Positions 1 to 44,973 are shown, numbered from the stretch's first letter. The stretch: 44,973 nucleotides of DNA from a virus (IMGVR_UViG_3300018080_002027:1-44973), one strand, 5' to 3'. Notes: generated by a model from the letters alone, not told the origin. Program-made: numbers and translations.

Positions 1-169
1 GCCCACCCGCTAACCCTCGCAAAGAACCTAGCAAATCTGACCCGCGTTTTCGGCCCACTAAATGGGCTTTTCCTGCCACATCGACCCGCGTTCTTGGGCG
101 TATTAGACGGGGTCTAATACTAACTTGCGCGAAGGCGCTTTGACCTACGCGCTCGATAAGCCCATGAAC
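1..169. other. Non-coding left edge with dyads
   Basis: No convincing gene. It holds a perfect 9-bp inverted repeat (100-108/112-120), a 5-bp stem at 53-57/63-67 followed on the plus strand by four T, and a 10-base direct repeat GACCCGCGTT at 39-48 and 83-92. It lies downstream of the last leftward gene. If the genome is circular or cohesive-ended it would adjoin the 75 bases upstream of the small terminase gene at the other edge, which is where lambda-type phages keep their packaging site. That last point is inference. Confidence 0.5.
100..120. repeat. Perfect inverted repeat, possible operator
   Basis: GTATTAGAC and GTCTAATAC face each other across a GGG loop. There is no T-tract, so it is not a standard terminator. 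The half-site contains TTAGAC, which also occurs in the control region near 21.6 kb and just upstream of the small terminase gene, so a shared protein-binding site is possible. Confidence 0.6.
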
Positions 170-322
170 TCAGCCGAATCGGCGCTCGCCTAACTTCGCA
201 GCGATGAACCATATCGACGCGATGAGCCACGCGATCAGTGCACGCGTTGAGTCGCCGACCATCAGATCGAGAAGACCAGCGACCGCGAATAGCGTACCAA
301 ATACAATACCGACGAACGTCAT
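170..322 (-). CDS. Small two-helix membrane protein
   Basis: A 50-residue protein with two hydrophobic segments (about residues 3-21 and 28-42) joined by a short polar turn with VGDST, ending in a charged tail (KLGERRFG). That is the size and topology of small class II holins, but many phage membrane proteins look alike. The ATG lies 4 bases after the stop of the upstream gene (327-776), so translation is probably coupled; I see no good Shine-Dalgarno sequence. It is the last gene on the leftward transcript in this window. No family recognised. Confidence 0.55.
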   Translation of the reverse strand: MTFVGIVFGTLFAVAGLLDLMVGDSTRALIAWLIASIWFIAAKLGERRFG

Positions 323-326
323 CGCA

Positions 327-776
327 TCACGTAAACAAAACGAGATCGACTACCATCGAGCCGGTATCGTCTGTCTCGGCATCGGTCTCGCATGCGATAA
401 CAATGAACGGCGGACATGGCGGCTCGCCGACCGTTGCCAACAAAGCCGAACCATCTGCACATGCACCAATGAACGTAGGCGTATCTATAGTTGCCGCGAT
501 CGTTGTTAGCTGCACCAACGTCGTCACGCCGCTCTCGCCATCAGTCGATGCAAAACCAGCGTATACACGAACGTCACCGTCTTGACTCGTCGTGTTGAGC
601 ACGCCGACGGCCGCGCCGCTATAGCCGGCCATTGAGATCGTGTCGATCGTCAGAATCGAGTCATCCGTAAACGCTGAACCGTCGACAGTCCATCGCTTAC
701 ATAAGCGACGACGTGTCGCGTGACCTTGATGGACGTCAGCCGATGGAACGGCTAGCGTCGCTGCTAAATGAGCCAT
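327..776 (-). CDS. Hypothetical protein, beta-rich
   Basis: 149 residues. The ATG follows AGGAGG by 7 bases, a strong start. The protein is rich in Thr, Ala, Val, Asp and Gly with alternating hydrophobic residues, suggesting an all-beta fold like small virion or host-range proteins. A pair of Cys lies near residue 105 and a CPP segment near 120. It sits between two tiny membrane protein genes at the distal end of the leftward transcript. I do not recognise the family and assign no function. Confidence 0.6.
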   Translation of the reverse strand: MAHLAATLAVPSADVHQGHATRRRLCKRWTVDGSAFTDDSILTIDTISMAGYSGAAVGVLNTTSQDGDVRVYAGFASTDGESGVTTLVQLTTIAATIDTPTFIGACADGSALLATVGEPPCPPFIVIACETDAETDDTGSMVVDLVLFT

Positions 777-778
777 GA

Positions 779-931
779 TCAAACCTCCTGAGATAGTACT
801 CTCGCCAATGCAACAACCGCGACAACGATCACGGTAAGTATGAGCACGAGAGCCGCTTGAGCCATGCGATCGCGTCGCAACGCGCGACGCCGTTCGAGTT
901 CCTGCCTCTGCACTGGCCGAAGATGCTTCAT
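779..931 (-). CDS. Small single-pass membrane protein
   Basis: A 50-residue protein. The first 22 residues are strongly basic (many Arg and Lys), followed by a hydrophobic helix at about 25-43 rich in Val, Leu and Ile, then a short polar tail. The ATG is 10 bases after the FolE stop and is preceded by GAGG. The Shine-Dalgarno sequence of the next gene (327-776) is formed by its last codons, so the two are likely coupled. A lysis role (pinholin-like or spanin-like) is possible but unproved. Confidence 0.55.
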   Translation of the reverse strand: MKHLRPVQRQELERRRALRRDRMAQAALVLILTVIVVAVVALARVLSQEV

Positions 932-941
932 CTGTTCGACC

Positions 942-1541
942 TCATATCGGCGGCTTGAGCGGCTGAACTAAGTTCACCAGCTCGGTACGGAGCGACATCT
1001 CATCGCGAAAGCGACCATACATCGCCGACGTCGTCGTCGTCGCATCGCTCTTGACACCGCGCATCATCATGCACAGATGACGGCCGCGAGCGATCACGGC
1101 AACGTCGCTTGAGTCGGTCGCATTGATTACGCCTTGGGCGATCTCTTGTCCGAGCCGCTCTTGTATCTGGAGTCGCGCAGCTCTTCGCTTTGCGATGCGT
1201 ACAAGCTTCGAAAGACCGATGAGCTGATCACTTGCAAGATATGCGATCGTAAGATCGCACCAGAACGGGAGAAGATGATGCTCGCACATAGACCAGATTT
1301 CAACGCCGCTCACGACGACAAGCTGATCGACGTGCGTCGTCGAAAACGTCTTCTCCGCTCTGGCTGGCACATCGATCGTCGTGAACTCACGCCAGAATCG
1401 CGCGACTCGGCTCGGCGTCTCGATGAGACCTTCGCGACTCGGATCTTCGCCGATCGCTTCGAGCATCGAGTGAACGGCGAGTTCAAGCGATACGCGACGG
1501 CCGTCAGCGATGAATGCCGACGTCGCCGCGCGTCGCGCCAT
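942..1541 (-). CDS. folE: GTP cyclohydrolase I
   Basis: Converts GTP to 7,8-dihydroneopterin triphosphate, the substrate of QueD and first step towards preQ0. The 199-residue protein has the family motifs in order: GEDPSREGL...TPSRV at about 31-46, the zinc/active-site CEHH at 86-89, a GLSK segment then RLQIQERL, and the second zinc Cys in CMMMRG near the C-terminus. The ATG at 1541 gives a normal length; there is no stop just upstream in frame, but the QueE stop lies 17 bases before it. It is the last biosynthetic gene of the queuosine-type cluster, so a role in base modification is more likely than folate supply. Confidence 0.95.
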   Translation of the reverse strand: MARRAATSAFIADGRRVSLELAVHSMLEAIGEDPSREGLIETPSRVARFWREFTTIDVPARAEKTFSTTHVDQLVVVSGVEIWSMCEHHLLPFWCDLTIAYLASDQLIGLSKLVRIAKRRAARLQIQERLGQEIAQGVINATDSSDVAVIARGRHLCMMMRGVKSDATTTTSAMYGRFRDEMSLRTELVNLVQPLKPPI

Positions 1542-1558
1542 TTCGTCGCAGTCGCCGC

Positions 1559-2191
1559 CTATCGGAGACCGAGCAGCTTGTGCGCCTGCATCCCCAGACG
1601 ATATGGCGGCGTCTGTTTTGCGAGTGTCAGACAATGTTCGACGTCCTCCTTCGTATATGGCCAAGCCGGCAAGACATACCAGAACGACGCGTTCAAGCCT
1701 GTCACGTCTGGATCCGGTAAACCGGCGAAGTGATCGTTCGCGTGTCGTACGATCTTGACTTCGTCAGCGTACCACACTTGCAGCTCGCCGAACGACGTCT
1801 TCGGCGAGACCGTCACCCAATTCGGGCCGGCGCAAAGCGGTAGGGTGCCGTTCGTCTCGACGGCGACGCGCTGCGTCAAGCGGAACGCTCTCGCGACGAG
1901 CTGCTCGTCGAGCTGGAGCATCGGCTCGCCGCCAGTAAAGACGACAAGCGGGAATCGACGCTTCGTCTTCTCGTACGGCCCAAAGATCTCGTCTGACGTC
2001 ATCACGATCGCCGTCGAGTGATCGGTATCGCAATCAAAGCTGGCCGGTCCATCTCGCTTACAGTCGAGATTACAACCGGCAAAGCGAATAAAGAGCGCCG
2101 GCGTGCCGACGAGAGCGCCTTCGCCTTGAATCGACTCGAAGATCTCGTTCACGCGATACCGCTTGTCGATGTCAGACTTGACTCGGCTCAT
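1559..2191 (-). CDS. queE: 7-carboxy-7-deazaguanine synthase
   Basis: Radical-SAM enzyme turning 6-carboxytetrahydropterin into 7-carboxy-7-deazaguanine. The 210 residues start with the family signature IFESIQGEG, then AGCNLDC, a third Cys in FDCDTD, the SAM-binding TGGEP near residue 87 and a SPKTSF segment. Cysteines fall at about 40, 44 and 54, that is CX3CX9C, unlike the usual radical-SAM CX3CX2C; QueE enzymes are known to vary here. Its start overlaps the QueD stop by 20 bases, so the two are co-translated. Confidence 0.93.
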   Translation of the reverse strand: MSRVKSDIDKRYRVNEIFESIQGEGALVGTPALFIRFAGCNLDCKRDGPASFDCDTDHSTAIVMTSDEIFGPYEKTKRRFPLVVFTGGEPMLQLDEQLVARAFRLTQRVAVETNGTLPLCAGPNWVTVSPKTSFGELQVWYADEVKIVRHANDHFAGLPDPDVTGLNASFWYVLPAWPYTKEDVEHCLTLAKQTPPYRLGMQAHKLLGLR

Positions 2192-2579
2192 ACTTGACGC
2201 TCGATCCTGGTCCTTCGTGTACCGTGACCGACTTCAGAGAGCATATCAGAGCCGGTACGAGCTTGGAAGAAATCACATCGATTCTCGTGAACAGCGCAAT
2301 CGCGATCATCTCAGCCGTCGGCGGAATGTCATGCTCGCAAAACGGCGCACAGTCGTTTAAGTCGCGATGATCGTACTCGTCGATCGCTTCTCTGAGAATC
2401 GACTTCAAGTTCGCAAAATCTTCGATCATGCCACGTCGGGAGCCGGCGTCGATTGCGATCTTCGCCGTCCATTCGACTTCGACTCGCCAGCGATGACCGT
2501 GAACGCGCTGACACTTGCCGACGTACTCGGGCAAGTGATGCGCCGCGTCGAACGCGTGTTCGACTTTGATCGTGTACAT
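2172..2579 (-). CDS. queD: 6-carboxy-5,6,7,8-tetrahydropterin synthase
   Basis: Second step of preQ0 synthesis, acting on dihydroneopterin triphosphate. The 135-residue protein has zinc ligands H14/H15 and the HGH at 27-29, catalytic C23 in the CQRVHGH motif, the DHRDLND segment, PTAE and a final HEGPGSS region with the conserved Glu. AAGGAGG stands 7 bases before the ATG, and the start overlaps the stop of the upstream small membrane protein (TGATG). In phages this enzyme normally travels with QueC and QueE, as here. Confidence 0.94.
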   Translation of the reverse strand: MYTIKVEHAFDAAHHLPEYVGKCQRVHGHRWRVEVEWTAKIAIDAGSRRGMIEDFANLKSILREAIDEYDHRDLNDCAPFCEHDIPPTAEMIAIALFTRIDVISSKLVPALICSLKSVTVHEGPGSSVKYEPSQV

Positions 2580-2761
2580 CAGTCGACCTCCTTCGACGGA
2601 CCGAGTACCAATAGGCAAAAACACAACACGAGCGAGAGACCCATCGCGCCGATCGCATATCGACCGACGTCGTCAAGTTCGAAGACGGCCGCGACGATAC
2701 CGATCATGCCAGCGAGACAGCCGACAACAAACACTAACGTTCCAATCGCTTGCATGCGCAT
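2579..2761 (-). CDS. Small two-helix membrane protein in que cluster
   Basis: 60 residues with two transmembrane helices (about 5-27 and 34-54) and short charged ends. It is translationally tied to both neighbours: its start overlaps the DpdA stop (TGATG) and its stop overlaps the QueD start in the same way. AAGGAG lies upstream. No family recognised. Its place inside a tight modification operon could mean a linked role, for example precursor transport or host membrane change, or simple hitch-hiking; the sequence does not decide. Confidence 0.7.
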   Translation of the reverse strand: MRMQAIGTLVFVVGCLAGMIGIVAAVFELDDVGRYAIGAMGLSLVLCFCLLVLGPSKEVD

Positions 2762-3534
2762 CAGTCGCACTCCTTGAGCGTTTCGCTCCATCTTTGCTTC
2801 GCTCGCCGTTCGAGTCGAAGGTAATGCGCCGCGACCATCGACAGATCCAGGCCGTACGGCCGAATCGGCAACGTCTTCGCGCCGAAGTTCTGAAAGCGAC
2901 CATATACGACCGGCCCGACGTTCCACGAGAAGGAGTCGACGGTATGCCATGGGACAGAGAGAACGAGATCTTCGCTCGTAATTCCGAAGCCGTGAACGCG
3001 CTTCGGCCAGATCTTCGAGAAGCACGCCGAAATCCAGTCGCGCATGATGTTGCGTGCGACCTTGAAGCCGGTCAGATCGCCAAGTGCGACCTTCTCGTGA
3101 TCTTTCGCCATACCGACGAGCACGTCTTCGGGACTGCCGAAGTGAAACGCGGGGATCGCATCGATGCCGGCCTTCGTGATTTGTTTGAAATTGTAGGCGC
3201 TCGCCTTCCAATCACCGATGACGTCGAGCGTATAGATCTCACTCGGTGGCTCTTCTCGGTCTCGCATGCGCTTCGCAAACTCGATGTATGTTTCGAGCGA
3301 TAGACCGGCACGCGCAGCCGCTTGTGAGTTCGCGACACTGAACGCGCCAGAATCAAGCACCCACTCGCGATAGCTCAGCTCGGGGAAGATCGGCAAGTAC
3401 ATCTCGGCATATACGAACGTCGTCATCAATGCCGGCGATACTAGCTCGCCGCCAATGTCGATCGGCTCAGCGAACGTGCGTCGATACTGATCGCGCTTCG
3501 AGCTTCCCGAGATGCCGAGATACACCGTCGTCAC
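2761..3534 (-). CDS. dpdA: DpdA-like DNA guanine transglycosylase
   Basis: Expected to swap guanine in DNA for a 7-deazaguanine base; relative of tRNA-guanine transglycosylase. The 257-residue protein has the TGT/DpdA-type DSGAFS at 61-66, LDVIGD at 103-108, an HGFGI segment at 181-185 and VDSFSW at 199-204 with the likely nucleophile D200. It is near the short length typical of phage DpdA. The GTG start at 3534 overlaps the stop of the RMF-like gene by 4 bases and is preceded by GAGG. A tRNA enzyme is the alternative, but length and the DSFSW motif favour the DNA enzyme. Confidence 0.9.
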   Translation of the reverse strand: MTTVYLGISGSSKRDQYRRTFAEPIDIGGELVSPALMTTFVYAEMYLPIFPELSYREWVLDSGAFSVANSQAAARAGLSLETYIEFAKRMRDREEPPSEIYTLDVIGDWKASAYNFKQITKAGIDAIPAFHFGSPEDVLVGMAKDHEKVALGDLTGFKVARNIMRDWISACFSKIWPKRVHGFGITSEDLVLSVPWHTVDSFSWNVGPVVYGRFQNFGAKTLPIRPYGLDLSMVAAHYLRLERRAKQRWSETLKECD

Positions 3535-3737
3535 GACTTGGTCACCTCATCACGGCCCGCGAGCCATCCATCTTTCCACGCGCGGAGAAAACCGCGCGCG
3601 AACGTCACGTGTCCCCGCACTGTTTTTTTGTCTTCGTACGGACACGACGAAATAGATCGACCGGCTTGACCGGCGAGCCGACCGATCTCGTATACGTGCC
3701 TGAACGGCCCTCTCCAAGCCACCGCTTTCTCCATCAT
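3531..3737 (-). CDS. RMF-like small protein
   Basis: 68 residues. The core GRLAGQAGRS...CPY followed by a FLRAWKDGWLAG tail closely matches ribosome modulation factor (GYQAGIAGRS...CPY...WLGGWREA). RMF dimerises and inactivates 70S ribosomes; RMF-family proteins also occur on phages and plasmids. Here it lies between QueC and DpdA with 4-base overlaps at both ends (ATGATG with the QueC stop, GTGA with the DpdA start). It may act on host ribosomes, bind nucleic acid, or help the modification enzymes; only the family resemblance is visible. Confidence 0.8.
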   Translation of the reverse strand: MMEKAVAWRGPFRHVYEIGRLAGQAGRSISSCPYEDKKTVRGHVTFARGFLRAWKDGWLAGRDEVTKS

Positions 3738-4417
3738 TCCAAGTACGCCGTGCGATCAGTAACGCCGGCTTCAATGAACGCCTTGCGGCGCTCTCGGCAC
3801 GTCGCGCAGCGACCACACTGCGCGGCGCTGCCTTGATAGCAGCTCCAAGTGAGTTCAAGCGGCGCGTCGAGCGTCACGGCACGCTGAACGATCATCGCCT
3901 TTGTGAGCTTAATGAACGGCGCATCGAGTATGACATCGCGACGGTCAATCTCAAGCATCGTACGGCTGAGCAGCTCGCAGAACCGCGACGAGCAATCGGC
4001 GTATCCGACAGCGCCGTCGCCGGCATGAGCACCGATCGCGACGTACAGCGTGTCGCCATCTTTGTCGAACGGCATCGAGAGACCGATCGACGCAGCGAGC
4101 ATCACGAAGAGACCGTTCCGAGCCGGCACGGTCATTGCATCGATGACGTCGGGAGAATACGGCGCGAGCGGCACGTCGATCGCCGGATCCGTCAATGCCG
4201 AGCCACCCAAAAACGGCGATAGCGCTTCGAGCGAGATCTCGTACTGTTCGACGTCGAACCGACGAGCGATATGCCGCGCCGCTTCTAGCTCAACGGCGTG
4301 TCGCTGGACATAGTTCACGCTGAGCGCGGTGACGTGACCGCCGAACGTCTTGACGTAGTACGCGAGCAGCGCCGTCGAGTCGACGCCGCCAGAGAAGAGC
4401 ACAATCGCGCGGTCCAT
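3734..4417 (-). CDS. queC: 7-cyano-7-deazaguanine (preQ0) synthase
   Basis: ATP-dependent enzyme making preQ0 from 7-carboxy-7-deazaguanine and ammonia. 227 residues: the PP-loop SGGVDS at 9-14, then a C-terminal zinc site with four Cys (SCYQG...QCGRCATC). Length is normal for the family. The start overlaps the stop of the upstream lipoprotein gene (TGATG) after GAGGACG. First enzyme gene transcribed in the cluster. Confidence 0.95.
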   Translation of the reverse strand: MDRAIVLFSGGVDSTALLAYYVKTFGGHVTALSVNYVQRHAVELEAARHIARRFDVEQYEISLEALSPFLGGSALTDPAIDVPLAPYSPDVIDAMTVPARNGLFVMLAASIGLSMPFDKDGDTLYVAIGAHAGDGAVGYADCSSRFCELLSRTMLEIDRRDVILDAPFIKLTKAMIVQRAVTLDAPLELTWSCYQGSAAQCGRCATCRERRKAFIEAGVTDRTAYLE

Positions 4418-4848
4418 CAATCGTCCTCCCGCTCTGACGGGTCGACGCCAACGCCAGCGACGGCCGCTTCGATGATCGGCACGACATCGACCGGCGCTAG
4501 CTCCTGAATCGCCCACTCTTTTGTCGAGATGAGCGCTCGCTTCCCTGTTCGCGAATACTCTGACAGCTCGCCGCACCGTTCGAGATCAGCAACGACGTCA
4601 GCGAGCACGACAAAGCCGCGCGTCCAGATCACTTTGTACAATAGACCGGCGTGCGTCCGCTCTGATCTGAGATACTCGCTCGTCGAGTGCGAGACGACGA
4701 AGTGATCGCCGGCGTCAAGCTCTTCGACGATCAGCTCGGCGGCGCGCCGATCGTACTTTTCGATCTGCGTTACTGGCGGCGTTTGAAAGAACAGACAGCC
4801 AGGAACGACGCCCGCAAGCGTGCTCATCAGTGCGATCCTCATCATCAT
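4417..4848 (-). CDS. Putative lipoprotein
   Basis: 143 residues. A short signal segment ends in VVPGC with Cys18 as the probable lipidation site; Pro at the -2 position is unusual, so lipidation is likely but not certain. The mature part is soluble and mixed alpha/beta with a DDxE-like acidic C-terminus. AAAGGAGATCAG precedes the ATG. It heads the que cluster and overlaps QueC. Phage lipoproteins often block superinfection or adjust the envelope; nothing here proves either. No family recognised. Confidence 0.65.
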   Translation of the reverse strand: MMMRIALMSTLAGVVPGCLFFQTPPVTQIEKYDRRAAELIVEELDAGDHFVVSHSTSEYLRSERTHAGLLYKVIWTRGFVVLADVVADLERCGELSEYSRTGKRALISTKEWAIQELAPVDVVPIIEAAVAGVGVDPSEREDD

Positions 4849-4866
4849 CTGATCTCCTTTCGTGCA

Positions 4867-5586
4867 TTACTCTTCGGCGAAGAGCCAGTCCTCAAGAACG
4901 GCCGCGATCACAGTCGCGTCGTCGATGCCGGTCTCGACCATGCCGAGAAGTCGACGCGCTTTCTTTAGCATCGGCTGAACTTCGACCCACTCACGCGCAG
5001 CAAACGGTACGAGTCGACCGCCTGGCGGTGTCGAGATCGCCGGCCGCTCGCCGGCTTGCGATGCTATGTTGCCGAGCGACTTGCTTTTGAACTTATCGGG
5101 ATCCCAATTCAGCCGCAACATGATCGCGATCTCCGCATCGCTGAAGCCGATCTCGTCGGTATCGACTTCGTGCTTTGCGAACCGCGTGAACAAGAGCGAG
5201 AGCTTCTCAAAGTCCCAGTCGCCGCGCTCCACGAGTCGATTATCAGCGACGGCGTACGCGTGACGCTCATCGTCGTTCGGAAACGACACGCCGCGAACGA
5301 CTGGAACGAGCCAGTCGCCGCGATCGTACTCGATGCGCTTCGGCGGCTCGGCCGGCTTACTCGCTTTCATCGTCTTGAGCGCTTCGAGCCGGCCGTGTCC
5401 GCATACGATCTCGCCGCTCACCTCATCTCGCAAGACCGGCAAGACAAAGCCGAACCGCTCGTACGAGCCGATGATCTTCGCGATGTCGTGCGCTTTGGGA
5501 TTGTCTGGCCACTCTCGAAGAGACGAGAGCGGCATCAGTTCGAGACTCCACGAGATGTTCTCCGAACGCTCGGCGTCGTTCGACAT
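4867..5586 (-). CDS. ParB/Srx-like nuclease-domain protein
   Basis: 239 residues. The N-terminal 140 carry the ParB N-terminal domain pattern: LREWPDNPKAH, RFGFVLPVL, the nucleotide-binding GHGRLEAL and YAVADNRL. The C-terminal part is not recognised and contains DDATVIAAVLED near its end. Phage members of this family occur alone or with methyltransferases and can act as CTPases or nucleases. It begins a new unit after the terminator at 5635-5668; the ATG lacks a clear Shine-Dalgarno sequence, so the exact start is less sure. Confidence 0.8.
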   Translation of the reverse strand: MSNDAERSENISWSLELMPLSSLREWPDNPKAHDIAKIIGSYERFGFVLPVLRDEVSGEIVCGHGRLEALKTMKASKPAEPPKRIEYDRGDWLVPVVRGVSFPNDDERHAYAVADNRLVERGDWDFEKLSLLFTRFAKHEVDTDEIGFSDAEIAIMLRLNWDPDKFKSKSLGNIASQAGERPAISTPPGGRLVPFAAREWVEVQPMLKKARRLLGMVETGIDDATVIAAVLEDWLFAEE

Positions 5587-5634
5587 ACGTGCTCGCTTTC
5601 GTCAAAGAGATGAGATCGTGAAGAAAGGGATACA

Positions 5635-5668
5635 ATAAAAGCGGCGAGCAGTCAAGACCGCTCGCCGC
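5635..5668 (-). terminator. Intrinsic terminator
   Basis: A perfect 9-bp stem (GCGGCGAGC at 5641-5649 with GCTCGCCGC at 5660-5668, 10-base loop), followed on the minus strand by TTTTATT. It lies just downstream of the acidic protein gene (5691-6035) and ahead of the ParB-like gene, and would separate the replication-region transcript from the que cluster. Confidence 0.85.
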
Positions 5669-5690
5669 TCATCGACCAAGAGTTCGACGA

Positions 5691-6035
5691 TCAGTCTTCG
5701 ATGTAGCCGTCATCTTCGGCGTCGTCGTCATCAATCGGCAAGTCGCTATTAGTGTCCTTGACTGATGCGTCACTTTCAGCGCTTTCGCTCTCTGACTCGC
5801 CATCGCTGGCCGGCTCCACCGCCGGCTCGCTCTCTGATGCCGCGACGTCGGCCTTGATCGAAGCGACATCGATGCCGAGACTCTCAGCCGTCTTGCTCAA
5901 GACCTCCATCTGAACACTGCTCGCCGGCACGTCGCGACGAGCGTTCATCGTGTCGAGCGTCTCTTGAACAGTTAGATCGAGCTTCGATCGATGCTCAAGA
6001 ACCGCGTCGAGAACTGCGAGTTCTTTCTCAGTCAT
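5691..6035 (-). CDS. Hypothetical protein with acidic tail
   Basis: 114 residues. The first 65 are predicted helical and mixed in charge; the last 45 are a low-complexity tract of Glu, Ser, Asp and Ala ending in DDDDAEDDGYIED, probably disordered. Such tails are seen in DNA mimics and in ssDNA-binding partners, but no domain is recognised. AAAGGAGAACGAG precedes the ATG. Last gene before the terminator. Confidence 0.7.
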   Translation of the reverse strand: MTEKELAVLDAVLEHRSKLDLTVQETLDTMNARRDVPASSVQMEVLSKTAESLGIDVASIKADVAASESEPAVEPASDGESESESAESDASVKDTNSDLPIDDDDAEDDGYIED

Positions 6036-6113
6036 CTCGTTCTCCTTTGCTCTGGCCTATGCTTACACATGCGACAGATTTGCCGCTCCACTGTACCGAC
6101 TGGCGCCGATGAG

Positions 6114-6323
6114 TCAAGCGCGACGCACGTCATCAAGATCGATGCCGAGCGTCACTAGCTCGCCGGTCGCTCGCCTGACGTCGACCATCTCTTCGCAGCC
6201 GTACCAGATATACTCCACGACGCCTTCGTCTTCACCATACGCCGACGAGACAAAGCGAACACGATCGCCAACGTGAAGATCTCGCTCGTTCGCGTCAATG
6301 AACGCACTTCTCGGGATGCTCAT
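6114..6323 (-). CDS. Small beta protein, KOW/SH3-like
   Basis: 69 residues. The pattern LHVGDRVRFVSSAYGEDEGVVEYIW followed by further beta strands resembles small KOW/SH3-type barrels that bind nucleic acid or proteins; this is a pattern resemblance only. GGGAGAACGAG lies before the ATG. A 78-base gap with nothing notable separates it from the next gene downstream. Confidence 0.65.
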   Translation of the reverse strand: MSIPRSAFIDANERDLHVGDRVRFVSSAYGEDEGVVEYIWYGCEEMVDVRRATGELVTLGIDLDDVRRA

Positions 6324-6335
6324 CTCGTTCTCCCT

Positions 6336-6578
6336 TCATACATCGACGCGTTGCCAGCGAATCCAATATTTGCCGGTTGTGCCGTCGACGAGTCGATACG
6401 TCTGCCAACGACCGCGCCGATCGGTGAATCGATGCTCGACAGCCCGCCGGCCAAAATGATCGACTGTCATCGGCGAGCCAAGACGCCGCGCGTCGTCGAT
6501 CTTCGGCGCGGGACACATCTGCCAATCATATCGAATACGACGCAACGGCGTATCATCTTGTACGATCTTGCTCATCAT
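6336..6578 (-). CDS. Hypothetical protein
   Basis: 80 residues, rich in Arg and aromatic residues, with a YWIRWQRVDV end. The start ATGATG sits inside the end of the VRR-NUC gene, preceded by GGAGGCGATCA. No recognised domain; probably a small basic DNA- or protein-binding protein made together with the nuclease. Confidence 0.6.
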   Translation of the reverse strand: MMSKIVQDDTPLRRIRYDWQMCPAPKIDDARRLGSPMTVDHFGRRAVEHRFTDRRGRWQTYRLVDGTTGKYWIRWQRVDV

Positions 6579-6873
6579 TGATCGCCTCCACGGTAGCGCG
6601 GACAACTCTCTCGAACGCTTCGAGATCCTTCGGCCAGACGGCCCAATACCGAGCGCCGCCGATGTACGCGAGCTTCGCGGCGATCTTGCTCTGGAGCTTT
6701 GAGACCGTACCGCCGTCCCCTTTCGTCTCGATGAAGATCGCACGGCCGCGATAGACCCACAAAAGATCCGGCATCCCGCGACGCTGCATCGGCGAGCCGT
6801 GAATCTTAACGACGAAGCCGCCGACGTCGTCGAGCACCTTGCGAACGCGCTTCAGAACGGCCGCTTCGGTCAT
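6553..6873 (-). CDS. VRR-NUC domain nuclease
   Basis: 106 residues matching the stand-alone phage VRR-NUC family of PD-(D/E)XK nucleases, which cut branched DNA such as Holliday junctions or resolve replication intermediates. Visible core: KIHGSPMQRRGMPDLL, then FIETKGDG (E-x-K catalytic pair) and a KLQSK helix followed by a YWAVWP strand. The ATG overlaps the upstream stop by 4 bases (ATGA) after GAGGGCGAG. It lies two genes downstream of the UvrD-type helicase, fitting a recombination or replication role. Confidence 0.88.
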   Translation of the reverse strand: MTEAAVLKRVRKVLDDVGGFVVKIHGSPMQRRGMPDLLWVYRGRAIFIETKGDGGTVSKLQSKIAAKLAYIGGARYWAVWPKDLEAFERVVRATVEAINDEQDRTR

Positions 6874-7133
6874 CGTCTCGCCCTCTTCTCTCGCTTTGAG
6901 AGCTTGCGACGCATCGCCGTCCACGTACCGATACCGATACCGGTGCCGACGCGATCAAGCTTTCGCTCTTGCTTGCGGCTCTCGTCGATACCGATCTCGC
7001 CGATCACTTCAGCGACGAGCACACGAGCGCCGGCGATCGTATTCGATCGCTTCGGTACGCCCATGAACACCAGATCGCCGCGCTTGACGCCGAGAACCGT
7101 CGGCTCTTCTGTCTTGATCTCAGATTTCATCAT
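6870..7133 (-). CDS. Hypothetical protein, basic tail
   Basis: 87 residues. The N-terminal half shows beta strands (VKRGDLVFMGVP, AGARVLVAEVIGEIGI) and the C-terminal 30 residues are strongly basic (RRKLSKREKRARR), so nucleic-acid binding is plausible. GGAGCGAAG precedes ATGATG. It overlaps the genes on both sides. Family not recognised. Confidence 0.6.
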   Translation of the reverse strand: MMKSEIKTEEPTVLGVKRGDLVFMGVPKRSNTIAGARVLVAEVIGEIGIDESRKQERKLDRVGTGIGIGTWTAMRRKLSKREKRARR

Positions 7134-7551
7134 CTTCGCTCCACGGCGCGTGATCAAAGTCGCCGGTGCGTTCTTCTCGCCATTTGATGAAACCGACTTG
7201 GCGCTGCTTACACTTCAGACAGTACCGCCGAACGCGTGCGCCGCCACGTTTACCCGCGTACACGGTATGAACGAAATGCCACCGGTGTTGACATGCCTTT
7301 GACCTTATAGGAAGATCTAAGCCTGGAGTGTCTTCGTAACAAACCAAGCCGTCCCTTTTCGCCTGTCGCCAAATACGATTGATTACTTCGCGTTTGCTTC
7401 TCGAAAGAAACTCTCTGGGACCGACCTTGTCGGCGATGTGTTCAAGCAACCTACGATCCTCGCTTGTCAATAAGCTTCGTATTGACCACAGTTCAGCAAG
7501 GCGATCATGTGCAATGGCAGATGGCTCAAAGCTTTGATCGATTTTCATCAT
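7120..7551 (-). CDS. Hypothetical zinc-binding protein
   Basis: 143 residues. The first 85 are helical; the C-terminal 60 contain a probable zinc site, CQHRW then YCLKCKQ (one Cys-His pair and a CxxC). ATG overlaps the helicase stop (ATGA) and AGGAG lies upstream. The DNA of this gene is visibly richer in A and T than its neighbours, suggesting separate acquisition. Not an HNH nuclease as far as I can see. Confidence 0.65.
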   Translation of the reverse strand: MMKIDQSFEPSAIAHDRLAELWSIRSLLTSEDRRLLEHIADKVGPREFLSRSKREVINRIWRQAKRDGLVCYEDTPGLDLPIRSKACQHRWHFVHTVYAGKRGGARVRRYCLKCKQRQVGFIKWREERTGDFDHAPWSEDDEI

Positions 7552-9209
7552 ACGTACTCCTGAGCCGAGCACGCGTACGCGCTCGACGGTTGACAGATTC
7601 GCAGCTCTTCGCGTGCTCGTGTCATGCCGACGTAGTACGTGCGAACGACGTTATCACGAGCTGACGGCTCGCCGAGCCACTCACGCAGACCGCGATTTGA
7701 GAGATCGGGGTACAGAACGACGACGTCGGCTTCGCCGCCTTTGAACGAATGAACCGTACCAACAAAGACGTTCGGCGCTTTCGTCACGCCGTCGACGCCG
7801 AACCGACCGACGATCCGCGAGATATAGTCGGCTTGCTTGGCGAACTTCGGCAAGCACTTCTCGACGAGCCAAGCGACCAGCGAGCCGACGTCAATCGCGC
7901 CGCTCATCGCTGATCGCAGGAGTGCGAGCGACTCGCCGACGAACCACTGAGCAAGCTCGTCGGCCGTGATTTCGGTCGCAGCATCGAGCTTTGTCGACGC
8001 CGCCTTCGCGCCGTGTTTCAGAACGCCTTCGGCTTGCAAGAGCGGGATCCACTTAGCGAGTGAACCAGCGAGCCAGCTCTCGCGACGCTGACCGGCCAGC
8101 TTGAGCAGCTCGCCGACGCGCTCAGTCGTCGACGTGCCGCGTCCAACGTGAAGAGGATTCCAGAGACGATTATGACGCCGCCACGGATTCGCGAACGGTA
8201 TGCCGAACGCCTTCAAGACCGCGACCGTCGGTCGCAAGTGATAGCCACACGAGCCGGCAAGCATCACGCTCTGACCGCGACGCGATCGCTCATCGATCCA
8301 CTCGACAAGCATCTCGGGAGATCGCCACGAACCACGGATCGGCTCGGCAAGACCTTCGATCACTTCGCCGCTCTCTTCGTCTGTTCTCGGCTCGTACGTG
8401 ATCTCAGCAAAGTCACTAAGCTGCGACGCCCACCGAAGCGCGACGTCTCTGATCACCCTCGGCACTCGGTACGACTTGCCGAGTAGGTGACGATGATCGA
8501 CGTCGCTCGCCGAGAAAATCTCGGGACTCGCGCCGCGCCAAGTATAGAGCGCCTGCCACGGATCGCCGACGACGATCTGAGCATCGGCCGACTCTGACCA
8601 TCGCGAGAGCAGTCGATGCTCTAGCGCTGAGAGGTCCTGAGCTTCGTCGGCCAGGATCACGGCCGGCGTCATCGGCGTTGGCTCATCGGCCGCTTTCTCG
8701 ATGAGATCGGTAAAGTCGAGCCGACCGAGCTGTCGCTTCCACTCCTCCCACTCTGACGCAAACGCCTGCACGCTCATCGGCCACAGTTCACGCGGCGTCA
8801 TGCGTGCACGTTCGAGCTGATACAACGTCATCAGCTCATTACCCGGCCCGTCGTCGCTCTCTGGCTCGGCGGCGAGCGGATCGTCGGGATCGACGGCGCC
8901 GCTGAGACCAATGCGCCACGTCGGCGCGTACTCGTTCCACTCTTTCAAGCACGACTCGGCGATCTCTGGCCGACCGAGTGATCGGTACGCGTGAGCATGA
9001 AGCGTGCCGATACGCTCGCGATCGACTTTCACGCCTTCACGCTCGACACGATCGGCGATCTCGTGCGCCGCTGTTCTCGTCAGCGAGCAGAGCAAGACGT
9101 CGGCGCCGGCTTCAAGACACGCTTGAACCTGTCGCGATAGCCAATGCGTTTTACCGCAACCGGGCGGACCGATCGTGACGTATCGGCCGCTATACTTAGT
9201 CCTCGCCAT
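7548..9209 (-). CDS. UvrD-type SF1A DNA helicase
   Basis: 553 residues. ATP-driven 3'-5' DNA unwinding is expected. Motifs in order: Walker A GPPGCGKT (about 14-21), motif Ia LTRTAAHEI, motif II DEAQD near 187, motif III VVGDPWQALYTWRGA, motif IV SYRVP, motif V GTVHSFKGGEADVV and motif VI VGMTRAREEL near the end. It is shorter than cellular UvrD (about 720 residues), as in other phage members. Start ATG after AAGGAAG; it overlaps the upstream small gene. Confidence 0.95.
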   Translation of the reverse strand: MARTKYSGRYVTIGPPGCGKTHWLSRQVQACLEAGADVLLCSLTRTAAHEIADRVEREGVKVDRERIGTLHAHAYRSLGRPEIAESCLKEWNEYAPTWRIGLSGAVDPDDPLAAEPESDDGPGNELMTLYQLERARMTPRELWPMSVQAFASEWEEWKRQLGRLDFTDLIEKAADEPTPMTPAVILADEAQDLSALEHRLLSRWSESADAQIVVGDPWQALYTWRGASPEIFSASDVDHRHLLGKSYRVPRVIRDVALRWASQLSDFAEITYEPRTDEESGEVIEGLAEPIRGSWRSPEMLVEWIDERSRRGQSVMLAGSCGYHLRPTVAVLKAFGIPFANPWRRHNRLWNPLHVGRGTSTTERVGELLKLAGQRRESWLAGSLAKWIPLLQAEGVLKHGAKAASTKLDAATEITADELAQWFVGESLALLRSAMSGAIDVGSLVAWLVEKCLPKFAKQADYISRIVGRFGVDGVTKAPNVFVGTVHSFKGGEADVVVLYPDLSNRGLREWLGEPSARDNVVRTYYVGMTRAREELRICQPSSAYACSAQEYV

Positions 9210-9465
9210 CACAATCTTCCTTCGTCACACAACGAACGGGGCCTTCGAGGATCGATCGGCTCACATACTCGAACATCTCAGCAGAACCGAGCGTCCCTGT
9301 CTTCCTCATCGCGATCTGTCGTCGTTGTTCTTCGGTCAATTCGAGTGTGATCGTCCGATATTGACACGGCTCTTCCATATAGACGAACGGCGAGTCGTCG
9401 CACACAATCAGCGTGAGCCGCGTATACGGATGTCTCGTCTTCATCACATCCTCTCTCTGTGGCAT
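9196..9465 (-). CDS. Hypothetical protein
   Basis: 89 residues. A central TITLELTEEQRRQIAMRK segment looks like the strand-helix of a ribbon-helix-helix-like or small regulatory protein, and Cys residues occur near both ends. Start at 9465 overlaps the upstream stop (TGATG) after AAGGAG; a second in-frame ATG eight codons later also has a GAGG sequence. No family recognised. Confidence 0.6.
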   Translation of the reverse strand: MPQREDVMKTRHPYTRLTLIVCDDSPFVYMEEPCQYRTITLELTEEQRRQIAMRKTGTLGSAEMFEYVSRSILEGPVRCVTKEDCDGED

Positions 9466-9689
9466 CAGCTCGACTCCTTCACGACGAAAACGGCGTCGAT
9501 GATCGGCTTCGGACTTTGCATCTCTAATCGCAGCTCAATCGGCATCTCGAACGTCGTCGTCATTCGCTGCCGACTCCACTGTACGGCCGACTCGTCGACC
9601 GACGTAAAGAACGCCGAGAACTGATCGGTCTTTCGCTCGACGCGCTTGACTTCGACGCGCTGCGCTTTCTTGGCAAGCTCATCACTCAT
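9465..9689 (-). CDS. Hypothetical protein
   Basis: 74 residues, with a basic N-terminal helix and a beta-rich C-terminal half (MPIELRLEM, AVFVVKESS). AAGGAGATGAGCCG precedes the ATG. Its first four residues MSDE are the same as those of the 31-residue protein just upstream. Function unknown. Confidence 0.6.
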   Translation of the reverse strand: MSDELAKKAQRVEVKRVERKTDQFSAFFTSVDESAVQWSRQRMTTTFEMPIELRLEMQSPKPIIDAVFVVKESS

Positions 9690-9781
9690 CGGCTCATCTC
9701 CTTCGGCGCTCTAAGATAAAAGCCGATGCGAAAGACGAGACAGTACGGCTTGCTGACTTTGATCTTCGTCTCATCACTCAT
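9686..9781 (-). CDS. 31-residue miniprotein
   Basis: A tiny gene with a strong Shine-Dalgarno sequence (AAAGGAGACAAGCCA then ATG) whose stop overlaps the next start by ATGA. The protein begins MSDETKIKV, contains an aromatic strand (YCLVFRIGFYL) and ends APKEMSR. The good ribosome site and the coupling argue that it is real; otherwise it could be a leader controlling translation of the next gene. Confidence 0.55.
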   Translation of the reverse strand: MSDETKIKVSKPYCLVFRIGFYLRAPKEMSR

Positions 9782-9795
9782 TGGCTTGTCTCCTT

Positions 9796-10026
9796 TCACG
9801 GCCAGATGAACGACGTATCGCCTGTCGCTTCGCGCGAATCTCTGACCCACTTCAGATCTGTCGAAATCGCCGCGCCAACGAGAAAGAGTCGCAGATCGTT
9901 CGCATGCTCATCATCGATCGTAAGCGCTTCGCGACGCTGCTCCTCACGATCGAGCCACGCGACAACCGCGCGTGCGTACTTCTCTGGCAAGCGTCTCGGG
10001 AGCCGAGGAAAGCGTTCGCGCTTCAT
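9796..10026 (-). CDS. Hypothetical protein
   Basis: 76 residues, basic at the N-terminus (MKRERFPRLPRRLPEKY), followed by a Trp-containing helix and a DDEHANDLRLFL helix. The start at 10026 lies just after the stop of the 10032-10271 gene, with GGAG in that gene's last codons. Longer in-frame readings upstream only shadow the neighbour. No family recognised. Confidence 0.55.
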   Translation of the reverse strand: MKRERFPRLPRRLPEKYARAVVAWLDREEQRREALTIDDEHANDLRLFLVGAAISTDLKWVRDSREATGDTSFIWP

Positions 10027-10031
10027 CGAAC

Positions 10032-10271
10032 TCAGTTCTCCGGCGACTTCGACTCGGCTTCGACGCGACGACGTATCGCGATCACAGCTTCGGTCAGGAG
10101 CGGCGCCTTCTCTTGTATGCTCCACATCGCGCGATCGCGTACGCGGTAGAGCTGAACAACGACGGTCCAGAGCCAACCGAACGGCGATTTCTCATATCGA
10201 CATGCGATCGACCGGAGCTGAACACCTTCGACCTCGGCGATCGCAGCGAAATCACTCTCCACAGCGCGCAT
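10032..10271 (-). CDS. Hypothetical protein, duplicated C-terminus
   Basis: 79 residues. Ends in EAESKSPEN, the same nine residues that end the upstream gene, encoded by a 27-base identical DNA stretch (see the direct repeat entry). ATG at 10271 follows GGAGAATTGATT, which is itself part of the upstream gene's end. It has a YEKSPFGWLWTVVVQLYRV strand-helix centre. Function unknown. Confidence 0.6.
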   Translation of the reverse strand: MRAVESDFAAIAEVEGVQLRSIACRYEKSPFGWLWTVVVQLYRVRDRAMWSIQEKAPLLTEAVIAIRRRVEAESKSPEN

Positions 10272-10304
10272 AATCAATTCTCCGGCGACTTCGACTCGGC
10301 TTCG
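10036..10304. repeat. 27-bp direct repeat at two gene ends
   Basis: The same 27 bases occur at 10036-10062 and 10278-10304, each covering the last codons of a gene and supplying the GGAG ribosome site for the next. This points to a local duplication, with the intervening gene arising or being inserted between copies. Confidence 0.8.
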
Positions 10305-10849
10305 GTGAGCACGCCGGCCGCGACGAGATCTCTCGCCGTCATGCCAGCAGCGCGAAGCGATCGCGCAGCGCGATGCCGTATCGCCGCCGCCTTCGTCTCG
10401 GCTTGCTCCATCGTGATAGCCTTGTCGCTGAGCCAGTGCGTTACGATCTTTGAGCGACGAACGGTCGTCTTGATCGGTGAGCTGACTTCGCCAACGGTCG
10501 CAACGTACGCGAAGCCGTTCGCGCGCGCCGCCTCGATGAACGCCGGCAAGATCTCTGCCGGGATCATCGTCGTCACAACACGCCGACGTATGTTCTCGTC
10601 GGTTGGCGACGACTCAACGTCATCGAGAACCACCGCGTCGCGCTCGCCTGGCTCGTCGGCCGACGCTGATCGCAAAAACAGCCGCGACGGCTCTCCGCTG
10701 AGCTTCATCTCGATCGTGACCGGATCGATCTCGCTGTCGGCCGCGTCGGTCACACTATCGACGACGACCGTGATCTCGGCGTCAAATACCTCGCCGTCGG
10801 CCTTCACAATCTGTACGCTATCGCCCACGTCGAACAGTCTCATCGGCAT
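10274..10849 (-). CDS. Hypothetical protein, first gene of second early unit
   Basis: 191 residues. AAAGGAGG sits 8 bases before the ATG at 10849, the best ribosome site in the region. The N-terminal part is beta-rich (DVGDSVQIVKADGEVFDAEITVVV); a middle VTTMIPAEILPAFIEAARANGFAYVATVGE and a helical C-terminus (KAAAIRHRAARSLRAAG) follow. The C-terminus may fold as a small helical binding domain. Directly downstream of the control region at 10850-11170. Family not recognised. Confidence 0.65.
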   Translation of the reverse strand: MPMRLFDVGDSVQIVKADGEVFDAEITVVVDSVTDAADSEIDPVTIEMKLSGEPSRLFLRSASADEPGERDAVVLDDVESSPTDENIRRRVVTTMIPAEILPAFIEAARANGFAYVATVGEVSSPIKTTVRRSKIVTHWLSDKAITMEQAETKAAAIRHRAARSLRAAGMTARDLVAAGVLTEAESKSPEN

Positions 10850-10946
10850 GATCTGAACCTCCTTTACGTGCCTCAATCTGTCATACTTACACGGCAGAAA
10901 AAGCGCGCACAGCGACGCGCGCGCGATTTCCGGCTCGTCCAGTCGG

Positions 10947-10974
10947 AATGCGTTTTTGATACCGTAAACGCATT
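10947..10974. repeat. 9-bp perfect hairpin in leader
   Basis: AATGCGTTT at 10947-10955 pairs with AAACGCATT at 10966-10974 over a 10-base loop. It lies about 100 bases upstream of the start at 10849, so it could be an operator or a 5' leader hairpin. No T-tract follows on the minus strand. Confidence 0.6.
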
Positions 10975-11042
10975 TCGACGATCGCGACCGCTCGACTCGT
11001 GTACGCGTAAGTCGAGCCAGGACCGCGATGTAATACCTGATA

Positions 11043-11075
11043 GACTTGTGGTATATTTTCGAGCGTTCACAAGTC
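11043..11075. repeat. Perfect 8-bp dyad over a TATA-like core
   Basis: GACTTGTG (11043-11050) and CACAAGTC (11068-11075) are perfect inverted repeats with 17 bases between, enclosing a TATATTTTC core. The centre-to-centre distance of 25 bp fits a dimeric repressor bound over a promoter. Confidence 0.6.
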
Positions 11076-11099
11076 ACCGTCTCGCCGCTACTTAATACT

Positions 11100-11117
11100 A
11101 GATAGACCAGATAGACC
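11100..11117. repeat. Tandem 9-mer
   Basis: AGATAGACC occurs twice in a row, exactly. The core TAGAC is shared with the other intergenic control regions of the window (near 105, 21.6 kb and 44.93 kb). Confidence 0.65.
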
Positions 11118-11170
11118 ACTTTTTGAAAACGTAAAAGAAAACACTTCTCGGCCGTCTATATGGCGCAAGA

Positions 11171-12835
11171 TCAGAACGGCGTCGTCTCAGCCGGCGTCGT
11201 CTTTTGCGTTTCGCCGAGCGGTAATGCATCGACCGGCCGGTCCCACTCGCCGGCCCAGTACGATCGGCAATACTGCCGGCCGCGTACGCGTGCCGAGACC
11301 TTACGACACGCGAAGCCGGCCGCGCTGAGAAGCGCTCTTAGATCCTGCGTCACGATTTTCTCGTGCTGCTCGTGAACGAGCCACCGCTTCAAGTGGATCA
11401 CGTGAACGTGAAGCCGATCGTCGTACAAGAACGGCCGCTGATGCGGTACGACTTCGGCCCACGCCTTACCGCTGGCCGGCTGATGATCGGTCAGATACGC
11501 CGCGATCCACTCGTGAAGCTGATCATCGCCGTCGCTCATCTCGACAAGCTCTTCAAGCCGAAAGAGCTGGCCGACGACCGAGTCCCACCGCAGCGCCTTC
11601 ATCGTTGTCGGCAAAACGCTCGCCGTTTCGGCGATCTTGTTCCTCATCGCCGCTTGATTCGTAAGCACGCTGATCGGACCGATGAAGATCTCGCGACCGT
11701 CTTCGAGCCTAAGAAAGTATCGCGAGTCTTCGGCGCCGCGCTTGATAAGTTTGCTGATCTTGATCTTGAGACGCCGAGCCAGATCGTCACGAACCGCGCC
11801 GAGATCGTCAAGTTCCGGTTCGTCGGCCGCGTCGACTACTTCCTTCTCGCTATCTCCCTTGGCGAGACTCGATCTCGCCGTGATGATCGTTCGTTTGATG
11901 TAATCAAGTCGCATTGCCTTCCGAACGTCGTGCTCGTGCTTTCGTCTGAAATGGATGATCGCGTTCGCAATGTCTTGATCGGTCCAGCCGATCTCGACGC
12001 CGAAGCACGCGATCGCCATATCGTACGATGACGGCGATCGGTCTCGCATATCGGCGCGCTGTCGCCGCCAAGTGCGAGCAAACCGCGTGTCATGTTCGAG
12101 CGCGATGTCGAGCTTCGCGGCGCTCAGCTCGGCGTCTTCTCGAAGTGCGATCTCGCCGGCGATGATCGCTTCACCGGTCTTTGTGCGAGCCGGTGCGACT
12201 GTCGAATCGATCAGATCAGTCACCCAACCAAACTCGACGCGGCTCGCCGAGGCTTGCACCGTGATCAGTATCGGCTCGCTCGATTCTTTGCGATTGTAAG
12301 TTCCCGGCACGCGAAGCACGCGAGACACGTCGCCGACGCTATCAATCGAGACCTTTGACGCCCATGCCTGAGTCTTGACGTAGTTCGACCAAGCCGTCGC
12401 GAGCTGCGATGCCTTCCACTCGCTCGCGTCCTTCTTCTCTGTGAGCGGCTCGCTCAAGACCCAATAGCAATGGAAGCCGTGGCCGCTGTTGACTAAGATC
12501 GTCGGCTTGACGCCTTGACCGATGCGATTGATCAAGGCGAGCGCCGCCGTCTCGTCGGCCGGTCCATTCGGCTTGCCGAAGTCTACGTCGGCCCAAACCG
12601 ACGAGATCATCCTGACGTCGGCCGCACGTCCCCGACCGCGCTTGATACCAGAACGAACGAGACCGACGCCGAAGTACACGTCGGCCTCGTCTGCTCTGGC
12701 GTTCGCGTCAGCGACGGCGGCTTCGATCGACTCGTGAAAGGTCGCTCGCTTGTCAGGAAGCGACCAGATCACGAGCCGATGATCTTTGTCGACGAGATCG
12801 TCGAACAGAAGATCGAAAAAGCCGCGCGCGTCCAT
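11171..12835 (-). CDS. Primase-polymerase (AEP superfamily)
   Basis: 554 residues. The N-terminal 250 match phage/plasmid archaeo-eukaryotic primases: the metal-binding DxD in WADVDFG near 95, the SGHGFHCYWVL motif (His at the nucleotide site) and a third acidic/Arg segment DSVGDVSRVLRVPGTYNRK. A PriCT-like helical region (YDMAIACFGVEIGWTDQDI...) follows at about 290-350, then an unrecognised C-terminal domain that might be a DNA-binding or helicase-interaction part. Start ATG after GGAGG. No other DNA polymerase is visible, so it may prime and perhaps extend DNA. Confidence 0.88.
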   Translation of the reverse strand: MDARGFFDLLFDDLVDKDHRLVIWSLPDKRATFHESIEAAVADANARADEADVYFGVGLVRSGIKRGRGRAADVRMISSVWADVDFGKPNGPADETAALALINRIGQGVKPTILVNSGHGFHCYWVLSEPLTEKKDASEWKASQLATAWSNYVKTQAWASKVSIDSVGDVSRVLRVPGTYNRKESSEPILITVQASASRVEFGWVTDLIDSTVAPARTKTGEAIIAGEIALREDAELSAAKLDIALEHDTRFARTWRRQRADMRDRSPSSYDMAIACFGVEIGWTDQDIANAIIHFRRKHEHDVRKAMRLDYIKRTIITARSSLAKGDSEKEVVDAADEPELDDLGAVRDDLARRLKIKISKLIKRGAEDSRYFLRLEDGREIFIGPISVLTNQAAMRNKIAETASVLPTTMKALRWDSVVGQLFRLEELVEMSDGDDQLHEWIAAYLTDHQPASGKAWAEVVPHQRPFLYDDRLHVHVIHLKRWLVHEQHEKIVTQDLRALLSAAGFACRKVSARVRGRQYCRSYWAGEWDRPVDALPLGETQKTTPAETTPF

Positions 12836-12851
12836 AATGCGCCTCCGTGCT

Positions 12852-13646
12852 CTATTCGCCGTCGCTTCGAGCGTCGACGACGTCGCTCGCACTGACGCGA
12901 GCGATCATCGACTTGAGTTGCTCGCCGATCTCTTGAAAATGAAGCCGCTCTTCGGCCGATAACTCTCCCGCCGATTCACATACCGCCTTGGAGTATGGAC
13001 CGGCCGGTCCCATCTCGCTTTCGAGTCTGATCTTTGTCAGTACACCGAAGCTCGGCACCCACTCACCGAGCAGTCGCAGGAAGTACAGTCGCGAGCCGTT
13101 CTTGCCGCTGTGGCTCTTCGGTGCGAGCGAGATGACCATCGGCAAGATCGACTCGGCTCGCATCATAAAGAGAACATGAGACGACCGACACGCCTGACCG
13201 CGCTTCGTCTTTGCCGAGCCGAACTCGGCGAACGGGCACTTCGGCTGAACAAGCGCGCCGGTCTTCTCATTCAGAAGACCTTCGCAATAGCCGCCGGGAT
13301 CGCCGTCGCCGTGAACGCCGTCGGGACTCGAACAGTCTGGCGGACCGGCGACGCCGCCGTCGGCGAGACCTTGCTTCCAAAAGGCGCGCTTCATCTCTTG
13401 ATGAAGCACGACGCCGACGAGTTCCTTTACGCTCGTCGGTCCCTTGGCCGTCTGAATCTGCCACTCGGTCGCGCCGCCAGTCGGGACCGTGATTCGATCA
13501 GGGAGATCGAACTGAGTCATCTGACCGCCGGGAATGTTCGATCTGATGAGAGCGGCGATCTCACTCGGATCGGCCTTCATCAGCGCAAAGTCGCCGACGA
13601 GAGACTTCGCCGGCTTCGCTAGTGCGTTGCTCTTTTTCCGTGCCAT
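12852..13646 (-). CDS. Probable ssDNA-binding zinc protein
   Basis: 264 residues. A central block has four Cys in the pattern PPDCSS, GGYC, KCPFAEFGS and GQACRSS, which looks like a zinc site; beta strands (HVLFMMRAESILPMVISLAP) follow. This arrangement occurs in phage proteins encoded next to primases, so an ssDNA-binding role is my best guess; the sequence alone does not prove it. AAGGAG precedes the ATG at 13646. The primase gene starts 16 bases after its stop. Confidence 0.6.
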   Translation of the reverse strand: MARKKSNALAKPAKSLVGDFALMKADPSEIAALIRSNIPGGQMTQFDLPDRITVPTGGATEWQIQTAKGPTSVKELVGVVLHQEMKRAFWKQGLADGGVAGPPDCSSPDGVHGDGDPGGYCEGLLNEKTGALVQPKCPFAEFGSAKTKRGQACRSSHVLFMMRAESILPMVISLAPKSHSGKNGSRLYFLRLLGEWVPSFGVLTKIRLESEMGPAGPYSKAVCESAGELSAEERLHFQEIGEQLKSMIARVSASDVVDARSDGE

Positions 13647-13703
13647 TACATCAGCTCCTTAATCGAGATGATACGATTGACTCGGCGACGTTCGCCGGGT
13701 TTG

Positions 13704-13964
13704 TTAAGCCGTTCCCACCCTCATTGCTTTCAGTGTGTTCATTGCCGTCGATACACGATCGCGAAATGCGACAAACTCATCGCCGGTCATTTTCAAGTCA
13801 GTCATAGCAAAGATTTGATAAAAAACGGTACCATTGATTTCGACGGCTGTGATACCGCGAACACTGGCGCCGCTGATCGTTGCCGCTTCGATCGCTTTCA
13901 TTGCATCAACGTAATCGCGCTCACTTATGACGACTCCGCGCTGTCGTTTGGCCGGTAACCTCAT
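13704..13964 (-). CDS. Hypothetical protein
   Basis: 86 residues. Strand-rich centre (TAVEINGTVFYQIFAM) followed by a helix (DEFVAFRDRVSTAMNTL). AAAGGAGAACCG precedes the ATG, which overlaps the upstream stop (ATGA). The DNA is less GC-rich than its neighbours. No family recognised. Confidence 0.6.
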   Translation of the reverse strand: MRLPAKRQRGVVISERDYVDAMKAIEAATISGASVRGITAVEINGTVFYQIFAMTDLKMTGDEFVAFRDRVSTAMNTLKAMRVGTA

Positions 13965-14161
13965 CGGTTCTCCTTTCGTATCAGTGCCGGCGTCATCGTA
14001 GCGAGCTGCTCTTGTGTCCAGCAGTCTCGACACAACCCAGAGCCGGCAAAGCCGAGAACGTCAAGTGTTACGACGCCGCATCGAATACAGCGAGACGGCG
14101 GCGCCGCCGCCTTGCGACGACCGTGTCGTCGCCGCCTATTTCGTTGCGGATTCCATTTCAT
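13961..14161 (-). CDS. Small zinc-ribbon protein
   Basis: 66 residues. A very basic N-terminus (NRRRRHGRRK) is followed by a zinc ribbon, CIRCG and CRDCW, 20 residues apart. Such proteins bind DNA, RNA or partner proteins. GGAGAAGAGCTA precedes the ATG, which overlaps the upstream stop (TAATG). Confidence 0.7.
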   Translation of the reverse strand: MKWNPQRNRRRRHGRRKAAAPPSRCIRCGVVTLDVLGFAGSGLCRDCWTQEQLATMTPALIRKENR

Positions 14162-14484
14162 TAGCTCTTCTCCTTCGTGACGATATGCGGTTCGGCGAGC
14201 CAGATCAGAAGCACGGGATCGCGGCCAGCATCGGTCAGCGCCTTCAGCGAGACTGCGATCGGCTTGATCACACGGCACGTCATCGGCCCCGGCTTTGATA
14301 GTGCGATCGCCGCGTCGATCTGATCGTGAACGTCCTTGGCGACAGCGACAACGATCGGTGCATCGAGCCGCTCGTCGAGCTGCTCGTCGAGATCATCGCC
14401 GTCGCGTTCGATCGCCTTGTCGATGCCATACCGAGACGCTTCCCGCAGAATCGTACGGATCGTGATCGTGCCGTCGTTGCTCAT
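14161..14484 (-). CDS. Hypothetical protein
   Basis: 107 residues; acidic stretch RDGDDLDEQLDERLD near 27-42 and a hydrophobic strand DPVLLIWLAEP near the C-terminus. AGGAG and TAAGG lie upstream of the ATG at 14484, which overlaps the previous stop. Function unknown. Confidence 0.6.
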   Translation of the reverse strand: MSNDGTITIRTILREASRYGIDKAIERDGDDLDEQLDERLDAPIVVAVAKDVHDQIDAAIALSKPGPMTCRVIKPIAVSLKALTDAGRDPVLLIWLAEPHIVTKEKS

Positions 14485-14903
14485 GCCTTACGGCTCCTGA
14501 TCGCGAACTTCTCGCTCACTTCGAGCAGACCGTTCAGTCGCTTCGGGATTTTCGGCATGTCATCGGCGTCTCTCGGCAACTCACGCACCCACGCGGCGAG
14601 CTGCTGTGCGTGAGTCTTCTCGCTGACTAGGAATCGCGTGTCGCGATGTTTCTTGAGCTTCGCGATCAGCTCGTCGCCGCCGATCGACTTCGGCCAGATC
14701 GTACGTTGAAGGTAAACAGTACGACCGCTCGCCTTGACGCTGTCGATGTTCTGAGCGCTCATCGCTTCGATCAATGTCTTCTCGGCTTGATCACGTCGCG
14801 CCTTGATCGACTTCAGCTCGTCTTCGAGTTCGCCCTTCCGTGTGTCGAGTGCGGCGATCGCGTTCGCTAGCGACCCGACGTTCGCTTGACTGTTCTCACT
14901 CAT
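14481..14903 (-). CDS. Coiled-coil protein, Gp157-like pattern
   Basis: 140 residues. A long coiled coil (about 10-50, LDTRKGELEDELKSIKARRDQ) leads into MSAQNIDSVKASGRTVYLQRTIW, a helix-plus-strand pattern seen in phage Gp157-type and related recombination-region proteins. AGGAG is 6 bases before ATG 14903; another ATG directly upstream (14906) is also possible. Lies among replication genes; exact role unknown. Confidence 0.6.
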   Translation of the reverse strand: MSENSQANVGSLANAIAALDTRKGELEDELKSIKARRDQAEKTLIEAMSAQNIDSVKASGRTVYLQRTIWPKSIGGDELIAKLKKHRDTRFLVSEKTHAQQLAAWVRELPRDADDMPKIPKRLNGLLEVSEKFAIRSRKA

Positions 14904-14905
14904 CA

Positions 14906-15307
14906 TCAGCTCCTATCTTCGTAAAGTTTTACGATCGCCCACAGCCGCGCACGCGCAACGGCCATGATGCAATTCTCTTCATCGTGCGCTTGAACGATTA
15001 TCTCGTGCTCGTTTTGGTTCGGCACGCTTCGCCGGCCTACCATGAACGACGCGATCGAGCATGATGAGACGGTCGATCGAATTGCTTGATCGACCGCTTC
15101 ATTGAACGTCTTGCAGTGCCAGCCGTCCCCGCCGTTTATCGCGAATTCGCCGCCATCATCGACACCGCCGATACGCTTGAAGCGATGCCACGATCCGCGC
15201 CGCTCGACGAACTCAGCCGTCAAGAGAGCGGCTGTTGTTTTGACCGGCTCGCCGGCGCTCGTCACGACACCACGGAAGCTCACGCGATACCGGATGTCTT
15301 TACTCAT
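14906..15307 (-). CDS. Hypothetical protein
   Basis: 133 residues, beta-rich at the N-terminus (IRYRVSFRGVVTSAG) with HCKTFNEAVDQAI in the middle and a helical end (MAVARARLWAIVKLYEDRS). AAGGCGAG lies before the ATG. Overlaps the upstream gene by 8 bases. No family recognised. Confidence 0.6.
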   Translation of the reverse strand: MSKDIRYRVSFRGVVTSAGEPVKTTAALLTAEFVERRGSWHRFKRIGGVDDGGEFAINGGDGWHCKTFNEAVDQAIRSTVSSCSIASFMVGRRSVPNQNEHEIIVQAHDEENCIMAVARARLWAIVKLYEDRS

Positions 15308-15569
15308 CAGCGACTCGCCTTGCCTTGTTAGCTCTTATCAATTCGCGAACATCATTGACAGAGACACCGAGATCTTCGACATCGCCGTCGCCAAGATCTT
15401 CGCGTATCGGGCCGCCGGGCCGCGCGAACGCGTAGCCGCAAAGCCCGACCGCGTGAAACACTTCGAGCAGCGTCGACACGATCGCGACGCTGTCGTGATG
15501 CGTGCGTCGCGTATGCCGCCGCTTGAGTGTTCCTTCCTGCGTGTATTCTGTCACAGTGATCTCGATCAT
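15300..15569 (-). CDS. Hypothetical protein
   Basis: 89 residues. Begins with a strand (MIEITVTEYTQEG) and basic RRHTRRTHH, then helices. AAGGAGAGCTGACG precedes the ATG, which sits just 2 bases after the SNF2 helicase stop, so the two are likely coupled. Function unknown. Confidence 0.6.
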   Translation of the reverse strand: MIEITVTEYTQEGTLKRRHTRRTHHDSVAIVSTLLEVFHAVGLCGYAFARPGGPIREDLGDGDVEDLGVSVNDVRELIRANKARRVADE

Positions 15570-15571
15570 CG

Positions 15572-17050
15572 TCAGCTCTCCTTCGTTGCTCGCCGCTTCG
15601 CGTCGTCGAGTACGCTCTCGACGATCTCTCGTCGCTTCGCGAGTGCGGCGCATATTGTCGAGTCGACCGTCGACTCGGCGATCAGATGGACGACCGTCGT
15701 GCGGCTTTCTTGACCTGGCCGGCGAAGCCGACCGATCGCTTGATAGTACTGACCAAGCGACCATCCGCACGAGAAAAAGACGCAGTAGTTCGACCGGAGC
15801 TGAAGACCGTCGACGCCTTCGCTACCGGTCCCGATCTGCACGGCGAGCACTGGCGCGGCTCGTCGTGTTCGCTCTTCGCTCTTGTCGCGATCATCAAAGC
15901 CGTCACAATGATCGAGCCACTCGTCGAGCGATTTGTGACGGCCGCTCAGCTCGTACGCTGCTCGACACGCTCGCGCCGCCGCTCCCTTGATCTCGTCGAG
16001 ATCGTGATGGAAGCGCGCGAAGACGACGACCGGCTCTTCGGCCGGCACGTCGTCGAGCAGCTCGACAAGCGCTTCGGTCTTCTCATCACTCGTAACACGA
16101 AGCCGAACGCCGCCGGCCGGAAGCTCGTCTTCATCGAGCAAGACAAAGCCGTTCGCGATCTGCGACAGACGGAGCAGCTTGACGAGTGCGTTCGACGCTG
16201 TGATCACGCCGTCGTCGACGAGTGCACAGAACTCGCGATCGACTTCGTCGTACAGCTTGCGAGACTTTGGCGACAGCGCGAACCGCCGCTCGGTATGCGT
16301 CGCTTTCGGCAAGTCCGGTAAGACGTCGTCGAGCGTCACGCGACTCGCGATGGAATAGAAAAGCGCCTGAAGCTCTTCGAGATTCTTGAATCCCAAGACC
16401 TGTCGGTTCTCGAAGCCGCCCATCACGGCGTACCGAGCGCGAAAGCGCACGAAGCTCCAGCCGAAGACGTTTGGATCCAGAAAACGAAATTGAGCCCAGA
16501 CGTCGAGCGGCGAATGCGGCATCGGCGTCCCTGACAGACCGACGCGACGATCAGCTTGCCGAGCCAGCGCGCCGAAAAATCTCGACGCGATACCGCACGG
16601 CGACTTGATTCGATGGATCTCGTCACATGCGATCAGATGCCAGCGAACCGACGTTAGTACTGACGCGAGCGGCTTTCTCCACGCCGCGTCATAATTCACG
16701 AGCACGACGAGCGGCCGACCGAAATGCGCTTGGCGATTGATCTCGCTCTTGAGTTTGTCGGCACGCTTTGTGACCGGCTTGTCGCCGAGCGGCAAGATCT
16801 CAACGTCGAGATCTGGCGCGAAGCGAGCGAACTGCGCCGGCCAGACCGATACGACCGCTTTGGGACAAGCGATCAAGATGCGAGCCGGCTCGCCGTCGAA
16901 CGTGCGCTTCACGTACTCGACGATCGGCCGGCTCTTACCGCTGCCCATGTCCCACGCGAGATACGTCGCCGGATTGGCGCCGATCGCTTCGACGCCGAGC
17001 CGCTCTTGATGCTCCCAGATCGGTTCGATGTCGACGACGTTACTCGCCAT
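15572..17050 (-). CDS. SNF2-family SF2 helicase
   Basis: 492 residues. DNA translocase/helicase with motif I DMGSGKS near 34-40, motif Ia IACPKAVV, motif II DEIH near 143, motif III LSGTP, motif V GSEGVDGLQL and motif VI QAIGRLRRPGQ. Phage members of this family sit in replication modules and may remodel forks or partner with primases. GGAGG precedes the ATG, which lies within the QueF stop region (11-base overlap), so this helicase and QueF are translated together. Confidence 0.95.
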   Translation of the reverse strand: MASNVVDIEPIWEHQERLGVEAIGANPATYLAWDMGSGKSRPIVEYVKRTFDGEPARILIACPKAVVSVWPAQFARFAPDLDVEILPLGDKPVTKRADKLKSEINRQAHFGRPLVVLVNYDAAWRKPLASVLTSVRWHLIACDEIHRIKSPCGIASRFFGALARQADRRVGLSGTPMPHSPLDVWAQFRFLDPNVFGWSFVRFRARYAVMGGFENRQVLGFKNLEELQALFYSIASRVTLDDVLPDLPKATHTERRFALSPKSRKLYDEVDREFCALVDDGVITASNALVKLLRLSQIANGFVLLDEDELPAGGVRLRVTSDEKTEALVELLDDVPAEEPVVVFARFHHDLDEIKGAAARACRAAYELSGRHKSLDEWLDHCDGFDDRDKSEERTRRAAPVLAVQIGTGSEGVDGLQLRSNYCVFFSCGWSLGQYYQAIGRLRRPGQESRTTVVHLIAESTVDSTICAALAKRREIVESVLDDAKRRATKES

Positions 17051-17438
17051 GATGCGCTACCTCCTTCTCCCAGTGCGACGCCGTAACGACTGAGCGCATG
17101 CCGCCGCGCGGCGTCCACTGCGCCTTGACCGTCATACGACGCGGTCGGAGCAAGAGAACAAGATCGTCGAGTATCTTGTTCGTGATCTCTTCGTAGTACG
17201 CGCCGTGATTTCGGAAGCTCTGAAGATAGAACTTCAAGCTCTTCAGCTCAACGCAACGCATCGACGGCGCATACGTGATTGTAATCGTGCCGAAATCGGG
17301 ATGACCTGTCTTCGGGCAGATCGACGTGAACTCCGGCTGAACGTGCTCGATCTCGTACAATTTGCCGGCCGCTGGATTCGCGAACGTCTCGAACGTCTCG
17401 AAGCGCTGCTCGTCGGTAAGATCATCAAGAACAGGCAT
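17040..17438 (-). CDS. queF: preQ0 reductase
   Basis: NADPH-dependent reduction of the preQ0 nitrile to the aminomethyl group of preQ1. The 132-residue, single-domain form has the catalytic C41 and D48 (FTSICPKTGHPDF), the QueF motif ELKSLK at 64-69, and the downstream NHGAYYEE with its conserved His and Glu. The QueF motif argues for the reductase, not the archaeosine-forming QueF-like amidinotransferase. AAAGGAGAAGCCG precedes the ATG. It is 13 kb from the other que genes, between a Lar-like protein and the SNF2 helicase. Confidence 0.93.
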   Translation of the reverse strand: MPVLDDLTDEQRFETFETFANPAAGKLYEIEHVQPEFTSICPKTGHPDFGTITITYAPSMRCVELKSLKFYLQSFRNHGAYYEEITNKILDDLVLLLRPRRMTVKAQWTPRGGMRSVVTASHWEKEVAHHGE

Positions 17439-17790
17439 CGGCTTCTCCTTTCTTTGCGAGCTGTCGCTTCAAGTCGACGGCGACGCTTCTCGCTCTTGCG
17501 AGTTCGGTCTTTACCTCGACCGCAATCTCGCGAGCATTGATCAGCGATTGGGCGAGATCTCGCTCAGTGCGCGTCGCTGGCCGATGAGCAGATGTCTCAA
17601 TATCGACGATCGCGTTCCATATCGTGACAAGCGTCTCGCCGATCGTCGTAAACGGTACGCGAAGCGACCGTCTGCATTCGACGCAGTAGATCGCCGGCTG
17701 ATAATACTCGTCGACGACGCGCGGCGCCGAGCCGCACGTCGGACACGCGGCAAGCTTCTCCGCGAGTTCTTTCAAGTACACGTCAGACAT
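17425..17790 (-). CDS. Lar-like zinc-ribbon protein
   Basis: 121 residues. ACPTCGSAPRV, YCVECR and a following TIWNAIVD match the pattern of phage Lar-family restriction alleviation proteins (CPxCG...CxxC...A...WN). Known Lar modulates host type I restriction and modification. The C-terminal half is a coiled coil not usual in Lar. AGGAGTCGATACA precedes the ATG. It overlaps QueF by 14 bases, putting two possible anti-restriction genes together. Confidence 0.65.
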   Translation of the reverse strand: MSDVYLKELAEKLAACPTCGSAPRVVDEYYQPAIYCVECRRSLRVPFTTIGETLVTIWNAIVDIETSAHRPATRTERDLAQSLINAREIAVEVKTELARARSVAVDLKRQLAKKGEADACS

Positions 17791-17824
17791 TGTATCGACT
17801 CCTGAGATGAAGATGGTCGCCGCC

Positions 17825-17857
17825 GTCGGCTCGGCGCTTGCGAGCAACCGAGCCGAC
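17825..17857. repeat. Long intergenic hairpin
   Basis: Perfect 10-bp stem GTCGGCTCGG/CCGAGCCGAC, with a second small stem inside the loop (TTGC/GCAA). It lies between the DUF932-like stop and the Lar-like gene. No T-tract follows on the minus strand, so an RNA-processing or attenuation role is more likely than simple termination. Confidence 0.65.
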
Positions 17858-17879
17858 GAACGAGCGACCCGAGCGTGAA

Positions 17880-19103
17880 CTATGCGGCGACGACGGCCGG
17901 CGATGCGATGATCTTGCCAGCAACGTCTTCGAGACCAGACGCGACGTCAGGATCATCGTGATCCTGAGCGTGCCGAGCGACAGCTTGAGAGAGACCGAAC
18001 GCGGTCCGATCGTAGTCGCTCAGAAAGTGTTCGAGTATCGCGTCCTTGCTGTCTTCGGTCAGATCATTCGCTTTGACGACATGCTCGACGGCGATCTTCG
18101 GCGATTCGATCTCAACGCTTGCCGCCGACTTGCACTTCGCGACGATCGCCTTGAATCGCTCGGGATCGAACGCGCCGCGAACGGCGTCGCGCGCCCTCGC
18201 GTACACGGCTCTCGATTCGAGCGCCTTCGTCTCGTCGCTATACAAGCCGACGTCGAGTTTTCCGCCGAGATGCACCTTCGCGAGCACGTCTTCGACGGTC
18301 GCGAGATTGAAGCATATCCCACACATGATACCGAGACGCACGTCGAAGCCGCCGTGACCTGTCTCGCTGTTCGAGATCGTGACTGACGGAAAGACCGTGC
18401 CGGGACCGCCGGGAAGTTCGCCTTCGCTCTTAGCGCCGACCTTCGAGAGATACTCCGGCGAGCCGAGCCCGCCGATGTACCAGTTCCCCGCCTTGTCACG
18501 ACGCGCGTCGATCGCGTCGAAGAGCTGCCGCGAGATGAGCTTGATCTTCATCGAACGATCGCTCAGCGACGCTTCGAGCACTTCGCCGCCGTTCTTGCGA
18601 GCGACGTCGAGACACTCGAACGCGACGTCGTAGTGATCGAGCACGCGATACGAGTTCGACAAAACGGCGCGAACCTGATCGTCAAGCGCTCGCACGAGCC
18701 AGCGCTTTGGCTTGTCGACCATCAGACCGCCGAGCAAGTCTTCGGCGCGGTACGGCCGAAGCTTCAAGAGCTGATCCCAAAACGGCGCGGGGATCTTCGG
18801 CTCAACGCGTGCGCAGATCTGACGAACCGCTTGCGGCTTCATCGGCAAGCCGTGCTCGCCGAGAAGCTCCTTCTCTTGTGCGCCGTTCGGCATGAGCATC
18901 ACACCATGACCAAGAGTCGACGACTCTGATCCCTGATCGACGCGCACTAGAACCGACGGCCGCATTGAACGCGAGTCGGCGACGAAGTCGAGCTTCGTCT
19001 CTTTCTGGCGTTCGAGTTCAGCGACCATCTCGGCGAGACGGCCGCGCCCCTTCCACTGAGAGCTGCCATACTCTCCCACAATGTTTTCGTTATCTTGACT
19101 CAT
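17880..19103 (-). CDS. DUF932-family phage/plasmid protein
   Basis: 407 residues. The centre (LLVDKPKRWLVRALDDQVRAVLSNSYRVLDHYDV type segment, then FPSVTISNSETGHGG and GIMCGICFNL) matches the DUF932 family common on phages and conjugative plasmids; its biochemical role is not established, though it often lies with recombination and ssDNA genes. GAGGAG is 7 bases before ATG 19103 (another ATG is adjacent). First gene of the unit that includes Lar-like, QueF and SNF2. Confidence 0.8.
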   Translation of the reverse strand: MSQDNENIVGEYGSSQWKGRGRLAEMVAELERQKETKLDFVADSRSMRPSVLVRVDQGSESSTLGHGVMLMPNGAQEKELLGEHGLPMKPQAVRQICARVEPKIPAPFWDQLLKLRPYRAEDLLGGLMVDKPKRWLVRALDDQVRAVLSNSYRVLDHYDVAFECLDVARKNGGEVLEASLSDRSMKIKLISRQLFDAIDARRDKAGNWYIGGLGSPEYLSKVGAKSEGELPGGPGTVFPSVTISNSETGHGGFDVRLGIMCGICFNLATVEDVLAKVHLGGKLDVGLYSDETKALESRAVYARARDAVRGAFDPERFKAIVAKCKSAASVEIESPKIAVEHVVKANDLTEDSKDAILEHFLSDYDRTAFGLSQAVARHAQDHDDPDVASGLEDVAGKIIASPAVVAA

Positions 19104-19124
19104 CATCACGCTCCTCGATGCGAC

Positions 19125-19168
19125 AAAAAAAGACCGAGACCGCTCGACGCGTGTCGAGTCAATCTCGG
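19125..19168 (-). terminator. Intrinsic terminator
   Basis: On the minus strand a stem of CCGAGA/TCTCGG with an inner CTCGAC/GTCGAG stem is followed by TTTTTTT (complement of 19125-19131). It ends transcription coming from the 19264-20523 gene. Confidence 0.85.
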
Positions 19169-19263
19169 CCATTGAATACGCTTCGGGATTCTCATCAGCT
19201 CACGCTCTCTTGTTCGATGCTTCGGTGCTTCGGTGCGCATTATCGCCGATCTGAGCGAAACCG

Positions 19264-20523
19264 TCAAGCGTACCGAAGGCCGCGAAGCGAGAGCCAGCGA
19301 CGACCAACGATCACGCCGCCGAGCACGATCGCGACGACGCTACCGCCGACCGCGACCGAAGACGCGCACGACTTCGTATCCGGCGGCGGCGCCGGCTTAC
19401 CTGGCGATTGCTTTCGACCATCGCGAAGACCTTCGACGAGCGCCTTGAACGCTTTCCACTGTCCCGACCATCGCTTCGCCGTCATTTTCGTCGGCGGATT
19501 GATCGGCCAGACGCCGACGAGCGGCTCGCGTGCCGTGCCGGCCGCGAAGCCTTTGCCGTAATTCACGGCAGGGTCGACGCCGTCGATCTCTCGTCGCGTC
19601 TCACCGTCGAACGTCAAGCTTACCCACGGCGTAACGAGTGCTCGCTTCGTATGATTGAACGCGAGCGTCTCGCGAAGACGCTCGACGGCCGCTTGAGAGT
19701 TGCCGTACTCCGAGAACGACGCCGTCCAAAAGAACGGGAACGGCTCGGCGTACCAGGGAGACGACTGCCATCGCCCGAGATTGTCTTGCCTCCAGCCGGT
19801 TTGCCAGCCGATCATCGGACACGCCGCGAAGTCCAGGCCGTGCCGAAGTGCGTTCAGCGCGTCGCGATGAAGCTCGTCGAGCTTGCGATCGTGCGCTTCG
19901 AGAGAGCCGCACGCCGAACAGTTCGAGAACGTGATCGGATCGAGATACCAAGTACGGCCGACGGCGACGTACGCCGTCTCGCAGGAATTGTATATCGCCG
20001 CGATGCGCTCGCGACGAAGACCAGCTTCTCGAAGCGATCGGCCGTTCGCCTCGTGCCTCGCGACGACCATGCGAGACGCCGGCCGGCCGGCGCAATACAT
20101 CAGACGCGCACGCGAGACGCTGTTCGGCGGCTCGTGAGCGAAAACGATCTCGCCGTCGTGACAGTAGTTCGGATCGCCGATCTGATGAGCCTTCAACAGA
20201 CCGAACGGCGAGAGCGAATTCGTCTGAATGATCGTCTTGATCTTCTCTCGCTCGAACAGCTCAGCCAAGACGCGAAGATACGCGTCGTCGCGCTTCCATC
20301 GCTCGCAATGCGTCGTCGCTAGTGTGACAAGACCGGCGACGCGCGACGTCTCCCGATATATCGACAAGCCGTCGGCGGCGCCCCAGAAACCGAAGTTCCA
20401 CTGAATCGTGATCGCCGGCGACTTGCCGTCATACTTGCCGAGCTGCCGAAGCATCGGCCGCGGATCGTCGTACCCGTTCGGCAACGTCGTCGCCGTCACA
20501 ATCGCCAAGATCATCGAGATCAT
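19264..20523 (-). CDS. Signal-peptide and TM-anchored 419-aa protein
   Basis: 419 residues. A short hydrophobic N-terminus (MISMILAIVTATT) may be a signal sequence; a single helix near 390-412 (VAVGGSVVAIVLGGVIVG) is followed by Arg-rich residues, so the bulk would face outside with the tail inside. The ectodomain is rich in Trp, His and Tyr and alternates strands and helices like a TIM barrel; I name no enzyme family. AAAGGAGAACGACCG precedes the ATG. It has its own terminators on both sides, like an independently expressed cargo gene. A surface-modifying or exclusion protein, or an unrecognised lysis enzyme, are possible. Confidence 0.65.
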   Translation of the reverse strand: MISMILAIVTATTLPNGYDDPRPMLRQLGKYDGKSPAITIQWNFGFWGAADGLSIYRETSRVAGLVTLATTHCERWKRDDAYLRVLAELFEREKIKTIIQTNSLSPFGLLKAHQIGDPNYCHDGEIVFAHEPPNSVSRARLMYCAGRPASRMVVARHEANGRSLREAGLRRERIAAIYNSCETAYVAVGRTWYLDPITFSNCSACGSLEAHDRKLDELHRDALNALRHGLDFAACPMIGWQTGWRQDNLGRWQSSPWYAEPFPFFWTASFSEYGNSQAAVERLRETLAFNHTKRALVTPWVSLTFDGETRREIDGVDPAVNYGKGFAAGTAREPLVGVWPINPPTKMTAKRWSGQWKAFKALVEGLRDGRKQSPGKPAPPPDTKSCASSVAVGGSVVAIVLGGVIVGRRWLSLRGLRYA

Positions 20524-20550
20524 CGGTCGTTCTCCTTTCGATCAGCGCAC

Positions 20551-20585
20551 AAAAAAAGCCGCCGCCGAGATCACTCGGCGACGGC
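20551..20585 (-). terminator. Intrinsic terminator
   Basis: A 12-bp stem (GCCGTCGCCGAG/CTCGGCGGCGGC, one G-T pair, TGAT loop) followed on the minus strand by seven T. Strong and classical. It ends the unit of the HTH gene upstream and isolates the 19264-20523 gene. Confidence 0.92.
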
Positions 20586-20609
20586 CAGCTAAGAAAAAAG
20601 CACCCCAGG

Positions 20610-20816
20610 CTATTGCGTCGAACGTCGACCGCTGCTCTTGAGCGGTTTGCCGTTCGGCCATCGTCTTCGAACCTCCTTCTCGCTGACGAGTATGATCCCC
20701 GCGACGTTGTAGCCTGTCAAGTGCTCATGCTTAATCGCGGCGTGAACCGTGCCGCGACCGACGCCGGCGAGATCGCCGGCCTCGCTCTGACGTATCAGAT
20801 CACTTGGGAACTTCAT
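20610..20816 (-). CDS. Small HTH DNA-binding protein
   Basis: 68 residues. LIRQSEAGDLAGVGRGTVHAAI reads as a helix-turn-helix of the MerR/excisionase type, followed by a wing (YNVAGIILVSEKEVRRRW). It may be a transcription factor or excisionase-like protein; no integrase is present in the window. GAAGGAG precedes ATG 20816; an earlier ATG (20822) lies on the Shine-Dalgarno sequence and is unlikely. Confidence 0.75.
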   Translation of the reverse strand: MKFPSDLIRQSEAGDLAGVGRGTVHAAIKHEHLTGYNVAGIILVSEKEVRRRWPNGKPLKSSGRRSTQ

Positions 20817-20838
20817 CGGCATCTCCTTCAGTCTTGAC

Positions 20839-20875
20839 GAGTCGGCTCGGTATCAGATAGGATACCGAGCGACTC
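20839..20875. repeat. 15-bp bulged hairpin
   Basis: GCTCGGTATC (20845-20854) pairs perfectly with GATACCGAGC (20861-20870), and the stem extends by GAGTC/GACTC past one bulged G. Loop AGATAG. It lies immediately upstream of the HTH gene's ribosome site, so it is well placed as an operator for that protein or an RNA attenuator. Confidence 0.7.
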
Positions 20876-20888
20876 ATCATCAGCTCGC

Positions 20889-20925
20889 AGCAAAGCCGGT
20901 CACGATCATCGCGGCCGGCTTTGCT
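20889..20925. repeat. 11-bp perfect hairpin
   Basis: AGCAAAGCCGG (20889-20899) and CCGGCTTTGCT (20915-20925) are perfect inverted repeats with a 15-base loop. It directly follows the stop of the 20929-21174 gene. There is no T-run after it on the minus strand. Confidence 0.7.
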
Positions 20926-20928
20926 CAT

Positions 20929-21174
20929 TTAGGTCGACGCAGCAGCCAAGACCGCCGCAAAGTCGACGCCAGTCTTGATCCGACGGCGAAAGCGTTGCGC
21001 CGAGTGAACCTTGACCGTACGGCCAGTCGCTTGATTGATACAGGTCCACTCGCGGTACATCTTATCGTCGGCGCTTCGATTCCAGCATCGATACGACTGA
21101 ACGTATAGAATGGTCAGGATACCGCCGACTCTCGCACAGTACCGACCGCCGACTTCGATTTCTTTCGCCTTCAT
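20929..21174 (-). CDS. Hypothetical basic protein
   Basis: 81 residues. Beta-rich N-terminus (KEIEVGGRYCARVGGILTILYV) with several Trp and Tyr, then a basic QRFRRRIK stretch and a helical end. It could be a small barrel that binds nucleic acid. AAGGGAATCGATCTG precedes the ATG; start overlaps the upstream stop (TGATG). Confidence 0.6.
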   Translation of the reverse strand: MKAKEIEVGGRYCARVGGILTILYVQSYRCWNRSADDKMYREWTCINQATGRTVKVHSAQRFRRRIKTGVDFAAVLAAAST

Positions 21175-21473
21175 CAGATCGATTCCCTTCCTGCAAACGA
21201 CGGCGCGAAATACTCAGCGACGTCGGCCTTGAACTTCACGCGGCTCGACTCGTCGGCCTTCCAGGTTGCGTCGCACTCATCGAACTCGACGTCGATCTGA
21301 TCGCCGTACCGAACATCTCTCACGGTTGCGTACGGCACGCCATCGACGACGACGACCTCGATGACCTCGCAATTCGTTCGGCCGTCGGCCGACTCGACCT
21401 CGATGATCTCTCCTTCTTCAAGATCGCACGCTTCGGCAATACGCCGTTCCAGCTCTTGCTTCATTCGACTCAT
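21174..21473 (-). CDS. Hypothetical acidic protein, first gene of early unit
   Basis: 99 residues, acidic, beginning with a short amphipathic helix (MKQELERRIAEAC) then beta strands (EIIEVES, CEVIEVVVVDGVPYATV). AAGGAGAACGAGCG precedes the ATG. It is the first gene downstream of the promoter at 21622-21650, with a leader of about 140 bases. Early phage proteins of this sort often bind host factors; family unknown. Confidence 0.65.
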   Translation of the reverse strand: MSRMKQELERRIAEACDLEEGEIIEVESADGRTNCEVIEVVVVDGVPYATVRDVRYGDQIDVEFDECDATWKADESSRVKFKADVAEYFAPSFAGRESI

Positions 21474-21621
21474 CGCTCGTTCTCCTTGGTACGTCGTTCA
21501 CGCTCTCGGCCGACGACATCGCCGGCCGCTTGTTCGATGCCAGCTCACGCGAGAAGAGCCGACCGCTCTGCTCGTTTCGCTGGCCGCTGTTCACTTGTCA
21601 AAGATCATCGAACTGACTGCT

Positions 21622-21650
21622 ATTTTAGACAGTATCGAAAACCCTGTCCA
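21622..21650 (-). promoter_or_regulatory. Sigma70-like promoter
   Basis: On the minus strand: -35 TGGACA (21645-21650), a 17-bp spacer, and -10 TAAAAT (21622-21627) followed by AGCAGTCAG. The start point would be near 21615, serving the genes leftward from 21473. The 12 bases around the -10 recur exactly upstream of the small terminase gene. Confidence 0.7.
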
Positions 21651-21674
21651 GAGAACTTTAGACAAAATCGAAAA
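21624..21674. repeat. Two 18-bp direct repeats, 33 bp apart
   Basis: TTTAGACAGTATCGAAAA (21624-21641) and TTTAGACAAAATCGAAAA (21657-21674) differ at two positions. The 33-bp spacing is about three helical turns, so two proteins would bind on the same face of the DNA. The left copy overlaps the -10 element. Confidence 0.8.
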
Positions 21675-21924
21675 AGAGTGAGGATCCTCATTCCTGACTG
21701 TTTGTCTCGTGTTTGTATGTCGAGAAACGTACGCGCTCGCTGGAACCGTTCTGAGCGGCTCTCTTTCTGGCCCACCTAATGGAGCCGGCGACGACTTTGA
21801 TCGCCATACGCGGCGACTGAGCGGCTCCAGCGAGCCGTGAGCCGTCTCGCAGCCCGCCAAGCCGCGATCGCCGGCCGACATCGCCGGTCCAGAAATTTCG
21901 AAAAATCTCAGATTTGGATCTCAG

Positions 21925-22113
21925 TCAGATCTCGCCGGCCGGCTCGAATAGCGTCTCGATCGGTATCGTCAGCGAACCGTCTTCGTCGACGTCAAGTTCG
22001 ATCGCCGGCATGTGATACCGCCGATCGCGATCCTCGCACGTCATCTTGACGCCGGCCAGCGAGCAAGCGACGACGAGCAACGTGATCGTTCGCGCTTGTC
22101 GATGATCTTGCAT
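21925..22113 (-). CDS. Small putative lipoprotein
   Basis: 62 residues. TITLLVVACS is a good lipobox with Cys17 as the lipidation site. The mature part is short, acidic and strand-rich (ELDVDEDGSLTIPIETLFEP). The start lies 8 bases after the upstream stop without a clear Shine-Dalgarno sequence. Last gene of the tail-side region before the control region. Confidence 0.55.
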   Translation of the reverse strand: MQDHRQARTITLLVVACSLAGVKMTCEDRDRRYHMPAIELDVDEDGSLTIPIETLFEPAGEI

Positions 22114-22121
22114 AGAGTGTC

Positions 22122-22463
22122 TCACTGATCGCACGGCAACGACGGATTAGCCTGTCGCGATTGGAACGCAGCAACGCGCCTTGCTTGATCCTCATCGCTG
22201 CATGACAAGCACAAGAGACCATCACCGATCAGCCGATCTCCACACATGCGCTGCGCGCCGCCGTCGCGACAATTCGGCGACTCGACGAGATTGCGAATTG
22301 GGCACTCGCGAACCATCGTCGCAAGATCCCATCGATCATCAGGACATGAACGCATTCGCTCGATCGGCTTGCGACGATCGCCGCATCGCGCAACACCCCG
22401 TCCCCGCGTAAACCATACGCGAGCACAGCCGACAGATCGACACAATGTTGACTTGTCTACCAT
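22122..22463 (-). CDS. Cys-rich hypothetical protein
   Basis: 113 residues with about eleven Cys spread along the chain (for example RSVGC, RCGD, RECPIRN, CGDRLIGDGLLCLSC), suggesting several zinc sites or, less likely, disulfides. The ATG lies inside the last codons of the upstream gene (7-base overlap). It resembles the preceding Cys-rich protein only in composition. Function unknown. Confidence 0.5.
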   Translation of the reverse strand: MVDKSTLCRSVGCARVWFTRGRGVARCGDRRKPIERMRSCPDDRWDLATMVRECPIRNLVESPNCRDGGAQRMCGDRLIGDGLLCLSCSDEDQARRVAAFQSRQANPSLPCDQ

Positions 22464-23017
22464 GAAAATGAATCCGTTGTTAAGCCATACTCAACTTCTG
22501 CGCCGTATCCGCATATCGACGGAGTTGCCGCGCACGCTGAATGACCTGTCGGATCGAATGCATTTCGCCCCGCTGGCCACGTCGACGAATCAAGACAATC
22601 CAAACTTCCACCCTGATTGAAGCTAACCTGCGCAATTCGCTTACTCATGCACGGCGACGGCGTCGCAACATGAATTGAGATCGTCCAGATGCCTCCCGAG
22701 GCTATAATCTGCACACACTGATTGCCGTAAGCGCACGGGTTGTACAACCACGTACACCCCGACGTGTGTGTCACTGTTTTGTCTCCCTGCGCATGATACG
22801 TTGCCCAATCTGCCCCTGACGGACAAGTAGCCGGACCACCGCAAGGACCATTTGCGTTTCGCCATTTTACCCGAAGATATTTCGGAGCAACCGTCCCCGC
22901 ACATTGAGAGCACCCCGTTACAGTTTCGATACAGCATTCTTTGCGAAGCATGCCGCGCTCGCATCGGCGCAACGTCCCGCGAGCCGATCGAAACAAAGTC
23001 CCGCGAGCAACGGCCAC
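22457..23017 (-). CDS. Cys-rich hypothetical protein, GTG start
   Basis: 186 residues. GTG at 23017 overlaps the upstream TAG (TAGTG) and follows GGAGGAG. The N-terminus is basic (GTLFRSARGTLRRCERG) and about seventeen Cys follow, mostly in spaced pairs such as CCIETVTGCSQC, with Trp- and Gly-rich strands between. It may be an extracellular or virion protein with disulfides or metal sites. The DNA is notably poor in GATC compared with the rest of the window. Family not recognised. Confidence 0.6.
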   Translation of the reverse strand: MAVARGTLFRSARGTLRRCERGMLRKECCIETVTGCSQCAGTVAPKYLRVKWRNANGPCGGPATCPSGADWATYHAQGDKTVTHTSGCTWLYNPCAYGNQCVQIIASGGIWTISIHVATPSPCMSKRIAQVSFNQGGSLDCLDSSTWPAGRNAFDPTGHSACAATPSICGYGAEVEYGLTTDSFSW

Positions 23018-23415
23018 TATGTACACTCCTCCGTCGAAGCTTGGAAATGCGGAAAGACGACGTACCACTCGTGATTGATCTTCTCAACGTGAACCGGATA
23101 ACCTTCTTCAAGGTATGGCTCGCATGCACAAAGATCGTCTTCTCCGTACATGAAGAGCGCCTTCGCAATGAAAACACCAGTGTCGCTGATAGCAGATACA
23201 ACGCCGCCGCTTACCTCCGCAAGCTGAACCGCGACCTCATTACAGTCGACAGTCACGTCCTCGCCGTCAATTTCCACCGTGTACGTCGTTGTCCCGTCAC
23301 AGTCATCCGAGCCGTCGATACAACCTACATCGTGATATACTCGCGCAAGGTATTGCCGCTGCTGTGGGACCGCTCGTCGCTTCGCTCTGGCCAGCTTGTA
23401 ACCTTCGCGCGTCAT
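23017..23415 (-). CDS. Hypothetical protein of tail region
   Basis: 132 residues. Basic N-terminus (MTREGYKLARAKRRAVPQQ) and a beta-rich acidic remainder with CDGTTTYTVEIDGEDVTV, CNEVAVQLAEV and CACEPYLEEG. Start ATG overlaps the stop of the long tail gene (ATGA). Likely a virion or assembly protein by position only. Confidence 0.6.
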   Translation of the reverse strand: MTREGYKLARAKRRAVPQQRQYLARVYHDVGCIDGSDDCDGTTTYTVEIDGEDVTVDCNEVAVQLAEVSGGVVSAISDTGVFIAKALFMYGEDDLCACEPYLEEGYPVHVEKINHEWYVVFPHFQASTEECT

Positions 23416-25466
23416 CTCGGAAATCCTGCGTTCAGTGTCGTCGTCGGCTTGCCGGTCGCACGCCACTCGATCGACGTGATCGGCGCATCGATGTCATGCG
23501 TATCGCTGTCTCCCTCTTCAATGACCGACAAGATCGAACCAATATAGTCCGCCCACGGTAACAGGCCGTGGAAGGTGAGCTGCGCTCGTGCTCTCGGCTT
23601 GGTATATCTAGCGATCGCCGGCGCGAGCGCTGCTCGCAAAGCGTCAACGTCGTTCTTGACGATACGGCCAGTCTCCAGCGTGATCGGCTCGCCGTCTTCG
23701 TCGACGTCGATGACCGTTCCCGGCGCGACGTACCAGAGCTGAGCACCACGAATCTCGATCTCCTTGATCTTCGGCTCGCCAGTCGCGTCGTCGGTCAGCG
23801 TCGTCTCAATATGCTCAACGCTAATGCGCTGATCGCCCTCGAATGCGATCGTCGCTTTCATGTATTCCCAATCATAACCCGGCTCTAGCTCGCCTTCGTC
23901 GAGATCGTCTTCATCGTCATCCCAATGACGTTTCGCAACGAAATGATTACAATCGCATGACAGAAAGACGCCGAGCGCTGCATCGGGGACGCTCACGTCG
24001 ATGTCGACGCGATCGGCGAAGACGAACTGACCGGCGATCGGTAAGCCGTCCTCATCGATGTCAAGATCGTCATATAAGAGCGCGAACGCCGGTCGCTTGT
24101 CAGCGACGACCCAACTCTCATTCGACGTCGTCGGCGGATCAGTCGCATAATCGAAGCCTTCAAGAAACGGCGTCCACTTGAGTGTCTCTCGTAAGACTTG
24201 CTGATATGGTGCGACGACGTCGTCTTCGAGTTCGCCGTCGGCGTCAAAGCTCGGCGACGCAGCGCCGTCAAGAAAGTCCCAATCGTCGGGGATCGTGAAC
24301 AAGCCGAAGACGTTGCGATACGCGTCGGTCTTACGTACTTCGCTCGTCGCCGCTTTGTATGCCGTCTCTTGATCGTCGGTCCAACCCGCGACGAGATCTC
24401 CCTCGGCCGCGTCAAGCGTGCAGCATACGACGACACGTTCGCCGAGAACTCTCACGCCGTCGTATAACTGCTCAGCGCTGCGAACGATGTTCACGTTCGC
24501 GACGTCGAGCTGATCGGCGATCTGAATCTGAATCTCATTCGGATTCGCGTTTGCCGTGAAGCCGCCGGCCGTCGTGCTCTCACCGATCAGACTGTACACG
24601 ACGATCTCGAAGCCTTCGCTCAGCTCTTCAACGAGTTCGCCGTCATCGTCCTCGACCTGGATGACGCGACTGAAGCCTTGAACGTAAAAGTCGACCGCCT
24701 TGTCGAGCGGGATGATCTTGCGAAGTATCGACGCGACGGTCTCGACCGGCTCGAACTTGATCGGCGCCGTGAGATTGCCGATCAGCTCGGTTTGCCCAGT
24801 GATCGTCCACGCCGGCGACGAACTATCAAGCGGCGTAACGAACTTTGTTAAGAGATACTCGGCGTACTGCAAGTTCGTCCACGCGTCACCGTCTTTACCG
24901 TACACGTATACGACGTCGTCTTCGTCGACGGCCGATGAGCGGTTCGAGCTTTGCGTCGCTTCATCCGTGCCAAGATTCATGCCAGGAAGCCACTCAATCG
25001 GATCGGTCTTGTCTTCCCAATACGAACGCGAGACCGAGATCTGACGCAAGAGCTGAAGCGGACCATATACGGTCCAGGCTTGAACGCCGCTCTCAGTCAG
25101 CGAACCTCCGCCGCTCGGTATTCTCATCGAACCGTGAAGCATTCGCGGCTCGGCGAAGATCTTGCCAACAAAGACGACGGTCTCGCCTTCGTCGTGATAG
25201 AACGTCACGCGAACCCAGTGACCATCGAGATCGAGCGGCGAGACTGTCGAGAAATCGTCTTCCCATGGCTGTTTGATGATGCCGTATCGCCGCTCGATCT
25301 CGGCTGAGCTGAGATCGTCGCCGCTTGCGGCAAGCACGGCAGACACAAAATCAATCTCCGGCCGCGTCGTCCAATCGTCGCTCCACTTAGCTTTCGTATC
25401 GACGAGCGGCGCGACATGACGTCGCGGATACGAGCTTTCAACCGGTGCGAGTGTCGTGCCGCTCAT
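23412..25466 (-). CDS. Large tail-tip/baseplate protein
   Basis: 684 residues, the largest gene, in the tail module well after the tape measure. Acidic and beta-rich, with many DGE and DDD stretches, e.g. WDDDEDDLDEGELEPGYDW. By position it should be a tail-tip or baseplate-hub protein of the kind that contacts the host. GGAG precedes the ATG, which overlaps the upstream stop (TGATG). No family motif, and no lysozyme or peptidase motif that I can recognise. Confidence 0.65.
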   Translation of the reverse strand: MSGTTLAPVESSYPRRHVAPLVDTKAKWSDDWTTRPEIDFVSAVLAASGDDLSSAEIERRYGIIKQPWEDDFSTVSPLDLDGHWVRVTFYHDEGETVVFVGKIFAEPRMLHGSMRIPSGGGSLTESGVQAWTVYGPLQLLRQISVSRSYWEDKTDPIEWLPGMNLGTDEATQSSNRSSAVDEDDVVYVYGKDGDAWTNLQYAEYLLTKFVTPLDSSSPAWTITGQTELIGNLTAPIKFEPVETVASILRKIIPLDKAVDFYVQGFSRVIQVEDDDGELVEELSEGFEIVVYSLIGESTTAGGFTANANPNEIQIQIADQLDVANVNIVRSAEQLYDGVRVLGERVVVCCTLDAAEGDLVAGWTDDQETAYKAATSEVRKTDAYRNVFGLFTIPDDWDFLDGAASPSFDADGELEDDVVAPYQQVLRETLKWTPFLEGFDYATDPPTTSNESWVVADKRPAFALLYDDLDIDEDGLPIAGQFVFADRVDIDVSVPDAALGVFLSCDCNHFVAKRHWDDDEDDLDEGELEPGYDWEYMKATIAFEGDQRISVEHIETTLTDDATGEPKIKEIEIRGAQLWYVAPGTVIDVDEDGEPITLETGRIVKNDVDALRAALAPAIARYTKPRARAQLTFHGLLPWADYIGSILSVIEEGDSDTHDIDAPITSIEWRATGKPTTTLNAGFPR

Positions 25467-26254
25467 CACAGAGACTCCGGTTCGATGCCGCGCCATGCGT
25501 CGCCGACGTGCGGCGCGCTTGGTCCCTCAGCGTCGGCCGTTGCTGTTACGACGAACGAGTCGGCCGAGTAGACCCAATCGGGGACGCCGACCGTGCCATC
25601 ATTGCGACGTGTCTGAACTCTGACCTTCACCGTCGTCCCATGACTCTGCGCCGGCAACGCGTACGACAAGATTTGAAGACCGCCGCTTGTCATCGAGACC
25701 GTAACGTCGCCGCTATCTTCGTCCGGCGTCGAGCCGTCGGTCGTATAGTCGATCGTCCACTCGCCGGCACGCGTCGAGCTGTCAGTCTCGTAATAGATCG
25801 ACGAGACGCGCACGACGCCGCCGGCTTCGAGTATCAGCGAAACATGGCGCGGCGCCTTCGGCCGATCGGCGATCTGAGCGCCGCTCTCGATCTCTAGGAT
25901 CAGATACGGCTCGCCGGCCGGCCCGATCGGTAGAAAGCCAGAGCGAAACAAGCCGTCGAAGTATTCGACGGCGATGTACCATTTTCCGTCCCCGAACGTC
26001 GGCGTCGGCGTATCTGGCAAGCTGCTCGACGTCGCAAACGGCGCCGCATCGATACCTGGCGGCTCTCCCAAGCGTCGATAGAATCGGTATTCGGTCGCGT
26101 TGAAAATTCGGTAGTACAAACCGAGCGCCGACTTTGCTCGTACTGCTGTCGGGACGACGCGAAGCATCGACGAACGCCGACGCCGACTCCGTCGGCGCGC
26201 GACGCCTTGCCGTCGTCGATGCAACGCGATCATTCCTGAAAGTACGACGCTCAT
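25466..26254 (-). CDS. Tail protein with chitobiase-C-like domain
   Basis: 262 residues. An Arg-rich N-terminus (HRRRQGVARRRSRRRRS) precedes strands; near 175 the segment WTIDYTTDGSTPDEDSGD matches the chitobiase/hexosaminidase C-terminal beta domain (YTTDGSTP), an Ig-like fold used in surface-binding tail proteins. GAGG precedes the ATG and start overlaps the upstream stop (TGATG). Likely a tail-tip accessory or receptor-contact protein. Confidence 0.65.
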   Translation of the reverse strand: MSVVLSGMIALHRRRQGVARRRSRRRRSSMLRVVPTAVRAKSALGLYYRIFNATEYRFYRRLGEPPGIDAAPFATSSSLPDTPTPTFGDGKWYIAVEYFDGLFRSGFLPIGPAGEPYLILEIESGAQIADRPKAPRHVSLILEAGGVVRVSSIYYETDSSTRAGEWTIDYTTDGSTPDEDSGDVTVSMTSGGLQILSYALPAQSHGTTVKVRVQTRRNDGTVGVPDWVYSADSFVVTATADAEGPSAPHVGDAWRGIEPESL

Positions 26255-26742
26255 CAAAAGACCTCGAACTCCATCGAGCCGGTTGTCGTCACGGCTGCCG
26301 CCGTGCGTGGACAAACAAGAACACCGAGGACAAGATCTTGAGTCACAATCGGCGCGTCGAGTTCGCTCCACTCCTTGATGAAGCCACTCTTTCCGTACAG
26401 GCCGATTCCCCAAATCTCTTCATCCTCGTACTCGGTCGGCTCGCCGCCACTATAGTTCAACCCGCCGGTAATGATCGAATCGACCGAGTCGGGATCTTTC
26501 TTCGGCATGTTTGCGCCCGTGATCGAGCTCCCCGCCGTGCCGTTCGCTGTCCCATCGGTCCGATTGATCATCACTCCAGCATGAAGATCGACCGGCGAAT
26601 CATCAGAAAAACCGACGGCCAGACTGAGCAATCTGAATCGATTGCCGGCCGTGTCCGGCACGATCAGTGCCGCGACCGTTCGATACGTGTCGGCGACGGC
26701 GCCGCTGGCAATGTTGTCCCACGTCATGCTATATCTAGGCAT
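26254..26742 (-). CDS. Hypothetical tail/virion protein
   Basis: 162 residues, beta-rich with few charged helices. AAGGAGG is 7 bases before the ATG. Its texture (long Thr/Ala/Gly/Asp strands) is like the protein at 327-776, though I see no clear sequence match. By context a tail-tip component. Confidence 0.6.
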   Translation of the reverse strand: MPRYSMTWDNIASGAVADTYRTVAALIVPDTAGNRFRLLSLAVGFSDDSPVDLHAGVMINRTDGTANGTAGSSITGANMPKKDPDSVDSIITGGLNYSGGEPTEYEDEEIWGIGLYGKSGFIKEWSELDAPIVTQDLVLGVLVCPRTAAAVTTTGSMEFEVF

Positions 26743-26757
26743 CAGAATCCTCCTTCG

Positions 26758-27906
26758 TTAGTAGCGGTCCCACGACGCGAACAATCGAAAGAACGCGCGC
26801 GAATCGCTCGGCATATCAACATCCACACATACACGACAATATACGGCTACGAATCCTCCGGGGTGTACCGTGTCAGCCGTGACCGTCGTGACGTCTTCGC
26901 TCAACGGCGTCGTATACGTTACGCCGTTTGGGCTGATCTGGAACGCCTTGCTCTGATCGTCGATCCAGACCTTGACGTTCTCGACGTCGCTTTGACTGTA
27001 GTTCCTCGCATATAGAGTAAAATCTTGATCGGTGCCCGCCGCAGCGTCCGCCGAGATCACGACGATCGACGACGTGAACGCGCGCTCAATGTACACGCGG
27101 GACTCGTCTTTGCCGGTCGGAAGATAATCTTCGAGCGCAATGACGTCGATCGCATGGTTCGGATCGTCGCCGTCCTCAAGGCGGAATGACGCGTCGTCGT
27201 TTATCAATACCGGCTGACCGTACGACGATGATCGCGGCGCTTTGAACTGCGCCCAACCGTCGCCGACGTGTTTGACAAAACCATATCCCGGATCGATGGT
27301 GCCAGCTGGAGAGCCGACAGCAAGGCCGGGTATCGTTAATAGATCACGACACGATCGCGGCTCGGTGATCGTCGATGCATCTTCGATTCGTATAGCGCCG
27401 CCGTTCTCGTACGTATTCAGCGGATCGACGGCCGTGTACGTTACAACTCGCTCAATGTGGTCGACCCATACACGCCCGCTCTTGCCTGCGCCGAAGTCGA
27501 CTTCCAATCGAGCGTAGCTACCGTTTACCTGCTCTCGCGTATGCGGTCCGTCCCAGGCTGCCGTCGAAAACGTGATCGTTTCATACGAACCGCCTGGAGA
27601 TTCAGACACAACGCCGAGCGATGCCTTGTCAACGTAATAGTCGAGCCACAGATCGGCCGTCGTTGCCTTCGTGTATACGTTGACATCTACATTCGTGATT
27701 TGCCCGACGGTTGCGGGTAACGCGCTGAACAATACGCGAAGATCGAAGTCCTCTGCGTCGCAAGCGAGCGCCCTGTTTCCTTGCGAGTCGACGAAAATCA
27801 CGCGATTCTCGTTCTCATCGGCCGGGCCTTGGTGCGGGTAGTGCCACCAATATTCAACCGCCGCGGGGCCGTATGCTGCTCTCGCTTGTGATGTTATCGT
27901 TGCCAT
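26758..27906 (-). CDS. Fibre-like tail protein
   Basis: 382 residues, almost wholly beta. Segments such as VDVNVYTKATTADLWLDYYVDK and EVDFGAGKSGRVWVDHIERV look like jelly-roll or Ig-like strands; a proline-rich linker is absent. AGGATG precedes the ATG (a GTG one codon earlier is also possible). Candidate receptor-binding or side-fibre protein by position and fold type only. Confidence 0.6.
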   Translation of the reverse strand: MATITSQARAAYGPAAVEYWWHYPHQGPADENENRVIFVDSQGNRALACDAEDFDLRVLFSALPATVGQITNVDVNVYTKATTADLWLDYYVDKASLGVVSESPGGSYETITFSTAAWDGPHTREQVNGSYARLEVDFGAGKSGRVWVDHIERVVTYTAVDPLNTYENGGAIRIEDASTITEPRSCRDLLTIPGLAVGSPAGTIDPGYGFVKHVGDGWAQFKAPRSSSYGQPVLINDDASFRLEDGDDPNHAIDVIALEDYLPTGKDESRVYIERAFTSSIVVISADAAAGTDQDFTLYARNYSQSDVENVKVWIDDQSKAFQISPNGVTYTTPLSEDVTTVTADTVHPGGFVAVYCRVCVDVDMPSDSRAFFRLFASWDRY

Positions 27907-28397
27907 CACGCACGCATCCTGAACCGATACTCGACGTCGGTTTCGTCATCGTCGACCGGCGTCTCTCGGATCGTTACGTTGGAAAGCCTCTTGATCGACT
28001 CGACCATGATCCGCCCAACTGATCTTTTTACTGGCGCCACACTATAGCCGTCCCACTTTTCGCCGACCTCTTGTTCGAGTCCTTGTACAAATCGCACCGC
28101 CGCGGGGTTGACGACTTGCGCGATTCTCGCGAACGACGTGCCGGCAATGCCGACTTGAAGCATACGCGGCCGGCACCCGCGATGATGTCGCATCGCGAAG
28201 CACGCCTTCGCACCGTCGGGACCGTAACCGATAAAGAAACGAACGTCACGTTCGCGTCGGAGTCGGTCTTCGTGATCGACATTCGCCAAGTCGTATATGT
28301 GAGCTTGATTCGAGAGCAAGATCTCACAGAACTCGGCGAGACCAGCGCGATCGGTGATCTCGGTCCATCTCCAGTTGTCGGCGTCGAGTCGTGTCAC
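27906..28397 (-). CDS. Hypothetical protein, GNAT-like pattern
   Basis: 163 residues, GTG start overlapping the upstream stop (GTGA). The central RDVRFFIGYGPDGAKACFAM strand pair and a following helix resemble the start of a GNAT acyltransferase core, but the acetyl-CoA loop (Q/RxxGxG/A) is not seen. It is not an ordinary structural texture and sits between a holin-like protein and a fibre-like protein. Low certainty. Confidence 0.55.
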   Translation of the reverse strand: MTRLDADNWRWTEITDRAGLAEFCEILLSNQAHIYDLANVDHEDRLRRERDVRFFIGYGPDGAKACFAMRHHRGCRPRMLQVGIAGTSFARIAQVVNPAAVRFVQGLEQEVGEKWDGYSVAPVKRSVGRIMVESIKRLSNVTIRETPVDDDETDVEYRFRMRA

Positions 28398-28639
28398 TTG
28401 GTTTTGACCGCCGTTCGGCTCTTGATGTAACCGAGCCGCAAGAGTGTCGCCTGAACGATGCCGAGAACAGATACAAGACCGCCGACGACGATCCCCGCCG
28501 TCTCATTGTATCCCGTCACGACGTCAGTCGCGCCGGCGCCGATTGCAACAGCCATGCCGAGCAGCGTCGCGGCGATACCGGTCCAGCTCCCGTACTTGGC
28601 GAGACCAAACTCGCTCGTCTCTTTACCTTCGCTTGCCAT
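28394..28639 (-). CDS. Holin-like membrane protein
   Basis: 81 residues with two hydrophobic helices (about 18-41 and 49-72) rich in Gly and Ala, and a basic C-terminus (GYIKSRTAVKTK). Size, two-helix topology and basic tail fit a class II holin. AGGAGATTTGATC precedes the ATG. No endolysin is recognised beside it, which weakens the call. Confidence 0.6.
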   Translation of the reverse strand: MASEGKETSEFGLAKYGSWTGIAATLLGMAVAIGAGATDVVTGYNETAGIVVGGLVSVLGIVQATLLRLGYIKSRTAVKTK

Positions 28640-28650
28640 GATCAAATCTC

Positions 28651-29301
28651 CTAAGCTTCGCTGATCGTGATCTTCGCCGTGCCGTCGTCGAACGTGAACG
28701 TCCAGTCCGGCGCGTCTGCTCGACGATAGAACGTCGGCACGTCGTCGATCGTCTCCACTGTTCCCTCGTTGCCAGCCGCGTCGATCGGCGTGACTCTCCA
28801 CGAATACACGCCAGTCTGATCGAGTCGCGGAGACAAGAGCCGATAAAACCACTTCCCCGCCTTGTGTCGAACGCGACCGATCTCGGTCCACGAGCCGCCG
28901 CTCTTGAGCTGCTCAACTTTATACCACGCAACGTCCGTATCTGGAGATCGATGCCACGTGATGAGCATACGCGCCGGATAGCCTGGCGGCGCATTTGCGT
29001 ACGCGTCGAAGTCAGCGTCGTACGTGATGACCGTCTCGACGTACGCTTGAGAGCCGTCGGGAAGATAGAACGACCGTTCCGGCCGTGTCGTCTGCCCCAT
29101 GTACACGCCGTCGACGTACCAATGAAAGAACGTCGGATCGACGTCGGGATACGTATGCTCGACTCGAACCGTGATCATGTTGCCGGCACGCGTCACGACG
29201 TACTCGACGCTCGGCGGAACGATCGTCTCGATCATACGACTTGACGGCGTCCAGCCGGTTCGCTTCGTCTTGCGACTCTTGATCGGTCCGACGGTCGACA
29301 C
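28651..29301 (-). CDS. Fibronectin-III-like tail protein
   Basis: 216 residues, GTG start after GGGAGATCTGTAATC. Two beta sandwiches can be read: RVEHTYPDVDPTFFHWYVDG and WHRSPDTDVAWYKVEQ...YSWRVTPIDAAGNEG, the latter typical of fibronectin type III domains of tail proteins. Likely tail-tip or fibre-base protein. Confidence 0.7.
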   Translation of the reverse strand: MSTVGPIKSRKTKRTGWTPSSRMIETIVPPSVEYVVTRAGNMITVRVEHTYPDVDPTFFHWYVDGVYMGQTTRPERSFYLPDGSQAYVETVITYDADFDAYANAPPGYPARMLITWHRSPDTDVAWYKVEQLKSGGSWTEIGRVRHKAGKWFYRLLSPRLDQTGVYSWRVTPIDAAGNEGTVETIDDVPTFYRRADAPDWTFTFDDGTAKITISEA

Positions 29302-29303
29302 GA

Positions 29304-29693
29304 TTACAGATCTCCCACGACGACGCCTTCGATTCTGATCTCGCGACGGTATCTCGCGCTTGCACTCGGCGGGAGTGCCGACGGCAAGAACGCACCAATC
29401 GTGACTGGCATGCCGACCGTCGTAACAAGGAGCGTACTGTAGGTGAAGCCGAAGTCGTCCTCCGCCGTGACAACAGTTCCTTGAAGCGCTTCAAGATCAC
29501 TTGTCCACGTCTCGATGTTCGTGAGCGTGTCGTATAGAACCGCGTCGAACGCGAAGCCGCTGTCGCCGTAGCCGACGAGCTGGGCGCCATACGAGTCGAT
29601 CCCCGGCGTGCGCCAGACGTCGACTTCCTCCTTCAAGTCGCGTATGTTGCCGCGTAAGTACGTACAGCTCACCGAACCGATGCCGATCGCCAT
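29304..29693 (-). CDS. Tail protein next to tape measure
   Basis: 129 residues, beta-rich, immediately downstream of the tape measure as distal tail or minor tail proteins are in siphoviruses. ATG follows GGACTTGTG. No motif decides between distal tail protein and gpM-like minor tail protein. Confidence 0.65.
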   Translation of the reverse strand: MAIGIGSVSCTYLRGNIRDLKEEVDVWRTPGIDSYGAQLVGYGDSGFAFDAVLYDTLTNIETWTSDLEALQGTVVTAEDDFGFTYSTLLVTTVGMPVTIGAFLPSALPPSASARYRREIRIEGVVVGDL

Positions 29694-29694
29694 A

Positions 29695-31608
29695 TCACAA
29701 GTCCTTCTCCGGCGTGCTCAGTGATTTCGAGCCCGGTCGCTTGCTGTCTCTCGCCGCTTCTTTCATATCGTTCGCCGCACCTTGAAATACTTTCAGCGTG
29801 TCGCGAACGACGCCGAGTTGTTCCTTCTCTTCGTCGCTGAGCGGCCGTTTTTGACGCTTGCCATAATCATCTGTTGAAATGCGACCGAGAAATTCAACAT
29901 CCTTTCCGCGGTGCTTCGGATCTCTTACGAGCACTTCGCCAAGCGTCCTAGCCACTCTAATTGGAAACGGCGCACCGCGTTCGCCTTGGCGCATGCGCAC
30001 GCCTTCCTTGCGAGCCGCCGTCATCTCATACTCTTTCGACCGCAAGAACTCACGTATCAGCGCCTTGCCTTTGAACTGACCGCCGGGCTTGAACCGTCGC
30101 AGATCTTGAGCCATATCGGCTTGGCCGATGCTCTCGAAGTACGTCGCGACGCTCTCGCGATCAGCTCGCTCGGGATCGAGCGCGGCGCTCTTGACGTTCT
30201 CTCTCCATCGCTCGATCTTGTTCGCCGCTTCGTCGCCGATCACGTCGCGCCGCTTGCCATACACTTCGAGAAAACGATGAGAGCCCATCGTCGTGCGCTG
30301 GATTGTGCGATACACGCCGGCCGCGAATCGGCCCGCCACGGTCGCGCCTTGCTCCAGTTCTTTGCGGCGTATCGCTTGTTCGAGCGCGTCGGCTTGGGCC
30401 GTTGCCGAGCCGTACCGCTTCTCTTCGGTGAGCTGTCGTCGTTGCTCTTCGACGCGCTTGTCTTTGATCGCTTGGAGCTGCTCATCGGCTCCGACGACTT
30501 TCTGACGCAGCGTGAGCCGGTCGGTCTCGGTGCCGGTCTCGGCTTCGGCCGACTCGACGACCTTGATGCGCTCGCGAACATCGGCTTCGCGTTTCTTGAG
30601 CAGACTCATCGCCATGATCGCGTTGGACTCGCCGAGAAATTTCGTCAGACCCATCGCTTCGCCGAGTTCGCCTTCGGCCGTCATCGGGCCGCGAAGCCGT
30701 CCTTCTTTGGCGAGCTGTGGCAACGCGAGCACGAGATCGAGACCGCCGAGCTTCTCCATGCCAGTGAAGTCGATCTGTTCTCGTTTCTTCACGAGCTGAT
30801 CGGCGAGCGACTTGATCTTCTCGCTCGCTGCCATCGGCGTACGGAACGTCTCGCTCAAGATACCGCCGACGGCGAGAAGCGACTCGTCCATACCGCCGAT
30901 CTCTGCCCACGCGGCCGACGCGATCGACGCGGCGTTCGCGACTTCGCTCGCCATTGTCGGCGCGTCTTTCGATGCGGCGAGCACCTTGTTCACGATCTGG
31001 CGCGCCGAGCCGCCGCCGGCGCGACCAGCGCCTTGACCGCCGAACGCCGATTGTAATTTTTGAGCGGCCGTCACGGCGATCGACGGATCGAGCGAGATCT
31101 CGCTCAAGCCGCCAAACAGATCCTCTTGGGTCATAAACTGCTCGCCGCCGCTCTTCATCGCAAAGACGAGCTTGTACGCCTCGGTCGCGGCGAGACCGTA
31201 CTTCGATCGCAGCGAGTCGACGACTTTGTTCAGCTCGCGATATTCTTTCGTCGTCGTCACGAGCTGCGCCAGTGCTCGCCGACCGCTCTCGACGTCGGTG
31301 ATACGCTGACCGGCTCCCTTCTCCAAAGCTTGCTGTTCTTTCAGTGACGAGATCACAGCCTGAACGGCTCGATCGATCGCAAAGAAGCCGCCGGCATACG
31401 CGGCGAGTTGATTGACCGCGCGAGAGCCGAACGCGCGCTCGCCGCGCTTGCCGGCCGTCTCAAGACGACGACCGGTCTTCTCGCCGGCGCGGCCGACCTT
31501 GCCGAGCATCTGCTCCTGCTTCGCGAGCCGACGCTCCATCTGGACGAACTTGCGAAAGAGCTTCGCTTCGTCGGCGTCCATCTCGATCTCGACTTTAGAT
31601 TTTGCCAT
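29695..31608 (-). CDS. Tail tape measure protein
   Basis: 637 residues, almost entirely helical: an N-terminal coiled coil (MDADEAKLFRKFVQMERRL) followed by long Ala/Glu/Arg/Lys helices and a few Gly-rich breaks, no clear transmembrane part except a hydrophobic stretch near 70-85. It sits directly after the frameshifted chaperone, the standard position. Length sets tail length; at about 0.15 nm per residue roughly 95 nm is expected. AAGGGATCGCGACTG precedes the ATG. Its first codons overlap the end of the frameshifted chaperone. Confidence 0.9.
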   Translation of the reverse strand: MAKSKVEIEMDADEAKLFRKFVQMERRLAKQEQMLGKVGRAGEKTGRRLETAGKRGERAFGSRAVNQLAAYAGGFFAIDRAVQAVISSLKEQQALEKGAGQRITDVESGRRALAQLVTTTKEYRELNKVVDSLRSKYGLAATEAYKLVFAMKSGGEQFMTQEDLFGGLSEISLDPSIAVTAAQKLQSAFGGQGAGRAGGGSARQIVNKVLAASKDAPTMASEVANAASIASAAWAEIGGMDESLLAVGGILSETFRTPMAASEKIKSLADQLVKKREQIDFTGMEKLGGLDLVLALPQLAKEGRLRGPMTAEGELGEAMGLTKFLGESNAIMAMSLLKKREADVRERIKVVESAEAETGTETDRLTLRQKVVGADEQLQAIKDKRVEEQRRQLTEEKRYGSATAQADALEQAIRRKELEQGATVAGRFAAGVYRTIQRTTMGSHRFLEVYGKRRDVIGDEAANKIERWRENVKSAALDPERADRESVATYFESIGQADMAQDLRRFKPGGQFKGKALIREFLRSKEYEMTAARKEGVRMRQGERGAPFPIRVARTLGEVLVRDPKHRGKDVEFLGRISTDDYGKRQKRPLSDEEKEQLGVVRDTLKVFQGAANDMKEAARDSKRPGSKSLSTPEKDL

Positions 31609-32448
31609 CAGTCGCGATCCCTTCGCTCAGCGCCCACAGCTCTGCGACAGTCGGCCGATACTTCGGCGCATGACCTGTCACCCACCTCCGGTACTGATGC
31701 CATCGCGCGCCGCGTTTTTTTTTAGCCGCACGAGAAAGCCCGGAAAGTCGACGAGCGCGTTGAGCAGCTTGCTCGTCGTGTTGTCGTTCAAGAGATCGAG
31801 CGCCGCGACTTCGACGTCGCTGACGCGATAGTTCGTACGCAACGCGAGCACGGCCGTCGAAACCTGATCGGCGTACTCGAACTCGACGGTCTCGACGTCG
31901 TCGTCGTCGCCGGCTTCGTCATCGTCGTCGATCAGAAACCGCACGCCCGCGATCATCGCGGCCCAGTACGCTTCGCCGCGCTCGAATAGCTCTTGATGCT
32001 CGATCATCGGACCGACTCGCTCCCACGCGCCGTCCTCGGCCAAGTCATACCGCGCAGGGATCGGCGAGATGCCGGTCATCTCATCATCGTCCGCGAAAGT
32101 TCTCACGAGCGGTATCATCCAGTCGTTACCGTCGCCGAGCGTAACGGCGTCGCCGGTCAGTATCGCTGACCGTACCAGCTCGGCCGGCGTCGGCTTGCTC
32201 CCTGGCTCGAAGCCGATCCAAACTTCGCTGTTCGGCACTTGTCGCCAGACTTGCGCGTCGGGATAGTAGCCAACGCGCCCACGTGACGACGCTTCAGCGA
32301 TCGCGACACCGGCTGTCTCGACTGGCCCGCGACGCGTTTCGCAGCATCGCGGCGCAGTGTCGAAAACGTAATCGAGACCAAGATCAACTAGCTCGCTAAC
32401 CGTGATCGATCGCCGCTTGTTCGGTATCCAATAGACGAAGCCGCTCAT
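31595..32448 (-). CDS. Tail assembly chaperone GT fusion (-1 frameshift)
   Basis: A -1 shift at the A9 run of the G gene moves reading into an open frame that continues 39 codons and stops at 31595, inside the tape measure start. The extension includes RWHQYRRWVTG, a segment with the aromatic/basic character of known T domains, and ENDS in ...LSEGIATDGKI. The fusion would be about 284 residues. This is the lambda gpG/gpGT arrangement used to assemble the tail around the tape measure. The nested unshifted product is listed separately. Confidence 0.85.
31678..32448 (-). CDS. Tail assembly chaperone G
   Basis: 256 residues in the unshifted frame, ending ...RDGISTGGG. Length is larger than lambda gpG (140) but the position before the tape measure and the slippery run fit. 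An acidic run (DDDDEAGDDDDVETVEFEY) lies near residue 190. GAGGGACGCATTG precedes the ATG. An upstream in-frame extension shadows the neighbouring gene and has no ribosome site. Confidence 0.8.
   Translation of the reverse strand: MSGFVYWIPNKRRSITVSELVDLGLDYVFDTAPRCCETRRGPVETAGVAIAEASSRGRVGYYPDAQVWRQVPNSEVWIGFEPGSKPTPAELVRSAILTGDAVTLGDGNDWMIPLVRTFADDDEMTGISPIPARYDLAEDGAWERVGPMIEHQELFERGEAYWAAMIAGVRFLIDDDDEAGDDDDVETVEFEYADQVSTAVLALRTNYRVSDVEVAALDLLNDNTTSKLLNALVDFPGFLVRLKKNAARDGISTGGG
31714..31725 (-). promoter_or_regulatory. Slippery site for -1 frameshift
   Basis: In the G frame the codons are CTA AAA AAA AAC, giving both A-AAA-AAA and the canonical A-AAA-AAC slippery heptamers. The A run is nine bases, 31715-31723 on the plus strand as T. 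Confidence 0.85.
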
Positions 32449-32525
32449 CAATGCGTCCCTCAGTATAAAAGCGACGACGGCCCGCCGAAGCCGCCGCCGC
32501 CGATGCGCCCGCACGGAAAGGAGAC

Positions 32526-32852
32526 TTACCGCGTCGAGCAGTCTTTCGCACGCTTGAACGTCGCGACGCGATACGTGATCGCACCGAAGACAGCCGCGCC
32601 GCACAAGCCGGCGAATACCATCGCGATCCTGGTCGGCCATGGATCACCGCCGGCGTACGTCGTTTGCTTGCCGTGCGTCATCGTCGGCGACGCTGCAATA
32701 CGTCGATCGACTTCGGCTTCGATCTTCGCGGCGATCGCAGCGTTCTCGATCTCTTGCGCCTTGGGATTCGATTGACAAGACGCGAGCAGACCGAGCAAAA
32801 CGACGGCGCCGAGCTTACGGCGGCTGAGTTGTCGGCGCAGTCGGCGTCTCAT
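32526..32852 (-). CDS. Lipoprotein with C-terminal TM helix, u-spanin-like
   Basis: 108 residues. A basic N-terminus and lipobox LLASC put lipid on Cys26; residues 27-72 are a helical ectodomain; residues 76-94 form a transmembrane helix followed by a basic tail (ATFKRAKD). Outer-membrane lipid at one end and an inner-membrane helix at the other is the layout of the one-piece spanin of phage T1, which fuses the two membranes at lysis. The ectodomain is short for spanning the whole periplasm, so this is a candidate only. The start overlaps the upstream lipoprotein gene by 38 bases and has a weak ribosome site. Confidence 0.65.
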   Translation of the reverse strand: MRRRLRRQLSRRKLGAVVLLGLLASCQSNPKAQEIENAAIAAKIEAEVDRRIAASPTMTHGKQTTYAGGDPWPTRIAMVFAGLCGAAVFGAITYRVATFKRAKDCSTR

Positions 32853-33471
32853 CGACGATCGCTCTCATCTGTGCGATGACTCGCTTCACGTACTCAATCG
32901 GACAACCGGGAGTCTGAGAACAGATCGACAGCGCCTTCGACTCTTTCTCATCAAGCGAGATCGCCGGATCTCTGAAGACCGTCTCGATCAATGACATCGC
33001 GTCGTCCACTCGCTTCGTCTGCTCTTCGACTGATACGTTGTCTGGCGGTATGAACGGAACGACCGACGACGGCGGGAGTCGCTGAAGTCGATTCGCGCCG
33101 CCGTACAAGAGCGCTTGTATCCCCGCCGTGCCGAGTATCCCTTCGAGCCGTGCGAGTACAAGATCGGCGTTCATGCCGTACTGAGCATTGAGCCGCGTAT
33201 TCGCATCGATGACCGGCACGGCCTTCGAGCTGACGATCACGCTGTCGGCGTGAACGTAGCCGCCTTTACCGCCGCTCAGATTCGGATCGCCGCCGCCGCC
33301 CCATCCAGCCTTCAAACCTTGGACTTGAACGTCGTCTTCTTTTGCCGACATCACTTCCCACGAGCCGGACAAGGGGTTATAGCCGAACTTCACCTTCGGC
33401 GTGAGACAGCCAGTCGCAAGCGCCAAGCTCGCGACGATGCCGACTCGCGCCGTGAGTCTGAGAATCTTCAT
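32815..33471 (-). CDS. Putative lipoprotein
   Basis: 218 residues. LALATGC puts lipid on Cys22. The mature part contains a Gly-rich stretch (KAGWGGGGDPNLSGGKGG), helical centre and a Thr/Pro tail (PTAPTTQPP). GGAGAACGCG precedes the ATG. It lies between tail tube and tail chaperone genes, an odd place for a secreted protein, next to the u-spanin-like gene, so a lysis or envelope role is possible. Family unknown. Confidence 0.7.
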   Translation of the reverse strand: MKILRLTARVGIVASLALATGCLTPKVKFGYNPLSGSWEVMSAKEDDVQVQGLKAGWGGGGDPNLSGGKGGYVHADSVIVSSKAVPVIDANTRLNAQYGMNADLVLARLEGILGTAGIQALLYGGANRLQRLPPSSVVPFIPPDNVSVEEQTKRVDDAMSLIETVFRDPAISLDEKESKALSICSQTPGCPIEYVKRVIAQMRAIVDETPTAPTTQPP

Positions 33472-33500
33472 CGCGTTCTCCTTTCGTGCCGTGCTCACGA

Positions 33501-34463
33501 TCACGCGATCGTCTGATCGGTCGTAATCACGAGCGGGTCGTTCGTCCCGTCGTATATCGGATGGATCGTCGCCGAGATCTCGGCCGGCGATCCCTGACTC
33601 CCATTCATCACGTCATCGATCACCATCAAACCCTCCGACGTGATGTCGATATGAGCGCTCGAACCGTCGGCCGTGAAACCGTGGCCGATGACCTGTGAGT
33701 TCGCTTGAGCATACTCGCGCAAGTTAATTACCGTGTTGTCATGCGTCAGCGCGAGACCTTCGATCGGAATCGTCGTCGTGTCAGTCGTGAACCACTCCAG
33801 ATCGGTCGCCGTGAACGAGATCTTTGGCGACGCCGTGATGATGCTCGCATGAGTGTCCCAAACGTCGCCGCCGCCGCCTTCGCTCGACGCTTCGACGCCA
33901 AAGTCGATCGTCAGCGACTTCAGAACGCCGGAGAGCTGAACATTCAGCGTCTTCGACTCGACCGTAACGCGACCGAGACCGAACCGCTCATCGTCGAGCG
34001 CGCCACTCGGTAAAGCTTGCGACGTCGCGATCTGTACCGGATCATTCGAGCCGTCATACGTGACGATGACGTTCGCCGACATCGTCGCCACCTCTTGATG
34101 ATTACATGACAGCGTCCCCGGCACGATCATCCCACTCACGATCGAATACTTGCGATGATTCGAGCCGGTCGTACGCCCGCCGCCGTGGAGATGCTTCTGA
34201 GCGTACAGACACAATCCGTCCGTATCGTCGATCGACGTGCCGAACTGACCGAGCGTCGTGAGCATCGTCTCGACATGATACGACGTAAAGTTCGCGACCG
34301 GCCGCTGACCGGCCGTATACGCAACCTCGGGCGAGACTTGGCCGCTCGACTGATCGTTCACGACTTCGGCGCCGAGTGCAAGACTTTGCGCCGTGATACC
34401 GCCGATGATAACGTCGACCGTGTCGTCGATCTGGACCGCGTATATACTCCATCGATCTGCCAT
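33501..34463 (-). CDS. Major tail protein
   Basis: 320 residues. Position after tail completion genes and before the chaperone, length and beta content fit a lambda gpV-type tail tube protein. A motif recurs: YDGSNDPVQIATSQAL near 137 and YDGTNDPLVITTDQTI near the end, suggesting two related domains. GAAGGAGGTTCACCG precedes the ATG, a strong ribosome site fitting high expression. Confidence 0.8.
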   Translation of the reverse strand: MADRWSIYAVQIDDTVDVIIGGITAQSLALGAEVVNDQSSGQVSPEVAYTAGQRPVANFTSYHVETMLTTLGQFGTSIDDTDGLCLYAQKHLHGGGRTTGSNHRKYSIVSGMIVPGTLSCNHQEVATMSANVIVTYDGSNDPVQIATSQALPSGALDDERFGLGRVTVESKTLNVQLSGVLKSLTIDFGVEASSEGGGGDVWDTHASIITASPKISFTATDLEWFTTDTTTIPIEGLALTHDNTVINLREYAQANSQVIGHGFTADGSSAHIDITSEGLMVIDDVMNGSQGSPAEISATIHPIYDGTNDPLVITTDQTIA

Positions 34464-34476
34464 CGGTGAACCTCCT

Positions 34477-35016
34477 TCAGAACATGCCCGCCGAAACGAG
34501 CTTTACTCTTTTGATACGACTTGATCGACCTTCAGCTCTCAAGCTCTGATCGACTTGCCGTGCGAAGTGCTTCACGACGCGCCGCTCGTCTTCGCTTGAA
34601 AACTGTTCGAACTCTTCGCGGCCGGTCCGAAGATCGGTCATACGAGCAGCCGGCGCCGGCGCACCAGCGCGACCGCCTTGCTCGACGCGAACCAAGTTCA
34701 GCGCCGGGACGTTCATCGTAATCCTCGCGCCTTTGTACGTCGCCGTGATCCGATGCATGCGCGAGAGCTGTCGACTCTTACCGGTCATCACAAGCGGGAG
34801 ATTGTGATGCTTCTTTTTTCGCTTGCGCTTCTCGTACTCTGGCGATCGCTTCGCGTAGTCGTACTCGTTGAACGCGCTCATCTTGAAATGTTTCGGTCGG
34901 ATACTTCGATGCCAGAACTTCGCGGCCGATCTGAATGCTTCGCGCTGCGCACGTCGCACAAGCCGCGCATTGATCGGCGGCGCGTACGTGATCGTCTTGA
35001 AGTACATCCACGACAC
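34477..35016 (-). CDS. Minor tail/tail completion protein (gpZ position)
   Basis: 179 residues, strongly basic (KRKRKKKHHN stretch near 65), between the terminator-like gene and the major tail protein, as lambda Z. GGAG precedes GTG 35016; an ATG three codons later has no ribosome site at normal distance. The basic character suggests contact with DNA or acidic tail ring subunits. The exact family (HK97 gp10 or gpZ) cannot be read by eye. Confidence 0.65.
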   Translation of the reverse strand: MSWMYFKTITYAPPINARLVRRAQREAFRSAAKFWHRSIRPKHFKMSAFNEYDYAKRSPEYEKRKRKKKHHNLPLVMTGKSRQLSRMHRITATYKGARITMNVPALNLVRVEQGGRAGAPAPAARMTDLRTGREEFEQFSSEDERRVVKHFARQVDQSLRAEGRSSRIKRVKLVSAGMF

Positions 35017-35018
35017 TA

Positions 35019-35543
35019 TTACCACTCCACCGCAAGCTGCGCCGCTTGCCAGTACCCTTCCGCTTCGATGACGTCGTCGGGAGATCGATACGGCCCCAGC
35101 GCAACACGCGCGGCCGTCATCGCCAGATAACCGCCAACGCCGCCAAGTCCGCACAGATCATCGACGATCTCACCAACATAATTGCCCCATGTCAGATCGG
35201 CTTCGGCTTCGTCGTCGATCTCGTCAGTCGGTATCGATCGCACGAGTAACACGTCGAGAAGACCGCTGCCCATATACGCGTGTCCCATGCCACTCGAATC
35301 CATTGTTCTCGAATAGCCGCCTTCCGGCGACACGCCGACGAGACAGTACGGCCGGTATCCCTCAAGCTCGCTCCGCGAGTGCTCGTTGCCGCTGGCCGGT
35401 CTCGGCAACGCCCATCGATACGTCTTCGCCTTTGCGTCGGTCGCGTTGTCGGTCTCGGTCAATGTTTGCCACGCGTCGCAGTTCGCGAGCGTCGTGCGAA
35501 ACAAGTCAATCGAGAGCGTAATGCCGCCGGCCGCGTCGGTCAT
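35019..35543 (-). CDS. Tail terminator-like protein (gpU position)
   Basis: 174 residues, alpha/beta, ending YWQAAQLAVEW. Order and length fit the tail terminator that caps the tail tube, although no short motif proves it. ATG overlaps the upstream stop (ATGA) after AGAGGAAATCC. Confidence 0.6.
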   Translation of the reverse strand: MTDAAGGITLSIDLFRTTLANCDAWQTLTETDNATDAKAKTYRWALPRPASGNEHSRSELEGYRPYCLVGVSPEGGYSRTMDSSGMGHAYMGSGLLDVLLVRSIPTDEIDDEAEADLTWGNYVGEIVDDLCGLGGVGGYLAMTAARVALGPYRSPDDVIEAEGYWQAAQLAVEW

Positions 35544-35908
35544 GGATTTCCTCTACTCACCAAAAGCTGGAGCTTCTGATCAATGCCGTCGAGCCGCCGT
35601 TCGAGCTTGTCGATGCGATCGTCGAGCGTTCGATCGAGCACGTCGAGCCGCTTGCGCGCTTGTGTCATCTCTTCCATATCACGACAGCTCACAGCAACGT
35701 GTTCCCGATACTCGCCGGCGTGCAAAAGATGCGCTTGCTCGACGCAATCGATGCGCCCGTCGAGCTGACTCCACACACTACCGAGCGCAACGCCGCCAGC
35801 AATCGCAATCGCGGCGATCTGTATGATCGTCGCTTTCTTCCCATTCGGCTTCAGCTCGCCGAGCTTCTCCTCGATGCGCTGAAGCCGCTGATCTGTCGCG
35901 GCCGTCAT
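35540..35908 (-). CDS. Membrane-anchored coiled-coil protein
   Basis: 122 residues: a short N-terminal coiled coil (1-20), a transmembrane helix (26-46, ATIIQIAAIAIAGGVALGSVW) and a long C-terminal coiled coil (70-115) with heptads such as LDRTLDDRIDKLERRLDGI. One Cys lies at about 55. The arrangement looks like an inner-membrane spanin (Rz-type) or haemolysin XhlA relative, not a structural head protein, although it lies between two head-tail genes with 4-base overlaps at both ends. Confidence 0.65.
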   Translation of the reverse strand: MTAATDQRLQRIEEKLGELKPNGKKATIIQIAAIAIAGGVALGSVWSQLDGRIDCVEQAHLLHAGEYREHVAVSCRDMEEMTQARKRLDVLDRTLDDRIDKLERRLDGIDQKLQLLVSRGNP

Positions 35909-36267
35909 AGGTGCTCCCTCGTTCTACCGGCGAGTGCCCGTCTCGCGACGATCGACTGAATCACCGTCACGCGTATCGCCGTCTCTGACTCATACTCGGT
36001 ATCGCGTACGGTCCAATCTTCACTATCGATCGTGAACTTCGAGCCGTTCGGCGCGTGAGCCAGATCGGACACGTAAAAGATCACGTAGCGAGCATATCGA
36101 TCGGTCCGACCGCGACTATCTTCGACATCGTCAAGCCGGATCGGACCGACCGCCGCCGTGAGCGTCGTCTCGGTATCGTCAAGATCGGTATGTACGACGC
36201 TGCGCCCGTTGTTGCGCATCAGCGTCGGAAGTCCTCGATCACCAAAGACAGTACCGAAGCGACTCAC
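35905..36267 (-). CDS. Head-tail joining protein (gpFII-like)
   Basis: 120 residues. GTG start after GGGGAG. A beta-barrel-type core (TTLTAAVGPIRLDDVEDSRG and WTVRDTEYESETAIRVTV) fits the lambda FII joining protein that connects the capsid with the tail. It lies directly after the major capsid gene, as expected. Confidence 0.7.
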   Translation of the reverse strand: MSRFGTVFGDRGLPTLMRNNGRSVVHTDLDDTETTLTAAVGPIRLDDVEDSRGRTDRYARYVIFYVSDLAHAPNGSKFTIDSEDWTVRDTEYESETAIRVTVIQSIVARRALAGRTREHL

Positions 36268-36289
36268 GACTCCCCGCTCACGATCACGA

Positions 36290-37273
36290 TCACGAGACGC
36301 TGCTCAGAAGATGGCCGGCTTCTTTGTACATCACGACTTGATCGTAATCCGTGCGAGCACGAATCACGCCGCCGCGCCGGTTCTCTTCCCGGTACTCTTC
36401 GACGATCGTCGCGAACTGACCGCCGCCGCCGGGAGCCGCCGGCCCATCTTCGCTGAAGATGAACGAACGAGCGACGCACGGCTCTTGAGGATCGGCCGTT
36501 GTCGCAATGCGACAAACCATCGCGTACGTGTCCGACCAGATCGACGAGATCGAGACGTCCTGACCTTGCTTGCCAGTGTCGCGAATACCGCCGGCGACGA
36601 TCACATAATCGAGATCCATCGCCGCTGCGAGCGTCGCTTCGCTGACTTTCTTGGGATCGTCGCCGCCCCAATACTTGATCAGATTCGTCACTTCGTCAGT
36701 CTTGAACGCCTCCCAGAACTGCGTCCGATTGCAGATCAGTGCGTTCGCCTCAAGACCGCTACCGAGCCGCACCTTCTCTTTTGCGGCGTGAACGTCGGCG
36801 ATCGGCGTACCGCTCGCGACCGTCGACCACGGATTCGAGACGGCCGTCGTCAGCGACGCGCCGGTCCAAACCGCCGTATCATACAATACCGTCGCCGCGT
36901 CGATCTCGTACTTGCGAAGCACCATATCGATAGCGCGCTGAGTCTTGATCGGCTCGATGCGAATGATGTCGCCGAACGTCTTCAGCGTACGATCGTCGAT
37001 GACTTCCTCCCAGCCATGCTCCTGCGTAGCATACGAGAAAGTCGTGAACTCGAAGTCGCTTCGATTGTACGCGGCGCCAGGAGAGCGTCGCGTCTCGTGC
37101 TCTTTCAGAAGCGCTTCGATCGGTACCTTGCCGACGTCGGCCGCTTGCGCGGCGACTTCGACCGGCCGAAAGACAGTCGCGCCGATGAACTGATTCCGCG
37201 ACAGCGCGAGATCGAACTCTTCGAACGTCGCCGACAGATCGAGCCGCGTGATCGCACTTGATGGAAGTGCCAT
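36290..37273 (-). CDS. Major capsid protein (gpE-like)
   Basis: 327 residues, the building block of the head shell. The C-terminal half shows features of the lambda gpE family: DYVIVAGGIRDTG, WSDTYAMVCRI, GGVIRARTDYDQVVMYKEAGHLLSS. Length is close to gpE (341). AAGGAGG is 6 bases before the ATG, a strong site for a highly made protein. Order (decoration protein upstream, FII-like downstream) also fits. Confidence 0.9.
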   Translation of the reverse strand: MALPSSAITRLDLSATFEEFDLALSRNQFIGATVFRPVEVAAQAADVGKVPIEALLKEHETRRSPGAAYNRSDFEFTTFSYATQEHGWEEVIDDRTLKTFGDIIRIEPIKTQRAIDMVLRKYEIDAATVLYDTAVWTGASLTTAVSNPWSTVASGTPIADVHAAKEKVRLGSGLEANALICNRTQFWEAFKTDEVTNLIKYWGGDDPKKVSEATLAAAMDLDYVIVAGGIRDTGKQGQDVSISSIWSDTYAMVCRIATTADPQEPCVARSFIFSEDGPAAPGGGGQFATIVEEYREENRRGGVIRARTDYDQVVMYKEAGHLLSSVS

Positions 37274-37345
37274 GATTTTCCTCCTTGTCTGTTCGTCGCG
37301 AACAGCTTGCTCGCGATGAAAGTTCTCACACTATGCCGGCGACGA

Positions 37346-38416
37346 TCACGTACGCTCGGCCGTCACTTTGATGTAGTCGAGCCGAACGTCGAACGTCGAA
37401 TCGTTGGACGTCTTCTCGACCATCACGATCGGCGTTAGCGCGCCGGTATACTGATCGATGTCGAACGTCGTCGCCGAACAGAGTTGAGTCCAGTTGTTCG
37501 CCGTCGTCGCTTTATACCAGAACGTGACCGCGCTCTTGTCCGTACAATCGATCTTAAAGTCGTAGTAGGTGTCGTCTACCAGATCGACCGTCGAGTCGAC
37601 CGCCGCCGTGTCCGTCGTACCGTCGTCCGAGTGACAGTTCAGCGACAGATCAGCGCCATCGAGATGGAACGCCGCGAAGCACGCAATTGACTCGAAGTCG
37701 GTCGCATGATCATCGCTCGCGAGCCCGAAATCGATGTCGACGGCGGCGTCGTCGCCAATGTCATACACAGCGAGCCGACAGATAAAGATCGGATTCTGAT
37801 CGATGTCGACCGGCGAGTTTTCCATAAAGAGCGTCGCCGTCGCGGCTTCGGCGACAGCGTCGGCCGAAAACTTGAGAATCCCGTTCGGCGCATCGACGCC
37901 GATCACGCCGAGACCGTTCGTCTCGGTCTTCGTCCAGTTCACCGGACCTTGACCATCAAGACCGGTGCCGGCGGCAGGATAGTCGCCGATGAAGTCGTCC
38001 TCGATGACGATGCCGGGAATGTCACGCGTCGTGCCGGCCGCGAGTGCCGGGATGCGCAAGACTTCAATCTCGTCGCCGTCAGCCGTCGCGGCTTCGAGTA
38101 CCATACCGATCGGATTCTGATTCGGCGTCGATGCGATCTTGCCGCCTTCGGCGCCGTACGCGATGTCGAACTGAGTGATCGCGCCGGCCGCGACCATCCG
38201 AACCTTGCCGGGTGGCGTTGACACGACGACCGACGCCATCGCGTTCGTCCCGACGCCGCTGACAATATGCCGGCGTTCGAGCGTGCCGATCTCCTTGTCC
38301 TCTGGCCCCGCCGCTGCGAGACCGTTCGTCGCATCGTACACGACGCGCAAGTATGGATCGAGCGCTTGCGAGCACGGAACCGACACGACGCCGCTGTTGT
38401 TAACGAGTCCTGACAT
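37346..38416 (-). CDS. Capsid decoration protein with jelly-roll domain
   Basis: 356 residues in the gpD position. Residues 1-125 resemble small phage decoration proteins (AYGAEGGKI, IGMVLEAATADGDEIEVL). Residues 135-356 look like a separate lectin-like jelly roll (FICRLAVYDIG, VDIDFGLASDD, YYDFKIDC, FWYKATTANNW). Decoration with a binding domain is known in other phages and may attach particles to surfaces. AAGGAGG precedes the ATG; a 72-base gap separates it from the capsid gene. Confidence 0.75.
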   Translation of the reverse strand: MSGLVNNSGVVSVPCSQALDPYLRVVYDATNGLAAAGPEDKEIGTLERRHIVSGVGTNAMASVVVSTPPGKVRMVAAGAITQFDIAYGAEGGKIASTPNQNPIGMVLEAATADGDEIEVLRIPALAAGTTRDIPGIVIEDDFIGDYPAAGTGLDGQGPVNWTKTETNGLGVIGVDAPNGILKFSADAVAEAATATLFMENSPVDIDQNPIFICRLAVYDIGDDAAVDIDFGLASDDHATDFESIACFAAFHLDGADLSLNCHSDDGTTDTAAVDSTVDLVDDTYYDFKIDCTDKSAVTFWYKATTANNWTQLCSATTFDIDQYTGALTPIVMVEKTSNDSTFDVRLDYIKVTAERT

Positions 38417-38480
38417 GATTGTCCTCCTTACTTTGCCGAGCGTGCTCGGCTCTGACTGTTTTCACTTGTGCCGCGCCGAC

Positions 38481-38939
38481 TTAACCGTCGAGCAGCTCTC
38501 GCCGCTCTTCGATCAGCGCGTGAACCTTGCGACCCTTGTTCGTCGCTTTCAGATACGCGTCTTGAAGTTCTGGCCGACGCTGGCAAACCATGCCGACCGC
38601 TTTCGGTCGCGCGATGCCGCGCTTCATCAGCTCGCCGACTTCGCGATCGAGTTCGGCGACGGGATCGGCGATTGCCGACTCGGCCGACTCTTCAACGTCA
38701 GTCTCGACGGCGTCGACGCCCTCGTCTTTCTCTTCACTCGCTGCGACCTTCTCTTCGAGCTTCGCGTTCTCGGCTTTCGCCTTCGCGAGCTGCTCTTCGA
38801 GTTCGGCCGCGTACAGCTCAGTCGCTTCAGCGAGCGTACAATTTGACTCCACGATCTGTTCTCGCCACTCGGCCGAACTGTTCGGGAACGCCTTGCGAAG
38901 CTGCGCTGACGTTGCGCCTTGCTCTGGACTATCACTCAT
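38481..38939 (-). CDS. Nested scaffold protein (Nu3-like)
   Basis: 152 residues in the frame of the protease gene, sharing its stop. GAGGAGG lies just upstream of ATG 38939, a better site than many real starts here. The protein is helical with a coiled coil (ELEEQLAKAKAENAKLEEKV) and acidic runs, as expected for a scaffold that is lost during head assembly. Lambda Nu3 is made in the same way inside gene C. The site could be chance, but the fit is good. Confidence 0.75.
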   Translation of the reverse strand: MSDSPEQGATSAQLRKAFPNSSAEWREQIVESNCTLAEATELYAAELEEQLAKAKAENAKLEEKVAASEEKDEGVDAVETDVEESAESAIADPVAELDREVGELMKRGIARPKAVGMVCQRRPELQDAYLKATNKGRKVHALIEERRELLDG

Positions 38940-39836
38940 CACTGAGTCCTCCTCGTTCTTGATCGCCGGCCGCTTATCGGTCGCGATCAAAGCCTTCACG
39001 GTAGTCTCCAACGGTTCTATCGCGTCGACCAAGCCCAACGACATCGCGTTTGCGCCGACGTGAACGCGACCGTCGGCGAGCGCCTTGACTTGCTCGACTC
39101 CCATCGATCGACCGGTCGCGACCGATCGTACGAAGATCTCGTTCAGATCCTCAACGACTCGCTGCCACTCAGCGAGTTGTGCGTCGGTGATCTTGGTCCC
39201 CGGCTCGCCGGCGCCTTTGAACTCGCCGGCCTTGAGAACATGAACTTCGACGCCAACGCGCTTCGCATGCTCGCTGAAATCCATCACAACGGCGTACGTG
39301 CCGATGGAACCGACGATCGCGTTCTCGTTCGCGACGACGCGATTCGCTTGCGACGCGATCCAATACGCGCCGCTCGCTCCCATGTCTTCTATGTATGCCG
39401 TGACCGGCTTCGTCTTCGCGGCTTGCGCGACCGCCGCCGCGAGATCGCCCGTTCCAGCCACCGAACCGCCGGGCGAGTCGATTCGCAAGAGAATCGACGC
39501 GACTCGCGTGTCTTCGGCTGCCATGCGAACGGCTCGTCTCAGCTTGACCATGCCAGGATTTTGACTGAACGACGAGCCGTACTTCGTCAGCGTGCCGATC
39601 ATCGAGATCTCGGCGACGCCGTCTTCGACGCCGTACATGATCTGATCTTCCACGTCGCGCTTTTCGATCGCCGCTCTCGACTCGATCACGTGCGTCTCGA
39701 TGTCGGTCGTCTCGATGACTTGAACGAGCCGCTCAAAGCTCTCGGGATGTACGGCATACATGCCGGTGTACTGATCGACGTGCGGTATCTCACTCAGTCG
39801 AACCGCGACGTCCACCGTCGCTTGACTCGCTGCCAT
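38481..39836 (-). CDS. S49 family head maturation protease
   Basis: 451 residues, SppA/ClpP-like S49 fold. The catalytic Ser155 lies in DMGASGAYW, the Lys near 202-207 in KAGEFK, and SPGGSV (about 121) and GSIG (about 176) motifs of the family are present. The C-terminal 150 residues are acidic helices that also form the nested scaffold protein. Lambda gpC has the same layout. AGGAGG precedes the ATG, and the start lies in the end of the portal gene (47-base overlap). Confidence 0.93.
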   Translation of the reverse strand: MAASQATVDVAVRLSEIPHVDQYTGMYAVHPESFERLVQVIETTDIETHVIESRAAIEKRDVEDQIMYGVEDGVAEISMIGTLTKYGSSFSQNPGMVKLRRAVRMAAEDTRVASILLRIDSPGGSVAGTGDLAAAVAQAAKTKPVTAYIEDMGASGAYWIASQANRVVANENAIVGSIGTYAVVMDFSEHAKRVGVEVHVLKAGEFKGAGEPGTKITDAQLAEWQRVVEDLNEIFVRSVATGRSMGVEQVKALADGRVHVGANAMSLGLVDAIEPLETTVKALIATDKRPAIKNEEDSVMSDSPEQGATSAQLRKAFPNSSAEWREQIVESNCTLAEATELYAAELEEQLAKAKAENAKLEEKVAASEEKDEGVDAVETDVEESAESAIADPVAELDREVGELMKRGIARPKAVGMVCQRRPELQDAYLKATNKGRKVHALIEERRELLDG

Positions 39837-41397
39837 CGCTTTGACCTCCTGCGCTTGCGCCGACCGTTAAGTTCAAGCCGTCGGGAGTCGGCAAGCTGAT
39901 CAGCTCTCTCCAGTGAACTTTCTGCTCTCCATGCGCCGCATTGATCTTGTCGGCCCGCTTCATCGCTTTCTCGATCGCGAGCGCGTTGTCTTCGACAATC
40001 TCATCGGTGATCGTTTCCCAATTCCGCGATCGCTCAGCTTGTATACGTCGCGGCGACGTGAGTGCGTTGCGCATCTGGAGTAGATCAGTCTGAGCATCTT
40101 GGAGCGGCTGAATATACGGCCAAGTCGGCGCGACCCAGTCGTGACGAAAGACGTTCACGGCGCCCGACTCGTGCAAACGACGAACCGCTCGGTCTCGCTT
40201 TAGTAACCGACGACATCGCCAGCGATGCGCCGGCCTGAGAAGACGGTTCTCCAGTCCGAATTGATTGCGCCGAAAACCGAGCCGAGCTTGATCGACGGCA
40301 CCACGCCATCCGCTGAAGTTCGTCTCGCTCGCGTCCATGATCAGAAGCACAAGTGGAAGACCGAGATTCACGCCGAGCAGCGTGAGCACGAGACGCACGT
40401 GGGGAAAGTATTCGGGCTGTGGAATGTTCGGCGAAAAGCCGGTCATCCGCGCGCCTGGCGAACCGAAGATCTCCATCCCCGGCGCAATGCCTTCGATCGT
40501 TCGCGTCGTACCGTCTTCAAGCGACACGGTCTCTTGCTCGCCTTTCTGTGCTCCCTTCGATGTTCGTATGCCGGCGTCGACTTCGTGCAAGATCGCAAAA
40601 CAAGAGACGATCTGCTCTTGAACGAGCTTCGCAAACTGTATGTCCTCGAACTGCGCCGCCAGATCGAAGAGCGGCGCGAGTGCCGTGACACCGCGCGTCT
40701 GAGTCGCTCGCCGTGCGTTGTACACGTGAAAGAGCTGACGGTTCCCGTCGCCGTCCCGTACACGATACGGCTTGATCTCACTCATCAGACCGAGCGGCTT
40801 GAGCGGATCGATCTCCTCTTTCGTGATCCAGTACTCTTCGCGCCGGCGACGCTTGTTCATCACGACACCGCTGACGACGTTCTTGCGGCGAGAAGACGAC
40901 GGCGTTCGCACGCGATGCGCTTCGACGCACTGAAGCGATCCTTCACGAAGAGGGAGCTCGACGACGTCGCCGTCGACTAGCATCTGACGCTCGTCGAGCC
41001 ATTGCTTTTCCCCGTACGCCAACTCGCCGGCCGCGTCGCATTGATCGGGATCGCTCGCCCATTCGAGATGATCGGCCGTAATCGCCTTGTCAAGCTCGGG
41101 ATCGCCGCTGTTCGCATCGAGCGTAAAGCCTTGCTGGACGATGTTATCGACGGCGCGATCGATCGCTTGACCGATGATCACATCGTTCCTATCCATGTCT
41201 CGCGCAAGTTCCATCAGACGCAAATGATCGGTCGCCGAACGAAGATGATAGTCGGCCGACGCACCGCTCCACGGTACGTTCGATCGTTCTCGACGATACC
41301 TCGATCGCCGCGTCGCGTTGTAATCGCTGCGCAACGTGTCGAAGACGTCCCCGACGCGCGTATCCGCTTCGAGAGATCGCCGGCGTCGTTTGCTCAT
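39790..41397 (-). CDS. Portal protein
   Basis: 535 residues. Lambda-type portal (gpB family): DVIIGQAIDRAVDNIVQQGF, HRVRTP and the ring-forming helix FAKLVQEQIVSCFAILHEV with LLGVNLGLPLVLLIMDASETNFSG, which is highly characteristic. It forms the dodecamer through which DNA enters. GGAGAACTATACGCG precedes the ATG, which overlaps the upstream stop (ATGA). Confidence 0.93.
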   Translation of the reverse strand: MSKRRRRSLEADTRVGDVFDTLRSDYNATRRSRYRRERSNVPWSGASADYHLRSATDHLRLMELARDMDRNDVIIGQAIDRAVDNIVQQGFTLDANSGDPELDKAITADHLEWASDPDQCDAAGELAYGEKQWLDERQMLVDGDVVELPLREGSLQCVEAHRVRTPSSSRRKNVVSGVVMNKRRRREEYWITKEEIDPLKPLGLMSEIKPYRVRDGDGNRQLFHVYNARRATQTRGVTALAPLFDLAAQFEDIQFAKLVQEQIVSCFAILHEVDAGIRTSKGAQKGEQETVSLEDGTTRTIEGIAPGMEIFGSPGARMTGFSPNIPQPEYFPHVRLVLTLLGVNLGLPLVLLIMDASETNFSGWRGAVDQARLGFRRNQFGLENRLLRPAHRWRCRRLLKRDRAVRRLHESGAVNVFRHDWVAPTWPYIQPLQDAQTDLLQMRNALTSPRRIQAERSRNWETITDEIVEDNALAIEKAMKRADKINAAHGEQKVHWRELISLPTPDGLNLTVGASAGGQSDGSESSDGGRRGSTE

Positions 41398-41696
41398 CGC
41401 GTATAGTTCTCCACCGACAAAACCTTGACCGACGGATGGGACGACGCGAGCGACGACGTTGAGTCATTCTCGGCGAGCCACTTCAGCGCCGCTGAGAGCC
41501 GCCGCTCGATGCGTTCGACATCTTCGCGAACAGACTCATCGCCGCTCTCAGCTTGTGAGACTGTGCGTCGGATCAGATACTCGCACGCTTCACAGAAAAG
41601 ACGACACTCGGCAACGCTGTCGTTGATGTAATACGTCGAGTTCGTCTCATACTGCGCCGTAACGGTCGCGTCTGTACTTGATGAAGTGAGCGCCAT
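41394..41696 (-). CDS. Head connector protein (gpW position)
   Basis: 100 residues between the large terminase and the portal, where lambda carries W. Helical, with a Cys-containing segment ECRLFCEACEYLIRR and an acidic coiled helix. No Shine-Dalgarno sequence is visible before the ATG, so its start may depend on coupling. A neck or connector role is inferred from position only. Confidence 0.6.
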   Translation of the reverse strand: MALTSSSTDATVTAQYETNSTYYINDSVAECRLFCEACEYLIRRTVSQAESGDESVREDVERIERRLSAALKWLAENDSTSSLASSHPSVKVLSVENYTR

Positions 41697-41818
41697 GATG
41701 GATACAGAGATACCGCATCACGGCGCCGAGATGTTCTAACGGGAAGGCCGAAGCGTTCGGATCGTTCGTATTTCTCGGGGCGCACGTACGTCACGGGGCG
41801 CGCGTATTCGCCAGGACT

Positions 41819-42169
41819 TTACGTCGAGAGCTGCTCAGCGACGGCGTCGACGAGCCAGCGAAGCACATCGACACGCCGGTCGACGTGATGGCCGTTTGAG
41901 AGCGTCTGATGCTCTTCACGCAAGCCGACGAAGATCTTCTCGATCACGCTGGCGTCTTTGCGTGATAGGTTCACGTCGAGATGGACCGGGCCGCTCGCTT
42001 CGACGTCTGTGATCGCGATCGGTATCTCGATCGTGACCGTCTTCACAGATCGGCGCGGCTCGATCTCTTCGCCGGCTTCGCCGTCGAGCGTCTCTCCCGG
42101 CGAGAGCGTTCCGGCTCTCGCTCTGATCGTCTGTCGTTGCGGCTTCGGCCGCTTTCGTGCTTTGCTCAT
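41819..42169 (-). CDS. Hypothetical protein, basic N-terminus
   Basis: 116 residues between the large terminase and the W-position gene. Begins with a basic arm (KARKRPKPQRQTIRARAG), then strands (VKTVTIEIPIAI) and a helical end (DRRVDVLRWLVDAVAEQL). ATAAGGAGATCACG is a strong ribosome site. It might bind DNA during packaging; family not recognised. The 122-base gap that follows contains a short in-frame fragment (41647-41718), which I do not call a gene. Confidence 0.6.
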   Translation of the reverse strand: MSKARKRPKPQRQTIRARAGTLSPGETLDGEAGEEIEPRRSVKTVTIEIPIAITDVEASGPVHLDVNLSRKDASVIEKIFVGLREEHQTLSNGHHVDRRVDVLRWLVDAVAEQLST

Positions 42170-42179
42170 CGTGATCTCC

Positions 42180-44213
42180 TTATCGATCGAGAATGAAATA
42201 CGGCCGGCCGCCGACGCTCGGCGACTTGACTCTCTTGCTCCCGGCTCGTCCCGTCTTTTTTGGCGCGACCGGCTCTCCTGCGCTTGTATCGCCGAATCTC
42301 GCGCCGAGCAAATGGAGCAGCGCAGCGCAATTGTACGCATTATCCAAGCCGTGATTATTACGCCGCTTCCTAATCCACTTGACGATCGTCCCCCGTGCCG
42401 GCGTGAACTCGACCTCCTGCTCTTCGGCCGTCAAGTGCTTCACGAGAGAGAGATGATCTCTCGGCGTGCCAGAATAGAACGCCAGCGCGCCGGGACTATT
42501 CACGTTCATCGAGAGCTGATCGTGAACGCGTGTCTTCCAGTAGTCAGCGTTCACGCATCGACGGATAACGCCTTCTCGCTCAACGTACTCAATGTGATAC
42601 TCCTCGCCGACGTGTCTGATGTTCGAGCGCTTGCGACCGCGACGCTCAACGCGAGCGTACGCTCGGCCGTTCTCGAACGACGTGCCGAAACCGCGCGCCG
42701 GATAGAACGGATGACCTTGCTGACGACAGAACTCAAACGCGACGTCGGTCGCCCAGCCACAATCGATCCACACTTCGGCCGGCTCGACGCGCTTCTGATC
42801 TTCCGACAAAAAGCCGGCTCGCACGACTTCAGCGAAGTCGCTCAGCGCGACGAGAAGCGCCTTCGTCTCGCCGAGCTCGTCGGTCTGTACTTCGAGCACG
42901 CTCCAGTCGACGACTTGCGCCGTCGCGTCGCTTTTGCCTGCCATCAGCATCCAATGACAAAGATATTTACCGAGATCAATATGCATGCCGACAAGATCGA
43001 AGCCGGCCGGCACCAAGCCGCGCGGATGCTGTCGCGTGCGTCGTTGCAAGACGCGCGTCTCTAACGGCGTAATCACAAGATCCGGCGGCGTGAACGGCGT
43101 CGCCCAATCTTGCTGGCATCGCGCCTTCTCGCTGTTTTCTTCGTCCGGGTCGTTCTGGCTCTTCCACTCAGCCCAACCGAGCCGGCTCGGCGACTTCAAG
43201 AGATTGTGAACGGCGGACCAACGAAAGCCGGCCGTCATCGTCTCGGGAAGCTCGCCGTCGATCTTGCCGCGAGCGTCGATCTCTTGCCCTTTATGCACGA
43301 GCTGTGACTCGGTGTTCGCGACACGCCGGTCGTCATCAGACCAAGCGTCGCCGCACTCGGGACAATAGAACCGCGATCGCTCGAACGCCTGAAGCTCGGT
43401 CTCAGCTTCCTGCCAGCCGAGAAGATGTTCGCGCTCTGGCGAGACGTACGCGCCACACAACGGACACGGCGTGACGATACGGCCGGCCGAACCGTTCGCA
43501 TACTCGCGCCAGATACGGCCGCGATCGGTCGTTACAGTGCATTCGAGATATACGCGCGGATCGCCGAATACGTCGAACGCTTCGGTCCGTGCTTCGATCT
43601 GCGAGATCTTGTCAGTCTCGCGACTGTCGCGACCGGGTTCGTCCATGCCGTCGACTTCGGTGATGATGATCACACGACTCGTGAAGCCGGCTCTCGACTT
43701 GTCGCCGCCGCCGCCGGTCATAAACTTCATCGTTGCACCGTTCGTGAAGCGAATCGAGTCGAACGCGCCGCCGCGCGAGCCGCGACCAATCTTCGGTATC
43801 AGCTCGGCGTACTTTGTAACGTCGATGACCGGCTTGATGTCGATCATCCACTTGTCGTATGCCATATCCATATCCGGCAGACCGAAGACGACCGTCTCTT
43901 CGATCTCGAACAGATGATACAAGAGCGGGATCAGCGAACATGTCAACGTCTTGCCGCTCTGTGTCGGTCCCAGCGCCGCGAACCGATGAAAGCGACCAGA
44001 GTCGACAAGATCAAACCAGAGACCGACGTACGGTAAGCGTTCGCACGAGTACCGAAGACCGGCGAACGGACCGTCGGGGATTACGATCTCGTCTTCGGCG
44101 AACTGGCGCATCGTGCGAAGTCGCGGCGGGATCGCACGCTTCGCGAGATACTTCGCTTCGCCGGCGATCGCTTCACGCGTTCTCGGCTTGACCGTTGTCT
44201 CCGAACTGCTCAT
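42180..44213 (-). CDS. Terminase large subunit (gpA-like)
   Basis: 677 residues, the packaging ATPase and nuclease. Walker A GPTQSGKT near 82-90, Walker B VIIITEVDGMD near 180, ECTVTT coupling motif, a zinc pair CPLCG...CPECG, and nuclease residues in VGMHIDLGKYL and NNHGLDNAYNC. This matches the lambda gpA (terminase GpA) family, which cuts at cos sites. Start ATG overlaps the small subunit by 41 bases. Ribosome site is weak. Confidence 0.95.
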   Translation of the reverse strand: MSSSETTVKPRTREAIAGEAKYLAKRAIPPRLRTMRQFAEDEIVIPDGPFAGLRYSCERLPYVGLWFDLVDSGRFHRFAALGPTQSGKTLTCSLIPLLYHLFEIEETVVFGLPDMDMAYDKWMIDIKPVIDVTKYAELIPKIGRGSRGGAFDSIRFTNGATMKFMTGGGGDKSRAGFTSRVIIITEVDGMDEPGRDSRETDKISQIEARTEAFDVFGDPRVYLECTVTTDRGRIWREYANGSAGRIVTPCPLCGAYVSPEREHLLGWQEAETELQAFERSRFYCPECGDAWSDDDRRVANTESQLVHKGQEIDARGKIDGELPETMTAGFRWSAVHNLLKSPSRLGWAEWKSQNDPDEENSEKARCQQDWATPFTPPDLVITPLETRVLQRRTRQHPRGLVPAGFDLVGMHIDLGKYLCHWMLMAGKSDATAQVVDWSVLEVQTDELGETKALLVALSDFAEVVRAGFLSEDQKRVEPAEVWIDCGWATDVAFEFCRQQGHPFYPARGFGTSFENGRAYARVERRGRKRSNIRHVGEEYHIEYVEREGVIRRCVNADYWKTRVHDQLSMNVNSPGALAFYSGTPRDHLSLVKHLTAEEQEVEFTPARGTIVKWIRKRRNNHGLDNAYNCAALLHLLGARFGDTSAGEPVAPKKTGRAGSKRVKSPSVGGRPYFILDR

Positions 44214-44898
44214 CGATTTGTCGTTCCCACTCTTGTACGGTCTCGGCGATCAGCTCGTACGCTTCGCGACCGTGACTCTTCTGAATGCGATCGGCCGTTC
44301 GCCGGAGCATCTCGGCGAGCCGCGTCAGTATGTCGTGAACCGTCTCTCGCGGCATCAGCTCACCTTCGACTTGCTTTCGCTTTAGCTCGGCGAGCTGCGC
44401 GCGCTCTTGCCGAAAATGTTCGAGCCCGGGGCTCGCTGCTCCTGCGATAGAAGCGTCGGCGTCATCGGTGCCGGCAAGCTTTCGCGCGTTCTTGGCCAAA
44501 AAACGATGGAGAGCGTACACGACTTTGGGCAAGTCGATCTCTGCTCCGGTAAACGGTATTTCATAACGTCTCGCCTGATCGTCGAGCTGTCTATCGTGCA
44601 TCGGCAAGCCGGGCTCGCCAGCCATTGTCTTCCAATGCCGCTTCGGTATCTTCGCATAATACTCCCAGCGACGACGCTCTTCGTCTTCGTCTTCGAACCG
44701 CTTGATCGCTGCGCGATCTCTGACGCTGAGCTTCTCGCCGCGCTGTCTCTTCTCGAACGCACGACGAAGATCTTCGCGATCGATTTGATCACTGACGCTC
44801 AGCGATGACGGTTCATCGATGAGCGGTTCGGCCTTCGCTGCGCGTTTCTTTGTTCGCTTCGTCTTCGTCGAGCGCTTGCTCGCTTTCTTTTTCGCCAT
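44173..44898 (-). CDS. Terminase small subunit (Nu1-like)
   Basis: 241 residues. A basic arm (KKKASKRSTKTKRTKKRA), then a winged-helix-like region (MHDRQLDDQARRYEIPFTGAEIDLPKVVYALHRFLAKNARKL) typical of Nu1-type small terminases, then a coiled coil (LAELKRKQVEG...LAEMLRRTADRI). It recognises the packaging site and stimulates the large subunit. First gene of the leftward late transcript in this window; weak ribosome site but position and motif are clear. Confidence 0.85.
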   Translation of the reverse strand: MAKKKASKRSTKTKRTKKRAAKAEPLIDEPSSLSVSDQIDREDLRRAFEKRQRGEKLSVRDRAAIKRFEDEDEERRRWEYYAKIPKRHWKTMAGEPGLPMHDRQLDDQARRYEIPFTGAEIDLPKVVYALHRFLAKNARKLAGTDDADASIAGAASPGLEHFRQERAQLAELKRKQVEGELMPRETVHDILTRLAEMLRRTADRIQKSHGREAYELIAETVQEWERQIDEQFGDNGQAENA

Positions 44899-44920
44899 AT
44901 CGACGGCCGCTGACTGAGTC

Positions 44921-44932
44921 GCTATTTTAGAC
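44921..44932 (-). promoter_or_regulatory. -10 element/operator upstream of terminase
   Basis: The 12 bases GCTATTTTAGAC (minus strand GTCTAAAATAGC) match exactly those at 21619-21630, where they carry the -10 TAAAAT of a good promoter. Here no clear -35 hexamer stands 17 bases upstream; a run of T, then ATAC, precedes it, again as in the 21.6 kb region. The start would be near 44917, about 19 bases before the terminase ATG. Confidence 0.55.
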
Positions 44933-44973
44933 GCCGTATAAAAAAAAGTACGCAGATGCGGTCGGCTCTGAGC

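Follow-up and report, generated by a model that had tools for sequence, protein, structure and literature searches.

Genome context and operon layout

Does a phage that carries the preQ0 genes next to a transglycosylase gene replace guanine in its own DNA, and with which 7-deazaguanine base? The question is raised by the window (the whole stretch of DNA that was analysed, the IMG/VR record IMGVR_UViG_3300018080_002027, 44,973 bases, classed as linear), whose source is an uncultivated tailed phage infecting bacteria. The region at 36-45 kb encodes a terminase, a portal protein, a head protease, a scaffold, and a major head protein; genes for helicases and a primase are found at 7-17 kb. The minus strand bears all convincing genes of the window, and the cassette has replication and structural genes as neighbours. 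A search of 50,697 phage records gave no near DNA relative for positions 1-25000. The closest non-viral matches were a Chloroflexi MAG and an Acidobacteria MAG contig, and host assignment failed.

The original prediction had placed FolE, QueE, QueD, DpdA, and QueC in a single minus-strand operon (942-4417), and Pfam and PHROG searches show that coordinates, order, and identities were right (Table 1). The overlapping starts and stops that it described are likewise borne out, save for one of two possible FolE starts. In the run of genes that begins with the 143-aa ORF and ends with QueE, every start adjoins or overlaps the stop before it: the QueC ATG at 4417 overlaps the stop of the 143-aa ORF, the RMF-like ATG overlaps that of QueC, the DpdA GTG lies on that of the RMF-like ORF, the membrane-ORF ATG on that of DpdA, and the QueD ATG on that of the membrane ORF, while QueE begins within QueD. 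FolE may start at a 5' TTG inside QueE or at an alternative ATG (1541), about 18 nt past QueE, which is the exception. Every frame of the operon is open and tightly coupled. The two small operon ORFs, the ParB-like first gene, and the QueF gene at 17 kb were absent from the original prediction.

The couplings flanking dpdA are supplied by these two small ORFs, one RMF-like and the other a putative membrane protein. The 68-aa RMF-like ORF reaches 28.8 bits against NCBIfam NF041886, narrowly above the cut-off of 28, and 25.5 bits against Pfam RMF, below the cut-off of 27.9. The 60-aa membrane ORF, with hydropathy peaks of 2.7 and 2.3, shares a TGATG overlap with the gene on either side.

The motifs CEHHLLPF of FolE, CxxxHGH of QueD, and SGGVDS and CxxCxxC of QueC were read directly. 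The earlier claim that all catalytic motifs are intact thus holds for these three proteins and for the catalytic Asp residues of DpdA, but not for QueE, whose cysteines form a CX3CX9C pattern, nor for DpdA residue 153, an Asp in place of Gly. An amidotransferase domain on QueC leads to dG+; for the queC product, a Gat-QueC identity was ruled out, the protein having 227 aa and no Gat domain.

Table 1. Features of the 7-deazaguanine cassette and of the distant queF region.
Feature	Position	Strand	Basis
Terminator-like hairpin, 14 pairs, separating the operon from the upstream gene	5639-5670	-	Consensus match only
ParB/sulfiredoxin-fold protein, first operon gene	4867-5586	-	PHROG 620, E 3.1e-27
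143-aa ORF, no assigned function	4417-4848	-	No family match in Pfam, PHROG, NCBIfam
QueC, preQ0 synthase	3734-4417	-	Pfam QueC, E 6.9e-48; motifs
68-aa Rmf/CrpP-like protein, between queC and dpdA	3531-3737	-	NCBIfam NF041886
DpdA, predicted DNA-guanine transglycosylase	2761-3534	-	PHROG 887, E 3.8e-21; PHROG 7068; model; tree
60-aa two-helix membrane ORF	2579-2761	-	Hydropathy; coupled to dpdA and queD
QueD, 6-carboxytetrahydropterin synthase	2172-2579	-	Pfam PTPS, E 5e-29; CxxxHGH
QueE, radical SAM CDG synthase	1559-2191	-	PHROG 2076, E 8.7e-26
FolE, GTP cyclohydrolase I	942-1664	-	Pfam PF01227, E 2.5e-54; NF006826 above cut-off; CEHHLLPF
QueF-II, preQ1 synthase	17040-17438	-	NCBIfam TIGR03139, E 5.9e-46
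Lar-like zinc-finger ORF, immediately upstream of queF	17425-17847	-	Pfam Lar_restr_allev, 22.9 bits (cut-off 28.6); association only

DpdA groups with the phage DNA enzymes

The 257-aa DpdA carries the directly read motifs LDSGAF, LDVIGD, VHGFG, and VDSFSW. In the alignment, D61, D104, H181, and D200 are invariant among phage DpdAs, and the invariant Gly positions of phage DpdAs are also present in the window protein. Residue 153 is an Asp, where nearly all relatives have a Gly, so that the second Gly of the GG motif is missing. The zinc site of TGT enzymes (CxCxxC) is absent from the sequence.

Grouping of DpdA with tRNA-TGT had been set as the outcome that would count against a DNA-modifying role; the comparison was run, and profile, tree, and PDB match agree in placing DpdA elsewhere. 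With E <= 3e-20, a profile of the DpdA clade recovers every tested phage DpdA, those of 9g and Dp-1 included; all eight tRNA-TGTs give E > 1 with this profile, and the DpdAs are in turn missed by a TGT profile. The maximum-likelihood tree splits TGTs from DpdAs with a support of 100/100, and the sole relevant PDB sequence match is 7ui4, a 'DNA-guanine transglycosylase'. By these sequence comparisons, DpdA groups with the phage DNA enzymes and not with tRNA-TGT. The structural comparison with tRNA TGT that had also been proposed did return a TGT-type TIM-barrel (pLDDT 86.9), but the fold does not discriminate between the two kinds of enzyme: the best Foldseek matches in the PDB are tRNA-TGTs (TM about 0.5), which cannot tell DNA from tRNA enzymes because the TGT barrel is common to both. 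Among viral structures, the best matches are DpdA-type proteins of phages, some uncharacterised and others annotated as queuine-ribosyltransferases.

Within the DpdAs, the window protein clusters with 23 others from uncultivated viral contigs, with no isolate among them (clade support 80/74). A scan of viral contigs with the single window protein returned no relatives; an alignment-based scan found them. The clade profile has matches in only 2 of 396 Acidobacteria genomes. The window DpdA is placed in an uncultivated DpdA clade, which is added to the 7-deazaguanine phages. The similarity to 9g DpdA is detectable by tblastn (E 1e-11). A conserved His, at position 196 in 9g-type DpdA, marks the DpdA1 type (PMC6884629); H181, invariant in our alignment with 9g included, would be this residue, and in a comparison of the two types the protein is assigned to DpdA1 rather than DpdA2.

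An unusual cysteine spacing in QueE

Alignments place the three QueE cysteines at C40, C44, and C54, that is, CX3CX9C, which is neither CX3CX2C, found in all eight aligned isolate-phage QueEs, nor CX14CX2C. The nearest curated model, NCBIfam TIGR04508 for CX14CX2C QueE, gives 121.6 bits, about half of its cut-off of 240. The exact CX3CX9C pattern recurs in seven other viral contigs, in each case in a QueE within a que operon, and in other relatives the loop that separates cysteines two and three varies in length; a scan of 396 genomes of one bacterial phylum for the CX3CX9C pattern gave no match. The QGEG, GGEP, and ETNGT features are retained, and since the three cysteines are kept as well, catalytic activity of this QueE is plausible.

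QueF and the predicted base

The operon was held to encode a complete preQ0 pathway. All preQ0 genes are indeed there, but the set was incomplete: a 132-aa ORF 13 kb away adds a preQ1 step. Its PHROG label, 'GTP cyclohydrolase', is misleading, as the protein reaches 155 bits against the QueF-II model TIGR03139 (cut-off 86.9), matches the B. subtilis QueF structure 4f8b with an E-value of 1.8e-28, and is 47.5% identical to Dp-1 QueF. In the alignment, it keeps the Cys and Asp, which we take to be catalytic, and the ELKSLK motif, like the QueFs of Dp-1 and HVTV-1. The B. subtilis His96, presumably an active-site residue, is replaced by Tyr, and this His is likewise absent from the QueFs of HVTV-1 and phiSM.

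Because the distant QueF would convert preQ0 to preQ1, the most likely base on sequence grounds is dPreQ1 rather than the dPreQ0 suggested by the operon alone. The prediction of a 7-deazaguanine phage was right as to class, that of phages expected to replace some of their G by way of DpdA, but QueF shifts the base. Dp-1 and HVTV-1 both carry QueF, and in both dPreQ1 was measured and no dPreQ0 (PMC6884629); HVTV-1 DNA, which contains mainly dPreQ1, resisted every enzyme tested (PMC6884629). The share of G replaced by dPreQ1 varies among phages, from 1.7% in Dp-1 to 30% in HVTV-1.

We hold it probable that the phage makes preQ1 and inserts it into its own DNA. In favour of dPreQ1, all pathway genes are recognised by sequence profiles and QueC is without an amidotransferase domain; the set of queF, ParB, dpdA, and que genes also occurs in Cellulophaga phage phiSM, and queF lies near such a cassette in several viral contigs (e.g., L028, L031, L032, and L034). 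Many related records also gave weaker QueF matches (E 1e-4 to 1e-7), which were discarded as FolE cross-hits. Against it stands the distance of 13 kb between queF and the operon, which bears on timing and co-expression. The Tyr in place of His96, the QueE cysteine spacing, the loss of one Gly from the DpdA GG motif, and the variable dPreQ1 levels of phages were also counted on that side.

A ParB-like protein linked to dpdA

The first operon gene codes for a protein whose model (pLDDT 81.4) has ParB/Noc as top Foldseek matches (E 3e-5), with weaker similarity to sulfiredoxin. A profile of such proteins has a match within 1 kb of dpdA and on the same strand in 40 of 69 non-redundant viral loci, and only two matches elsewhere in 664 kb; since the profile was built from dpdA neighbours, these counts measure the dpdA-linked subfamily and not all ParB proteins. 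The ParB-like gene directly precedes dpdA in Finch, Sonali, and Quesadilla, lies one gene before it in Rinkes, and directly follows it in phiSM.

The bacterial Dpd system includes a ParB-like ATPase, DpdB (PMC12839542), and ORF1 of mycobacteriophage CRB2 has been proposed as a DpdB homologue (PMC6392294). In view of the dpdA linkage, the ParB fold, the DpdB precedent, and the CRB2 proposal, the ParB/Srx-fold protein is a candidate DpdB-like partner, and a role as helper of DpdA is likely. A broader idea, which we put forward tentatively and with more doubt than confidence, is that of a 'DpdAB' machine, in which a small ParB/Srx-fold NTPase would serve phage DpdA as a dedicated and widespread partner, load it on DNA, and govern the choice of sites or their density, here in an uncultivated clade with a QueE of a third architecture (CX3CX9C) and an Rmf-like accessory.

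Comparison with known systems

FolE, QueD, QueE, QueC, a DNA-type DpdA, and QueF, all predicted from the sequence, make up the gene content of the preQ1-branch 7-deazaguanine phages (group 1 of Hutinet 2019). Streptococcus phage Dp-1, of this group, has the same set; its queF opens the operon, a QueT transporter is present, and no ParB gene is annotated in the operon, whereas in the window queF is 13 kb off and the ParB-like gene leads. Cellulophaga phage phiSM likewise combines FolE, QueF, DpdA, an adjacent ParB-like protein, QueC, QueD, and QueE, but its proteins are distant, its gene order differs, and its DpdA lies elsewhere in the tree. The Mycobacterium phages of the Rosebush/Quesadilla/CRB2 type share the ParB-like gene and the preQ0 genes with the window, in the order ParB-dpdA-queC-queD-queE-folE; in the window, by contrast, queC precedes dpdA and small ORFs intervene. 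These cassettes are mostly without QueF, although Rinkes has a QueF-like gene, and dPreQ0 was measured in Rosebush. Escherichia phages of the 9g/CAjan type (Queuovirinae) also have a DpdA1-type enzyme with the conserved His and preQ0 genes, but 9g carries Gat-QueC (dG+) and no adjacent ParB, and the DpdAs of this type are about 22-32% identical to that of the window.

The bacterial Dpd defence island resembles the window in pairing DpdA with a ParB-superfamily neighbour, but no DpdC or nuclease genes were found beside dpdA in the window. No PADLOC Dpd model matched a cassette protein, nor the ParB-like protein from any of four other phages.

Kinship of whole phages was ruled out for two DpdA neighbours: G001 and G006 share only the cassette with the window, apart from one DUF932-like candidate in G006. 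Portal and terminase similarity was found only with L013 and L017. The cassette behaves as a portable module among otherwise unrelated phages and, refinements aside, is for the most part an ordinary case of the 7-deazaguanine kind.

Proposed pathway and alternative explanations

The sequence itself establishes which genes are present, how the operon is laid out, where DpdA groups, and that the ParB-like gene is linked to dpdA; enzyme activities, step order, base, and protection are here transferred from homologous phages (PMC6884629). FolE would convert GTP to dihydroneopterin triphosphate, from which QueD and QueE would form 7-carboxy-7-deazaguanine; QueC would then yield preQ0, to be reduced to preQ1 by QueF. 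In the finished, replicated DNA, DpdA would replace G with the 7-deazaguanine base through a covalent mechanism like that of tRNA-TGT, with D200 as the Asp involved, and the adjacent ParB/Srx-fold protein would probably assist as a DNA-bound NTPase partner resembling bacterial DpdB. The product would be dPreQ1, possibly with some dPreQ0, and many restriction sites would become resistant, so that the base swap probably hides the phage DNA from host restriction enzymes.

Other outcomes concern mainly the base. DpdA might take the preQ0 made by the operon before QueF acts, QueF having another role or time, and the DNA would then contain mainly dPreQ0. The operon alone equals the minimal set that Rosebush and CAjan have for dPreQ0 (PMC6884629), queF lies outside it, and 9g DpdA can insert preQ0 in E. 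coli; we nevertheless rate this outcome as unlikely, given the strong, full-length QueF match and the dPreQ1, with no dPreQ0, of both measured QueF-carrying viruses (PMC6884629). Very improbable is deoxyarchaeosine (dG+), for which the QueF protein would have to be a QueF-L amidinotransferase: similarity alone hardly separates phage QueF from QueF-L (PMC6884629), and Tyr replaces His96, but the protein exceeds the cut-off of the equivalog model for QueF-II, the preQ1 synthase, and its ELKSLK motif resembles that of viral QueFs from dPreQ1-bearing DNA.

Two further explanations dispense with DNA modification in this virus. The genes might boost the preQ1 supply for queuosine in host tRNA, as QueF and preQ1 belong to the bacterial tRNA-Q branch and some phages have Q genes without DpdA (PMC6884629); yet a DpdA with all catalytic Asp residues, translationally coupled in the operon, unlike tRNA-TGT and devoid of the CxCxxC zinc site, leaves this explanation a slimmer chance still. 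We give least credence to a cassette that is decayed or silent, as the DpdA G153D change and the odd QueE spacing could suggest, since the reading frames are open throughout and closely coupled, and CX3CX9C recurs in the seven other viral que operons. Insertion of preQ1 into the phage DNA is thus the reading that we retain.

Significance

The case illustrates that the base should be predicted from the full phage genome: the operon by itself points to dPreQ0, and queF, far from it, shifts the prediction to dPreQ1. The QueE spacing allows the flexibility of the radical-SAM cluster loop to be tested cleanly, and the strong linkage of the ParB-like gene with dpdA provides a testable partner for phage DpdA. 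With this window, an uncultivated clade of DpdA joins the 7-deazaguanine phages.

Accessory genes of the cassette and its surroundings

With regard to the genes accompanying the deazaguanine cassette, the ORF adjoining queF encodes a Lar-like zinc-finger protein, which scores under the curated cut-off and is possibly a candidate second anti-restriction gene. A 430-residue protein encoded nearby is also found in the cassette-sharing relative G006 (L164:5331-6620) and in the loci L024 and L068. For the Rmf/CrpP-like small protein within the cassette, a motif search of a subset of the related loci revealed no equivalent.

Features of the window and of two related dpdA loci
Feature	Location	Remarks
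Rmf/CrpP-like small protein	window 3531-3737	coupled, queC-dpdA interval
Lar-like zinc-finger ORF	window 17425-17847	immediately 5' of queF
430-aa protein	window 17880-19172	PHROG 1362; DUF932-like in appearance
SAM-methyltransferase-like gene	L011:8681-9550	dpdA-queD slot
SAM-methyltransferase-like gene	L013:1186-2001	dpdA-queD slot

Variation among related cassettes

Two dpdA genes, in tandem or near each other, are present in many viral contigs (e.g., L011, L020, L032, L042, L088 and L008), and likewise in Microbacterium phage Megan; such pairs possibly form heterodimers or differ in substrate.

ParB-dpdA-que cassettes also occur in Streptomyces, Actinomadura, Kutzneria, Gordonia, Kibdelosporangium and Actinocrispum genomes, possibly as prophages or as host islands (L110, L116, L119, L121, L122, L126, L131, L132, L134 and L135), most of which have no QueC match within 8 kb. 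A 204-kb Acidobacteria MAG contig (L107) carries a complete ParB-dpdA-que cassette belonging to the clade of the window, with a weak QueC match; it possibly represents a prophage and may provide a clue to the host.

The L011 and L013 loci, where a methyltransferase-like gene lies between dpdA and queD, gave no match to the QueC profile, and their QueE product may be converted to another 7-deazaguanine.
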